From Saprospiraceae bacterium (GTDB lineage Bacteria > Bacteroidota > Bacteroidia > Chitinophagales > Saprospiraceae): 49,055 bases of DNA. The notes beneath the pieces are model-generated. The model made no database searches, was not told the origin of the DNA, and saw nothing but the letters and a program-made list of their open reading frames with translations. The DNA is taken from positions 1-49,055 of the forward strand of contig JANQZX010000012.1 of NCBI GenBank assembly GCA_030728245.1, written 5' to 3'. The translations under genes were made by a program, and so were the position numbers. Positions 1 through 49,055 of this stretch are shown here, one piece after another; the first letter of the stretch is position 1; every line of letters begins with the position of its first letter.

Positions 1-6
1 ATAAAC

Positions 7-726
7 CTACCCAGGCATAGTTGGTCTGACCTCTATTTTGCTTGGCAGGGTTCTATGTGGCATTAACAGTAAATCGACGACCATTTGGCCCATGTCTTCT
101 GGTTGAATTTTCCAATGATCAGCGTCATTGGGCGTATGATTGTTAAAATAGGTGCTAACGGATCCTGGCATAATCGTAGTGGTTTTTATACCATGTTTTC
201 TCACGTCGAGCATGACGGCTTGAGTGAAACCAACCAATCCAAACTTACTGGCATTATAGGCGGCACCTGCGGCAAAAAAATTGGTGCCGGCAAGACTTGC
301 TATGGTAATTAAATATCCCTTACTTGCTTTTAAAGGATCTAAGGAAGCTTTAACGGTATTGAAAACACCTGTTAAATTAATATCTATCGTTTCGTGCCAT
401 TGTTCTGGTGTCAAAAGGCTGATATCGGCAAAATGTCCGACACCTGCATTGGCAATCACCACATCCAGTTGCTTCCATTTATCCATAATCTGTTGAACCG
501 CTGTTTGTTGGTCGGACAAAGAACGAACGTCACAAACAATACCCAGGGCGGCGTTATCTCTTATAGCGTTCAATTTCTTTTCAGCTGCCTGCACGTCTGC
601 TTCATTTCTGCCGGTGATACAAACAAACATACCAGCTTCAACCATTGCTTCGGCAACACCTAAACCAATGCCTTTATTTCCACCGGTAATAAAGGCAACT
701 TTCCCATTTAATTTTTCCATATTCAT
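7..726 (-). CDS. SDR family NAD(P)-dependent oxidoreductase
   Basis: A 239-residue classical short-chain dehydrogenase/reductase, the usual length for the family. The cofactor motif TGGNKGIG is at residues 14-21, NAG at 93-95, the structural Asn at 117, and the catalytic set Ser144, Tyr157 and Lys161 (YNASK) is complete, so it should be an active soluble NAD(P)(H) oxidoreductase. The substrate cannot be read from sequence. The start is ATG at 726 with AGGAT a few bases upstream; an in-frame ATG at 720 is an alternative. It lies 12 bp downstream of the dicarboxylate carrier gene and is probably cotranscribed with it, which hints at a hydroxy- or keto-acid substrate (inference only). Confidence 0.9.
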   Translation of the reverse strand: MNMEKLNGKVAFITGGNKGIGLGVAEAMVEAGMFVCITGRNEADVQAAEKKLNAIRDNAALGIVCDVRSLSDQQTAVQQIMDKWKQLDVVIANAGVGHFADISLLTPEQWHETIDINLTGVFNTVKASLDPLKASKGYLITIASLAGTNFFAAGAAYNASKFGLVGFTQAVMLDVRKHGIKTTTIMPGSVSTYFNNHTPNDADHWKIQPEDMGQMVVDLLLMPHRTLPSKIEVRPTMPG

Positions 727-738
727 CTTTTTATATCC

Positions 739-2160
739 TTATTTTAAGGCAAAACTACTTGCCCATTCAATCCATGGCGTGGCTAGTAAAAATATGGTAA
801 GATTGGCCAGAGTGACAATAGCACCCTGTTGATAAACCTCTTTAGGTGTTATATAACCACTTCCTACGAAAAATACATTACAAGAAGAACCCTGAGGTGC
901 CAAGGCGGCAAAATAATTAGTAGCAAAAGAGAGGCTGAAAGCCATTAAGGCTACTGGCACACCCGCTGCAAAAGCAACCTCGAGAAACACACCATATAAT
1001 GCAAGCATGTGAGCCGTCTGACTTACGAACAAATAATGAATAAGTACGTAAAGGACGGTCAATAACACGTACACTTGAAAAGTAGATAAGGTTGTAATTT
1101 GTCCTGATATTTTTTGTCCGATAATACCCATAAAACCCATGGCGTTTAATGAACTACTCATCATATATAGTATAGCAAACCAAATAAATGTCTCTAATGC
1201 TTCTCCTCCTTCTTTTCTTAAAATGGTTAAAGGGAACACATTTGAAATGATAAGGACAGCCAACCCTGCCAAACAGACAATGGCCAGATTCAATCCTAGG
1301 GGTGTGGCTAATACCCATCCAAGAACCATAAATATAAAGGTAACGGCTGTTATCCATTCTTTTCTACCCATTGGACCCATTTCCTTCAACATGACATCGG
1401 CGGCTACTGGAGCCTCTGGCGTTAATTTAGCTTCTGGTGGAAATGTTTTGTAAAGTAACCAGGGCAAAAAAACCAAAGCGACTAAACAGGGTAATGAACT
1501 GACTAACAACCAGTTTGAAAAATCCATAACTACATTATATTTTGCGGCCAAACCGGCACCGATAGGATTTGCTGCCATGGCAGTAAACCACAGTGCCGAC
1601 GAAATAGTCAAACTGGTAATAGAAACCATCATCAGATAAGCTCCTGTTTTCTTGCGGGTTCCCTTTTCAACATTTGACCCTGTGTCCATGGCCAATGATA
1701 AAACGATAGGATACAAAACGCCCGACCTCGCGGTATTACTTGGTATGGCAGGGCCGATTAACACATCCGTCATCGTTATACAATAGCCCAGCTTTAAGGT
1801 GGAATGACCAAATTGCCTGATAAAAATGAGGGCAATCCTTTTGCCCAGTCCAGAATGTATGATCGCTTTTGCCACCAAAAAAGAAGAGAGAATTAAAATC
1901 ATGAAGCTTTCCGAAAAGCCTGAAAATGCCTTTTCCGGAGAAAGTATTCCTGAGCTGACCGCAATAACCATAGCTATGATAGAGGCCAAAAAAATAGATA
2001 ACACTTGGGTAAGCACAGCGAATATGGCGCATAAAAACAGCAGAAAAAGCCGCCAGGAGGGTTGCGAAAATTCCCAGGGAGGGGTTAAAAACCATGCCCA
2101 GAGTCCAAAAATAAGAATGCCCGCCGAGAGCAAAATTTTGGTAGTGTTCGCTATTTTCAT
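739..2160 (-). CDS. DASS/SLC13-family anion:sodium symporter (dicarboxylate carrier type)
   Basis: A 473-residue polytopic inner-membrane protein with roughly a dozen hydrophobic segments. Two inverted-repeat signature loops of the divalent anion:sodium symporter family are visible: SNTARSGVLYPI near residue 145 and SQTAHMLALYG near residue 385. The Ser-Asn/Gln-Thr triplets normally contribute to sodium and carboxylate binding. The TARSG form resembles the plastid 2-oxoglutarate/malate translocator and bacterial CitT-like branch, so uptake or exchange of C4/C5 dicarboxylates is the likely role; the exact substrate is open. It is the first gene of a two-gene minus-strand unit with the SDR gene. 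Confidence 0.88.
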   Translation of the reverse strand: MKIANTTKILLSAGILIFGLWAWFLTPPWEFSQPSWRLFLLFLCAIFAVLTQVLSIFLASIIAMVIAVSSGILSPEKAFSGFSESFMILILSSFLVAKAIIHSGLGKRIALIFIRQFGHSTLKLGYCITMTDVLIGPAIPSNTARSGVLYPIVLSLAMDTGSNVEKGTRKKTGAYLMMVSITSLTISSALWFTAMAANPIGAGLAAKYNVVMDFSNWLLVSSLPCLVALVFLPWLLYKTFPPEAKLTPEAPVAADVMLKEMGPMGRKEWITAVTFIFMVLGWVLATPLGLNLAIVCLAGLAVLIISNVFPLTILRKEGGEALETFIWFAILYMMSSSLNAMGFMGIIGQKISGQITTLSTFQVYVLLTVLYVLIHYLFVSQTAHMLALYGVFLEVAFAAGVPVALMAFSLSFATNYFAALAPQGSSCNVFFVGSGYITPKEVYQQGAIVTLANLTIFLLATPWIEWASSFALK

Positions 2161-2262
2161 CTTTTAAGTTATTACAATGACTGTATTAATATACAAATTT
2201 CTAAAAATAGTGCTTTTATAGTAACTTGTATATGCTTTCACCTGTTAGAAATAAAAGAAAAT

Positions 2263-3300
2263 ATGCTTATGAAAAATAGAATACTCTTATTTGCTTTCAC
2301 ATTGTTATGGAATGTATTAGTTGCTCAAACCAATCCAGTAGATTCAACCGTCAGTGTTAAAATTGAGAAATTCAATGGTACAACCTATTTGGGGAAAATT
2401 ATTTCTGATGATGGCAGAGAGATATTATTGGAAACATCTAATATTGGTAGAATATATATTCCAAAAAATGAGATAAAAACGATGTCCAGTGAAAAAACCC
2501 ATGAACTGAATATCCCGGGTAAACCGGCAGAATATTTTGCCTTTAACACCCGATATGCCTTTACCAATAATGCGTTGCCCATAAAGAAAGGTGACCATTA
2601 TGCGTCCATTTCATGGTATGGCCCCGAAGTACATTTTGCCGTTTCTAAAGGATTATCAGTAGGTGTCATGTCCACCTGGCTTGCTGTACCCGTGGTTCTT
2701 GCCATTAAATATACCCTGCCGTCAAAAAATGAAAAATTACATTTTTCTATCGGTTCATTGTTGGGAAGTAGCAGCTACGCCAATAATTTTAAAGGTTTTG
2801 GCGGACTACAATGGGGAACCGTAACGTATGGAAATACGATAAATAATCTATCCTTTTCTTTGGGCTATGGCTATATAAAAGTAGGTGACATGAGCAGTGT
2901 CGCTGTTCCGGGAACTTATGTGTCCCCGAATTACCCCATGTACAACAACGAAGAAAATCCTCTCAGGGCTTCGCCTATCTTTTCTTTCGCTGGGATTGTA
3001 AAGGTCAGTAAAAAGGCATCTTTATTTTTCGATTCCATGATTTCCATCAGTAAACAGGAAAAAACCTTTACCGCTTATGAGGGAGGTTTTGACCCCCAAA
3101 CCGGCAAAGAAAGCCCGTTTATTACTAAAGTAACGAGGGAAAATTTATGGACTTCTGCCTTTATACTAATGCCTGGAATGCGTTTTAAAATAAAAGAAAC
3201 ACAGTCGTTTCAAGTTTCTTTAGCGGGAATAAGTGTATTGGATAAAAATGAATCATCGTCATTTCCATTTCCACTGCTACATTGGTATTTTAAATTTTAG
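2263..3300 (+). CDS. Secreted/outer-membrane barrel-like protein of unknown function
   Basis: A 345-residue protein with an N-terminal signal peptide (hydrophobic to about residue 21, VAQ before the mature end). Residues about 30-70 form a short beta-rich segment (GTTYLGKIISDDGREILLET) of the kind often found at the N-terminus of Bacteroidota outer-membrane proteins. The rest is rich in Gly, aromatic residues and alternating hydrophobics, and it ends in FPFPLLHWYFKF with a terminal Phe, as in outer-membrane barrels. I do not recognise a named family. Two ATGs (2263, 2269) are possible. It is divergent from the DASS operon and no partner gene is evident. Confidence 0.75.
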   Translation: MLMKNRILLFAFTLLWNVLVAQTNPVDSTVSVKIEKFNGTTYLGKIISDDGREILLETSNIGRIYIPKNEIKTMSSEKTHELNIPGKPAEYFAFNTRYAFTNNALPIKKGDHYASISWYGPEVHFAVSKGLSVGVMSTWLAVPVVLAIKYTLPSKNEKLHFSIGSLLGSSSYANNFKGFGGLQWGTVTYGNTINNLSFSLGYGYIKVGDMSSVAVPGTYVSPNYPMYNNEENPLRASPIFSFAGIVKVSKKASLFFDSMISISKQEKTFTAYEGGFDPQTGKESPFITKVTRENLWTSAFILMPGMRFKIKETQSFQVSLAGISVLDKNESSSFPFPLLHWYFKF

Positions 3301-3338
3301 AAAAAAAAATGCCGGCTCTACCCCCCAGTGGAACCGGC
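3301..3338 (-). terminator. Rho-independent terminator of a minus-strand transcript
   Basis: Read on the minus strand, a GC-rich hairpin (stem GCCGGTTC with GAGCCGGC, extended by two further pairs after one mismatch; G-rich loop) is followed at once by nine T. On the plus strand it is followed by A, so it does not serve the upstream plus-strand gene ending at 3300. No minus-strand coding sequence lies upstream before htpG, so it must end a non-coding transcript. Confidence 0.85.
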
Positions 3339-3566
3339 AAAAAAAATCCATTCAGGTTTATTCTTAAAGTTATTCTTTTTAAAAAGTCGGTGGGCATCGG
3401 ACCAATGCGTCCCCCCAAAGATGATCTTGAGCCCACCTAAAAAAGTAATTCTTACCCCTGTAATTATCAGGAGAATCATAAAAGTCCAAAATGGGACTCA
3501 TACTAAAATAAAGTGGTATGTAGATATGGCTCAAAGACTCACCGCTTGAAAAGCGCAAGTAGTTTC
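3303..3566 (-). ncRNA. Candidate structured small RNA, about 260 nt
   Basis: This gene-free interval carries, on the minus strand, a promoter (3569-3600), a series of helices and a terminator. Visible helices in order: CGCTT/AAGCG, CATAC/GTATG, AGTCC/GGACT, then ATTCT+CCTG paired with CAGG+AGAAT, then GGTGGGC/GCCCACC with an inner GGAC/GTCC hairpin, then the terminator. A longer-range helix TTGAGCC/GGCTCAA (plus-strand 3528-3534 with 3427-3433) encloses three of them. I looked for conserved blocks of RNase P RNA, tmRNA and SRP RNA and saw none. A 6S-type RNA (Bacteroidota have a divergent 6S class) is a reasonable guess from length and hairpin content but is not shown. A 73-codon plus-strand reading frame over the same bases looks spurious. 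Confidence 0.6.
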
Positions 3567-3568
3567 CG

Positions 3569-3600
3569 TAAATATAATATCTTGTGTAATAGCTCTCAAA
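3569..3600 (-). promoter_or_regulatory. Bacteroidota-type promoter for the minus-strand RNA
   Basis: On the minus strand TTTG (3600-3597) is followed after exactly 20 nt by TATATTTA (3576-3569), close to the Bacteroidota consensus TTTG / TAnnTTTG. The predicted start is about 3562-3567, at GGAAAC. Together with the terminator at 3301-3338 this defines a transcription unit. Confidence 0.55.
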
Positions 3601-3671
3601 AAATAAAAACCAAAACTACATTAAATTTTCATAAAAACAAAAATATAAATAAAAATAAATACTGTCAGGAA

Positions 3672-3726
3672 TGGCCTATTGCTTGACAAAATGGCAGATT
3701 AATCAATGTGGCATATTGTTTGACAA
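3672..3726 (+). promoter_or_regulatory. Tandem -24/-12-like boxes upstream of htpG
   Basis: Two 18-bp sequences, TGGCCTATTGCTTGACAA (3672-3689) and TGGCATATTGTTTGACAA (3709-3726), match at 16 of 18 positions and are spaced 37 bp apart. Each has GG, ten bases, then GA, which is the spacing of a sigma-54 promoter (TGGCAC-N5-TTGCA) with A in place of C at -12. A weaker third TGGCA lies between them at 3692. The second box would start transcription near 3735, 17 nt before the htpG ATG. They could instead be operators of a heat-shock regulator. Confidence 0.45.
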
Positions 3727-3751
3727 GGTAAATTAACCAAAAAATTTTATT

Positions 3752-5617
3752 ATGCAACGCGGTAATATATCTGTACAGACGGAAAATATTTTTCCAATTA
3801 TCAAAAAATTTCTCTATTCCGACCAGGAAATTTTTCTACGGGAATTAATTTCAAATGGTGTAGATGCCACTACAAAATTACAAACGTTAAGTAGAAGGGG
3901 AGAACTGAATAGTGACACGGGTGAAGTAACCATTGACATTATTCTTGATGAGGAAAAAAATACATTAACCATCCGCGACCGGGGTATCGGTATGACGGAG
4001 GAGGAAGTAATGAAATATTTGAATCAGGTGGCTTTCTCCAGTGCTCAGGAATTTATTGACAAATACAAAGATGATGCAAGCATCATTGGTCACTTCGGAT
4101 TAGGTTTTTATTCTGCCTTTATGGTGGCAACTAAAGTAGAAGTGGACACATTATCATGGAAAGAAGGTTCTACCGCCGTTTTATGGTCCTGCGATGGTAG
4201 TCCGGAATATACGCTTTCTGAAGGGTCAAGAAAAGAAAGAGGTACCGATATTATCCTTCATATTGGCGATGACAGCAAAGAATATCTGGAGAAAAAGAGA
4301 ATAGATGAATTGCTTGAAAAATACTGTAAATTCCTGCCTATTCCCATTCGTTTTGGTAAAAAGGATGAATCCAAAACAGAAGGAGAAGGGGAAGATGCTA
4401 AAACTGAAACCATACAGGTTGACAATTTTATCAACAACACCCAACCTATCTGGAAAAAATTACCAGCAGATTTAAGCGACGAAGATTATCGCAGTTTTTA
4501 TAGGGAACTCTATCCTATGAGTTACGAAACACCTCTGTTTTGGATTCATTTGAACATAGATTTTCCATTCAACCTTACCGGCGTTTTATATTTCCCTCAT
4601 TTGGGTAATAATATAGAAATACAGCGCAATAAAATACAGCTTTATTCCAACCAGGTTTATGTAACAGATAATGTAAAGGAAATCGTACCGGAGTTTCTTA
4701 CCTTACTTCACGGGGTCATTGATTCACCTGACATTCCGCTAAACGTTTCAAGAAGCTATTTACAAGCTGACAGTAATGTGAAAAAAATAACTGGTTACAT
4801 TACCAGAAAAGTGGCTGACAAACTTTCAGAATTATTCCAAAGCGAAAGAGATAATTATGAAAGCAAATGGAATGATCTTAGCATATTTGTTAAATATGGT
4901 ATGATCTCTGATGAGAAATTTTACGAAAAAGCAACGACTTTCGCCCTTTTCAAAACACTGGAGGGTAAATACAAGACCATTGACGAATATATTGATAGTG
5001 TGAAAGCACTTCAAACAGACAAGCATAATAAGATTATTCTTATCTATTCAAATGACAAGGAAGCGCAATATGTTCAAATTCAGTCTGCAAAAAACAATGG
5101 TTTCGACGTACTTGTTATGGATCAGGTTATTGACGCTCATTTTATGCAGCAACTTGAGTATAAGCAAGGAACGGTTACTTTTGTCCGCGTAGATTCTGAT
5201 ACAACAGATAATCTGGTTCAAAAAGAGGAAAAGAAAGAATCTGTTCTGTCAGAAGATCAGGAAAAACAGATTAAAGAATGGTTTACTGCCAATTTAAATG
5301 ATCCGATGTCAACCCTGGTGACCAAAGCACTTAATCCGGAAGATTTGCCTGTTCAGATTACCAGACCAGAGTTCATGAGAAGAATGAAAGAGATGCAGAT
5401 GATGCAAGGTATGAAAATGGATGGCTTTCCCGATTCTATCAACGTGGTCGTTAACACGAATCATAAAATTATAAACGAGCAGATATTAAATCAATCGGAT
5501 GAATCGGCCAGAAATGAAACGATGAAGTACCTCATTCAAATTGCAAAACTCCAGGCTGGCATGTTGACAGGTGCCGAGTTGAATGCTTTTGTGAATAAGA
5601 GTATAGATAATATTTAA
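3752..5617 (+). CDS. htpG: Molecular chaperone HtpG (bacterial Hsp90)
   Basis: A 621-residue Hsp90 homologue, full length (E. coli HtpG is about 624). The N-terminal GHKL ATPase domain shows ELISNGVDA (Glu31, Asn35, Asp38), DRGIGM at 76-81 and the lid/glycine motif GHFGLGFYSAF from 113. A charged linker rich in Glu/Asp follows near residues 208-222, then the middle domain with the client/ATP-contact segment NVSRSYLQAD, and the C-terminal dimerisation region from about 510. It is a cytosolic ATP-dependent chaperone for stress-damaged proteins. It is a single-gene unit with two unusual tandem promoter-like boxes upstream and a strong terminator downstream. Confidence 0.97.
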   Translation: MQRGNISVQTENIFPIIKKFLYSDQEIFLRELISNGVDATTKLQTLSRRGELNSDTGEVTIDIILDEEKNTLTIRDRGIGMTEEEVMKYLNQVAFSSAQEFIDKYKDDASIIGHFGLGFYSAFMVATKVEVDTLSWKEGSTAVLWSCDGSPEYTLSEGSRKERGTDIILHIGDDSKEYLEKKRIDELLEKYCKFLPIPIRFGKKDESKTEGEGEDAKTETIQVDNFINNTQPIWKKLPADLSDEDYRSFYRELYPMSYETPLFWIHLNIDFPFNLTGVLYFPHLGNNIEIQRNKIQLYSNQVYVTDNVKEIVPEFLTLLHGVIDSPDIPLNVSRSYLQADSNVKKITGYITRKVADKLSELFQSERDNYESKWNDLSIFVKYGMISDEKFYEKATTFALFKTLEGKYKTIDEYIDSVKALQTDKHNKIILIYSNDKEAQYVQIQSAKNNGFDVLVMDQVIDAHFMQQLEYKQGTVTFVRVDSDTTDNLVQKEEKKESVLSEDQEKQIKEWFTANLNDPMSTLVTKALNPEDLPVQITRPEFMRRMKEMQMMQGMKMDGFPDSINVVVNTNHKIINEQILNQSDESARNETMKYLIQIAKLQAGMLTGAELNAFVNKSIDNI

Positions 5618-5631
5618 TATTTCTTACATTA

Positions 5632-5669
5632 AAAAAGCCGTTGTCTTATGTTTAGGACAACGGCTTTTT
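5632..5669. terminator. Bidirectional Rho-independent terminator
   Basis: A perfect 9-bp stem GCCGTTGTC / GACAACGGC with a 10-nt loop, flanked by A5 on the left and T5 on the right, so it works in both directions. It separates convergent htpG (plus) and the DUF4837 lipoprotein gene (minus, ending at 5689). Confidence 0.9.
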
Positions 5670-5688
5670 ATTTTCACCAACTTATTTA

Positions 5689-6795
5689 TTAAGGTATTCT
5701 GGCGGTTTGAATAATATGTTCCAATTGCAACATTTTATTTCTTTTTGTCTCTCCGGGAGCATATAAGAAACCGTCTATGAGGACAATTTGATTTGTTTTA
5801 GGGTTGTGAATCAGGTAACAAATAAATGCCCCAGCCATATAATCGTTCTCTATTTCCCATATACCTCTACCCTCGAACGCATATTTACCGTTAAAATTTA
5901 AGGATTGACCATATAAAGGCAGATCGACATCGTTTACAATCATGTAAGAATTTGGCGTTCTGGTTGAAACATATTTCTTACCTAAGGTGTCTCTCATTGC
6001 TTTCAGATTTTCAACAGAAAACTGTTTGGTATCTGTGTAGTTGAAAGTAGAAATAAGCAAGTTAAAAGACGCTTTATCCGTTTCTTTTCTCAGCCAAAAG
6101 GCCTTACCATCATTAATGGCGGGCAAAAAATCATTTGGAATCTTCAAACGCACATTCATTTTAGCTTCGATATCGGCTTCCAAAGTAGTATTACGTCCTG
6201 ACTGATAAGCATTTGCACCCAATGGAACAGCGTCTTGACTTCTAACTTTTTTTACCAACGTCGGCATATTTGCCTTCAGATTTTCAACTAAACTTTCCTG
6301 AGAATCTGCCATTTGAAACATAATTAGCTGTCCTTTTGCCCAACGGTCATAGCCAACAACTACATTATTTTTTTGAGGATTGGTCAGGAATAAGTCTAAA
6401 TTTTTAGGCCCCAGTTCCTTTTTCATTAAAGAAGCCGTTGGGGATGATTCATCATTTATATTGGCTAAAATCAAATAAGATTTTAATTCCCTCTTGAGCG
6501 GAACATTTTTAAAATCAGTAGGACTAAAATACTTTAAATCTAAAATTGGCTCTGGTTGAGGTAAAATCAGATAGGCTGACGAGTAATAATATCTTATGGT
6601 ATCTCCAATCGGACCATCCCAGATTTCTTTATCTGCCACGACGACGAGGCTGGCAATTTCTCCGAAAGCATTGGGTTTCATCTTAAATTGACTAGCCCCT
6701 TCCTTTGTACATGAGTTAGAAAATAGAACGATGGTCAACCACACCAATAAAATAGAGACCTTGCTAATTGATTCACCCTTTTTAAAATACATCAT
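5689..6795 (-). CDS. DUF4837 family lipoprotein
   Basis: A 368-residue predicted lipoprotein. A hydrophobic segment at about residues 15-27 is followed by a lipobox-like FSNSC whose Cys would be lipidated. The mature part begins with a Bacteroidota-typical stretch (FGEIASLVVVADKEIWDGP) that I associate with DUF4837, a family of unknown function restricted to this phylum. Residues further on (YDRWAKGQLIMFQM, VLIDGFLYAPGE) fit that family. The start is one of two adjacent ATGs (6795, 6792). It lies 56 bp downstream of the moxR-like gene on the same strand and may be cotranscribed. The function is unknown. Confidence 0.82.
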   Translation of the reverse strand: MMYFKKGESISKVSILLVWLTIVLFSNSCTKEGASQFKMKPNAFGEIASLVVVADKEIWDGPIGDTIRYYYSSAYLILPQPEPILDLKYFSPTDFKNVPLKRELKSYLILANINDESSPTASLMKKELGPKNLDLFLTNPQKNNVVVGYDRWAKGQLIMFQMADSQESLVENLKANMPTLVKKVRSQDAVPLGANAYQSGRNTTLEADIEAKMNVRLKIPNDFLPAINDGKAFWLRKETDKASFNLLISTFNYTDTKQFSVENLKAMRDTLGKKYVSTRTPNSYMIVNDVDLPLYGQSLNFNGKYAFEGRGIWEIENDYMAGAFICYLIHNPKTNQIVLIDGFLYAPGETKRNKMLQLEHIIQTARIP

Positions 6796-6851
6796 TTAAT
6801 TTTTACCTTTTAAGATGAAAAAAAAGCCAATAAGGGTGTATCCTGCATTGG

Positions 6852-7823
6852 TTACAACAACTGATCAATAATATTTTCCTCTTTGATACCTTCCGCCTCT
6901 GCTTTATAATTTCTAACTATTCTATGACGCAACACATATTTTGCAATAGCTTGAATGTCAGATATATCTGGCGAATATTTACCCATTATAGCTGCATGGC
7001 ATTTAGCGCCAACGATAAGAAACTGTGAAGCACGTGGACCAGCACCCCAAGAAATATAATTATCCACGATAGAAGCGGCCCGTTCTGTTCCCGGTCTTGT
7101 TTTTGAAACCAAAGAAACAGCATATTCCAGCACATTATCTGTTACTGGAATTCTCCTGATGAGTTGTTGAAATTGTTGAATCTGATTCGCTGTCACAATG
7201 TTTTTTAAGCTCACATTCTGAGAACCCGTCGTATTTTTAACTACGTCGATTTCCTGTTGAAAAGTTGGATAATCTAATGGAATATTGAACATAAAACGGT
7301 CCAACTGCGCCTCAGGCAAAGGATAAGTTCCCTCTTGTTCGATAGGATTTTGAGTGGCTAAAACGAAAAATGGCTTAGGTAAAGCATGCGATACCCCACT
7401 GACTGTTACCACTTTTTCCTGCATGGCTTCCAATAATGCCGCCTGCGTTTTAGGTGGTGTTCTGTTTATCTCGTCGGCTAAAACGATATTGGCAAATAAC
7501 GGTCCCTTGTTAAATTGAAAAGTTCTATTTTCCTGTAATATTTCAGAGCCTATAATGTCAGATGGCATAAGGTCAGGGGTGAACTGTATCCTTTTAAAAT
7601 CTAAATCCAGTACGGAAGCAATAGTACTAACTAATAATGTTTTAGCTAATCCAGGAACGCCCACTAGTAAACTATGACCATTACTAAACAAAGCAATAAT
7701 AACAGCTTTAACCACTTCATCTTGCCCAACAATGACCTTACCTATTTCCTGCCTTAAATCCTGGTACTTATTTGCAAGGGCATCTACTGCTTCTACATCT
7801 GATTTAAAATTTGTTTCTGACAT
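6852..7823 (-). CDS. MoxR family AAA+ ATPase
   Basis: A 323-residue cytosolic AAA+ ATPase of the MoxR class. Walker A GVPGLAKT is at residues 55-62, Walker B VLADEINR ends near 121, sensor 1 ATQNPIEQEGTYPLPEAQLDRF follows with the Arg-finger region, and the C-terminal lid domain is present. MoxR proteins act as chaperones that help assemble metal- or VWA-domain complexes. The usual partners (DUF58, VWA and Bat genes) are absent; its only same-strand neighbour is the DUF4837 lipoprotein. AAAGGAAA lies just upstream of the ATG. Confidence 0.93.
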   Translation of the reverse strand: MSETNFKSDVEAVDALANKYQDLRQEIGKVIVGQDEVVKAVIIALFSNGHSLLVGVPGLAKTLLVSTIASVLDLDFKRIQFTPDLMPSDIIGSEILQENRTFQFNKGPLFANIVLADEINRTPPKTQAALLEAMQEKVVTVSGVSHALPKPFFVLATQNPIEQEGTYPLPEAQLDRFMFNIPLDYPTFQQEIDVVKNTTGSQNVSLKNIVTANQIQQFQQLIRRIPVTDNVLEYAVSLVSKTRPGTERAASIVDNYISWGAGPRASQFLIVGAKCHAAIMGKYSPDISDIQAIAKYVLRHRIVRNYKAEAEGIKEENIIDQLL

Positions 7824-7960
7824 TTTCCTTTTCTTTAAAATTGAGATTTGGGTTCTTTGCCCTTTCGGAGCCGAAATTTAAGCAATTCGACGCGTTTAAA
7901 ACGAAGGAATTTAATAATTTGTTTACAAAAGCTTGTTCCAATAAATTTTAATCAATACGA

Positions 7961-7995
7961 TTTTAAATTTTCGTCTGAAAAAATGATTATATTTC
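7961..7995 (+). promoter_or_regulatory. Possible promoter for the BNR-repeat gene
   Basis: TATATTTC at 7988-7995 resembles the -7 box TAnnTTTG and lies 32 bp before the ATG at 8027; T-rich stretches at 7961-7964 and 7968-7971 are weak -33 candidates with non-ideal spacing. The rest of the 203-bp divergent gap to moxR holds a near-palindrome TTTCGG-AG-CCGAAA at about 7864-7877. Confidence 0.3.
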
Positions 7996-8026
7996 TGTTA
8001 TTGATTAGCAATTAAAGGATCACCCA

Positions 8027-10984
8027 ATGAGAATATTTATTCTTACCATTCTATTTTTCAGCACTTTACATTCATTTGCTCAACGAGTTGATAATTTATA
8101 TTCCAAAGACCTACGATGGAGAAATGTTGGGCCCGCCAATATGATGGGTAGAATTGCTGACATTGATGCCTTGAATACCGATTATCGACAGGTGATTTGT
8201 GCCTCTGCATCAGGTGGCGTTTTTCAAAGTAAAAACGGGGGCGTTAGCTGGGAACCTATTTTTGACCGATATGGTACTTCTTCCATAGGCAGCGTGGCCC
8301 TTTTTCAGGGAAATCCATCCATTATCTGGGTAGGCACCGGCGAATCGGCCAATAGAAACAGCTCTGGTTGGGGCGATGGCCTTTATTTGAGTAATGACGG
8401 TGGATTAAGTTTTTCGAAACTAGGCCTTTCCAATACTCACCATATTGCTGATATCGCCCTTCATCCCACAAATCCAGATATTGCTTATGTTGCTGCAGTA
8501 GGACATTTATGGGGCTATTCTGGTGACAGGGGATTGTTTTTTACCGATGATCGGGGGAAATCCTGGAAAAAACTGGACCAGGGTCTGCCCGTTGATTCAC
8601 TCACTGGTTGTACCGAGGTCGTTATGGATCCAAGTAATCCTAATATTTTATATGCAGGCTTTTATCATAGATTAAGAAGACCCTACATTTTTAAAAGTGG
8701 CGGGGGAAATGGGGGAATATATAAGAGTACCGACGCAGGAAAGTCCTGGAAAAAACTGGTAAATGGCCTTCCAACGGGTGAAACCGGTCAAATTGACCTT
8801 TCCATTTGCAAAAGTTTTCCCTCCATAATAGTTGCTTCTGTTGAAGCAGACGAAAATATACCCGACGGTCAGCCTGGTTCAGGTACCTACAGATCAGATG
8901 ACGGCGGAAATACCTGGCGATTTTTATTAAAACACAACACACGTCCTTATTATCATGGTCAAATTGAGATAGACCCCATAGACCCACAATCTATTTATCT
9001 GGTTTCCAGAGACTTTAGAATTTCCCGCGACGGTGGTAAAACCTTTACCGAAAGAGAGTGGCGAACCGATGGTGGCGATGACCATGCTATGTGGATTGCT
9101 CCCTACGATAGTAAAATTATCTATATGGGAACCGATCAGGGATTAAGATTAACCGTGGATGGTGGCGAGAGTGTTTTGTCATTCAATAATATGGCCATTG
9201 GTCAGTATTATGCCATCGGCGTTGACATGAGAGATCCCTACTGGATAGGTGGTGGTCTGCAGGATAATGGCTTATGGATGGGGCCGTCAAATAGCAGGGA
9301 GGTACGCGGTATTTTAAATGAACATAATACCTGGGTTGGAGAAGGAGATGGTTTTCATTTTCAAATAGATCCAACGGACTGGAAAACCATCTATATGGTC
9401 AATCATGTTGGATTTGCGGCGAAGTTAAATGTGGAAACCAGAAAGTATAATTATATCACGCCTACGCCACAAACTATTTCTAATTATTCAGCCTATTTTG
9501 ATCCAAATTATAAGGATTATCCCATAAAATATTCTATCGACCCGGGAGAGCATTGGTTTTTTTATGAAAATACAGATCGTGTAAAACTTCCTCCCCAATT
9601 TAGATTCAACTGGAGCAGTCCTTTAATTCTCTCTTCCCGCAATGTGAATACCCTTTATTTCGGAGGCAATCACCTTTTTAAATCTACGGATAAGGGAAAT
9701 TCCTGGAAAATCATCAGCCCTGATCTGACCACCAATGATGCTGAGTTCAGAAATCCCTCCAATAGTGGGTATCTAACCAGAAGTGTGACGGGTGGGGAAA
9801 ATCATTTTACCATCATTACCATCGCAGAATCCTCTTTAGATACTCAGGAAATATGGGCAGGAACGGACGACGGAAACTTACAGGTTACATTGAACGGAGG
9901 TAAAACATGGACCGAGGTTGGTCAATTATTAGTTAAACAATTTCCCTTTATTGGACAAAATGCTTCCTCCCCCAGAGGAAAAAGGCCCTGGATAAGCAGA
10001 GTAACCCCATCATCACATGTAAAAGGCAGGTGTTATGTCTCTCTCGACAATCATAGATATGATGACATGAATGCTTATGTATTTGTCACTGACGATTATG
10101 GGAAAACCTGGAAATCATTACAAAATAATCTACCGGAATATTCAGTTTATGTGGTTCGGGAAGACCCCGAAAACCCTGATTTGCTATTTGTGGGAACGGA
10201 ACAAGGGGTGTTATTTTCTTACAATCAGGGAAAGGAATGGCATGAACTCATGGGTAATATGCCCACAGTGGCCGTTTACGACCTTGTTATTCATCCCCGG
10301 GATGGCGATCTGATAGCAGGTACCCATGGCAGAAGTATATGGATTTTAGATGATATCAGTCCTCTGAGACAGCTCAGCAGCCAAATTACAAACAAACCAA
10401 TTCACCTTTTTCAAAGCAGGCGGGCCACCAGATGGTTACGGATAAATACAGGACGAAAGCAACCTTATTTCGAATTCCGAGGGCAGAATCCCAAAAGTGG
10501 GGCAGCTATCCATTTGTGGATAAATAAAAGCAACCAAACCGATTCAGTTTCATTGAACCTAATATCTGAAAATGACAACCAACTTAAAAGGCAATGGAAA
10601 GTACCGGTGCAACCTGGGATCAATAGAATTTACTGGGACATGCAGGTGGACGAACCTGAAATATCCTGGACGCAGGAAATTGAAAACATGCGAATCGCCC
10701 TTGAAAAGTTAGGTTCCCTTAGCTCTTTATCCACAGCTACCAAAGATTCATTAACCCAATTCAAAGCATCCCTTAAAGCCCTTTCGCCACAAAACAAGGC
10801 TGGTTATGAAACCTTACGACGTCAAATTCATTCCGTTTTTGGTGTTTATGGCATTGTTTTGGGCAAAGAACTGAAACAAAAACGGCAGGCAACAGCCGGA
10901 AATTATCAATTGGAAGTGAAAGCAGGAACATTTTCAGAAACAAAAAAAATAACTATTCGAGAAGATCCCTTGTTAGATAAGTAA
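8027..10984 (+). CDS. Secreted BNR/Asp-box repeat protein (sortilin/Vps10-like beta-propeller)
   Basis: A 985-residue exported protein with a signal peptide ending near residue 18 (HSFAQ). About eleven Asp-box-like motifs of the form S/T-x-D-x-G-x-S/T-W/F are spread over residues 65-760 (for example SKNGGVSW, STDAGKSW, SDDGGNTW, STDKGNSW, TLNGGKTW, TDDYGKTW), which fold as blades of one or two large beta-propellers. The C-terminal part (about 790-985) has an extended linker and ends with a small beta-domain (YQLEVKAGTFSETKKITI). This architecture is common in Bacteroidota secreted proteins labelled VPS10/sortilin-like or glycosidase-like, but no sialidase active site was recognised. Substrate and role are unknown; a binding or hydrolytic role outside the inner membrane is likely. 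Confidence 0.85.
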   Translation: MRIFILTILFFSTLHSFAQRVDNLYSKDLRWRNVGPANMMGRIADIDALNTDYRQVICASASGGVFQSKNGGVSWEPIFDRYGTSSIGSVALFQGNPSIIWVGTGESANRNSSGWGDGLYLSNDGGLSFSKLGLSNTHHIADIALHPTNPDIAYVAAVGHLWGYSGDRGLFFTDDRGKSWKKLDQGLPVDSLTGCTEVVMDPSNPNILYAGFYHRLRRPYIFKSGGGNGGIYKSTDAGKSWKKLVNGLPTGETGQIDLSICKSFPSIIVASVEADENIPDGQPGSGTYRSDDGGNTWRFLLKHNTRPYYHGQIEIDPIDPQSIYLVSRDFRISRDGGKTFTEREWRTDGGDDHAMWIAPYDSKIIYMGTDQGLRLTVDGGESVLSFNNMAIGQYYAIGVDMRDPYWIGGGLQDNGLWMGPSNSREVRGILNEHNTWVGEGDGFHFQIDPTDWKTIYMVNHVGFAAKLNVETRKYNYITPTPQTISNYSAYFDPNYKDYPIKYSIDPGEHWFFYENTDRVKLPPQFRFNWSSPLILSSRNVNTLYFGGNHLFKSTDKGNSWKIISPDLTTNDAEFRNPSNSGYLTRSVTGGENHFTIITIAESSLDTQEIWAGTDDGNLQVTLNGGKTWTEVGQLLVKQFPFIGQNASSPRGKRPWISRVTPSSHVKGRCYVSLDNHRYDDMNAYVFVTDDYGKTWKSLQNNLPEYSVYVVREDPENPDLLFVGTEQGVLFSYNQGKEWHELMGNMPTVAVYDLVIHPRDGDLIAGTHGRSIWILDDISPLRQLSSQITNKPIHLFQSRRATRWLRINTGRKQPYFEFRGQNPKSGAAIHLWINKSNQTDSVSLNLISENDNQLKRQWKVPVQPGINRIYWDMQVDEPEISWTQEIENMRIALEKLGSLSSLSTATKDSLTQFKASLKALSPQNKAGYETLRRQIHSVFGVYGIVLGKELKQKRQATAGNYQLEVKAGTFSETKKITIREDPLLDK

Positions 10985-11012
10985 GCGTTCAACCAATGCG
11001 ATAAGGAATTCG

Positions 11013-11498
11013 TTATGGTTTTATGCAAGCGTCAAAACAATCGATGATTGATTTCAGAATAACAAACATGGGTTCCCTTCCCTCTTTGGTTAAAAGTTCG
11101 TCTTCCTCATCCAGGAGCATGTCTTCGACAAAGGCTATTAAATCTGTTTGTTTGTTGTCCTTGAAAAATACATCCAGCCGATCTCGAAAAAGTTTGGCTG
11201 TAACGGATTCCAGTAATTCCCAATTTTTTTCTTCGGCAAGGGACAGTTCGTCTGAATCAATTTCGTCCATATCCTCCACATCAATTTGGGTGCGAATAGC
11301 TTGCCAAAGAGTTAGAAGGATAAAAAGCAGATATTCCTTTTCATACTCTGTGAAAAGCTCTGTATTTTCAGTAAACAAAAAAGCAAAAACAGCAGGTTGG
11401 ATTTCGCTGAGTTCAGTAACCAATGATTCATTGATAGTTTCGTCGTCCTGAATGGCTGACGCCGCGTCATCCAATTGTTGTTCTGTAATAAAAACCAT
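11013..11498 (-). CDS. Small acidic protein of unknown function
   Basis: From ATG at 11498 this gives 161 residues; the frame can be extended only through a TTG at 11537, so the ATG is preferred. The protein is strongly acidic and helical (runs such as DVEDMDEIDSDELSLAEE and DMLLDEEDEL) with hydrophobic helices between. It has no signal peptide and no Cys-rich or catalytic motif I can name. It is convergent with the BNR gene (28 bp apart) and divergent from the M50 protease gene (74 bp). I do not recognise the family. Confidence 0.6.
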   Translation of the reverse strand: MVFITEQQLDDAASAIQDDETINESLVTELSEIQPAVFAFLFTENTELFTEYEKEYLLFILLTLWQAIRTQIDVEDMDEIDSDELSLAEEKNWELLESVTAKLFRDRLDVFFKDNKQTDLIAFVEDMLLDEEDELLTKEGREPMFVILKSIIDCFDACIKP

Positions 11499-11572
11499 TG
11501 ATATTGTATTAGAATGAATAAAATATTTCCACCACAAAGTTATCTTTACTTTTCTTTACAAGAAACACAAAA

Positions 11573-12760
11573 ATGAAAGGATCCTTAAGAATTGCAAAAA
11601 TATTTAATATTCCCGTTGAAGTACATTGGAGTTTCTTATTTTTGTTTGTCTATGTTATCTACCTTGCCTTCAAAGAAAGCTGGGGCGTTTGGGGTGCAGT
11701 ATCCGCAAGTTTATTTGTGCTTATTTTATTTTTGTGCGTTGTTTTACATGAATTTGGCCACGCCTTAATGGCGAGAAGGTTTGACGTACAAACAAGAGAT
11801 ATTACTTTATACCCCATTGGCGGAGTAGCTCGTTTGGAGCGTTTACCAAGAAAACCTGTACAAGAATTTTGGGTAGCCATTGCCGGACCTTTGGTAAATG
11901 TAGCGATCGCTTTAGTCCTTTTGCCTGTGTTACTATTTGTAGGAACCGATACCCTATCAGATATATTCTACAGCATATACAACCAGTCTGATTCAGATAA
12001 CTTTTACTTCCCCAGCAACTTACCTGTTTACGCTTATGTAGCCTTAGGCTTAATAGGACTTAACCTGACCTTAGCCATATTCAATTTGATCCCTGCCTTC
12101 CCAATGGACGGAGGCAGAGTATTAAGAGCTATTTTGTCTCATTTTATGGGGCATTTAAAAGCCACAAGAATTGCCTCCATAGTGGGTCAGCTCATTGCCA
12201 TTTATTTTGTTTACAATGGCATATTGGGAGACGGGAGTGTTACCCAAATTTTTATTGGTGTGTTTGTTTTCCTTGCGGCAGGTTCAGAAGCAAAAGCGGC
12301 CAATATGGAAAATTCTTTACAAGAATTAAAAGTGAAGGATTGGATGAAAAAAGATTTTATTCACTTTGAGAGCACCCAGCAATTAAGTGAAATATTACCT
12401 TTGGTTCAAGACGCGGGCGACCGGGAAATTCTTGTTTTTGATGTTTGGCAAAATCCTGTTGGCACCATATCAACATTTGAAATCATTGAATTGTGCCTTA
12501 ACGGAGGAGGGGAAAAAACAGTAAGTGACGCTATGTTCCCCATTGAAAATGTATTAACAGAAGAACAAACCTTGCAGGACGCGCTCCTTTTATTTCAACA
12601 ATCAAATGCCAAAACACTGCCTGTCATGCGACAGTATGAACTCATTGGTATATTAGAATTAAATCAAATATATACTATTCATAAGGTTTTGAATAAATCT
12701 GGAAAGCAAAAGAGTTCAATTTTCAATGGAATAAAAAAATGGACAAATGGAAAAGATTGA
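11573..12760 (+). CDS. Site-2-type M50 zinc metalloprotease with CBS domains
   Basis: A 395-residue membrane protease. The zinc motif HEFGH is at residues 59-63 within a membrane helix, and the third ligand region NLIPAFPMDGGR places Asp179. Five to six hydrophobic segments lie before residue 240. The C-terminal cytoplasmic part (about 250-375) contains two CBS-like repeats, which in this subfamily bind adenine nucleotides. Such rhomboid-like intramembrane proteases cleave transmembrane substrates; the substrate here is unknown. Its 3' end overlaps the nitroreductase gene by 14 bp, so the two are translationally linked. Confidence 0.93.
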   Translation: MKGSLRIAKIFNIPVEVHWSFLFLFVYVIYLAFKESWGVWGAVSASLFVLILFLCVVLHEFGHALMARRFDVQTRDITLYPIGGVARLERLPRKPVQEFWVAIAGPLVNVAIALVLLPVLLFVGTDTLSDIFYSIYNQSDSDNFYFPSNLPVYAYVALGLIGLNLTLAIFNLIPAFPMDGGRVLRAILSHFMGHLKATRIASIVGQLIAIYFVYNGILGDGSVTQIFIGVFVFLAAGSEAKAANMENSLQELKVKDWMKKDFIHFESTQQLSEILPLVQDAGDREILVFDVWQNPVGTISTFEIIELCLNGGGEKTVSDAMFPIENVLTEEQTLQDALLLFQQSNAKTLPVMRQYELIGILELNQIYTIHKVLNKSGKQKSSIFNGIKKWTNGKD

Positions 12761-13322
12761 TATTTTGATGGACATTATTCGCACGCGAAGAAGTGTATTT
12801 CCCCCTTTATATGCCTCGGACAAAGAAGTTCCGAGAAATATAATTGAGAAAATTCTTGAGGCAGCGAACTGGGCACCGAGCCACAAAAAAACAGAACCCT
12901 GGCGATTTTATGTTTTTACAGAGAAAAGCAGGGAAGATTTAGGAAAATTCATGGCAGATTATTATTTGGAAAATACGCCTGAAACTGAATTTTCTCAGGT
13001 TGTTTTCAATAAAATGATACAAAATCCGCTCAAAGCACCCGTTATTATCGCTATTGTCATGCATAGAGATTTATCTGCGAACCTTCCTGAGTGGGAAGAC
13101 ATTGCTGCCACGGCCTGTGCTGTACAAAACATGGCGCTTGCCTGCACTGCCGAAGGTTTAGGTTCATTCTGGAGTACGCCAAGGCCGGCGCTTAATGCTG
13201 ATACCTTTCTAAAGTTGTCTGAAAATGAACGCTGTCTTGGTTTATTTTATGTTGGTTACGTTGAAAAAGAGGTAGCATCTGTTGAAAGAGGTGACCCTTC
13301 TGCGAAGACAAAATGGATGTAG
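12747..13322 (+). CDS. Nitroreductase family protein
   Basis: A 191-residue FMN-dependent nitroreductase-fold protein of the compact YdjA-like type. Characteristic segments: RTRRSVFPPLY near the N-terminus (phosphate/FMN contact), NWAPSHKKTEPWRF, AVQNMALACTAEGLGSFW (dimer and FMN region), and a C-terminal FYVGY. It should be a soluble flavoprotein that reduces nitro or quinone compounds, or another electron-poor substrate, with NAD(P)H. The ATG at 12747 lies inside the end of the M50 gene (14-bp overlap), implying coupled translation. Confidence 0.88.
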   Translation: MEKIDILMDIIRTRRSVFPPLYASDKEVPRNIIEKILEAANWAPSHKKTEPWRFYVFTEKSREDLGKFMADYYLENTPETEFSQVVFNKMIQNPLKAPVIIAIVMHRDLSANLPEWEDIAATACAVQNMALACTAEGLGSFWSTPRPALNADTFLKLSENERCLGLFYVGYVEKEVASVERGDPSAKTKWM

Positions 13323-13461
13323 TGTGTATCAAGATGAATACTAAACCGTCCTTTTTTTGGACAACAGATAATTTAATATTATTTTCGCACATTAAAAAAA
13401 ATTCCTTGAGAGTAAAATAGCTCTTTAGCATTATTTTGAACAAGTTTTAAACCACTAATTT

Positions 13462-15621
13462 ATGGGTCAAACAATTATTTATTCCATTCCATTTTTCGGC
13501 GTTCTTTCGCTTATATACATGTTTTGGAAATCTGCGTGGGTATCAAGGCAAGAAGAAGGTACTCCTAAAATGGCGGCTATTGCCAAAGCTATATCAGAGG
13601 GAGCTATGGCTTTCTTACGTGCTGAGTATAAAGTACTTGCCATTTTTGTAGTCTGTGTGTCCATATTATTGGCAGTTACTGCTGATACCACCTCTTCATC
13701 TTGGATGATTGCCCTTTCATTTATAATTGGCGCTTTTTGCTCAGCTTTGGCAGGTTATTTTGGTATGCGTGTAGCTACAAAAGCAAACGTACGTACCACC
13801 AATGCAGCCAGAACCAGTTTAGCAAAAGCGTTGGAAATAGCTTTCACTGGAGGATCCGTAATGGGAATGGGGGTTGTTGGTCTGGGAATTCTTGGATTAG
13901 GCAGCTTGTTTGTTATTTATCAGGGAATGGGCTGGGATATCAATAAAGTAATCACGGTTATTACCGGATTTTCTTTTGGTGCTTCCTCTATAGCTCTTTT
14001 TGCTCGTGTTGGTGGAGGGATTTACACCAAAGCAGCCGACGTGGGAGCCGATCTTGTTGGAAAAGTAGAAGCTGGGATTCCTGAGGATCATCCTTACAAT
14101 CCTGCCACTATTGCAGACAATGTTGGAGACAACGTAGGTGATGTCGCTGGTATGGGTGCCGACCTTTTTGAATCGTATGTAGGTGCTATTGTTGGTACTA
14201 TGGTACTGGGCGCAGTGTTTATAAATCTTCCGGGATTTGAATCTACCAATGCATTTGATGGTTTAAATGCTGTCTTACTTCCGTTAGTTCTTTCCGGGAT
14301 TGGTATCGTCGCGTCAATTATTGGTTGCTTTTTTGTAAAAGTTAGCGAGGACGGAGACCCACAAAAAGCCCTCAACATGGGTGGTATCGTTTCCAGCATT
14401 CTTATGTTGGTAGCGACTTATCTTACTGTCCAGTATATGCTTCCTGCAGAATGGGCATATAACGACATCACTTACAACAGTATGGGTGTATTTTATGCTG
14501 TTATCATTGGATTGGTTTCTGGCTTAGCCATTGGTTATATTACTGAATATTATACAGGCACTGGAACTAAACCAGTAAAAGGTATTGTTGATCAATCTAT
14601 TACAGGATCTGCAACTAATATCATCGCCGGTTTAGGTGTTGGTATGCGTTCAACCGCCTTACCTATCATTGTTTTATCTATAGCTATTATGGGTGCTCAT
14701 TATTTTGCAGGTCTTTATGGTATTGCTATTGCGGCTGTAGGTATGTTAGCAAATACGGGTATTCAGTTAGCTGTTGATGCTTATGGACCTATTTCTGATA
14801 ATGCGGGTGGTATTGCAGAAATGAGTGGACTAGACAAAGAGGTTCGTCATCGTACAGATAAATTAGATGCCGTTGGTAATACCACTGCGGCCATAGGTAA
14901 GGGTTTTGCTATTGGTTCTGCAGCACTTACAGCTTTGGCTCTTTTTGCAGCTTTTATGTCAACAGCTGGAATTACTACTATTGACATTGCTAACCCAGTG
15001 GTTATGGCAGGCCTATTTTTAGGGGGAATGCTTCCTTTCTTATTTTCTGCGCTTTCAATGGGTGCAGTGGGTAGAGCAGCAATGGATATGATTCAGGAAG
15101 TTCGTCGCCAGTTCAATAATATTCCTGAGCTTAAAGCAGCTCTTGCCGTTATGAAGAAAAATGAAGGTAAAGAAGAATCGGAGTGGAGTGCTGAAGATAA
15201 AAATATTTATGACCAGGCAGAAGGTAAGGCAGAATATAGCAAATGTGTAGAAATATCTACCAAAGCCTCTATTCGTGAAATGGTTCTTCCCGGTATGATT
15301 GCCATTTTGTCACCCGTTTTTATTGGATTCGGCGGTGGTGCTGAAATGTTGGGAGGTCTTTTAGCTGGTGTAACTGTTACAGGTGTTCTCATGGCTATTT
15401 TTCAGTCAAATGCCGGTGGTGCATGGGATAATGCCAAGAAAATGTTCGAAGAGGGCGTTAATATTCAAGGTACTATGTACTACAAAGGTTCTGATCCTCA
15501 TAAAGCAGCCGTAGTTGGTGACACCGTTGGTGATCCGTTTAAAGATACTTCCGGACCTTCTTTAAATATTTTATTAAAACTAATGTCTGTGGTAGCTTTG
15601 GTTATTGCTCCACTACTTTAA
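13462..15621 (+). CDS. hppA: Membrane-bound pyrophosphatase, potassium-dependent type
   Basis: A 719-residue, roughly 16-helix ion-pumping pyrophosphatase. The hallmark block [18 protein letters not shown] followed by [18 protein letters not shown] carries the Mg-PPi binding Asp residues; a second acidic block lies near the C-terminus ([19 protein letters not shown]). The determinant segment reads [10 protein letters not shown]: Ala and Gly where potassium-independent enzymes have Lys and Thr, so this is a potassium-dependent pump, a group that exports sodium or protons. The pumped ion cannot be settled by eye. It is a single-gene unit with a strong terminator, and uses waste pyrophosphate to energise the inner membrane. 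Confidence 0.96.
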
Positions 15622-15661
15622 ATAATATTCATCATTTGGTATTATTAAGTTAATCCGATGT

Positions 15662-15697
15662 AAAAGCCCGCTGTATTTGCTTACAGCGGGCTTTTTT
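15662..15697 (+). terminator. Rho-independent terminator after hppA
   Basis: A 12-bp stem AAGCCCGCTGTA / TACAGCGGGCTT with loop TTTGCT, followed by a T-run. It ends 31 bp before the ATG of the alkane-monooxygenase-like gene. Confidence 0.93.
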
Positions 15698-15727
15698 ATT
15701 ATATTTGAAAATACTAATACAAATACG

Positions 15728-16765
15728 ATGCGCGATCTAAAATACTTCATTGCTTACTTAGCGCCCTTATCCGCTTTTTGGGCCATCTATCAGGGAGGAA
15801 TATGGAGTTTCTCCGCTTTTTACCTTGCATTCATCCTCATACCCATTTTCGATCAGTTATTCCCACTTACATCTACCAATATAGACGTTCACACCGAAGA
15901 TAAACGGTCTAACATTGTCTTTTTTGACTTATTGCTTTATGCTAATGTTCCTATTTTATATGGTCTCCTATATTATTATTTTTCCACCCTCCAATCTGAA
16001 AATTTAGCACTGTATGAAAAGTTTGGCTTAACCTTAAGCACCGGTATAATAATAGGTACCATCGGAATCAATGTGGGACACGAACTCGGCCACCGAAGTA
16101 AAGCCTTCGAACAGTTTTTAGCAAAAATGTTACTGCTCCCCGCTCTTTATCAGCATTTTTTTATTGAACACAATCTTGGGCATCATAAAAATGTAGCTAC
16201 TGAAAAAGATCCGGCAACGTCAAAGTTGAATGAACCGATTTACTTTTTCTGGGTGCGTTCTGTTGTTGGTGGCTACTCGAACGCCTGGAAATTAGACAAT
16301 GAACAACGACGAAAATTATCTATTCCATTTTTTTCAATACACAACCAAATGCTCATTTTTTCCCTTTGCTCTATGGCTTATTTGACTTTTATAGGGGCTT
16401 GGTTCGGAATGGAAGTCCTTCTTTGGTCTATTGGAGCAAGTATCATTGGCTTTTTACTCCTTGAATCCGTAAATTATATAGAACACTATGGTTTGAAAAG
16501 AAAAATAGTTGGTAACGGAAAGTTTGAACCTGTTTTACCCTCTCATTCCTGGAATTCAAATCATGAAATTGGAAGGATTTTCCTCTATGAACTAACAAGA
16601 CATGCAGATCATCATTACAAATCTACCAGGAAATATCAGGTGTTAAGGCATTTTGATGAAAGCCCGCAACTCCCATTTGGTTATCCGGCATCTATTCTTC
16701 TTTCGCTGATTCCTCCATTCTGGTTCAAAATGATGAATCCTCGTGTTAAGCAAATAAACAATTAA
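15728..16765 (+). CDS. alkB: AlkB-type alkane 1-monooxygenase (membrane di-iron)
   Basis: A 345-residue membrane protein. All histidine boxes of the AlkB family are present: GHELGHR, EHNLGHHKNVATEKDPA, NYIEHYG and RHADHHYKSTRKYQ; together they bind the two irons. About six hydrophobic helices surround them. The family hydroxylates terminal carbons of medium- to long-chain alkanes, or related alkyl substrates, using electrons from rubredoxin. No rubredoxin or rubredoxin reductase is in the window. The frame extends upstream only via a TTG inside the hppA terminator, so ATG 15728 is chosen. One base separates it from the VOC gene, a probable operon. Confidence 0.9.
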   Translation: MRDLKYFIAYLAPLSAFWAIYQGGIWSFSAFYLAFILIPIFDQLFPLTSTNIDVHTEDKRSNIVFFDLLLYANVPILYGLLYYYFSTLQSENLALYEKFGLTLSTGIIIGTIGINVGHELGHRSKAFEQFLAKMLLLPALYQHFFIEHNLGHHKNVATEKDPATSKLNEPIYFFWVRSVVGGYSNAWKLDNEQRRKLSIPFFSIHNQMLIFSLCSMAYLTFIGAWFGMEVLLWSIGASIIGFLLLESVNYIEHYGLKRKIVGNGKFEPVLPSHSWNSNHEIGRIFLYELTRHADHHYKSTRKYQVLRHFDESPQLPFGYPASILLSLIPPFWFKMMNPRVKQINN

Positions 16766-16766
16766 T

Positions 16767-17171
16767 ATGATAGATTTAAAAATCAATCATTTACAACACA
16801 TTGGCCTTCCCGTTACAGAAATACATCGGTCTCAATTATTCTATGAGTCTTTAGGCTTCCATTGTGTCATGAAAAACACTTTCATTCATGAGGATGAAGA
16901 AGGTCAGGTGATAATGATGAAGTACAAGGATATTATTCTGGAATTATATCAAATGCCCGTTCCTGATAAGGATAGAAAAGATGGGATAATAGACCACATC
17001 GCATTCGATGTATCCAATATTGATGAAACTTATCTATTATTAAAAAAAGCTGGATTTTCTCCCATTGAAATGGAACCCGTGTATCTTCCATTTTGGGAAA
17101 GGGGCTGTAAATATTTCTATATATTAGGTCCAGATGGAGAAAGGCTGGAATTTTGCGAAATACTGAAATAA
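16767..17171 (+). CDS. VOC superfamily (glyoxalase/dioxygenase-fold) protein
   Basis: A 134-residue single vicinal-oxygen-chelate unit made of two beta-alpha-beta-beta-beta modules. The first opens with LQHIGLPVTEIHRSQLFYESLGF, the second with IDHIAFDVSNIDE; the end GPDGERLEFCEIL carries the usual metal-binding Glu. Metal ligands would be His in each module plus Glu. Activity (isomerase, lyase, dioxygenase or thiol transferase) cannot be told apart by sequence alone. It starts one base after the AlkB-type gene stop, so it is probably cotranslated and may act on a product of that pathway (inference). Confidence 0.85.
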   Translation: MIDLKINHLQHIGLPVTEIHRSQLFYESLGFHCVMKNTFIHEDEEGQVIMMKYKDIILELYQMPVPDKDRKDGIIDHIAFDVSNIDETYLLLKKAGFSPIEMEPVYLPFWERGCKYFYILGPDGERLEFCEILK

Positions 17172-17180
17172 AAACAAATA

Positions 17181-17822
17181 CTAACTCAATATAAATACCC
17201 TAACAAATAGGACAACCCCAAATATAATTAAGGCAATACCAGCAATTTTACTTACTATCTTTAAATGGGAAGGCTTGAGGACTTTCCTTATTTTTTTGGC
17301 AAGAAAAATCTTAAACAAGTCCACAGGAACATAAATACTCATAATACCTGCAAAATACCAGACGGCCTCATTATTACCAAAGTTTTTATCTACCAGGGCA
17401 GTACTCATCAATCCAAGCCAAAATAAAATGGTAAATGGATTAAAAACATTAATCAATACTCCTTTTAGGAAAAATCCGAACAAAGATCGCGGGCTATGCT
17501 CTTTGATGAAAGGTTGAGGTACGTTTATAGGCTGGTTACCTTTTTGAATCATAGCGGCCAGACCAAATACAATTAATATTAAAGTGCCAATTCCTCCAAC
17601 GGTATAGTAAAAATAAGAGGCATTGGCTATTTCTGATATGAAGGACATCCCTTTATACATGCCCATAAATAAGAAAATATCACTAATCCAGATGCCTGAA
17701 CCAAAAAATACACCCACTTTGGTACCGTATTCCACCCCAATATGAATGAGAGAGAAAAAAATAGGCCCAATTAAAAAAATAAGCAAAAATCCAACCTTTA
17801 TTCCTTCAATAAAATAATTCAT
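17181..17822 (-). CDS. LysE family translocator
   Basis: A 213-residue inner-membrane exporter with six hydrophobic segments. The N-terminal GIKVGFLLIFLIGPIFFSLI and the following GTKVGVFFGSGIW stretch are characteristic of the LysE/RhtB amino-acid exporter family; FNPFTILFWLG is the second conserved block. The substrate (amino acid or derivative) is unknown. An upstream ATG at 17879 exists, but ATG 17822 is preceded by AGGAAG and begins directly at the conserved N-terminus, so it is preferred. It is convergent with the VOC gene, 9 bp apart. Confidence 0.85.
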   Translation of the reverse strand: MNYFIEGIKVGFLLIFLIGPIFFSLIHIGVEYGTKVGVFFGSGIWISDIFLFMGMYKGMSFISEIANASYFYYTVGGIGTLILIVFGLAAMIQKGNQPINVPQPFIKEHSPRSLFGFFLKGVLINVFNPFTILFWLGLMSTALVDKNFGNNEAVWYFAGIMSIYVPVDLFKIFLAKKIRKVLKPSHLKIVSKIAGIALIIFGVVLFVRVFILS

Positions 17823-17994
17823 CTTTCTTCCTGTTAACCATTTGCAGAAGGAAAACTCTGATACACAAAAGATTTCCATTTCACCTAGTAAAGTTAAGAT
17901 ATTATAATAGAAACCAATATCACCTGGAAAAGAAACACGAATTTTACTTTAAAACAACCCACAAAATGAGTTTCAATAGCATCATCCATGATTA

Positions 17995-18864
17995 CTATTT
18001 CCGTCGACTGATATCAGGACAACGAAGATTTCCAAAAAAATAAAGAAAACCTACCTCTAAAAAGGCAAAAGCATCTTTATTATCAGCGTTTCCGCGCATA
18101 AATCCTGTTTTATTAATACCAGGATTAGCAGCGGCACTTAAAGATCTGTCTGACATGGCAACGGCGAGAGATCCAACATTTCCCCTTTCCAGAAATAAAC
18201 GTCTTCTATCGGGATAAACAGTGCTTACGTCATCTAAATAATCTGTGAAAGTAGTTCGTCCACTTAGCTCAATTTGCATACTCCAACGCTCCGATAAATC
18301 ATACTTCATACCTACGCCAAATAAAAAAGCGGCTGAGAGGGTATAATACTCCTTTCCTTTAAATTGCCCTTCCGTTCCTAAAGGTCTGAGATCTACCCAT
18401 TTATTAAGATAGTAAGTTTGGGGGTTAAACTGAAAAACACTGGCACCCAATAGAAAATAGGGAGAAAAATATTCATCTTTGCTACCATGGGTAAAAGGTA
18501 AAAAATTAAATTCCAATTGGGAAGAAACCTCTGTTATAGGAGAGCGAAAAGAAAGATTTCTTTCTAATTCAAAAGGATTATTTGAAATGGCATCAGAAGC
18601 GGAAACCACGGCATAATTAGCAGCAAATTTCAAAGCTATCCGGTTATTAAAATTATACCTTGCCATTAAACCGAAAGCCTCTCCGGGTTTTTCAAGATTA
18701 TATTTTGTATTTAAATCTCCGAAATAATGAGCAGCACCTACCCAAAGACCTGCCTCCCAACCCACTTGGGACCAGGCATTTACTTTAGAAAATACAATAA
18801 TACAACAAGCAAAAATAAACCTGATAAATCTTTTTTTTAAAACAAGCATAGGATGTAAGTGCAT
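17995..18864 (-). CDS. DUF6089 family outer-membrane beta-barrel protein
   Basis: About 289 residues from ATG 18864 (284 from ATG 18849; the frame further upstream relies on TTG). A signal peptide with a Lys/Arg-rich start is followed by a hydrophobic core ending at AWSQ. The mature N-terminus GWEAGLWVGAAHYFGDLNT and the later alternation of aromatic beta-strands match DUF6089, a Bacteroidota outer-membrane barrel family. As far as I recall, the type IX secretion component PorG belongs to or near this family, so a role at the outer membrane in secretion is possible but unproven. No other type IX gene is nearby. Confidence 0.8.
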   Translation of the reverse strand: MHLHPMLVLKKRFIRFIFACCIIVFSKVNAWSQVGWEAGLWVGAAHYFGDLNTKYNLEKPGEAFGLMARYNFNNRIALKFAANYAVVSASDAISNNPFELERNLSFRSPITEVSSQLEFNFLPFTHGSKDEYFSPYFLLGASVFQFNPQTYYLNKWVDLRPLGTEGQFKGKEYYTLSAAFLFGVGMKYDLSERWSMQIELSGRTTFTDYLDDVSTVYPDRRRLFLERGNVGSLAVAMSDRSLSAAANPGINKTGFMRGNADNKDAFAFLEVGFLYFFGNLRCPDISRRK

Positions 18865-18925
18865 GCTTTTAGTGCATTCATTATTCAAAAACGACGAGAA
18901 CTCATCTATGGTATATAAAAAAAAC

Positions 18926-19579
18926 TTAATTTTTCTTTACATCATCATTAAAATCATCGAACAAACCATCATCATCTAAATCATCAAAATCAATATCCTC
19001 ATCATCGTCGTCCTCATCCTCGAGCCAATCTTCTTCGACGATATCCTCTAAGATTTCGTTCACTTCTTCCAAATCAAAAAAGGTAGGATCAAAATCGCCC
19101 ATCGTTTCACGCATTTCCCTTTCCTCTTCATTTTTTGGATTTAGCAATGCCTCCTTTAACTCCATGTAAGCTGCCGGGCCACCGCAATCTTCAAAAGGAC
19201 AGGCATTTTCCCCAGCAAACGCCACAGGCAATAGTTCCTCCTCAAGAGTTACTATTTTAAGTAATGTAAGGGTATGCATCCAACCATCTCCCAAATCATA
19301 TTCATATTCAAAAGAATCATTTTCCTTTAAGCCAAGTTCATGCAACAATGTATCATCTGCATCCAACATTTTGGTACTGACTACATCATCCTCATCAATT
19401 AACCCATACCATATACCATCCTTTTTAAATTGAAAAAGATGGTCATTTTCCCAACCCATAACCACTTGAATTACTTGATGCAGATCAAATAAACTATGCA
19501 ATTCACTCACTTGAAAAGTTCTCCAAACCTCGGGAGTGACCTCATTCAAAGAAACTCGAAATTGATAATATTTTTCCAT
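18926..19579 (-). CDS. PRiA4 ORF-3-like protein with acidic tail
   Basis: A 217-residue cytosolic protein. Residues 1-130 contain the plasmid pRiA4b ORF-3 fold: FRVSLNEVTPEVWRTFQV, then a HSLFDLHQVIQVVMGWEND block and FEYEYDLGDGWMHTLTL. The last 35 residues are almost entirely Asp/Glu with Phe/Leu, a disordered acidic tail. The family is widespread, often near mobile DNA, and its biochemical role is not established. It lies 18 bp downstream of scpA on the same strand and is probably cotranscribed with it. Confidence 0.88.
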   Translation of the reverse strand: MEKYYQFRVSLNEVTPEVWRTFQVSELHSLFDLHQVIQVVMGWENDHLFQFKKDGIWYGLIDEDDVVSTKMLDADDTLLHELGLKENDSFEYEYDLGDGWMHTLTLLKIVTLEEELLPVAFAGENACPFEDCGGPAAYMELKEALLNPKNEEEREMRETMGDFDPTFFDLEEVNEILEDIVEEDWLEDEDDDDEDIDFDDLDDDGLFDDFNDDVKKN

Positions 19580-19597
19580 AACAATAATTTATTTAAA

Positions 19598-20359
19598 TCA
19601 GTAATTTACTTCTTCCCAGGGTTCTATCCAAAAAGAATTTAAACCGTCGCCCGAAATTAATCTAAAAACTTCAAGATTTAAAAGTTCCAGCAAAGCAAGG
19701 AAGGTAACAATCGCCTGATATCTGTCAACACAATGTTGAAAAACGTCGGTGAAAGCAGCTTTTCCCTTTTCTTTTACCACAGAAACAAGAATATTCTGTT
19801 GATCTTCAATGGTATAATTAATTCGAACAATTTCATGAACGGCCGCAGGTTTTTTGACTTCTAACCGACGCATCACCGATTCGAACGTCCGCAGCAGTTT
19901 GAACAGAGAGATCGTTTCTAAAGAAGCATCTGCCAATGCCTGATTAGCAAGCATTTTTATTTCAGATTCGAGATTCCCCCTTTCAAATTTCTTCTCTCTC
20001 TCATCTTCCCAATCGCGAAAAGTATCTAAAACTTCTTTAAATTTTTTATACTCCAGCAGCCTGCTAACTAATTCCTCTCTTGGGTCTATTTCGTTTCCAG
20101 CCTCATCAACGGGTTTTCTTGGGAGCAACAATCTGGCCTTAATGCGGCAAAGAGTAGCGGCCACAACGACAAATTCACTGGCTAAATCAATGTTTAACCT
20201 TTCCATTTGATGTATGTAGGTTAAAAAATCCTCAGTAACTTTTGATATCGGAATATCATTAATATCCAATTCATCTCTTTCAATAAAGAAGAGCAACAGA
20301 TCGAAAGGCCCTTCAAATTGGGGGAGATGAATCGTATAAGTTTCTGCCGTAGCGTACAT
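19598..20359 (-). CDS. scpA: Segregation and condensation protein A
   Basis: A 253-residue kleisin-type protein that bridges the SMC ATPase heads and binds ScpB in chromosome compaction. The N-terminal signature FEGPFDLLLFFIERDELDI with ISKVTEDFLTYI is diagnostic; the middle is a coiled-coil and charged region, and the C-terminal winged-helix segment (FLALLELLNLEVFRL) binds the SMC head. ATG 20359 is chosen because the upstream extension to 20377 begins with TTG. scpB and smc are not in the window. It is first in a unit with the PRiA4 ORF-3-like gene. Confidence 0.93.
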   Translation of the reverse strand: MYATAETYTIHLPQFEGPFDLLLFFIERDELDINDIPISKVTEDFLTYIHQMERLNIDLASEFVVVAATLCRIKARLLLPRKPVDEAGNEIDPREELVSRLLEYKKFKEVLDTFRDWEDEREKKFERGNLESEIKMLANQALADASLETISLFKLLRTFESVMRRLEVKKPAAVHEIVRINYTIEDQQNILVSVVKEKGKAAFTDVFQHCVDRYQAIVTFLALLELLNLEVFRLISGDGLNSFWIEPWEEVNY

Positions 20360-20437
20360 ACTGAAGGATTTACCCAAATAGCTTTAAAAAACTCAAATAT
20401 AGTTAGATTTACAGATTAAAAATAGTATTAGTTTGTT

Positions 20438-21145
20438 ATGTCTAAAGGAATCATATATTTAATGCCATCTCCCCTGGGAGAAGGAGGGGAACATGCCATT
20501 GCTCCGTATCTTTTACAACGTATAGAAAATTGCTCTTACATCATTTCTGAGAGAGGAAAAACCACTCGTGCGCATTTAAAAATATTACTTCCCAACCTGT
20601 CTCTGGAGAAAATAACTTTTATGGAACTTCCCAAGCACCATCCCGCTCAAGCGATAGAAGTTTTACTTGAACCTGCCCTAAAGGGAAATGATATTTGTTT
20701 ATTTTCTGAAGCTGGCTGTCCGGGCATTGCTGATCCCGGCGCAGAAGTAGTAAAACTAGCCCATCATTTGCAAATTAGGGTGGTTCCTATGGTTGGCCCT
20801 TCTTCTATATTATTAGCTTTAATGGCCTCCGGTTTGAATGGTCAAAGATTTACCTTTATGGGATATTTGCCCGTAAAAAAGCCTGAATTAGTCGCTCAAC
20901 TTAAGGTTATGGTAAATGAGATATCAAAAAATGCAACCACCTTTTTATTTATCGAAACGCCTTACAGGAATGAGGCTTGTTTAGATGTTTTACTCCAAAA
21001 CTTACCCGATAATACCCGATTATGCATTGCTGCAGACCTAACCTTACCCGATGAATTCATTTCGACAAGAACCATTCAGCAATGGAAAAAAACCGGATTT
21101 CCAAATATCCACAAAAAACCCGCCTTATTTCTGATAGGGCAATAA
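20438..21145 (+). CDS. RsmI-like SAM-dependent methyltransferase (tetrapyrrole-methylase fold)
   Basis: A 235-residue protein related to RsmI, which 2'-O-methylates C1402 of 16S rRNA. It has GIIYLMPSPLGEGG at the N-terminus in place of the usual ATPIGN stretch, then FSEAGCPGIADPGAEVV and VVPMVGPSSILLALMASGL (SAM-binding loops) and FMGYLP. It is shorter than typical RsmI (about 280) and lacks the C-terminal extension, which fits a Bacteroidota paralogue group of unproved target. It is divergent from scpA; nadA follows 62 bp downstream. Confidence 0.82.
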   Translation: MSKGIIYLMPSPLGEGGEHAIAPYLLQRIENCSYIISERGKTTRAHLKILLPNLSLEKITFMELPKHHPAQAIEVLLEPALKGNDICLFSEAGCPGIADPGAEVVKLAHHLQIRVVPMVGPSSILLALMASGLNGQRFTFMGYLPVKKPELVAQLKVMVNEISKNATTFLFIETPYRNEACLDVLLQNLPDNTRLCIAADLTLPDEFISTRTIQQWKKTGFPNIHKKPALFLIGQ

Positions 21146-21207
21146 CACCGCGGTAACTTATCTAATTTTTACTTATTTTTACCAAACAAACCTTTCATAA
21201 ATTGCCA

Positions 21208-22209
21208 ATGGATATATTATCAGCCCTTCCAAATTTACAAAAAAAAGGATTCCTCGATCTGGCCATAGATCCCACTATCGATTTATTTGAGGAAATTAAC
21301 AAGCTGAAAAAGGAAAAGAACGCGGTCATTTTAGCTCACTATTATCAAGAGCCTGACATTCAGGATATTGCTGATTATATCGGAGATAGTCTCGGATTAT
21401 CCCAGGAGGCGGCAAGAACAAAGGCTGATTTAATTGTCTTTGCTGGTGTTCATTTTATGGCGGAAACAGCTAAAATTCTCTGCCCGGATAAGAAAGTAGT
21501 TCTTCCTGATTTAAAAGCGGGTTGCTCTCTTGCCGATTCCGCGCCTGCTCCATTGTTCAAGAAATTTATGGAGAAATATCCAGGTCATACCGTAGTGAGT
21601 TATATCAATTGCACGGCTGAATTGAAGACATTGACTGATATTTGCTGTACGTCGAGTAATGCGGTACAGGTCATAGAATCTATTCCAAAGGATCAACCAA
21701 TAGTTTTCGCCCCCGATAAAAATTTAGGCGCTTACTTAAATAAAAAAACGGGAAGGAACATGGTATTGTGGAATGGTGCCTGTATGGTCCATGAAATTTT
21801 TTCCGCTGAAAAAATAGACAAGCTGATGGCTCAATATCCTGAAGCTGAACTTATTGCACATCCGGAATGCGAAGAAGTTATTTTACGTAAAGCCCATTAT
21901 ATAGCCTCTACCACTGGCCTGTTAAACTACACGATAAAAAGTAAAAAAACATCTTTTATTGTAGCCACTGAGTCGGGCATTATTCATCAAATGGAAAAAT
22001 ATTCTCCCGATAAAATATTTATTCCCGCTCCTCCTGAAAATTCTTGTGCCTGTAACGAGTGCCCACACATGAGGTTAAATACGTTGGAAAAAGTATATCT
22101 TGCTCTGAAATATGAACTACCAGAGATTACGCTCTCCGATTATGTTCTTGAGAAAGGAAGATCATGTATTGATAGAATGTTAACTATTTCGGCCAATGCC
22201 GGACTATAA
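21208..22209 (+). CDS. nadA: Quinolinate synthase A
   Basis: A 333-residue cytosolic [4Fe-4S] enzyme that condenses iminoaspartate with dihydroxyacetone phosphate to quinolinate in NAD biosynthesis. It has [19 protein letters not shown] (substrate site), and the three cluster-ligand regions [16 protein letters not shown] and CACNECPHM. Three homologous alpha/beta modules are implied by the repeated segments. ATG 21208 is used; the six-base extension upstream starts with TTG. Partners nadB and nadC are not in the window. Confidence 0.96.
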
Positions 22210-22218
22210 ATAAGATGT

Positions 22219-23676
22219 ATGAAAAAAGTTTATCCTCTATTTATTTTGTTTTTGGCTGCTCAATGGTCAATAGGGCAAAATAGTTTACCGTCGTCGATAG
22301 CCAATGAAAAAAAGGCCGTAATTCAATCTCTGGAAGCCAAAAAGCAACAGTATGTAGATGTGGCAACCAATATCTGGAATCTGGCTGAATTAGGTTATAA
22401 AGAGGGAAAAAGTGCTAATCTCTTGCAATCTATGCTCAAAGAGGAAGGCTTTACTATCGAAACTGGCGTGGCAGGTATTCCCACTGCATTTACAGCTACT
22501 TTCGGCAGCGGAACCCCTGTGATTGGTGTGCTTGGAGAATACGACGCGTTACCTGGATTTTCACAAGATGCAGTACCTTTTAAAAAGGAGTTGGCAGGTA
22601 ATACCAACGGCCATGCCTGCGGTCACCATTTGTTTGGATCTGCCTCTTCAGCTGCGGCTATTGCCGTTAAAAACTGGCTAAAAACAACAGGTCGGAAAGG
22701 TACCATCCGCTTTTATGGAACACCCGCTGAAGAAGGAGGCGCTGGTAAGGTGTACATGGTTCGCGCAGGCTTATTTCAAGATGTTGATGCCGTTATTCAT
22801 TGGCACCCGGGAGACGATAACAATGCTAATCCCATTTCTTCTCTGTCAAATAAGTCGGCTAAATTTCGTTTCCGTGGCATTGCCTCTCATGCCGCCGCTT
22901 CTCCTGAACGTGGAAGATCAGCCCTCGATGCCGTGGAAGCGCTAAATTATATGGTCAATATGATGAGGGAACATATTCCGGAAAAATCAAGAGTTCACTA
23001 CGTGATTACAAAAGGTGGAGAGGCCCCGAATGTTGTACCCGCATTTGCCGAAGTATATTATTATATACGTCATCCGGAAATGGATGTCGTCAAAGACCTT
23101 TTCAACAGAGTTACCAAAGCGGCTGAAGGAGCTGCACTGGGAACAGGAACTACGATGGATTATGAGGTAATACATGGGGTTTATAATTTGCTTCCTAACC
23201 AAATCCTATCTACTAACTTGTATGAAAATTTAAAAACGGTAGGAGGTGTTAATTACGACAAAACAGAGGAAGATTTTGCCCTTAAAATTTTCCCTTCCCT
23301 AAATAGAAAAGACGTAAATATTTCTGATGCAGCCCAAGTAAAACCTTATGCAGACCAGAGTGACGAGGCATTTGGTTCCACCGACGTCGGCGATATAAGC
23401 TGGCTTGTTCCTACGGCTGGTATTTCAAGTGCCACCTGGGTTCCTGGTACCGCTGCACATAGCTGGCAGGCCGTTGCTGCAGGCGGCATGTCCATAGGGC
23501 ACAAGGGAATGATGGTGGCTGCTAAAACCATGGCACTCACTATAATGGATTGCTTAGTGAACCCAGAAATGTTGAAAAATGCTAAACTGGAGTTATTAAA
23601 GAGAAGAGGTGGTGATCAATTTAAATATGAAGCCCTCCTTGGCGATAGAAATCCTCCATTAGATTATAGAAATTAA
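22219..23676 (+). CDS. Exported M20 family amidohydrolase (AbgB-like)
   Basis: A 485-residue metallohydrolase with a signal peptide (to about residue 19, WSIGQ), so it acts in the periplasm or outside. Metal-binding segments of the M20 aminoacylase/amidohydrolase family are clear: GVLGEYDALPGF, GHACGHHLFGSA, GTPAEEGGAGK, HWHPGDD, and GTAAHSWQAVA. The lid/dimerisation domain lies at about 210-330. It most resembles the AbgB group, which cleaves amide-linked amino acids such as p-aminobenzoyl-glutamate; the exact substrate is unknown. It starts 9 bp after nadA and is followed 12 bp later by the nucleotidyltransferase gene, so the three may be cotranscribed. Confidence 0.92.
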   Translation: MKKVYPLFILFLAAQWSIGQNSLPSSIANEKKAVIQSLEAKKQQYVDVATNIWNLAELGYKEGKSANLLQSMLKEEGFTIETGVAGIPTAFTATFGSGTPVIGVLGEYDALPGFSQDAVPFKKELAGNTNGHACGHHLFGSASSAAAIAVKNWLKTTGRKGTIRFYGTPAEEGGAGKVYMVRAGLFQDVDAVIHWHPGDDNNANPISSLSNKSAKFRFRGIASHAAASPERGRSALDAVEALNYMVNMMREHIPEKSRVHYVITKGGEAPNVVPAFAEVYYYIRHPEMDVVKDLFNRVTKAAEGAALGTGTTMDYEVIHGVYNLLPNQILSTNLYENLKTVGGVNYDKTEEDFALKIFPSLNRKDVNISDAAQVKPYADQSDEAFGSTDVGDISWLVPTAGISSATWVPGTAAHSWQAVAAGGMSIGHKGMMVAAKTMALTIMDCLVNPEMLKNAKLELLKRRGGDQFKYEALLGDRNPPLDYRN

Positions 23677-23688
23677 TAAAAATATAAA

Positions 23689-24594
23689 ATGAAACCTACT
23701 TTATTGGTCTTGGCCGCTGGCATGGGGTCTCGTTATGGTGGACTAAAACAAATAGATCCTGTTGGTTTAAATGATGAAACCATTTTGGAATTTTCGGTAT
23801 ATGATGCAATCAAAGCTGGATTTGGTAAAGTAGTTTTTATCATTCGTCGGTCTATTGAGCAACCTTTTAAGGAAAAAATAGGCATTACTTTTGAAAATAT
23901 TATCCCCGTTGAATATGTTTTTCAAGAGTCATCCTCGCCAATAGCTGAACTTCCTCCTATACCCGAGAGGGAAAAACCGTGGGGTACCGGTCATGCCGTT
24001 CTGGTCGCAGCAGACGTCATTAAAGAACCATTTGCTGTTATTAACGCTGATGATTTTTATGGCTTTGATAGTTTTGCTATTATGGCAAAATTTCTAACCA
24101 CGGAATGTTCTCCCGAAAAACATGCTATGATTGGCTATTATTTAAATAATACCCTTTCCGATTTTGGGGCTGTTTCCAGAGGTGTTTGCACCAGTAATGA
24201 ATCTGGATTTTTGACCAGTATTGCTGAAACCCATCAAATCATTAAAAACGACCAGAAGATTACGGGCGATTTAAATGGTACTAAGGTTACGTTGAATGAA
24301 AAAACCCTGGTTTCCATGAATTTCTGGGGCTTTCATCCTTCCATTTTTGAATATCTGCGTTTGGGTTTTATTGAATTTGTTGAAGAAAACAAGGACCACC
24401 CAAAAGCAGAATACTACATACCATTGGTTGCAGACCAGCTTATTGCCTCAGATAATGCAAAAATAGTAGTCATACCATCTGCAGCACAATGGTTTGGAGT
24501 TACCTATCAGGAAGACAAGCCTTTTGTCAAGGAAGCATTAAAAATGATAACGGAGCAAGGCGCTTATCCGACGTTGGGACTATGGTCAAAATAA
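23689..24594 (+). CDS. Sugar-nucleotidyltransferase-like protein
   Basis: A 301-residue GT-A/Rossmann nucleotidyltransferase. The signature LAAGMGSRYGGLKQIDPVG at residues 8-26 is the NTP-binding loop, GTGHAVLVA contacts the base and INADDFYG supplies the metal-binding Asp residues. It resembles glucose-1-phosphate thymidylyl/uridylyltransferases but belongs to a Bacteroidota group without an assigned sugar. No capsule or LPS gene is adjacent. It ends 10 bp from the convergent FadL-like gene. Confidence 0.87.
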   Translation: MKPTLLVLAAGMGSRYGGLKQIDPVGLNDETILEFSVYDAIKAGFGKVVFIIRRSIEQPFKEKIGITFENIIPVEYVFQESSSPIAELPPIPEREKPWGTGHAVLVAADVIKEPFAVINADDFYGFDSFAIMAKFLTTECSPEKHAMIGYYLNNTLSDFGAVSRGVCTSNESGFLTSIAETHQIIKNDQKITGDLNGTKVTLNEKTLVSMNFWGFHPSIFEYLRLGFIEFVEENKDHPKAEYYIPLVADQLIASDNAKIVVIPSAAQWFGVTYQEDKPFVKEALKMITEQGAYPTLGLWSK

Positions 24595-24604
24595 GGAGGA
24601 AACT

Positions 24605-26092
24605 TTAAAATTTAGAACCCACTGTAAAAATTAAGGATTGCTTCATTATCGCTTTGTCCACCTCTTGAAGAGGTGCATTTTGCGTTAGATAAGGAAAAAA
24701 TACTTCATTGAACTGATTATATCTAAAGCAGACATCAAAGAAGTATTTTTCTCCTCTTCTTCCTCCACCTATACTTAAAATAGTTTTTGAGGTTTCGTCA
24801 TCTTTAAAAGGAGAGGTATAAAACTGTAATCCTGCCCTTAAACGATAGAAGTTACTAATGACCGCTTCTCCGCCCATTCTAATAGCCACCGCCTGCCCAA
24901 GTCTTCCGGCAATTTCTATATTAGATTCATTTTCAGCTTCTTCAAAACCATTATAGTTGAATCTATTAGAGGCATAATTAACATATTCCACTTCCCCGCT
25001 AATAAAACCCTTTTTACCTAAAACAAGACCGACATTTCCAAAGTACCTCCATGGGGTTTTGAACCTATATTCAAAACTTCCTTCGGCGATAGCTTCACTT
25101 CCTAAAAATGCACCTGTTTCATTCGCATTTTCAAAATAATTATAGGTGAGTTCATTTTGATAAATATCAGAAACATTAAAGAAAGTGGGTGTGTGAACAG
25201 CCATACCAATACGAATATTGGGTTGTGGTTTCACAATAACGCCCAATTTAGCATTAGCTCCTCCTCCGGTAGTGCTCAATTCTTCCCTGTAACTCAAATC
25301 TTTAAAATAGGGAACACCGCCAGGTGCATTTACCTGATCCACCTCTGCATAATTCCTTACATTATAATAGGAAATGAAAGGAACGCCCACGGTAAGACCT
25401 ATAGATACCTTTTCATTATAATTTCCCGCAAGGGAAAAGGCCAGTTCGTTTAAGGAACCTGTATTTTGAATTTCCTGTTCCCTTTGTAAAAGAGCTTTTG
25501 GAGATAACTGGTAATCAATATCATACTTACCATCGCCATTCAGATCATATAGCGCACCAGCTTCGGAGGCAATACCTGTTTCAAAATCGTCCAACCCAAT
25601 TTCAGAATTAGCAATTTCCTGGAATCTTTGTAAAAGAGTCCCCTGGGAAGTTCCACTAAACCGGGTAGTGTTACTAAAATGATTCAAATTATTTAAAGTA
25701 ATGGCAAAATTCATTTGCTTCCACTTTTCAGAAATAGGCTGGGAAGTAAAAACCATTCCTAAGTTCTGGACATTGATACCTAGTTTACTTTCGGACAATG
25801 TAGAACCATTTCTATCTGAAATGAGTCTGGACGTTGTTCTGGTTGAGATAAAGGAGGGGGAAAAGGAAAATTCCGATTTCCTGTACAGAGCTATTCCAGC
25901 AGGATTACTGTTCACCGCACTAAGATCGGGACCAATAGCACCCATTGACCCACCCGTAGCAGAATATCGGGCTGTTCCTCCAGGTTCCTGATAACTAAAT
26001 CTTATAACATCTGCAATAGTTTGTCCAACTGAAAAGAAGGGCAAAAGGGAAATTATTAAAATAACAGACCATTTAATTGAGAGGGTATTCAT
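24605..26092 (-). CDS. FadL/OmpP1-like outer-membrane transport protein
   Basis: A 495-residue outer-membrane barrel with a signal peptide ending near residue 23 (FSVGQ). The N-terminal hatch-like region ATGGSMGAIGPDLSAVNSNP is typical of the FadL family, which lets hydrophobic compounds enter through a lateral opening. About 14 amphipathic strands follow, with a terminal Phe (TVGSKF). Likely substrates are fatty acids or other hydrophobic molecules; the AlkB-type enzyme elsewhere in the window could use such substrates, but they are 8 kb apart and not linked. Confidence 0.82.
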   Translation of the reverse strand: MNTLSIKWSVILIISLLPFFSVGQTIADVIRFSYQEPGGTARYSATGGSMGAIGPDLSAVNSNPAGIALYRKSEFSFSPSFISTRTTSRLISDRNGSTLSESKLGINVQNLGMVFTSQPISEKWKQMNFAITLNNLNHFSNTTRFSGTSQGTLLQRFQEIANSEIGLDDFETGIASEAGALYDLNGDGKYDIDYQLSPKALLQREQEIQNTGSLNELAFSLAGNYNEKVSIGLTVGVPFISYYNVRNYAEVDQVNAPGGVPYFKDLSYREELSTTGGGANAKLGVIVKPQPNIRIGMAVHTPTFFNVSDIYQNELTYNYFENANETGAFLGSEAIAEGSFEYRFKTPWRYFGNVGLVLGKKGFISGEVEYVNYASNRFNYNGFEEAENESNIEIAGRLGQAVAIRMGGEAVISNFYRLRAGLQFYTSPFKDDETSKTILSIGGGRRGEKYFFDVCFRYNQFNEVFFPYLTQNAPLQEVDKAIMKQSLIFTVGSKF

Positions 26093-26114
26093 AGCTATTT
26101 TATTTAGAAAAGGA

Positions 26115-26158
26115 ATAAAAAAAACGGGTGGAATATAACAACGTAATATTCCACCCGT
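26115..26158 (-). terminator. Rho-independent terminator
   Basis: A 13-bp perfect stem ACGGGTGGAATAT / ATATTCCACCCGT with a 9-nt loop. On the minus strand it is followed by a run of eight T, so it ends the Ser/Pro-rich protein gene (minus, ending at 26198) and lies 23 bp upstream of the FadL-like gene start. Confidence 0.92.
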
Positions 26159-26197
26159 TCAATTATGTTAAAATAACAATAGTTTGTTATTTAATGG

Positions 26198-27391
26198 TTA
26201 ATTAATAACTCTTCCTCCAGTAGATGTAGATCTACCGCCACTCGATGGACTACTACTTGAAGGTGACGAAGAAGAACCAGAATTTGATGGGGAACTTCTT
26301 GGTGTTGACCAACTTGGAGAAGATGAAGGCGATTCAAAACCTCTTGAAGGTGATGTACTTCTTGTAGAGCTATTGATTCTTTCTGTATTATTTCTAATAT
26401 CAGAAGAAGTTCTCGGCTGAATGGTAGTACTTGGACGTTGACGGCTATATTCCGTAGAAGGATTACCCGTTCTTGAGGGATACCCTGTAGATGGTATTCT
26501 GCTACTCTCACTGGTTGGATATCTACCGGCTCCTTGTACAGAAGGAGCATACCTTGGTACATCTGTTCCTTTAGTTCCCCGCGAAGTAGAAGGTATTCTG
26601 GAACCTCTTTCTGTGGCTACGTTTCTTCCGGCAGCAGGGTTTGTTCTTGGTGAACTCTCAATAGTTCCAATCTCAGGATTACGCGCACCAGGCACCGGGC
26701 CCACTGATCCTCCCCCTCTTCTTGGTCCGTAATATCCATTAGAAGCATCTACTGGTGTAGTTGGATTATTGTTGTTCTGGCCAAAATTATTGTAACCGTA
26801 GCCATTACCCCAGGTAGGTATAAAATTATAAAAATTATAAGAAGGCATAAACATCATTGGAGAGCCGACCCAACCAAAACTATTCATAGACATTCCCATT
26901 CCACCAAATCTTGAAAACGGTGAATTCCATCCCATCATAAATGGATCAATCATACCGAAGCTGTTCCATCTATTGAAATTTCCAAAACTATTGAAATTAT
27001 TCCATCGATTGAATCTGCTAAACATTCTCTGAGAATAGAAATCATCATAAATCAACATGGTTGTTGCAGACCTCATAAAAGGATCGTAATAAGCCATATC
27101 GATATAATATGGATCAAAGAAACTGAAACCTTGAAGTGGTCTGTGAAAACGACGAATTCTTGAGGTGTAATAAAAATCATAATCATCGTAATAGCTATCT
27201 GCCCCGTCAGAGAAACTTGTTTCATCTGCTGAATAGGATTCTGGTCTGTAAGAACCTAATCGGTTAGAGGAAGATGGATTATTTTTTAATTTAACCACTT
27301 CGTCAGGATTGTAATAAACATCATCCATTTGTGCACCCACGGGGCTGATAGCCAGCAGGGTGAACAGGGTAATAATCAGGGCGTATTTCAT
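26198..27391 (-). CDS. Secreted low-complexity Ser/Pro/Gly-rich protein
   Basis: A 397-residue protein from ATG 27391, chosen because it opens directly into a signal peptide (ALIITLFTLLAISPVGAQ); the frame extends to ATG 27442. Residues about 30-90 are acidic/Tyr-rich, 90-230 are rich in Phe, Tyr, Asn, Met and Gly (repeats like FNRWNSFG), and 230-397 are almost entirely Ser, Pro, Arg, Gly and Thr (SSPSSSSPSSGGRSTSTGG), predicted disordered. It is exported; the tail resembles cell-surface linker or adhesive regions. No known domain was recognised. Confidence 0.75.
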   Translation of the reverse strand: MKYALIITLFTLLAISPVGAQMDDVYYNPDEVVKLKNNPSSSNRLGSYRPESYSADETSFSDGADSYYDDYDFYYTSRIRRFHRPLQGFSFFDPYYIDMAYYDPFMRSATTMLIYDDFYSQRMFSRFNRWNNFNSFGNFNRWNSFGMIDPFMMGWNSPFSRFGGMGMSMNSFGWVGSPMMFMPSYNFYNFIPTWGNGYGYNNFGQNNNNPTTPVDASNGYYGPRRGGGSVGPVPGARNPEIGTIESSPRTNPAAGRNVATERGSRIPSTSRGTKGTDVPRYAPSVQGAGRYPTSESSRIPSTGYPSRTGNPSTEYSRQRPSTTIQPRTSSDIRNNTERINSSTRSTSPSRGFESPSSSPSWSTPRSSPSNSGSSSSPSSSSPSSGGRSTSTGGRVIN

Positions 27392-27427
27392 GACAATTAT
27401 TTTAAACGTGGAATTAATGAAATCATC

Positions 27428-27459
27428 TTTTAAATAGAACATCTAATTTATTACTTTTG
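27428..27459 (+). promoter_or_regulatory. Probable promoter for proS
   Basis: TACTTTTG at 27452-27459 is an exact match to the -7 pattern TAnnTTTG, with TTTT at 27428-27431, 20 nt upstream, as a weak -33. Transcription would start near 27466, about 84 nt before the ATG. Confidence 0.4.
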
Positions 27460-27549
27460 TCGCAATAAAGTTGTTAATGTTTGGTAAATTATGATATTTA
27501 TTTTGACATTTCGGCATTTTACTCTTTTTTTCACCTAATCCTGCATTGT

Positions 27550-29019
27550 ATGGCAAAAGAAATAACGCCCAGATCGACAGATTACGCCCAGTGGTACCAA
27601 GATATTGTTAAAAAAGCAAATTTAGCTGAAAATTCTGCCGTTAGAGGGTGCATGGTTATTAAACCTTACGGCTTTGCGATCTGGGAAAAAATTCATGATC
27701 AATTAGATCGGATGTTTAAGGAAACAGGACATGTAAATGCTTATTTTCCTTTATTTATCCCTAAAAGTTTTTTGAGTAAAGAAGCGCAGCATGTTGATGG
27801 ATTTGCCAAAGAATGTGCTGTAGTCACACATCACCGCTTAATGAACTCGCCCGACGGCAGTGGCGTTATAGTGGATCCTACGTCAAAATTAGAAGAAGAA
27901 CTGATTATTCGTCCTACTTCAGAAACTATTATCTGGAATACTTACAGAGATTGGATAAAGTCCTATCGGGACCTTCCCCTACTTATTAATCAGTGGGCCA
28001 ACGTGGTTCGTTGGGAGATGAGAACCCGCTTATTCCTGAGAACTACAGAATTTCTATGGCAGGAAGGACATACGGCACATGCTACAAAAGGTGAGGCGGT
28101 TGAAGAAACCCTACGAATGCTGAATGTATATGCAGAATTTGCAGAAAATTATATGGCCATGCCCGTTATTAAAGGGGTAAAAACAGCCAATGAACGATTT
28201 GCCGGAGCGGTGGATACCTATTGTATTGAAGCCTTAATGCAGGACGGAAAAGCGCTTCAAGCGGGCACTTCCCATTTCTTGGGACAGAACTTTGCCAAAG
28301 CCTTCGATGTTAAATTCTTAACAGAAGATAATAATCAGGAATTTGTCTGGGCTACCTCCTGGGGTGTTTCCACCCGACTTATTGGGGGTCTTATTATGAC
28401 CCACTCTGACGACGAAGGATTGGTTTTACCACCAAATCTGGCGCCAATTCAAGTGGTTATCATTCCCATTCCGAAACCATCTCCCGAAATTGACGAGGTT
28501 GTTCATAAAATTATGAAAAACCTAAAAGCTAAAGGAATTACCGTTCAATATGACCAGGATATGAAAAACCGTCCTGGTTTTAAATTTGCGGAACATGAAA
28601 TGAAAGGTATTCCTGTTCGTCTGGCCCTGGGGCAACGCGATCTCGAGAAAAATGAAATCGAGGTTGCCAGACGGGATACCAAAGAAAAATTTACGGCAAG
28701 TCTGGATGGTATTGAGGAAACCGTAGCTCAATTACTTCTTGACATTCAGGAAAATCTCTTCCAGAGAGCAAAATCATTTAGAAATCAAAAAACAACTAAA
28801 GTAGATACCTTTGATGATTTTAAAGCTTTGGTTGATTCTGATATTCCTGGATTTATTTCAGCCCATTGGGATGGTACCAGTGAAACTGAAATAGCTATCA
28901 AGGAAATTACAAAAGCGACCATTCGCTGTATTCCTTTTGATCAGGAAGAGGAGGAAGGAACCTGCGTTTACTCGGGTAAACCATCCAATAAACGTGTTTT
29001 ATTTGCCAAGTCTTATTAA
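27550..29019 (+). CDS. proS: Prolyl-tRNA synthetase (archaeal/eukaryotic-type)
   Basis: A 489-residue class II aminoacyl-tRNA synthetase that charges tRNA-Pro. It begins [18 protein letters not shown], has motif 1 around [17 protein letters not shown], motif 2 [20 protein letters not shown], and motif 3 [16 protein letters not shown] (GxxxGxGxR variant seen as [14 protein letters not shown]). It lacks the large editing insertion of the long bacterial form and has the C-terminal extension ending in a Tyr (FAKSY), typical of the compact archaeal-type enzyme. The ATG at 27550 is preferred over an upstream TTG. Confidence 0.96.
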
Positions 29020-29037
29020 TCCTTAGTTTTATTACCG

Positions 29038-29577
29038 ATGCTATCTAAAAAACCAAACTGGACTGTTGTTGCGGCTATGACCGGCCTTCTGGCCTTTTTG
29101 GGTCTGAGTAGATATGCAAGCTACTACTATGGTAATGAAACACTTATAAAAAAACATTATATTCGACCCGATTATAAGATTGATGCCTGGGGAAATGCAA
29201 GTAATTTGCATCTCTCCAAAGCAGCGGATCTTGCCAGCGTCAAAAAATGGGATCAGGCTCTTTTGCATTTAGACAGCATTTTTCCCCTTGATCCCATTTT
29301 TGGCAAGGCCCGATTATTATCCACCTTCATCTATTTCGAACAGGGCAAATATACTTATTCGAGAGATTTGGCGAAGAGTTTGCTCAGTTTGCGTGATAAA
29401 AGGCTGCAATATTTTTCAAATTGGCTGCATATATTAAGCAACGTAGGGCTAGGCAACGGCAGATTGGCAAAAGAACAAATATCCATCATTAGGGAAGACA
29501 AAAGTAAGCGCTTCACCCCTGAGATGGAGGCCCTTGAAAAGGATCTTAACCACCCTTTGCGCTACTTTGTTTTTTGA
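29038..29577 (+). CDS. Single-span membrane protein with possible TPR-like helices
   Basis: A 179-residue protein with one N-terminal membrane helix (about 9-24, VVAAMTGLLAFLGLSRY) and a helical soluble part (60-179) in which paired helices (DQALLHLDSIFPLDP, SRDLAKSLLSLRDKR) resemble degenerate tetratricopeptide repeats. It is anchored with the soluble part probably periplasmic. It lies 18 bp after proS and is likely cotranscribed. No family was recognised. Confidence 0.7.
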   Translation: MLSKKPNWTVVAAMTGLLAFLGLSRYASYYYGNETLIKKHYIRPDYKIDAWGNASNLHLSKAADLASVKKWDQALLHLDSIFPLDPIFGKARLLSTFIYFEQGKYTYSRDLAKSLLSLRDKRLQYFSNWLHILSNVGLGNGRLAKEQISIIREDKSKRFTPEMEALEKDLNHPLRYFVF

Positions 29578-29581
29578 GCCT

Positions 29582-30187
29582 TTACTTACTTTCCGGGGAA
29601 TAATCGACGGCCACAATCATTTCATTTCTTCGATTAAGTACCTCATAAGGTGCATTATAACCTAAATACTTGAAGTTCCCTTTGGTTGCAATTTTTTCCT
29701 TTTGCAATAAAGCTTTTAATTCTGCTTCCGCATTTAATATTTTTTCTTCCCCTGCAAACCCACCAAAAGCGTAGGCAGCATAGTAACCTGGTACCGATTT
29801 TGAGATTTTCACATTAGGGTCCAAAGGTTTGGGAAGATTTTCCATAGTGAAAGATTCCGGCATCACAAAATGCATGACACTTCCCTCCTCTGACTTCTCC
29901 ATGTGAACAGGCGCCGTCATGGCAATCTGTTTAGATTCAGAATTACCCCCAAAAATAAATCCGGCCAATTTCCTGAATTGATTTCCAGATTCATTCCTGT
30001 ACCCTTTTGCCGGTGATTTTACCTGAGCAAAAATAGCTGCCGGATAATATCTGATTTCAAATTTATCCTTTTTTAGCACCACTTTGTAGGGCTGTTCCTC
30101 CGTTTTTGTTCCCATCTTAAGATAATTTTTAGCATACAATCCAGAAAATACGAGTAATGCAAATACAAAAAGATAGGTCATTTTCAT
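29582..30187 (-). CDS. SOUL family heme-binding protein
   Basis: A 201-residue exported protein with a hydrophobic N-terminus (about 4-19) as signal peptide or anchor. The mature part shows the SOUL/HBP fold signatures: KFEIRYYPAAIFAQV, FRKLAGFIFGGNSESKQIAMTAPV and LGYNAPYEVLNRRNEMIV. Family members bind heme or tetrapyrroles with low specificity. It is convergent with the TPR-like gene, 4 bp apart. Confidence 0.88.
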   Translation of the reverse strand: MKMTYLFVFALLVFSGLYAKNYLKMGTKTEEQPYKVVLKKDKFEIRYYPAAIFAQVKSPAKGYRNESGNQFRKLAGFIFGGNSESKQIAMTAPVHMEKSEEGSVMHFVMPESFTMENLPKPLDPNVKISKSVPGYYAAYAFGGFAGEEKILNAEAELKALLQKEKIATKGNFKYLGYNAPYEVLNRRNEMIVAVDYSPESK

Positions 30188-30270
30188 GATATTTATATTT
30201 TATAAAGAATACAAGTAGAGATCGGTAAATGTTTAGAAATAGGTAAGCCATATTAATGGTTTCCATTTTA

Positions 30271-30303
30271 TTTAAAAAAAGAGGAGATTAAATGTTATTT
30301 TAG
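30271..30303 (+). promoter_or_regulatory. Possible promoter for the Gfo/Idh/MocA gene
   Basis: TATTTTAG at 30296-30303 differs at one position from TAnnTTTG, with TTTA at 30271-30274, 21 nt upstream. The start would lie about 43 nt before the ATG at 30352. Confidence 0.35.
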
Positions 30304-30351
30304 CTAAATCAACGCCATTTTTAGTGCGTTTTAACTAATAATCCCTGAATT

Positions 30352-31434
30352 ATGAAAAGAAGAGATTTTCTCCTTGCTTCCTCCGCTGTCGGTGCCTCTG
30401 CCTTTTTTTCATCTCTCCCTCTCTTGGGTGCGACAAGGCCTGAAAAACAGAAATTAGGTGTTGCTTTAGTTGGTTTGGGGTATTACAGCACCGATTTACT
30501 GGCTCCCGCCCTTCAATTAACCGAAAAATGCTACCTCGCTGGCATTGTAACCGGAACGCCATCAAAAGCTGAAAGCTGGAAATTAAAATATAATATACCT
30601 GAAAAAAACATCTATAACTATCAGAATTTTGATGACATAGCCAATAATCCGGACATAGATATAGTTTATGTTGTTTTACCTCCTTCCATGCATAAAGAAT
30701 TTTCAGTTCGTGCTGCCAATGCAGGAAAACAGGTGTTTTGTGAAAAACCTATGGCGCCCTCTGTAGCAGATTGTATGGAGATGATTCGTGCCGCTTCTCA
30801 GAATAAAGTTAATCTCTCCATAGGTTACAGGTGTCAACATGATCCTAATATTCAGGCTTATATGCAAGTTGCCAAAGAGAAAAAATTTGGGAAAGTGAAA
30901 TTACTGACCAGTGCTGCCGGTTATTTTGATGGCCGTTCTACCCATTGGAAACAGAAAAAGGCCATGGGCGGCGGTGTCATGGGTGATATGGGGGTTTATG
31001 CTCTTCAAGGTGCCAGATTAGCTACCGGCGAAGAACCAATCAATGTACTAGCACAAGCTTCCACAACCCGTCCTGAAATATATACGGAAGTGGAGGAAAC
31101 GATTCAGTTTTTTCTGGAATTTCCAAGTGGGGCAAGGGCTTCGTGCATGTCCAGTTATGGGGTAAATATGAATCATCTTCACGTCAATTACGAAAAAGGT
31201 TGGTTGAAAATGGAACCGCATTCCTCATATAATGGAAATATGGGCAGCCTGTCTGATGGTACCCAGATAAAATTTGCTGTGCCAAATCAGCAGGCAAAAC
31301 AAATGGATGAAGATTGTGCAGCCATAATGTCCAAATCAAATCTGTTGGTTCCCGGTGAGGAAGGACTTAGGGACACCATTATCGTAGAAGCCATTTATAA
31401 GTCAGTGGAAACAGGCAAACAAGTGAATATTTAA
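30352..31434 (+). CDS. Tat-exported Gfo/Idh/MocA family oxidoreductase
   Basis: A 360-residue dinucleotide-dependent oxidoreductase. The N-terminus MKRRDFLLASSAVGASAFF is a twin-arginine signal, so it is exported folded, probably with its cofactor. The Rossmann domain starts LGVALVGLGYYSTDLLAPAL, and the EKP motif (FCEKPMAPS) that positions the nicotinamide lies near residue 131. The C-terminal beta-sheet domain includes GGGVMGDMGVYALQGARLATGEEP with the family's substrate-site residues. It is similar to glucose-fructose oxidoreductase-type proteins; the sugar is unknown. It is followed 72 bp later by the alkaline phosphatase gene. Confidence 0.92.
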   Translation: MKRRDFLLASSAVGASAFFSSLPLLGATRPEKQKLGVALVGLGYYSTDLLAPALQLTEKCYLAGIVTGTPSKAESWKLKYNIPEKNIYNYQNFDDIANNPDIDIVYVVLPPSMHKEFSVRAANAGKQVFCEKPMAPSVADCMEMIRAASQNKVNLSIGYRCQHDPNIQAYMQVAKEKKFGKVKLLTSAAGYFDGRSTHWKQKKAMGGGVMGDMGVYALQGARLATGEEPINVLAQASTTRPEIYTEVEETIQFFLEFPSGARASCMSSYGVNMNHLHVNYEKGWLKMEPHSSYNGNMGSLSDGTQIKFAVPNQQAKQMDEDCAAIMSKSNLLVPGEEGLRDTIIVEAIYKSVETGKQVNI

Positions 31435-31478
31435 CAAAACCTTTACTTAAAGGCTGATTTTACTTCTTAATTTTTAGC

Positions 31479-31486
31479 TACTTTAG
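31479..31486 (+). promoter_or_regulatory. Possible -7 box for the phosphatase gene
   Basis: TACTTTAG lies 20 bp before the ATG at 31506 and matches TAnnTTTG at all but one fixed position, using the same TTAG ending as the preceding gene's box. No clear -33 was found at the right distance. This suggests that the phosphatase may also be expressed on its own. Confidence 0.3.
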
Positions 31487-31505
31487 CGGCAACAAATTAA
31501 TCATA

Positions 31506-32918
31506 ATGAAACGCAGGCACTTTTTTCGCAATTCTTCCCTCGCCGCATTAGGCAGTTTATTCCTTAGCCAAGCAAATGGTCAGGGTGAAAATAGTAAGCT
31601 TTTATTTCCCGGTTCAAAGGGAAAAGCTAAAAATATCATCGTGATGGTAAGTGATGGCATGAGTACAGGAACGTTGAATATGGCTGATATGCTGCTTCAA
31701 CGCAAAATGGGAAAAGGTTCAAATTGGCTTAATTTGTACAGGGAAAATAAAGTCAGCCGCGGACTCATGGATATGGCTTCTGCGAATTCACTTATTACGG
31801 ATTCCGCTGCCGCTAGTTCTTCCTGGGGAGGAGGCAAACGAGTGAATAATGGTTCCTTAAACATAGGACCAAACGGAGAAGTGAATATGCCTATCTGGCA
31901 AAAATTTAAGGCAGCGGGTAAAATGGCAGGCTGTGTTACAACCGTTCCTATTACCCATGCAACGCCTTCCGGATTTTGTGTAAACAGCAAAAGCAGAAAT
32001 GCTCAGCCTGAGATTGCCGTAAATTATATGTCGCTGAAATTTGATGTGATGATGGGCGGTGGTCACGAATTTTTTTCCAAAGATACGCGGGAAGATAAAA
32101 GGGATCTTTATGCCGAATATCGCGCTAATGGCTTTCAGGTCGCTAATAACCGATCTGAAATGATGGCCCTAAATAACGAAAAACCCATTCTTGGAGTGTT
32201 CTATAAAGATGGTTTGCCTTACTCAGTGGATAGGGAAAACAGCAAAGAAGTTGCTGACCAGATTCCGTCGTTGGCTGAAATGACCATGGTGGCTATCAAT
32301 AAAATGAAGAACGCTAAAAATGGCTTCGTTCTTCAAGTGGAGGGTGGTAAAATCGATTGGGCTGCCCATGCCAACTGTGCCGCCGGTCTCATTTATGACC
32401 AGATTGCTTTTGATGAGGCAGTTAAAACAGCTATTGACTTTGCAGAAGCTGATGGAAATACGCTGGTTATAATTACTACTGATCATGGAAATGCCAATCC
32501 GGGACTTGTAGCGGGAAGTAATGTGAATGCCAATTTTGATTCCCTTCACACTTACAAACATTCTAACGAATGGATTCTTCGTGGCTTTACGCCGGAATCA
32601 ACGCTGGCGCAAATAAAAGAACGGGTAAATTTTGCATCTAATATTAATTTAACAGACGAGGAGGCTAAAACACTACAGAACTATTATCTGAAGTTGACGA
32701 AAGGAGAGGATGGTATTTATAATTATGCCAATTTGCCCTTCCGCACCTTAGCTGAAATACAAAAATCGAGGACCAGTGTTAGCTGGATAAGTATGGATCA
32801 TTCTTCAGATTATGTAGAATTAGCTATGTTTGGCCCGGGTAGTGATAAAATGAAACCCTTCATGAAAAATACCGAATTGCACTATTTCATGTTGGAAGCA
32901 GCGGAAGTGGAAGGTTGA
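31506..32918 (+). CDS. Tat-exported alkaline phosphatase
   Basis: A 470-residue phosphomonoesterase of the PhoA/alkaline phosphatase superfamily. A twin-arginine signal (MKRRHFFRNSSLAALGS) directs export. Active-site parts: metal-binding Asp50 in MVSDGMSTG, nucleophile Ser100 in TDSAAASS, then EGGKIDWAAHAN, TTDHGNANPG and SMDHSSDYVELAMFGPGSD, giving the two-zinc/magnesium site. The product ends TELHYFMLEAAEVEG. Part of its 3' end (32840-32871) recurs at 35234-35265. It is a companion of the upstream Gfo/Idh/MocA gene; both are exported by the Tat route. Confidence 0.93.
   Translation: MKRRHFFRNSSLAALGSLFLSQANGQGENSKLLFPGSKGKAKNIIVMVSDGMSTGTLNMADMLLQRKMGKGSNWLNLYRENKVSRGLMDMASANSLITDSAAASSSWGGGKRVNNGSLNIGPNGEVNMPIWQKFKAAGKMAGCVTTVPITHATPSGFCVNSKSRNAQPEIAVNYMSLKFDVMMGGGHEFFSKDTREDKRDLYAEYRANGFQVANNRSEMMALNNEKPILGVFYKDGLPYSVDRENSKEVADQIPSLAEMTMVAINKMKNAKNGFVLQVEGGKIDWAAHANCAAGLIYDQIAFDEAVKTAIDFAEADGNTLVIITTDHGNANPGLVAGSNVNANFDSLHTYKHSNEWILRGFTPESTLAQIKERVNFASNINLTDEEAKTLQNYYLKLTKGEDGIYNYANLPFRTLAEIQKSRTSVSWISMDHSSDYVELAMFGPGSDKMKPFMKNTELHYFMLEAAEVEG
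32840..32871. repeat. Left copy of a 32-bp direct repeat (end of phosphatase gene)
   Basis: This 32-bp stretch encodes SDKMKPFMKN of the phosphatase. It recurs at 35234-35265 in the same orientation with two differences, both transitions, and the last 25 bp are identical. It contains a small dyad, ATGAA-ACCC-TTCAT. It brackets the small accessory island on the left. Confidence 0.85.
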
Positions 32919-33032
32919 TAAAAGGGTTGGATTAGTCTGAAAACAATGTTTGCTTTTATTCGGTTTTCCAAAATAACAAAATAATTTTGCTCTCCTGAAA
33001 GCAGAAATACAAATGAATATGGATTCAACACA

Positions 33033-33528
33033 AAACGAATTTTCATTACTTTTACTTTCGTGTCTGTCTGCTAAATATTGAATGTGCTGGGAATGATTGT
33101 ATTGCTTGTTATTTAGAATTTCATTCAACAACTCTTCAGCATTTGAATAAATTTTACCCTGCTCTTGTAATTCATCAGATGTAACAATGTTTTGTTTTTT
33201 TGGAGTGAATTGCTTGGGTAATCCCTTGTTCAGAAATTGAAATGTCACGCCCTCAACCACCTCTTTGTTAATACGTATAAACTCCAATATGGTGAATACC
33301 TACCAAATGCTTTTGGATTTGTTCATCAGTAAGTTTCAGATATGACTTTTCTGTAAAATTCTGAAATGTACCTCCATTCATTTTATGTACCCGAAAACGA
33401 TAAAGGTCATAAAAATAGGCTGGCATATAACCCGATTTGTTTCCTTTCTCCCAACGAACAGCAAAATCATCTTCAAGTCCTTTGAATAGGGAGTGGAAGA
33501 TATTGATGTGTTCTTGATGATTTTTGAA
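33033..33528 (-). pseudogene. Broken gene resembling a TOTE conflict-system primase protein
   Basis: Two overlapping minus-strand frames, neither intact. Frame A (33528-33268, about 86 codons, no usable start, stop at 33268) reads IFHSLFKGLEDDFAVRWEK, then KSGYMPAYFYDLYRFRVHK, then LTDEQIQKHLVGIHHIGVY. This order (FRGREDVxAxRWE, KSGYxPAY, H..NGG.F, HLxGxHxIGxYP) is what I recall for the archaeo-eukaryotic primase domain of TOTE proteins. The frame stops exactly where the catalytic core should follow. Frame B (33287 leftward, about 85 codons) reads RINKEVVEGVTFQFLNKGLP then KQFTPKKQNIVTSDELQEQG, unassigned, and then runs into antisense of the phosphatase. A deletion with a frameshift is the simplest explanation. 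Confidence 0.5.
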
Positions 33529-33542
33529 TTATCATTTTTTAT

Positions 33543-33639
33543 GTCCCAAAATGTCTCACGTTTTATTTTCGTGTACCAAATCTAAGGCATATAGTACGCG
33601 TTTTATTTTCTTGGGACAACTTGGTACACGATTTATTTC
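33543..33639. repeat. Interleaved short direct and inverted repeats
   Basis: CGTTTTATTTTC occurs twice (33559-33570, 33599-33610), with a worn third copy at 33629-33639. Inverted pairs GTCCCAA (33543) / TTGGGAC (33611) and TCGTGTACCAA (33569) / TTGGTACACGA (33621) are interleaved in the order left1, left2, right1, right2. It lies directly after the Fic gene stop and before the broken primase-like gene. Confidence 0.7.
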
Positions 33640-34729
33640 ATCCTTTTTTCAGTAAATTATAAAGTTTGGTATTGATGTAAATGACCTCTTTACCTTTCTG
33701 TTGTGATTTCAAAATTCCTATTTCCTCAAGACCATTTAAATATCTTGATGCTGCTTTCCTTTCAATCCCCAAATTATTGACCAAAAACTCAATCTTGCTA
33801 TATGGATGGATAAAAAGCTGCTCTATCAAATCTTTCGAATATATTCTAGGTAACTTCTCCTGCACCAATTTTTGTGTTTCGTTGAACAGTAAATTAATTT
33901 TGTTGATTTGCTCAATTGTGCTTTGAGCTGTCTGTTCTATACCTTTGAGCATATACAGAATCCAATCCTCCCAATTATTCTTAGTCCGAACTTCCTGTAA
34001 TAATCGGTAGTAATCACCTTTATTTTGGATAATAAAAGAACTCAGGTATAATACAGGTTCTTTTAACAGTCCTTTCAAAATCAGATACAAAACATTGATA
34101 ATTCTACCAGTTCTACCGTTACCATCATAAAAAGGGTGGATACTTTCGAATTGATAATGTTGAATGGCTAGCTTGATTAATGGAGATACATCATCATGAT
34201 CATCATTTAGGTACTCCTCCAAATTTTTCATCAAATCACTTATCGTATAAAAATTATCAGGAGGTGTATAAATAACTTCATTAGTCAGATCATTAACTAA
34301 TGCGGTACCTGGAAGTCTTCTAAGTCCAGCATTGTTTTCTTCCAACTCTTTTTGAATAGCAATTATTCCGTTTGTATTAAGAAACCCCTTCTCCTTGATT
34401 AAGAGTGTTCCCATAAGAAGAGCCTCTCGGTATCGTAAAACCTCTTTAGTTGCTACATCAGGTTTAGCCGATTTCGCATATAAAGCTTGATATAGTTTGT
34501 CTTGAGTTGTAATCACATTTTCAATTCCAGAACTCGCTTGTGCTTCTTTTAAAATCACAACATTGATAAGAATGTTCGGATTTGGTAATGTGTTTGTAAG
34601 ACCCTTTAATTCAGCCAATGCCACAGCAGATTTGCTTTCCTGTTTTAGGATTGAAATTGTTTCTACCAAAGATTCTTTTGGAGGAAGAAGAGGTAAATCG
34701 TTAAATGCTTTATTTGGCTTTATTGTCAT
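33638..34729 (-). CDS. Fic domain protein (AMP-transferase type) with inhibitory motif
   Basis: A 363-residue Fic protein. The catalytic motif HPFYDGNGRTGR is complete at residues 198-209, so nucleotidyl transfer, usually AMPylation of a target hydroxyl, is expected. An N-terminal Fic_N region carries the self-inhibitory pattern S-x-x-x-E-N at residues 66-71 (SSGIEN), the class in which the inhibitory helix is on the same chain. The C-terminus (about 310-355, LIEQLFIHPYSKIEFLVNNL) is a winged-helix-like segment. The gene overlaps the upstream XRE gene by 4 bp (ATGA), so they are translationally coupled. Confidence 0.92.
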   Translation of the reverse strand: MTIKPNKAFNDLPLLPPKESLVETISILKQESKSAVALAELKGLTNTLPNPNILINVVILKEAQASSGIENVITTQDKLYQALYAKSAKPDVATKEVLRYREALLMGTLLIKEKGFLNTNGIIAIQKELEENNAGLRRLPGTALVNDLTNEVIYTPPDNFYTISDLMKNLEEYLNDDHDDVSPLIKLAIQHYQFESIHPFYDGNGRTGRIINVLYLILKGLLKEPVLYLSSFIIQNKGDYYRLLQEVRTKNNWEDWILYMLKGIEQTAQSTIEQINKINLLFNETQKLVQEKLPRIYSKDLIEQLFIHPYSKIEFLVNNLGIERKAASRYLNGLEEIGILKSQQKGKEVIYINTKLYNLLKKG

Positions 34730-35052
34730 TTCTTCCTATTCGCTTTAATATATTTGGCCTTTTCCTCTGCTACTTTCAGTGCTTCAATTCCTAAATCTTC
34801 GTCTTGAATTTCATATAAAATCTTGTCGCTAAGGAATGAAACCAAAAGGTCGTCTGCGTTATAGTCGTATATGTTCGCAAGTTTAAGAACTACCTCTTTT
34901 GTAATTCTGCGTTCCCCACGTTCCATTTTGCTCAAAATAGCAACATCAATGTCGAGTAATGCAGCAACTTTCCGCAATGGAAGTTCCTTTTCTTCTCGAA
35001 TGTGCCTTAACTTTTCGCCTATTGTTTTTGTTGACATAAAACCTATTGACAT
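34726..35052 (-). CDS. XRE-family helix-turn-helix regulator
   Basis: A 108-residue DNA-binding protein. Residues 11-65 form the HTH_3/XRE fold (IGEKLRHIREEKELPLRKVA, then LSKMERGERRITKEVVLKLA). The Lys/Ala-rich C-terminus may bind the Fic partner or dimerise. Two starts are possible: ATG 35052 and ATG 35037. A perfect -7 box at 35060-35067 would start transcription only a few bases before 35052, so either the message is nearly leaderless or translation starts at 35037. With the Fic gene it forms an antitoxin-toxin-like pair, and it probably represses its own operon through the half-sites at its start. Confidence 0.88.
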   Translation of the reverse strand: MSIGFMSTKTIGEKLRHIREEKELPLRKVAALLDIDVAILSKMERGERRITKEVVLKLANIYDYNADDLLVSFLSDKILYEIQDEDLGIEALKVAEEKAKYIKANRKK

Positions 35053-35067
35053 AATGTGTCAAAATTA
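35031..35067 (-). promoter_or_regulatory. Promoter and repeated operator half-sites of the XRE-Fic pair
   Basis: On the plus strand TTGACATAA occurs at 35031-35039 and 35046-35054, and TGTCAA at 35057-35062, so the second TTGACA and TGTCAA form a palindrome with a 5-bp spacer. On the minus strand TAATTTTG (35067-35060) is an exact TAnnTTTG box overlapping the palindrome. A repressor bound here would block initiation. No convincing -33 box was seen. Confidence 0.55.
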
Positions 35068-35353
35068 GAAAAAGATTTTTGATTTGTCTCCACTTATTTC
35101 AAATTATTTTCAACATTCTGTAGTGTATTGGGAAATTGGTTAACTGCCTCTTGGTCATTGAGCTATCAAAGTTAACGATATAACGGAGTGGATGGATTAA
35201 TCATTTTATTCCTTTTTGCTTATTTATTTCAGATAGCGACAAAATGAAACCCTTCATGAAAAATATGGTTGATGAGAAAAAGTGGATTTCAATCTCAAGT
35301 GGCTCACTTTTACCTGAAATATCCTTTCAGCCAGCGTTTGTCCCTGGTCATTG
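35068..35353. other. Gene-free stretch with short remnants
   Basis: No intact gene. On the minus strand 35162-35094 there is a 22-codon open tail with protein-like composition (NDQEAVNQFPNTLQ) ending in a stop, possibly the last residues of a lost gene. The right copy of the 32-bp repeat lies at 35234-35265. The last 88 bp before the RND gene stop show nothing recognisable. Confidence 0.4.
35234..35265. repeat. Right copy of the 32-bp direct repeat
   Basis: It matches 32840-32871 at 30 of 32 positions, with 25 identical in a row. In the same frame as the phosphatase it would read SDKMKPFMKN and then diverges (MVDEK instead of TELHY), while the sequence before it is unrelated. The two copies are 2394 bp apart. 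Confidence 0.85.
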
Positions 35354-38300
35354 TTATTTTAGCAAGAAATACATCCCTATTTTCTTGTTTTTTAGTTTTT
35401 CCTTCGCTGTGTCAACTAAATAATAGACCATCGGAATTAAAAACACGGTCAAAATAAGGGAGGAAAGAAGTCCGCCAATGATTACCCAGGCAAGTCCATT
35501 TTTCCATTCTGCCGCTGTTCCTGTGGCCATTGCGATAGGAAGCATGCCTACAATCATTGAAAGTGTTGTCATAAGGATTGGTCGCATTCGACCTTTTCCT
35601 GCAATGATTAACGCTTCTTTAAAAAATTTACCTTCTGCTTTTAATTGGTTAGTAAAATCTACAATTAGAATAGCATTTTTCACCACTAACCCCATTAGCA
35701 TTATCAAGCCAAGTAAGGCGAACAAACTCAAATTACTTAACGATAAATTCAATGCGAAAAATGCCCCTATGCCTGCAACCGGTATTGATAATAAAACGAC
35801 TAATGGATAAATAAAATGATCATAAAGTGCTACCATAATGAGGTAAATCAGTAAAAACGAAATGAGTAAAACTGAACCTAATGCACCGAAACTATCATTC
35901 TGTCTTTTGATATCGCTACCCCAGGTCATCTGAATTCCATTTGGTAGCGGATTTTCTTTGAGATAAGCCACCACATCGTCGGCTACCGTTCCCGAAGGTC
36001 TTCCCAGTGCGTCAGAAGTTAGTGTAACTGCTGGTTGGCGGTCTTTTCTTTCCAGTAATGAAGGAGAATTACCCTGCTCAACGATGGCAAATTGTGAAAC
36101 TTCCACGGGCAAACCCATTGGGTTAATGATGGAAAGTTGTTGCACATCTTCAAAATTTTGCCGGCTAAATTCATCTAACCAAATTCTCACAGGATATTCT
36201 GTTCCATTTTCGGTTAGGGTCGCATCGTCATTGCCAGTAAATGCTGTTCTTAGATTCATGCCTATGTAAGCGGTTGTTAAACCTAACCGTTGCATTTTAT
36301 CTTTGTCAGGAATAATTTTGTATTCGGGACTTCCAGCTTCAACGGATAAGCGCACATTATCTGCACCAGGAATATTTTCAATAATTGCTTTCAGATTATT
36401 TCCGCTTTGCATCACTTGATTTGAGTTGCTTCCGCTTAATGTAATTTCAATGGGCGCTGAACGAGGTATTAACCCCAATGCGGCCATTGAATAATTAATA
36501 CCCGTAAACTGGGTTTTTAATTCTTCCCGGAGCTTCTTCATAAACGCTTCAGTAGGAAGATTTTTTAATTCTTTTTTAGGTTTTAATTGAATGGTAAATT
36601 CAGTTTTGTTTGCCGAACCAACACCTAAACTTCCTATTCCTGTGCTTGGTCCACCAACATTGCTGAATACCGTGGCCACTTCAGGTTGCTGGATGATGTA
36701 CGTTTCAATTTTTTGAGCAATTACATTATTTTGATGAATAGATGTTGATTTGTCAAACTCTAAAGCCATTCTGAATTTCCCCTGATCGCCTGTTGAGATT
36801 AGTTCTTTACCTATAATACCTTGTTTCATAATGCCTAAAGTCATCACAAAAAGTAAAAATACAAAGCCTGTAAAAATTAGTTTGTGGCTTAAGACCCATT
36901 CCAATTGTCTGCCATACCCATTTGTGAAATTTTCTAATTGATGCTCGAACCAAAGCAAAAAACGATTGAAAAAGTTAGTCGGTTGTAAGTCTTCTTTCTT
37001 TCCAATACGTGAAACCAACCAAGGCGTGAGCGTAAAACTGACCAATAAACTAGTGAGTGTTGAAGTTACTACCACTACCGAAAATTGTTTGAGCATATCG
37101 GCAACAAACACTTGTAAAAAAAGAATTGGTAAGAAAACAACTACATCAACCAATGTGATTGACAATGCTGCAAATCCTATTTCCATGCGACCGTCCAATG
37201 CTGCCGTTCGTTTATCTTTTCCACGGTCCAAATGTTTTTGAATATTTTCTAAAACCACTACTGCGTCATCTACCAAAATACCAATTATTAAAGACATTGC
37301 GAGTAAGGTCATTAAGTTAAGCGTGTAACCTGAAAGCCACATTACGGCAAATGCAGTAACTAAAGAGGTTGGAATGGCAACGATAACAATGAACGAGTTT
37401 CTGAAGCTTCTTAAGAATAAAAGCATCACCAGTGAAACCAGTATTACGGCTAATATTAGATCATACACAACAGAATTAACGGCCGCAATCGTGTTGTCTG
37501 TGCTATCGTCCGCAATAATAAATGCTACCCCAGCACTGGCATTTTGTTCCTCAATAGATTTAAACCTTTCACGAACTAAGGTTGAAACATCCACAGCATT
37601 TGCATCACCCTGTTTTTTCAACATTAAGCCAATACCATTTTTACCATTATAACGACTGACAGAAGTTGTTTCCTTTATGCCATCCATAACAACGGCAACA
37701 TCTTTTACATAAACCGGACTTCCTAAAACAGGCATGGCCACCTGGACGTTTTTAATGTCTTCCAGGGAAGTAAACTTTCCCGTCAAACGAACTGAATTAC
37801 TTTCCTTATCGTTTTGAACTTTTCCTGCGGGTAAATCAAGCCCTGATTTATTAATTGCTTCAACCACCTGAATCATAGATATTCTGTACAGTTTCAGTTT
37901 GTCTTGATTTATTTTTACCTGTATTTCTCTTTCTTTACCTCCTAGAACGGTAATCTCTGCAACGCCTTTTATTTGTTGAATTTGTGGCAGATAATCATCT
38001 TTCATTTTTTGATAAAACTCAGTGGACGACAAATTACTTGTTGCACTAATGGACATAATAGGTAAATCATTTGGCGAAACTTTACTCATCAAAGGACTTA
38101 AAATATCTTGCGGTAAATCTTTACGAATATTGTCAATATAGCGTTGGGCATCCTGCATTGTTTTATCTAAATCTGTTCCATATTTCAGATTTGCAATGAT
38201 GATAGATGCGTTAGGTAATGATTTTGTTACCAGGTAATCTACGCCTTCCAGGTTAGATAAGGCATCTTCTATTTTTCGTGAAACTGATGTCTCAACTTCG

Positions 38301-38470
38301 TTTGGTTCAGCCCCTGGATATACAGTTTTAATGACAACCACTGGTTGATTAAAATCAGGCATTAACTCGTAACTCAAATTTTTATAGCCGATGAAACCTA
38401 ATAAAGTTAATACGCTGAAGAGCACAATTATCAGCGAAGGACGTTTAATTGAAATTTCTGTAATATTCAT
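35354..38470 (-). CDS. RND efflux transporter permease (AcrB/HAE1 type)
   Basis: A 1038-residue inner-membrane pump, full family length, with 12 transmembrane helices and two large periplasmic loops. The proton-relay Asp pair is in GILVDDAVVVLEN (Asp401, Asp402) in TM4, and the partner Lys is in LVVKNAILIVDF in TM10. It drives drug or metabolite export by proton import. It is the last gene of the eight-gene efflux operon, after its own adaptor and TolC channel. Absence of a CzcA-type metal signature points to hydrophobic compounds rather than metals (inference). Confidence 0.95.
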   Translation of the reverse strand: MNITEISIKRPSLIIVLFSVLTLLGFIGYKNLSYELMPDFNQPVVVIKTVYPGAEPNEVETSVSRKIEDALSNLEGVDYLVTKSLPNASIIIANLKYGTDLDKTMQDAQRYIDNIRKDLPQDILSPLMSKVSPNDLPIMSISATSNLSSTEFYQKMKDDYLPQIQQIKGVAEITVLGGKEREIQVKINQDKLKLYRISMIQVVEAINKSGLDLPAGKVQNDKESNSVRLTGKFTSLEDIKNVQVAMPVLGSPVYVKDVAVVMDGIKETTSVSRYNGKNGIGLMLKKQGDANAVDVSTLVRERFKSIEEQNASAGVAFIIADDSTDNTIAAVNSVVYDLILAVILVSLVMLLFLRSFRNSFIVIVAIPTSLVTAFAVMWLSGYTLNLMTLLAMSLIIGILVDDAVVVLENIQKHLDRGKDKRTAALDGRMEIGFAALSITLVDVVVFLPILFLQVFVADMLKQFSVVVVTSTLTSLLVSFTLTPWLVSRIGKKEDLQPTNFFNRFLLWFEHQLENFTNGYGRQLEWVLSHKLIFTGFVFLLFVMTLGIMKQGIIGKELISTGDQGKFRMALEFDKSTSIHQNNVIAQKIETYIIQQPEVATVFSNVGGPSTGIGSLGVGSANKTEFTIQLKPKKELKNLPTEAFMKKLREELKTQFTGINYSMAALGLIPRSAPIEITLSGSNSNQVMQSGNNLKAIIENIPGADNVRLSVEAGSPEYKIIPDKDKMQRLGLTTAYIGMNLRTAFTGNDDATLTENGTEYPVRIWLDEFSRQNFEDVQQLSIINPMGLPVEVSQFAIVEQGNSPSLLERKDRQPAVTLTSDALGRPSGTVADDVVAYLKENPLPNGIQMTWGSDIKRQNDSFGALGSVLLISFLLIYLIMVALYDHFIYPLVVLLSIPVAGIGAFFALNLSLSNLSLFALLGLIMLMGLVVKNAILIVDFTNQLKAEGKFFKEALIIAGKGRMRPILMTTLSMIVGMLPIAMATGTAAEWKNGLAWVIIGGLLSSLILTVFLIPMVYYLVDTAKEKLKNKKIGMYFLLK

Positions 38471-38482
38471 TTGTCGCTGATT

Positions 38483-39553
38483 TTATTTAACAATAATATT
38501 TGCACCGTCATAAAGATTTATAAATCCATTGGTTACAATTACATCTCCCTCTTTCAAGCCACTCGATATAACCACTTTGTTCTGTATATTTTTTGAAATA
38601 GTGATGTTTTGCATAACAGATTTACCATTTTTAATCAAATAGACTTGAGGTTGAATTGCGGTACCAACCATGGCAGATGCAGGAATAATAATTCCCATTT
38701 CCTGGCTGGCATTTTCCAAATTCACCTTACCAAACATCCCTGATTTTATTTTAAAATCTGACGTATTATTCAAAGTAAACTGAATAGGAAAACTACTACC
38801 CATATTCGCTTTGCTGCCAATCATAGTCACTTTCCCTGTAAATGAGATTTCAGGATATGCATCTGCTGTTATGGTATAGCTATGATTTAATTTGAATTGT
38901 CTCAAATCATTTTCAGGAACATTTACGGTAAATTTTAAATTTGTAATGTCCGTTATTTGAAGTAATGGAACTCCGGGTGCTGCAAATGCCCCTTCTTCAC
39001 TTAGTTTTGCGGTAATCACACCTTGAAAAGGAGCTTTAATAGAAGTTTTGTTTATTTGTTCGAGTAAAATGGCTCTCTGCACTTTTGCAGATTTTAAACC
39101 TAATTCCGCTTTCTCTAATTGGACACCTTGTATCGCATCTGCTTTAGCCAAAATGATAAAACGTTTTGCATCTGCCTCCAATCCTTCTACCTGAACATCA
39201 ATAGTTTGCACTTGCAGTTTCAATAATGAATTGTCCAATAGCACTAGAGTTTGACCTTTGATTACTACGCTTCCAACGTCAACTAAAAGTGTATTTATCT
39301 TCCCTTGTAATTCGGCACTTATTTTAGTTTCCTTGTTCGGTTCAAATGTTCCTGAATACGAATATTTGGCCTTTACATTTTCAACATGCAAGGTATCTGC
39401 CTGAACATTGATAGCCTGTTCTTTATCATATTCATAAATCTTATTCTGAGTAATTTCTTTGTTGGACTTCAACTTAACGACCATAACGGCAATGATTGCC
39501 AACGGTATGATGACATATAAAACCTTTTTTAGGATGGATGATTTTGTATTCAT
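38483..39553 (-). CDS. RND efflux periplasmic adaptor (MFP)
   Basis: A 356-residue membrane-fusion protein with an N-terminal anchor/signal (about 9-24) and the standard order: beta-barrel/lipoyl half (ISAELQGKINTLLVDVGSVV), helical hairpin (about 115-165), second lipoyl half (KAPFQGVITAKLSEEGAF), barrel and membrane-proximal domain. It bridges the RND pump and the TolC channel. It lies 8 bp after tolC and 12 bp before the pump gene. Confidence 0.93.
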   Translation of the reverse strand: MNTKSSILKKVLYVIIPLAIIAVMVVKLKSNKEITQNKIYEYDKEQAINVQADTLHVENVKAKYSYSGTFEPNKETKISAELQGKINTLLVDVGSVVIKGQTLVLLDNSLLKLQVQTIDVQVEGLEADAKRFIILAKADAIQGVQLEKAELGLKSAKVQRAILLEQINKTSIKAPFQGVITAKLSEEGAFAAPGVPLLQITDITNLKFTVNVPENDLRQFKLNHSYTITADAYPEISFTGKVTMIGSKANMGSSFPIQFTLNNTSDFKIKSGMFGKVNLENASQEMGIIIPASAMVGTAIQPQVYLIKNGKSVMQNITISKNIQNKVVISSGLKEGDVIVTNGFINLYDGANIIVK

Positions 39554-39561
39554 TGTGAAAA

Positions 39562-40896
39562 TTATTTTGTTAATGAAATATTTCCGGTGAATTTTTTAAC
39601 TTCTAAATCTGCCTTTAGATAATCAATTACCGCGGACAGATACGATTGTTGAGCTTCTCGTAACGAATTGTCAGCAAGCAAAATATCTGTTAAAGTAGCC
39701 GTACCTAGTTTCTGTTGAACAATCGTTTGCTCATAGATTATTTGAGCCAGTTGGATCTGTTCTGTTAAAGTTTCCACCGTATTTTTGGCTGTTTTCCTTT
39801 GGAGTTTTGCATTTTCGACTTGCAAATAATTTTGTTCGTTAATTAATCCCATTTGAAGCTCGTTGTTTTTTAGTTCAAGTGATTTCTGATTAATTTTTCG
39901 TTCTGTTACTGTCCCACTAAATAAAGGATAGGACAACTGAATACCTGCAAAACCAATGGGATAGAAATCTAAAAAACCATTAGGTTTACCGTTGTAACCA
40001 AAACCCGTGGTACCATAATTAGCGAATAAGTTTAAAGAAGGGAGATATCTGGACTTGGCAAGTGTATTTAATTCAAGACCCAACCAACGGTTTTTAAGTA
40101 TTGCCATCCGAAAATCCAATGTGGATAAAGATGAATACTCAAAAGAGTTTTCGTAAAGTATGTTGGTTTCAATCTGTAAGTTATTTTCTAAAGAAAGTCC
40201 TATGGTAAATTTCAAGGCATTTAATACTTGCTCATATTTGCTTTTTACACCTTCCTTTTGCGACGTTAATTGAGCTACCTGTAATTTTACTTTACTAACA
40301 TCTGATCCCTTTACAAGTAATTGTTCATTGAGCAGTTGCATATTTTTGAATAGTCGTTCAGCATTAATCAAGTTGCTGTCAATAAAAGCCAGCTGATGAT
40401 GCAGAATTTGTGCGTTATAATACAGATTTGAAATGTCAAAAAAGATTTTCTCTTCTAATTTTTGATATTGCAATTCGATCCATTCCGAGGCTATCTTCGT
40501 TGTTTGAATAGCTCCGTAAAGTTGCGGATTATATAAAGGCATAGAAAGTTGCAGGCTTAGATTGATGTTGTGCGGAACGCCAAATTGAGCCGCTCTAAAT
40601 TCGCCTTCTGGCGCGGCAAGATTTAATGCATTGAGCGGCAATAGCTGATAAGGCAAGTTTGTAAAGTATTTATAGTCAGCATTAGCAGTCACTTTCGGAT
40701 AGAGGTTGGCTTTGGCTTCTTTTTCTCGTTGTTCTCCAATGGCTATATCATTTCGGTTCACTTGCAGCTTTTTATTGTAAACCTGCGCTGTGTCAATACA
40801 TTGTTGGAGAGACCATACTTGTGCTTGTGCCGATTGAAATCCTATGACTATTAGTAATAGAACGAGACAAGGTTTGTGAATATTTACTAACTTCAT
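39562..40896 (-). CDS. TolC family outer-membrane efflux channel (RND set)
   Basis: A 444-residue TolC-type protein with a signal peptide (to about residue 25, QSAQAQ). It has two internally repeated alpha-helical halves of the periplasmic tunnel (LQLSMPLYNPQLYGAIQTTK; QLSYPLFSGTVTERKINQ) with outer-membrane strands between. It forms the exit duct for the RND pump. It is one of two TolC genes in the operon. Its first codons (MKLVNIHK) overlap a palindrome-like copy of the operon's promoter-region sequence. Confidence 0.93.
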   Translation of the reverse strand: MKLVNIHKPCLVLLLIVIGFQSAQAQVWSLQQCIDTAQVYNKKLQVNRNDIAIGEQREKEAKANLYPKVTANADYKYFTNLPYQLLPLNALNLAAPEGEFRAAQFGVPHNINLSLQLSMPLYNPQLYGAIQTTKIASEWIELQYQKLEEKIFFDISNLYYNAQILHHQLAFIDSNLINAERLFKNMQLLNEQLLVKGSDVSKVKLQVAQLTSQKEGVKSKYEQVLNALKFTIGLSLENNLQIETNILYENSFEYSSLSTLDFRMAILKNRWLGLELNTLAKSRYLPSLNLFANYGTTGFGYNGKPNGFLDFYPIGFAGIQLSYPLFSGTVTERKINQKSLELKNNELQMGLINEQNYLQVENAKLQRKTAKNTVETLTEQIQLAQIIYEQTIVQQKLGTATLTDILLADNSLREAQQSYLSAVIDYLKADLEVKKFTGNISLTK

Positions 40897-40897
40897 T
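40872..40897 (-). promoter_or_regulatory. Second copy of the efflux-operon palindrome, at the TolC start
   Basis: This 26-bp stretch over the ATG of the second TolC gene matches 45650-45675 at 23 of 26 positions. Its dyad is weaker (7 of 10 arm positions). As coding sequence the two copies differ only by ATG/TTG at the start and by two synonymous third-base changes (GTA/GTG, AAT/AAC). It could be an internal operator of the same TetR-type regulator or the parent of the upstream copy. Confidence 0.4.
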
Positions 40898-40906
40898 AAA
40901 TATTTT

Positions 40907-41605
40907 TTAATTTATTTTTAAATCATGCACAAGTATTTTGCCATCAGCCATTTCAATTATCCTGTTAGATGATTTGGCAAAATCATTATCATGTGTTACT
41001 GCAATAATAGTTTGTCCAAATTCTTTTGACAGTTGATGAAATGTATCAAGAACAATACTTGTATTTTTACTATCTAAATTCCCTGAAGGCTCATCACACA
41101 TGATAATCTTGGGTTCATTAATTAAAGCCCTGGCAATAGCAACACGCTGTTGCTGGCCACCTGAAAGTTTAGATGCCTGTTTCAATGCTTGGTCTTTAAT
41201 ACCGAGCAGTTCTAATTTTTGATAGGCCTGGTATTCAATTTCATCATAGGAGTACTTTCCCAGTTTTAAAGCAGGAATCATTACATTTTTTAGACAACTA
41301 AACTCTGGAAGCATGTAATGAAATTGAAATACAAAACCGATATTTTCATTTCGTATTGCCGCAAGATTATCTTGTTTTTGTCCAGTTATTTTTATACCAT
41401 CTATAAATAATTCACCTTCATAGTCAGTATCCATTGTAGATAGAATATAAAGCAAGGTTGATTTACCGCAGCCCGACTTGCCAATTAATGTAACAAACTC
41501 ACCTTGAGCAACTTCAAAAGAAACATCATCCAATGCTTTAAACTTTATAGGTTCAAGAAAATATTTTACAATGCGATTTGCTTTAAGAATTATTTTCTTT
41601 TCCAT
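40907..41605 (-). CDS. ABC transporter ATP-binding protein (MacB/LolD type)
   Basis: A 232-residue nucleotide-binding subunit. Walker [10 protein letters not shown] is at 42-50, Q-loop [11 protein letters not shown], signature LSGGQ at 147-151, Walker B IIMCDEP ending near 172, switch His in VTHDND. The sequence belongs to the LolD/MacB/FtsE group, which powers periplasmic transfer rather than transport through the membrane itself. Its ATG overlaps the stop of the permease gene by one base. Confidence 0.95.
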
Positions 41606-42840
41606 TATTTTCTGAATATTTCGATGGGGTCAACTTTTGCGGCATTAAGAGCAGGAATGTAACCTGCACCCAAGGTAACTAGCATACCAATGATAGAACC
41701 CATTATAAAAATTGGTGTCTCAAAACCAATAGGGAAATATTCTCTGTCGCCACCAATATAAATACCACTTACTATTTTTATTAATATTGCAGCTAAGACA
41801 AGACCGAAGCTGGTTCCAATAAAACCCATAATTAAAGTCTCTTTAATAAATATGTTTATTACATCCTTACCTTTGAAACCTGTGGCTTTAAGAATGGCAA
41901 TATCATTTAATTTTTCTTTTATAGTCATGTTGATAATATTATAAATCCCGAATGCCGCCACCAATAAAATTGCTATTGAAATTGCCCCAAACATGACCTT
42001 TCTGGTTTTGTTACTTGCCATTGTTTGTTCGTTTGCAGCCTGCCAATCTTCAATTTTATAATTTGTAAGGTTTTCAAATCGTTTTGCATATTCAGGTGCC
42101 TTATTTGGGTCTTTAATGTTTACTAAAATATCAGTAACATAGCTGGTGCTTTGATGAAGTAACTGTTGTGCCACCACCAACGTTGTATATGATTTTGTTT
42201 TATCGATGGCTGAATTACTGGTTTTAAAAATACCCACAACTTTCATCACTTTTATTACGCCAATGGCCGACGTAATATTTATATTGTCATTTAACTGTAT
42301 GTTTAAGTGATCTGCAATACCCACCCCGATTATAATGCCATTAGGTAGTGTTAAAAGATTACTTACATCACCTGCCAGCATAGTAGATTGAATATTGAAC
42401 ATGTCATTAGCCTCCATAATATTTACACCGGAAGCTATACCGTTTATTTGTGATGTACCATTGTTGTAAAAAAGACTAGCAGATACTTGTGGTGCAACGG
42501 TTAGTACATAATCTTGTTTCTTAAAATCAGCTAATATCTTATCTGGATTGATAAGGCTTTTAGTTAGGTTGGCAATCTTTGGGTTTACGATTACAGTTTC
42601 ATAAACTGAATCAATAAAAGGCATTAAAGGCCGGCTTAAAATATCATCCTTGTAAATCCGAATGTGCGGAACAGCCTTAAACAGTGATTCATCTGAGTAA
42701 CGGTTAAAACCAACAACCAATGAAATCATAAATATAAATATTCCAATACCCACCGTTACACCTAAAGAAGCAACCATAGTCTGTTTCTTGCGTGTAAGTA
42801 AATGGGTTAACGCTATCTCTGTATTAACTTTTAATTTCAT
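41605..42840 (-). CDS. ABC transporter permease, MacB/FtsX type
   Basis: A 411-residue permease with one N-terminal membrane helix (about 22-45), a large periplasmic MacB-type domain (about 50-275), and three C-terminal helices containing the FtsX domain (IINMTIKEKLNDIAILKATG, and near the end IPALNAAKVDPIEIFRK). This is the mechanotransmission architecture of MacB/LolC-E. It works with the ATPase encoded immediately downstream and the HlyD-type adaptor encoded upstream (4-bp overlap). Confidence 0.93.
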   Translation of the reverse strand: MKLKVNTEIALTHLLTRKKQTMVASLGVTVGIGIFIFMISLVVGFNRYSDESLFKAVPHIRIYKDDILSRPLMPFIDSVYETVIVNPKIANLTKSLINPDKILADFKKQDYVLTVAPQVSASLFYNNGTSQINGIASGVNIMEANDMFNIQSTMLAGDVSNLLTLPNGIIIGVGIADHLNIQLNDNINITSAIGVIKVMKVVGIFKTSNSAIDKTKSYTTLVVAQQLLHQSTSYVTDILVNIKDPNKAPEYAKRFENLTNYKIEDWQAANEQTMASNKTRKVMFGAISIAILLVAAFGIYNIINMTIKEKLNDIAILKATGFKGKDVINIFIKETLIMGFIGTSFGLVLAAILIKIVSGIYIGGDREYFPIGFETPIFIMGSIIGMLVTLGAGYIPALNAAKVDPIEIFRK

Positions 42841-43940
42841 TTTATTTTATCTGATTCAATAATGTTTTTCTCATCTAATCCATCAATTATTTCAACCCAG
42901 TCATTAGAAATAAAACCAGTTTTTACAACTATGTCTCCTTTGCCTTTTATCCTAACTTTGTTTCCGTACTTCAAAAAATGTCGAGGTATTACTAAAATAT
43001 TTTTTTGGTTGCCGATAATTACATTTCCCTGCAATTGCGTGCCTGGGATTTTAAACGCTGGTTCTTTTGTAAATTCTGCCCTGCAATAAAAGGATTGTGT
43101 TTGTTCGTCGAACAAAGGATACAATTCCGTTACAACACCATCGTAGTTTATACCTTTATGTGTATTAAATTGAATAATTACCGACTGTTGCAGCTTAACT
43201 TTTGAGATATTGCTTTCATCGATACTTAAGTAGGCATAAATTTTTGTTGGGTTAGCTATTTCTGCTATCACATCACCTTTACGAACGAAATCCCCCAGTT
43301 CTTTTCTTTTTTTATACACTTTTCCGCCCACTACGGTAATCACACGGTTATATACAACAATTGAATTATTTACACCACTTTGCTGTTTCTGAATTTCTAC
43401 CTGCTGATTGGCTTGTATTTGCAAATTGTTGTATTGTTCTTCTAATACTTTAAGTGCTGCGGTAGAATTGGCAAGATTTAGTTGTATGATTTCATATTCT
43501 ACTTTTGCTATACTGTTGCTTTCGTATAATTTTCGGTAGCGTTCAAGCTGCTGTTCATCCTGTTTTATTTTTTCTCTGCCTGCTGCTATATTAGCTTTTA
43601 CTTGCTGAAATAATGGGGAAGATGCAGTTGCATTTGACCTTGCTATTTTCAAAAGCTTATTAGACTGTGTGGCATTTACCACAGTTTGCTTATTGTCTAT
43701 CACAGCCATTGTCTTGCCTGCTTTAAATTCGTCGCCTTCTTCAAAATAGATGGCAGTAATATAACCTTCTGCCTGAGCAGTAAGACTGTATTCATTATCC
43801 GCTTTTAAAACTCCAGTTGCAAAAACAAGTTCGGCAATATCCTTACGCACCGGTTGTGTTGTAGTTGTTTTTTTACCGCATGAAACAAATGTAATTGTAC
43901 CAACAAGTACAAGTAGGATCTGTATTGATTTTATATTCAT
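42837..43940 (-). CDS. HlyD/MacA-type periplasmic adaptor lipoprotein
   Basis: A 367-residue membrane-fusion protein with a lipobox-like VSCGKK near residue 22, so it is probably lipid-anchored. It has a lipoyl half (LTAQAEGYITAIYFEEGDEF), a long coiled-coil hairpin (about 90-190), a second lipoyl half (KKRKELGDFVRKGDVIAEIA) and barrel domains. It couples the MacB-like ABC pair to a TolC channel. ATGA overlaps join it to the genes on both sides. Confidence 0.92.
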   Translation of the reverse strand: MNIKSIQILLVLVGTITFVSCGKKTTTTQPVRKDIAELVFATGVLKADNEYSLTAQAEGYITAIYFEEGDEFKAGKTMAVIDNKQTVVNATQSNKLLKIARSNATASSPLFQQVKANIAAGREKIKQDEQQLERYRKLYESNSIAKVEYEIIQLNLANSTAALKVLEEQYNNLQIQANQQVEIQKQQSGVNNSIVVYNRVITVVGGKVYKKRKELGDFVRKGDVIAEIANPTKIYAYLSIDESNISKVKLQQSVIIQFNTHKGINYDGVVTELYPLFDEQTQSFYCRAEFTKEPAFKIPGTQLQGNVIIGNQKNILVIPRHFLKYGNKVRIKGKGDIVVKTGFISNDWVEIIDGLDEKNIIESDKIK

Positions 43941-45250
43941 TTTATACTGTTATTTATATTGATTTTGGAAAGTTGATAGTGCAAGTTTATTACTGCTGTT
44001 TGATAATTAAGCGTAGCTGTCAGCGCATCATTAAAAGCAAAAAAGAGATTATCAGCAGGGTAAATGTCCTGAACAAATAAATTCAGATTTTTTCGATAAG
44101 TATCTTCTTTTAAAAACTTAATTTCTTCTGCAAACATTATTATTTCCATTGCCTTTTTAAATTCTAGGTACAGTTGTACATTTTCTGTTTCCTGCTGGTT
44201 TGTCTTATGTTTTACATTCAACTCTGCAATTTTCCAAGTGGTTTTTGCAGTTTCTGTTTGAGATAAACGTCCCGCATCAGGGAACATATAACTCAACCGC
44301 AACCCGATATAATTTGTGGAAATCCATCGGGCACCATCATCAAAAAAATGCTGAGTACTGTTTTCCTGCCAAGTCCAGTTGCCAATTAATGAAAGGGCGG
44401 GGTAATAAGCAGCTTTGTTTGCTTTATATTCACTTTTTGCATATTGCAATTGAAGTTGCGATTGTGTAACTGCAAGCGTATTTAAAGCAATTGCAGGTGC
44501 CTGTAAAGTTGCAGTTGTATTATCCTTATGCCCTATTTCAATTATAATTGCCGCATCTACATCGCAAAGTAATTTCAGGAGATTGTATTGCTGCTCCGTT
44601 GCGATTTGTATTTGCTGCAATCGGTCTTTAATCATCAGCTTATTCACTTTTGCATTGTTTACATCCTGGCTGCGTATGATTCCCTGATCAAATTTGTTTT
44701 GAAAGATTTGTAAAATGGAATCGGCATGCACTAAAGTTTTTGATGTGATTATTATTTGCTGCTGAAACGAAACGATATTGAAATAAGACGCTGCAATGGA
44801 CTCAGATAAAGTTTTTTTAGTTAATTTACTATTTACAGATGCCAGTAGCTCATTCAGCCTAGCAGATTTTAATTTTTCCCAGGTGGCTGAGTTTATCACA
44901 TCAATCTGCGGTGTTATATATACTGACTGAACGTATTGCTGTCCGCTCTGAACTTCCTTAAACGTACCCGGAGTGCCACCAAATACTTCGGCAGGGAAAA
45001 AATTTACCGGCAGTTGTATATTATCAGTGGCCGCATAATTTATACTTGCACGGGGATTGAACTTATTGATTTTTGCATATAGGGTTTGGTATTTTGCCAG
45101 TAAGACTTGCGCATCACCTGTTTTTAGGGCAATGCTATTTTTTTCGGCAAATGCAATCAAAGAATCCGGATTGGTGAAACGAAAAACCTGCTGTGCTTTA
45201 ACCTTCACTAAAGAAAAAATTGAAATGATAATAAGTAAAACCTGTTTCAT
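43937..45250 (-). CDS. TolC family outer-membrane efflux channel (ABC set)
   Basis: A 437-residue TolC-type protein with a signal peptide (to about 19, VKAQQ) and two repeated helical-tunnel halves (around 60-200 and 290-430). It is the channel of the ABC machine. It overlaps both the DUF2147 gene upstream and the adaptor gene downstream by ATGA, so expression is tightly coupled. It is only distantly similar to the operon's second TolC by eye. Confidence 0.92.
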   Translation of the reverse strand: MKQVLLIIISIFSLVKVKAQQVFRFTNPDSLIAFAEKNSIALKTGDAQVLLAKYQTLYAKINKFNPRASINYAATDNIQLPVNFFPAEVFGGTPGTFKEVQSGQQYVQSVYITPQIDVINSATWEKLKSARLNELLASVNSKLTKKTLSESIAASYFNIVSFQQQIIITSKTLVHADSILQIFQNKFDQGIIRSQDVNNAKVNKLMIKDRLQQIQIATEQQYNLLKLLCDVDAAIIIEIGHKDNTTATLQAPAIALNTLAVTQSQLQLQYAKSEYKANKAAYYPALSLIGNWTWQENSTQHFFDDGARWISTNYIGLRLSYMFPDAGRLSQTETAKTTWKIAELNVKHKTNQQETENVQLYLEFKKAMEIIMFAEEIKFLKEDTYRKNLNLFVQDIYPADNLFFAFNDALTATLNYQTAVINLHYQLSKININNSIK

Positions 45251-45624
45251 TGTATCCTAATTAATGTAAATGACTTATTGATAAATAATTTCTTAATTCT
45301 GAATTTCAATTTATCTTCATTGAGAAATGATAATATACCTGATGCAATCATACCACCAGGAGAATTAATATGTCCAATATATTCTTTTTCCGATGGGTCA
45401 TATATAAAATCCAGCAACAGTAAGTGTCCTACTTTTTCTTTTTTTTCAGTACCCGATACTTTGATGATTTTTCCATAGTACTTGTTATTCTCATTGTAAA
45501 TTTCCATTTCACGGGGAGAATCACTGAAAACCCATTTGCCCGTTATACTCTCGTTAGAATTGAATGATGTTAAAATCAATACAAGTGGCAGAAATAATAG
45601 AAAAATAATTTTATTCATTTTCAT
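45247..45624 (-). CDS. DUF2147-like small exported protein
   Basis: A 125-residue protein with a signal peptide (to about residue 23). The mature part begins ITGKWVFSDSPREMEIYNEN, then YYGKIIKVSG and ends KSFTLIRI, the beta-rich pattern of DUF2147, whose function is unknown. It is smaller than most members. It is the first gene of the efflux operon and sits directly behind the promoter with the palindrome. Its 3' end overlaps the TolC gene by 4 bp. Confidence 0.78.
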   Translation of the reverse strand: MKMNKIIFLLFLPLVLILTSFNSNESITGKWVFSDSPREMEIYNENNKYYGKIIKVSGTEKKEKVGHLLLLDFIYDPSEKEYIGHINSPGGMIASGILSFLNEDKLKFRIKKLFINKSFTLIRIQ

Positions 45625-45641
45625 TTTATGAATGTGTTATT

Positions 45642-45675
45642 TAAAAATAGTTTGTGAATGTTCACTAACTTCAAT
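45642..45675 (-). promoter_or_regulatory. Efflux-operon promoter with a repressor-type palindrome
   Basis: On the minus strand ATTG (45675-45672) and TATTTTTA (45649-45642) form -33/-7 boxes about 22 nt apart. Between them lies a dyad with arms AGTTAGTGAA and TTCACAAACT read on either strand around a 2-bp centre (45649-45670, 9 of 10 pairs). Position and symmetry fit a TetR-family operator. Transcription would start near 45637, giving a leader of about 12 nt. The TetR gene at the right edge is the obvious candidate regulator. Confidence 0.5.
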
Positions 45676-45864
45676 GGATAATTTTTTTTCTTATTTATTT
45701 ACGCGTACCCCCGTGACCGCCAGCTACAATCACAAGGATCTTCAGACTCAAGTAAATATACTTAAAAAACTGAATGACAATGTTTTGCATTTTGAAGCGA
45801 TTGGATTTAGATATTTTGTAAGACATATTTTTGTTTTTTTTAAAATTTTCAAATTATTCTTCCT

Positions 45865-47325
45865 CTACTCAGGAATCAACCACCAGAAGGGCTTCATCTT
45901 TGCTTTATAAATGAAAGCATAGTGTAACGTCAATTTTAACCAATGACCAGCAAGACCAATGTCGCCAAAGGTTCTTTTCAAATCTCTACCATGGGATTTA
46001 GGATATTTTTTGTAATCTGGTACAATTGGAAAGGTAGTAATACTTATCCCGCTACCTTGAGTCATCCCATAACCAGCGGAGGCGATGCATGCAGCACCCA
46101 TATTACCCATAGATCCTTTATGGTCAAGTGATATTTTTCCGTTTTTAATTGTGTCAATAATATTATCGGTTACTAGTTTTGCAGTAATTCCCGAAGGCAT
46201 TCCCGTTCTTGGAGGGGATGGGAAAATTTCAGTACCGTTTTTGCTTTTTCTTGGTTTAGAAATACTATGAGGCGGTGCAAATGCAATTCCGGGTGCAAAA
46301 ATATTGGCATAACTAGGATTTTGGTATGTTTCGGGCCAGTCTTGAACAGACCATTCTTCATAAGGTTTTGCTGTGTAATTGGCATCTACTATCATAAATC
46401 CTTTGAAGAGTTTGGCAGTTATATCATTTTCATTTTTATCAAACGCTTTAAAACCATGTCCTGAAAATGAGGGAATCAGCATTGCAAAATCGTACGACTC
46501 TGTTTTATGTTCACCTTCTAAATTTTCATAATGTGCTATACCATCTTCAATTTTAGAAACACCAGCACCTAAAATCCATTTAATGCCACGGTCAGCAAAA
46601 ACCATTTCAACCATTTCACTGGATTTCATAGTCTGGCTGCCATAAGTTAAAAGCATACCATCCATTCCAAAATCCCCCAACTCATTTTCGTTGGAAATCC
46701 ATGTCAATTCTATATTATCCCTTACACCAAAACGCACCAATTCCTTCTCAACATTTAAAATATATTCGAATGCTGCACCCTGACATGTGGCTTTAGCATG
46801 ACCAGTTCCAATTAATATTTTGGCTTGTTTATCAGAAGCTTTAATGTCTGCTATTAATTTAAATAAAGCTTCAGAAGCATGTGAGGCATGTTCATAAGTG
46901 CATACAGAATAGGCCTTGTTTGTTCCTGGATTCAGCCCTTCAGTGAGTTCAAAAGCGAGTTTAGGTCCAGTAGCATTAATTAGAAAATCATAGTTTATTT
47001 TTTCTTGAACTCCAGCATTTTTGCCAAAAATCGATTCAACTGTTACAAAGGGTTTAGATTCTGTGACATCACCTTCTGGATGAAAAGAAACAACTTTTGC
47101 TTGCTTATAACCAATGCCTTTTCTTTTATATAAAGGTTCTAAAGGAAAAAATACGTCTTCAGATTTCATGCGACCAATTCCCACCCAAATATTTGATGGC
47201 ACCCATTGATAGTTGCGATTAGGTGAAACCACCAACACTTCATGCTCTCTAGAAAGTTTTCTTCTTAAATGCGATGCAGCAGTATGTCCCGCAATGCCTG
47301 CTCCAAGTATTAGTATTTTTGTCAT
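45865..47325 (-). CDS. Sulfide:quinone-oxidoreductase-like flavoprotein
   Basis: A 486-residue FAD-dependent disulfide reductase-fold protein. The FAD-binding GAGIAGHTAA starts at residue 8, the second Rossmann unit lies around 168-200 and the FAD-contact segment NIFAPGIAFAPP near 341-352. Cys181 (AKATCQGAAFEY) and Cys413 (GAACIASAGYG) are placed where SQR enzymes carry the redox-active pair, and the C-terminus (FWWLIPE) is amphipathic for membrane binding. It probably oxidises sulfide, persulfide or another small reductant into the quinone pool; the exact reaction is open. It is last in a cluster with cupin, lipoprotein, membrane protein and TetR genes. Confidence 0.83.
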   Translation of the reverse strand: MTKILILGAGIAGHTAASHLRRKLSREHEVLVVSPNRNYQWVPSNIWVGIGRMKSEDVFFPLEPLYKRKGIGYKQAKVVSFHPEGDVTESKPFVTVESIFGKNAGVQEKINYDFLINATGPKLAFELTEGLNPGTNKAYSVCTYEHASHASEALFKLIADIKASDKQAKILIGTGHAKATCQGAAFEYILNVEKELVRFGVRDNIELTWISNENELGDFGMDGMLLTYGSQTMKSSEMVEMVFADRGIKWILGAGVSKIEDGIAHYENLEGEHKTESYDFAMLIPSFSGHGFKAFDKNENDITAKLFKGFMIVDANYTAKPYEEWSVQDWPETYQNPSYANIFAPGIAFAPPHSISKPRKSKNGTEIFPSPPRTGMPSGITAKLVTDNIIDTIKNGKISLDHKGSMGNMGAACIASAGYGMTQGSGISITTFPIVPDYKKYPKSHGRDLKRTFGDIGLAGHWLKLTLHYAFIYKAKMKPFWWLIPE

Positions 47326-47331
47326 GAGATT

Positions 47332-47619
47332 TTATTTTATAAGAATTAATTGACTTTCAATTGTTCCTTCAACCCAATGTTTTACCACTGGTTCAATATT
47401 TACATAATCACCAGTCAGTAGAGTTTCTTTTATACCCTTTTCATTTTCAAAAACCACTTGCCCTTCCATACAAATCAAAAGTGCTGGAGTTTTGGTTATA
47501 TGTTCTTTTAATTTTTCGCCTTGCAAAATTTGTATGGCAGTTGCATTTCCCAGTTCACTTTTGAAAAGAGAAGTTGCTGAAACAGGTTTTTCACGGGTGT
47601 GTAATTCTCTTATGTTCAT
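47332..47619 (-). CDS. Cupin-domain small protein
   Basis: A 95-residue single cupin barrel. ALLICMEGQVVFENEKGI and DYVNIEPVVKHWVEGTIESQ correspond to the two cupin motifs, but the usual His-x-His metal ligands of motif 1 are not evident, so metal binding is uncertain. It overlaps the lipoprotein gene by 4 bp and ends 6 bp before the SQR-like gene, so it belongs to that operon. Small cupins next to redox enzymes are often sensors or stabilisers (inference). Confidence 0.75.
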   Translation of the reverse strand: MNIRELHTREKPVSATSLFKSELGNATAIQILQGEKLKEHITKTPALLICMEGQVVFENEKGIKETLLTGDYVNIEPVVKHWVEGTIESQLILIK

Positions 47620-48077
47620 TGGAAGTATTGATTAAATGTTGTGAATGAAGTTTGAATGATTTCAAATTCCTTTGCTGCTTCGGTTTCGTCTTTAGCTTCT
47701 GAAGGTTCTTTTACCAAATCTATATAAGGTAATAGCCACTTGTGTAGTTCATCGTGTGCTTTGCCTTTTATTGTGCAATTAGAAGTAAGTAAATCAATAT
47801 TGGATTGCAATTTTTCGACTAATGATTTGTGATCTTTTTGCTCAATAGTAGAGAAAGAAATAATATCATTTTCCGTATTGCGAATATGAGTTATCATATT
47901 CGCATCAACCTTCCATTTTTCGCCATTGTTAAGTTCGATGGTTTGCATTTCATCGTTATGCTGATGTTCTTCTTGAGTTACGGTTTCCGTTTTCTGTTTA
48001 GATTTTTCGTTAAATGTGTTGCTACAACTAAAAAGGAACAAACTGATTGCTGTAATTGAAATTGTTATTTTTTTCAT
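47616..48077 (-). CDS. Helical lipoprotein of unknown function
   Basis: A 153-residue predicted lipoprotein (signal, then LFSCSN with the lipid-modified Cys near 18). A His-rich charged stretch (EEHQHNDEM) is followed by a helical domain (about 50-150: WKVDANMITHIRNTENDI; HDELHKWLLPYIDL) with His and Trp that could bind a metal. I do not recognise a named family. It is probably cotranscribed with the cupin and SQR-like genes. Confidence 0.7.
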   Translation of the reverse strand: MKKITISITAISLFLFSCSNTFNEKSKQKTETVTQEEHQHNDEMQTIELNNGEKWKVDANMITHIRNTENDIISFSTIEQKDHKSLVEKLQSNIDLLTSNCTIKGKAHDELHKWLLPYIDLVKEPSEAKDETEAAKEFEIIQTSFTTFNQYFQ

Positions 48078-48144
48078 AATTTCTTTTTTGTTATTGTGAA
48101 ATAAGCAATGACGGTAAAAACAAGCGTTACTGAAATTCTAAAAA

Positions 48145-48462
48145 TCATTGCATCGATGGTTTTTCTTCATAGATACCGCCTAAACTTGCGTGAATTTTAA
48201 GCCCGATAAAAGCTGCTATTAGAATAAGTGTTGAAATCCCTAAGAGTGTAGCTCTCAATTTTTTGTTTTTAATAAACCCATGAGCGGCAATAAGATATAG
48301 AATGCTACTGATGAAATTTGACCAAACCACAAACAAAACATAATTGCCCTCTTTGGCTCTAATACCAAACAAATCAAATATTACGGAAGTGCTTAAGAAT
48401 AAAGTAAGCAAGCCAAATCCGGCTAAGACTGTTGCTAATAAATTGGGAATTAATTTTTTCAT
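48145..48462 (-). CDS. Small integral membrane protein
   Basis: A 105-residue protein with three hydrophobic helices (about 6-28, 42-62, 70-92) and short loops. No catalytic motif. It overlaps the TetR gene by 4 bp (ATGA), so it is the regulator's immediate operon partner. A 67-bp gap follows before the lipoprotein gene. Confidence 0.75.
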   Translation of the reverse strand: MKKLIPNLLATVLAGFGLLTLFLSTSVIFDLFGIRAKEGNYVLFVVWSNFISSILYLIAAHGFIKNKKLRATLLGISTLILIAAFIGLKIHASLGGIYEEKPSMQ

Positions 48463-49055
48463 TTCGATTTGATTTTTATCAACGTTAAGACCGCTTGTAT
48501 CATATTGTCTCCTTCTCTGCTTATGTCAAATTGAAAGTTGGTAACTCTCCATTTAAACATTTGCAACCGGAAAGTTCCCATCACGATATGCAATAATTCA
48601 TCAGATTTTATTGCATTGGTAAATACTTTCTTTTGTTGTCCTTCTAAAATAATAGGCATTAAGTGCTTCATTTTTACACCCATTATTTTCAATATTATTT
48701 CGTTAATGCGTTGACTTTCTTCCAACAGACCGTCAGAAAAAACCGCTACTACAAAGTGAGGGTTCTTTTTAAAGAATGAAAATTGATTTTGAAACAACGT
48801 TGTGAATTTTTCTTCTGGTGATTGTTCACTGGAAATTGTATTAGTATATCGATCATCCATACTCACGGCAAGGAATTCAAGTAAAGCAATAATTATTTCT
48901 TCCTTGCTTGTAAAGTGTCTGTAAATAGCACTTTCAGAAAACTTCATTTCTTTAGCAAGGTTCTTAATGGTTAAACCACTTACTCCCGAAGTAGTAAGTA
49001 TTTTTCCTGCCGCCTCGATAATTTCAAGTTGTCTATCTGAAATTTTTACTGTGCC
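48459..49055 (-). CDS. TetR/AcrR-family regulator (5' end cut by window edge)
   Basis: At least 198 codons are open; the frame continues to the right edge without a start, so the gene begins beyond 49055. The visible N-terminal part (KISDRQLEIIEAAGKILTTS, GLTIKNLAKEMKFSESAIYR) is the TetR helix-turn-helix with the HFxSKEEII segment; an internal ATG at 48947 is not the true start. The C-terminal ligand-binding domain has a typical length. It heads a unit with the small membrane protein. A palindrome in the efflux-operon promoter 3 kb away is its likely target (inference). Confidence 0.9.
   Translation of the reverse strand, partial: GTVKISDRQLEIIEAAGKILTTSGVSGLTIKNLAKEMKFSESAIYRHFTSKEEIIIALLEFLAVSMDDRYTNTISSEQSPEEKFTTLFQNQFSFFKKNPHFVVAVFSDGLLEESQRINEIILKIMGVKMKHLMPIILEGQQKKVFTNAIKSDELLHIVMGTFRLQMFKWRVTNFQFDISREGDNMIQAVLTLIKIKSK

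Follow-up and report, generated by a model that had tools for sequence, protein, structure and literature searches.

A probable family of structured RNAs with G6-loop hairpins, encoded near htpG in Saprospiraceae

We analyzed an intergenic segment, read on the minus strand, within a 49,055-nucleotide stretch of DNA (the window) from a Saprospiraceae bacterium whose own genome (G000) comprises 3.92 Mb at 99% completeness. The segment lies between a plus-strand gene (2263-3300), for which a Pfam search returned no match, and htpG (3752-5617, plus strand), whose product matches the Pfam HSP90 family. The first-pass annotation had proposed an unannotated non-coding RNA gene on the minus strand here, and several lines of support bear it out: the stems covary, the RNA is conserved in more than one genus, and its position in the genome is kept. 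The features of the putative gene are collected in Table 1; L and G numbers below denote individual loci and genomes.

Table 1. Features of the putative RNA gene in the window, with the basis for each.
Feature	Position	Strand	Basis
Whole RNA gene, ~330 nt	3301..3631	-	both ends placed by sequence comparison
Promoter-like element CTG-N20-TATTTTTG, -33/-7 type	3638..3668	-	alignment across relatives; start placed near 3631
5' conserved block GAGAGCTATTACAC (AGAGCU in relatives)	3584..3597	-	comparison of relatives
5' conserved block ATCTACATACCA	3514..3525	-	comparison of relatives, by eye
Hairpin 1, GGGGGGACGC in loop, G6 at 3416-3411	3389..3437	-	covariation, three sequences
Hairpin 1 helices: outer GGUGGGC/GCCCACC, inner GAUCA/UGGUC	within 3389..3437	-	
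Invariant 15-mer UAAACCUGAAUGGAU, upstream of terminator	3346..3360	-	identical in 7/7 aligned sequences, two genera
Terminal (terminator) hairpin, loop CACUGGGGGGUA, G6 at 3326-3321	3310..3339	-	covariation in 19 hairpins
T9 tail of intrinsic terminator	3301..3309	-	read from sequence

The RNA appears to end at an intrinsic terminator, as had been proposed from its T9 tail. The terminal hairpin is formed by UGCCGGUUC-CACUGGGGGGUA-GAGCCGGCA, with nine base pairs followed by the T run, and carries UGGGGGGUAG; its folding energy is -18.1 kcal/mol (z -3.6). A terminator scan omitted this hairpin, probably because the loop exceeds the scan's allowed 8. The window RNA has two hairpins with six G's in the loop (G6), the terminal hairpin and hairpin 1. 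Folded alone, hairpin 1 has an unremarkable energy (z -1.6; 15 of 200 shuffled sequences fold equally well), and the support for it comes from covariation, not energy.

The whole segment folds with a z of approximately -3.0. The long rod predicted for the window was not kept among minimum-energy folds: in L033 local hairpins take its place, and four other relatives fold differently. The rod in the window counts in favor of a divergent 6S RNA, one of the identities suggested at first, which would mimic an open promoter and bind RNA polymerase. A search of the whole genome with the 6S-Flavo model (RF01685) found none at E 1; the lack of a 6S RNA elsewhere also counts in favor of this identity, and the lack of a match at the locus itself counts against it. 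The window had no match above the gathering threshold in Rfam 15, and a permissive threshold (up to E 10) gave 11 matches, all below gathering and at chance level (E 0.75-9.6), none of them to a 6S family. Furthermore, what relatives keep is not one rod with a central bubble but G6-loop hairpins, of which a locus has one to four. We consider a 6S RNA extremely unlikely. Other known RNAs were not found either: Rfam and ARAGORN gave no match for RNase P, tmRNA or SRP, in agreement with the absence of such blocks noted before, ARAGORN detected no tRNA or tmRNA in the window, and an Rfam scan of 20 of 140 relative loci found no family at gathering. Searches of plasmid and phage collections gave no match to the RNA.

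The beginning of the RNA was revised. A promoter had been proposed at 3599-3571, giving a transcript of about 260 nt. Such sites are no evidence by themselves (nine were found in 2.6 kb, compared to 9.1 expected from shuffled sequences), and in relatives this position falls inside the conserved AGAGCU block. Because the earlier promoter (~3600) coincides with that block, and because the promoter-like element that aligns across relatives is the one further upstream (Table 1), the start of the RNA is probably near 3631 and its length about 330 nt. The aligned element, TTG/CTG ... T..TTTG, resembles the Bacteroidota promoter consensus. Picked with a loose regular expression, it occurs at about the same spacing before AGAGCU in L033, L037, L113, L045, L040, L041 and L042, and in L155 it was seen in one of two comparisons.

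The statement that the minus strand has no reading frame here was inexact. There is a 77-codon frame without an ATG (3379-3612) and a 53-codon frame with one (3318-3479). The 77-codon frame was rejected as a gene. It has no Pfam match, and among the loci compared it matches genus-mates only, the next best match having an E of 0.30; in these loci it is not conserved beyond the genus. In L033 the frame contains -1 and +1 indels and is still open, with 69% amino acid identity versus 93% DNA identity.

The segment is present in six genus-mates. In five of them it is 93-99% identical over 540-560 bp, and in the sixth, at a contig end, only 238 bp align. The first relatives beyond the genus came from loci collected by HtpG similarity. 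In L037-L039 and in L113, homologous RNAs lie on the minus strand upstream of htpG; in L045 the homologue is 1.7 kb away from that gene. L037-L039 and L045 belong to genus g19. Three elements are common to the window RNA and the g19 RNAs: the hairpin with GGGGGGACGC in its loop, the invariant UAAACCUGAAUGGAU, and a terminator hairpin whose loop has six G's. Compensatory changes were found in hairpin 1 as well as in the terminal hairpin (below). In a hand-made alignment of three hairpin 1 sequences from two genera (window, L037, L045), the outer helix has two-sided changes in five of seven pairs and the inner helix in one of five, with no pair broken in either, and GGGGGGACGC is unchanged in all three.

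Further likeness lies at the 5' end. AGAGCU is found near the RNA start in L033, L037, L113, L045, L040, L041, L042 and L155. Variants of the second 5' block, recognized by eye, are CTACATACCA (L041), CTACACATACCA (L037, L113), CTACGTACCA (L042), CTACATTCCA (L045) and GCATACCA (L040, L155). Through the promoter-like element together with the two 5' blocks (AGAGCU; CUACAUACCA or similar), the resemblance reaches, partly by eye, to L040, L041, L042 and L155. A covariance model restricted to the 3' end (R1) had matches at E 0.1 in 67 of the 398 genomes searched from the family; strong matches (E <1e-14) came from 12 genomes only, all of the window genus or g19, and several weak matches proved to have no G6 hairpin. 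The window itself matched at E 1.9e-18, as a training row and thus not independently. At approximately 1501-1533 of L010 (G016) there is a near-copy of the invariant 3' block, AATAAACCTGAATGGATTTTTTC, upstream of another gene and without a terminator hairpin.

We aligned 19 of 21 distinct terminal hairpins from 31 chosen sources (alignment A5), using a pattern, GGGGG..A, that favors the motif. UGGGGGGUAG is exact in 16 of the 19 (exceptions L050, L053 and L135) and the stems differ. Six G's are present in 17; L053 and L135 have five. Two hairpins lacking the loop motif were dropped (L033 659-694 and L085 96-126), and A5 also lacks the AGGGGGGAGA loops, with six G's, that occur in L037-L039 and L045. 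In A5, 82.0% of cells are paired, compared to 71.9% in shuffles and 32-58% in versions slid by 1-3 columns; L041, one of two L042 rows, L050 and partly L013 pair one column off and were counted as misses. Two-sided changes occur in 9 of 11 pairs, compared to 4.5 in shuffles. One of five measures, the number of further pair types, showed no excess (18 versus 16.5; 116 of 500 shuffles reach it). The letters of the loop are kept as the arms change.

A covariance model of the terminal hairpin (R2) had matches at E 0.01 in 98 of the 248 genomes searched from the family, spread over 48 of 112 genera, related genomes not being independent counts. The window matched at E 1.3e-6, again as a training row. 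R2 missed 150 of the 248 genomes, including a true member with a variant loop (G024), so these counts are lower bounds. In a mixed class sample there were matches in 3 of 295 genomes, and in a mixed order sample in 60 of 396; all belonged to the window's own family, whose genomes form part of both samples, the share from other families not being given. As far as sampled, the RNA family appears restricted to Saprospiraceae. Relatives have one to four G6 hairpins per locus. One search covered the window and 81 of 110 loci. By eye, several of L084-L097 and L142-L153 have a second small hairpin, GGYC-ARAWGY-GRCC, before the G6 hairpin. A chance terminator was ruled out by conservation through the family.

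It might be argued that the hairpin is a DNA element or a mere terminator, for example a bidirectional terminator or a repeat, with no function as RNA. A T run does follow the G6 hairpin in the window genus and at several other loci. However, L040 has a separate T-run hairpin after its G6 hairpin and L085 has no T run directly after it, and a terminator should work whatever the letters of its loop, yet this loop is conserved. Conservation also covers hairpin 1 and the 5' blocks. R2 had a single match in the window's genome at E 0.01, which argues against a dispersed repeat. We regard this explanation as very improbable. Conservation, covariation, the kept genomic position and the absence of relatives in Rfam all point instead to a non-coding RNA gene that stands by itself and belongs to a new family, an option that had been raised from the window alone and that we now hold to be very probable.

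The genomic place of the RNA was kept in many relatives. At 30 of 79 loci, the 1.5 kb upstream of htpG holds a minus-strand hairpin with at least five G's in the loop (G5+); three of the 30 look doubtful (L064, L067, L100) and eight come from two genera. The controls gave 1 of 79 on the plus strand of the same regions and 5 of 79 downstream of htpG, both strands combined. (Of 80 loci, L035 was excluded since it starts inside htpG.) Among R2 matches, 57 of 71 loci inspected, the window's own included, are divergent from htpG. The 71 were drawn from the 98 matched genomes, 31 from the search output and 40 picked by hand, with 27 remaining outside. From the search output, 28 of 31 are divergent within a flank of approximately 1.5 kb (the exceptions are L155, L165 and L170, the last at a contig end), and the window genus contributes four of the 31, counting the window; of the hand-picked loci, 29 of 40 are divergent and one of the rest ends at a contig edge. 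Although R2 was trained largely on htpG loci, copies in G024, G013 and G085 had come up before in a DNA search of whole genomes that took no account of htpG. Those in G013 and G085 adjoin htpG, that in G024 matches L045, 1.7 kb from htpG, and the other weak matches of this search were not G6 hairpins.

The RNA can also stand without htpG, because in six genomes (L126, L133, L135, L136, L165, L264) it lies beside a surA-like gene in an inspected stretch that has no htpG. The order surA - RNA - htpG was found in two genomes (L053/L137 and L059/L138/L164, whose identical match values led us to count two genomes rather than five). For the remaining loci without htpG, no neighbor common to all was found. 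Many members of one bacterial family carry relatives of the RNA next to this chaperone gene, which makes a new regulatory RNA likely, as opposed to one of the known housekeeping RNAs. Its position next to htpG, and in some genomes surA, hints that the RNA might act in stress or protein quality control, a role that we consider possible but doubtful.

Many of the loci have a sigma-54-type box upstream of the RNA. With an expression based on the sigma-54 consensus, a box was found in the 400 nt that precede the first hairpin at 39 of 69 distinct loci, compared to 14 of 1380 shuffles; the expression was composed after viewing the same loci, and the boxes of L143, L150, L151 and L153 (255-278 nt upstream) are doubtful. 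The opposite strand also matched at 21 of 69 loci, apparently due to htpG's own promoter. A sigma-54-type box was looked for upstream of the RNA in the window and its genus-mates and was not found, so the box is optional; the window genus and several others have the housekeeping-type promoter-like element in its place. The window's genome has one rpoN gene. A sigma-54-like box (TGGCATATTGTTTG) seems to be present in the window at 3709-3722, approximately 30 nt upstream of the htpG start, and is preceded by TGACA-AAA-TGGCA at 3684-3696; by eye, L037, L040, L085 and L091 have comparable boxes and TGNCA-N3-TGNC repeats upstream of htpG. In L043, L049, L231, L232 and L235, the first G6 hairpin of multi-hairpin RNAs is preceded by an open frame, some 80 codons long, in which LITKFYY..LCFQIL is shared, with a sigma-54-like box directly after its stop codon.

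How might such an RNA work? Near-fixed G6 loops on changing stems imply a partner that reads the loop: the hairpins with about six G's would be the working parts, and the stems would be free to change. In the mechanism that we prefer, this partner would be RNA, and the G6 loops would kiss C-rich RNA stretches. Some multi-hairpin forms have a double C-tract in the spacer between hairpins, which could base-pair with the loops so as to mask them or set their order; in short forms such as the window RNA, which has no C5+ tract, the pairing partner would act in trans. Pairing is preferred to protein binding, the main rival, because of the C-tracts inside some of the long forms. At least two C-rich tracts were found in 14 of 33 spacers between hairpins, compared to 1 of 33 for G-rich tracts, and the double C-tract was absent from the other 19; the 33 are the distinct spacers that were recognized, others having been missed (e.g. 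L232) and two (L074, L078) coming from atypical hairpins. At 48 loci, the region from htpG to the last hairpin contained C5+ tracts in 13 cases and other G5+ tracts in 12, six of the latter being hairpin 1 of the window genus. L144 has an exact 10-nt loop complement, CUACCCCCCA, upstream of its hairpin, in a stretch that the transcript may include.

The search for a target in trans found none. The loop complement CTACCCCCC occurs at four sites in the window's genome, namely the RNA gene itself and three positions antisense to open frames. Over eight genomes it was not enriched, and was rarer than a reversed control word (62 versus 99; the RNA gene of each genome is itself counted in the 62). 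Pairs of C6 tracts within 25 nt, sought in 90 genomes, were common in some and absent from the window's own, and were uninformative. Weighing these results, we hold the G6 loop as an RNA-pairing surface tentatively, as a reading with somewhat less than an even chance of being correct.

Two other mechanisms would also account for a fixed loop. CsrB and RsmZ titrate CsrA, with the number of hairpins setting the amount. Likewise, each G6 hairpin could bind an RNA-binding protein, hairpin number setting the titration; the number does vary (one to four), with a fixed loop and changing stems, and the single RRM_1 protein encoded in the window's genome is a candidate binder. On the other hand, the double C-tracts in some forms point to RNA pairing, and a search for CsrA (PF02599) in the 99% complete genome G000 found it absent, with detection in three control genomes. 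In addition, RbpB, an RRM protein of Bacteroides, is reported (PMC11697453) with small RNAs whose seed is in a single-stranded 5' stretch. A protein sponge is a rival that we think unlikely, yet worth keeping in mind. Alternatively, G6 loops could join into intermolecular G-quadruplexes, giving RNA dimers or multimers. At least two G6 loops per RNA in many relatives, and the six G's in most A5 hairpins, are consistent with this. But many relatives have a single G6 hairpin, L053 and L135 have G5, and C-tracts, where present, would compete. Quadruplex formation seems improbable to us.

The best overall explanation, to which we give a probability of roughly one half, is a new-family RNA gene with G6 pairing loops and a role tied to its place beside chaperone genes. 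Every step beyond a conserved, structured RNA gene is something we infer. We also suggest, with more doubt, that these RNAs may constitute a new regulatory class, "6G RNA", in which GGGGGG loops pair with C-rich RNA, double C-tracts mask or order them in long forms, many members are under sigma-54 control, and the genes are linked in the genome to htpG and surA. Literature searches on 6C RNA, Saprospiraceae small RNAs, RbpB/FopS and G-rich loops did not return a description of this RNA among the matches listed, and a search combining Bacteroidetes sigma-54, small RNAs and heat shock found no paper. If correct, our interpretation would add a structured RNA family absent from Rfam 15, and would do so in Saprospiraceae, for which no small RNA was described among those matches. 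The unusual near-fixed G6 loop and, in some long forms, its possible built-in C-tract partner would give a testable model of RNA-RNA pairing, and the kept place by chaperone genes, together with the sigma-54-type boxes, would tie the RNA to pathways that can be perturbed.

The proposed RNA resembles several known systems in part. CsrB and RsmZ are sponge RNAs in which hairpins with a constant purine-rich loop, ANGGA, are repeated, the number of copies being variable. The present RNA shares this repetition and a constant purine-rich loop; its loop is of the UGGGGGGUA type, not ANGGA, and the genome lacks CsrA. 6S RNA and 6S-Flavo are, like this RNA, free-standing and a few hundred nucleotides long, and the window RNA, alone among those folded, shares their rod-like fold; in contrast to them, there is no model score, the rod is not kept and the G6 hairpins vary in number. 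FopS and GibS of Bacteroides, which are connected with RbpB, are Bacteroidota small RNAs that end in a terminator hairpin, and an RRM protein is present here too. The FopS seed lies in a single-stranded 5' stretch according to passages of PMC11697453, and a word search there found neither "G-rich" nor "poly-G". That seed differs from the looped G's proposed here, and the Rfam 15 scan, in a release that may not contain FopS, gave no match. 6C RNA (6C/B11) of Actinobacteria is reported (PMC9569102) to bind mRNA through C-rich loops. That RNA and this one are structured RNAs with runs of one base in hairpin loops, but membership in 6C RNA is not indicated: the loops here are G6, not C6, the RNA is found in Saprospiraceae rather than Actinobacteria, it has no Rfam match, and some multi-hairpin forms have double C-tracts. 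We infer that the RNA is regulatory, and it would then be a new family of a known kind, the structured regulatory RNA.
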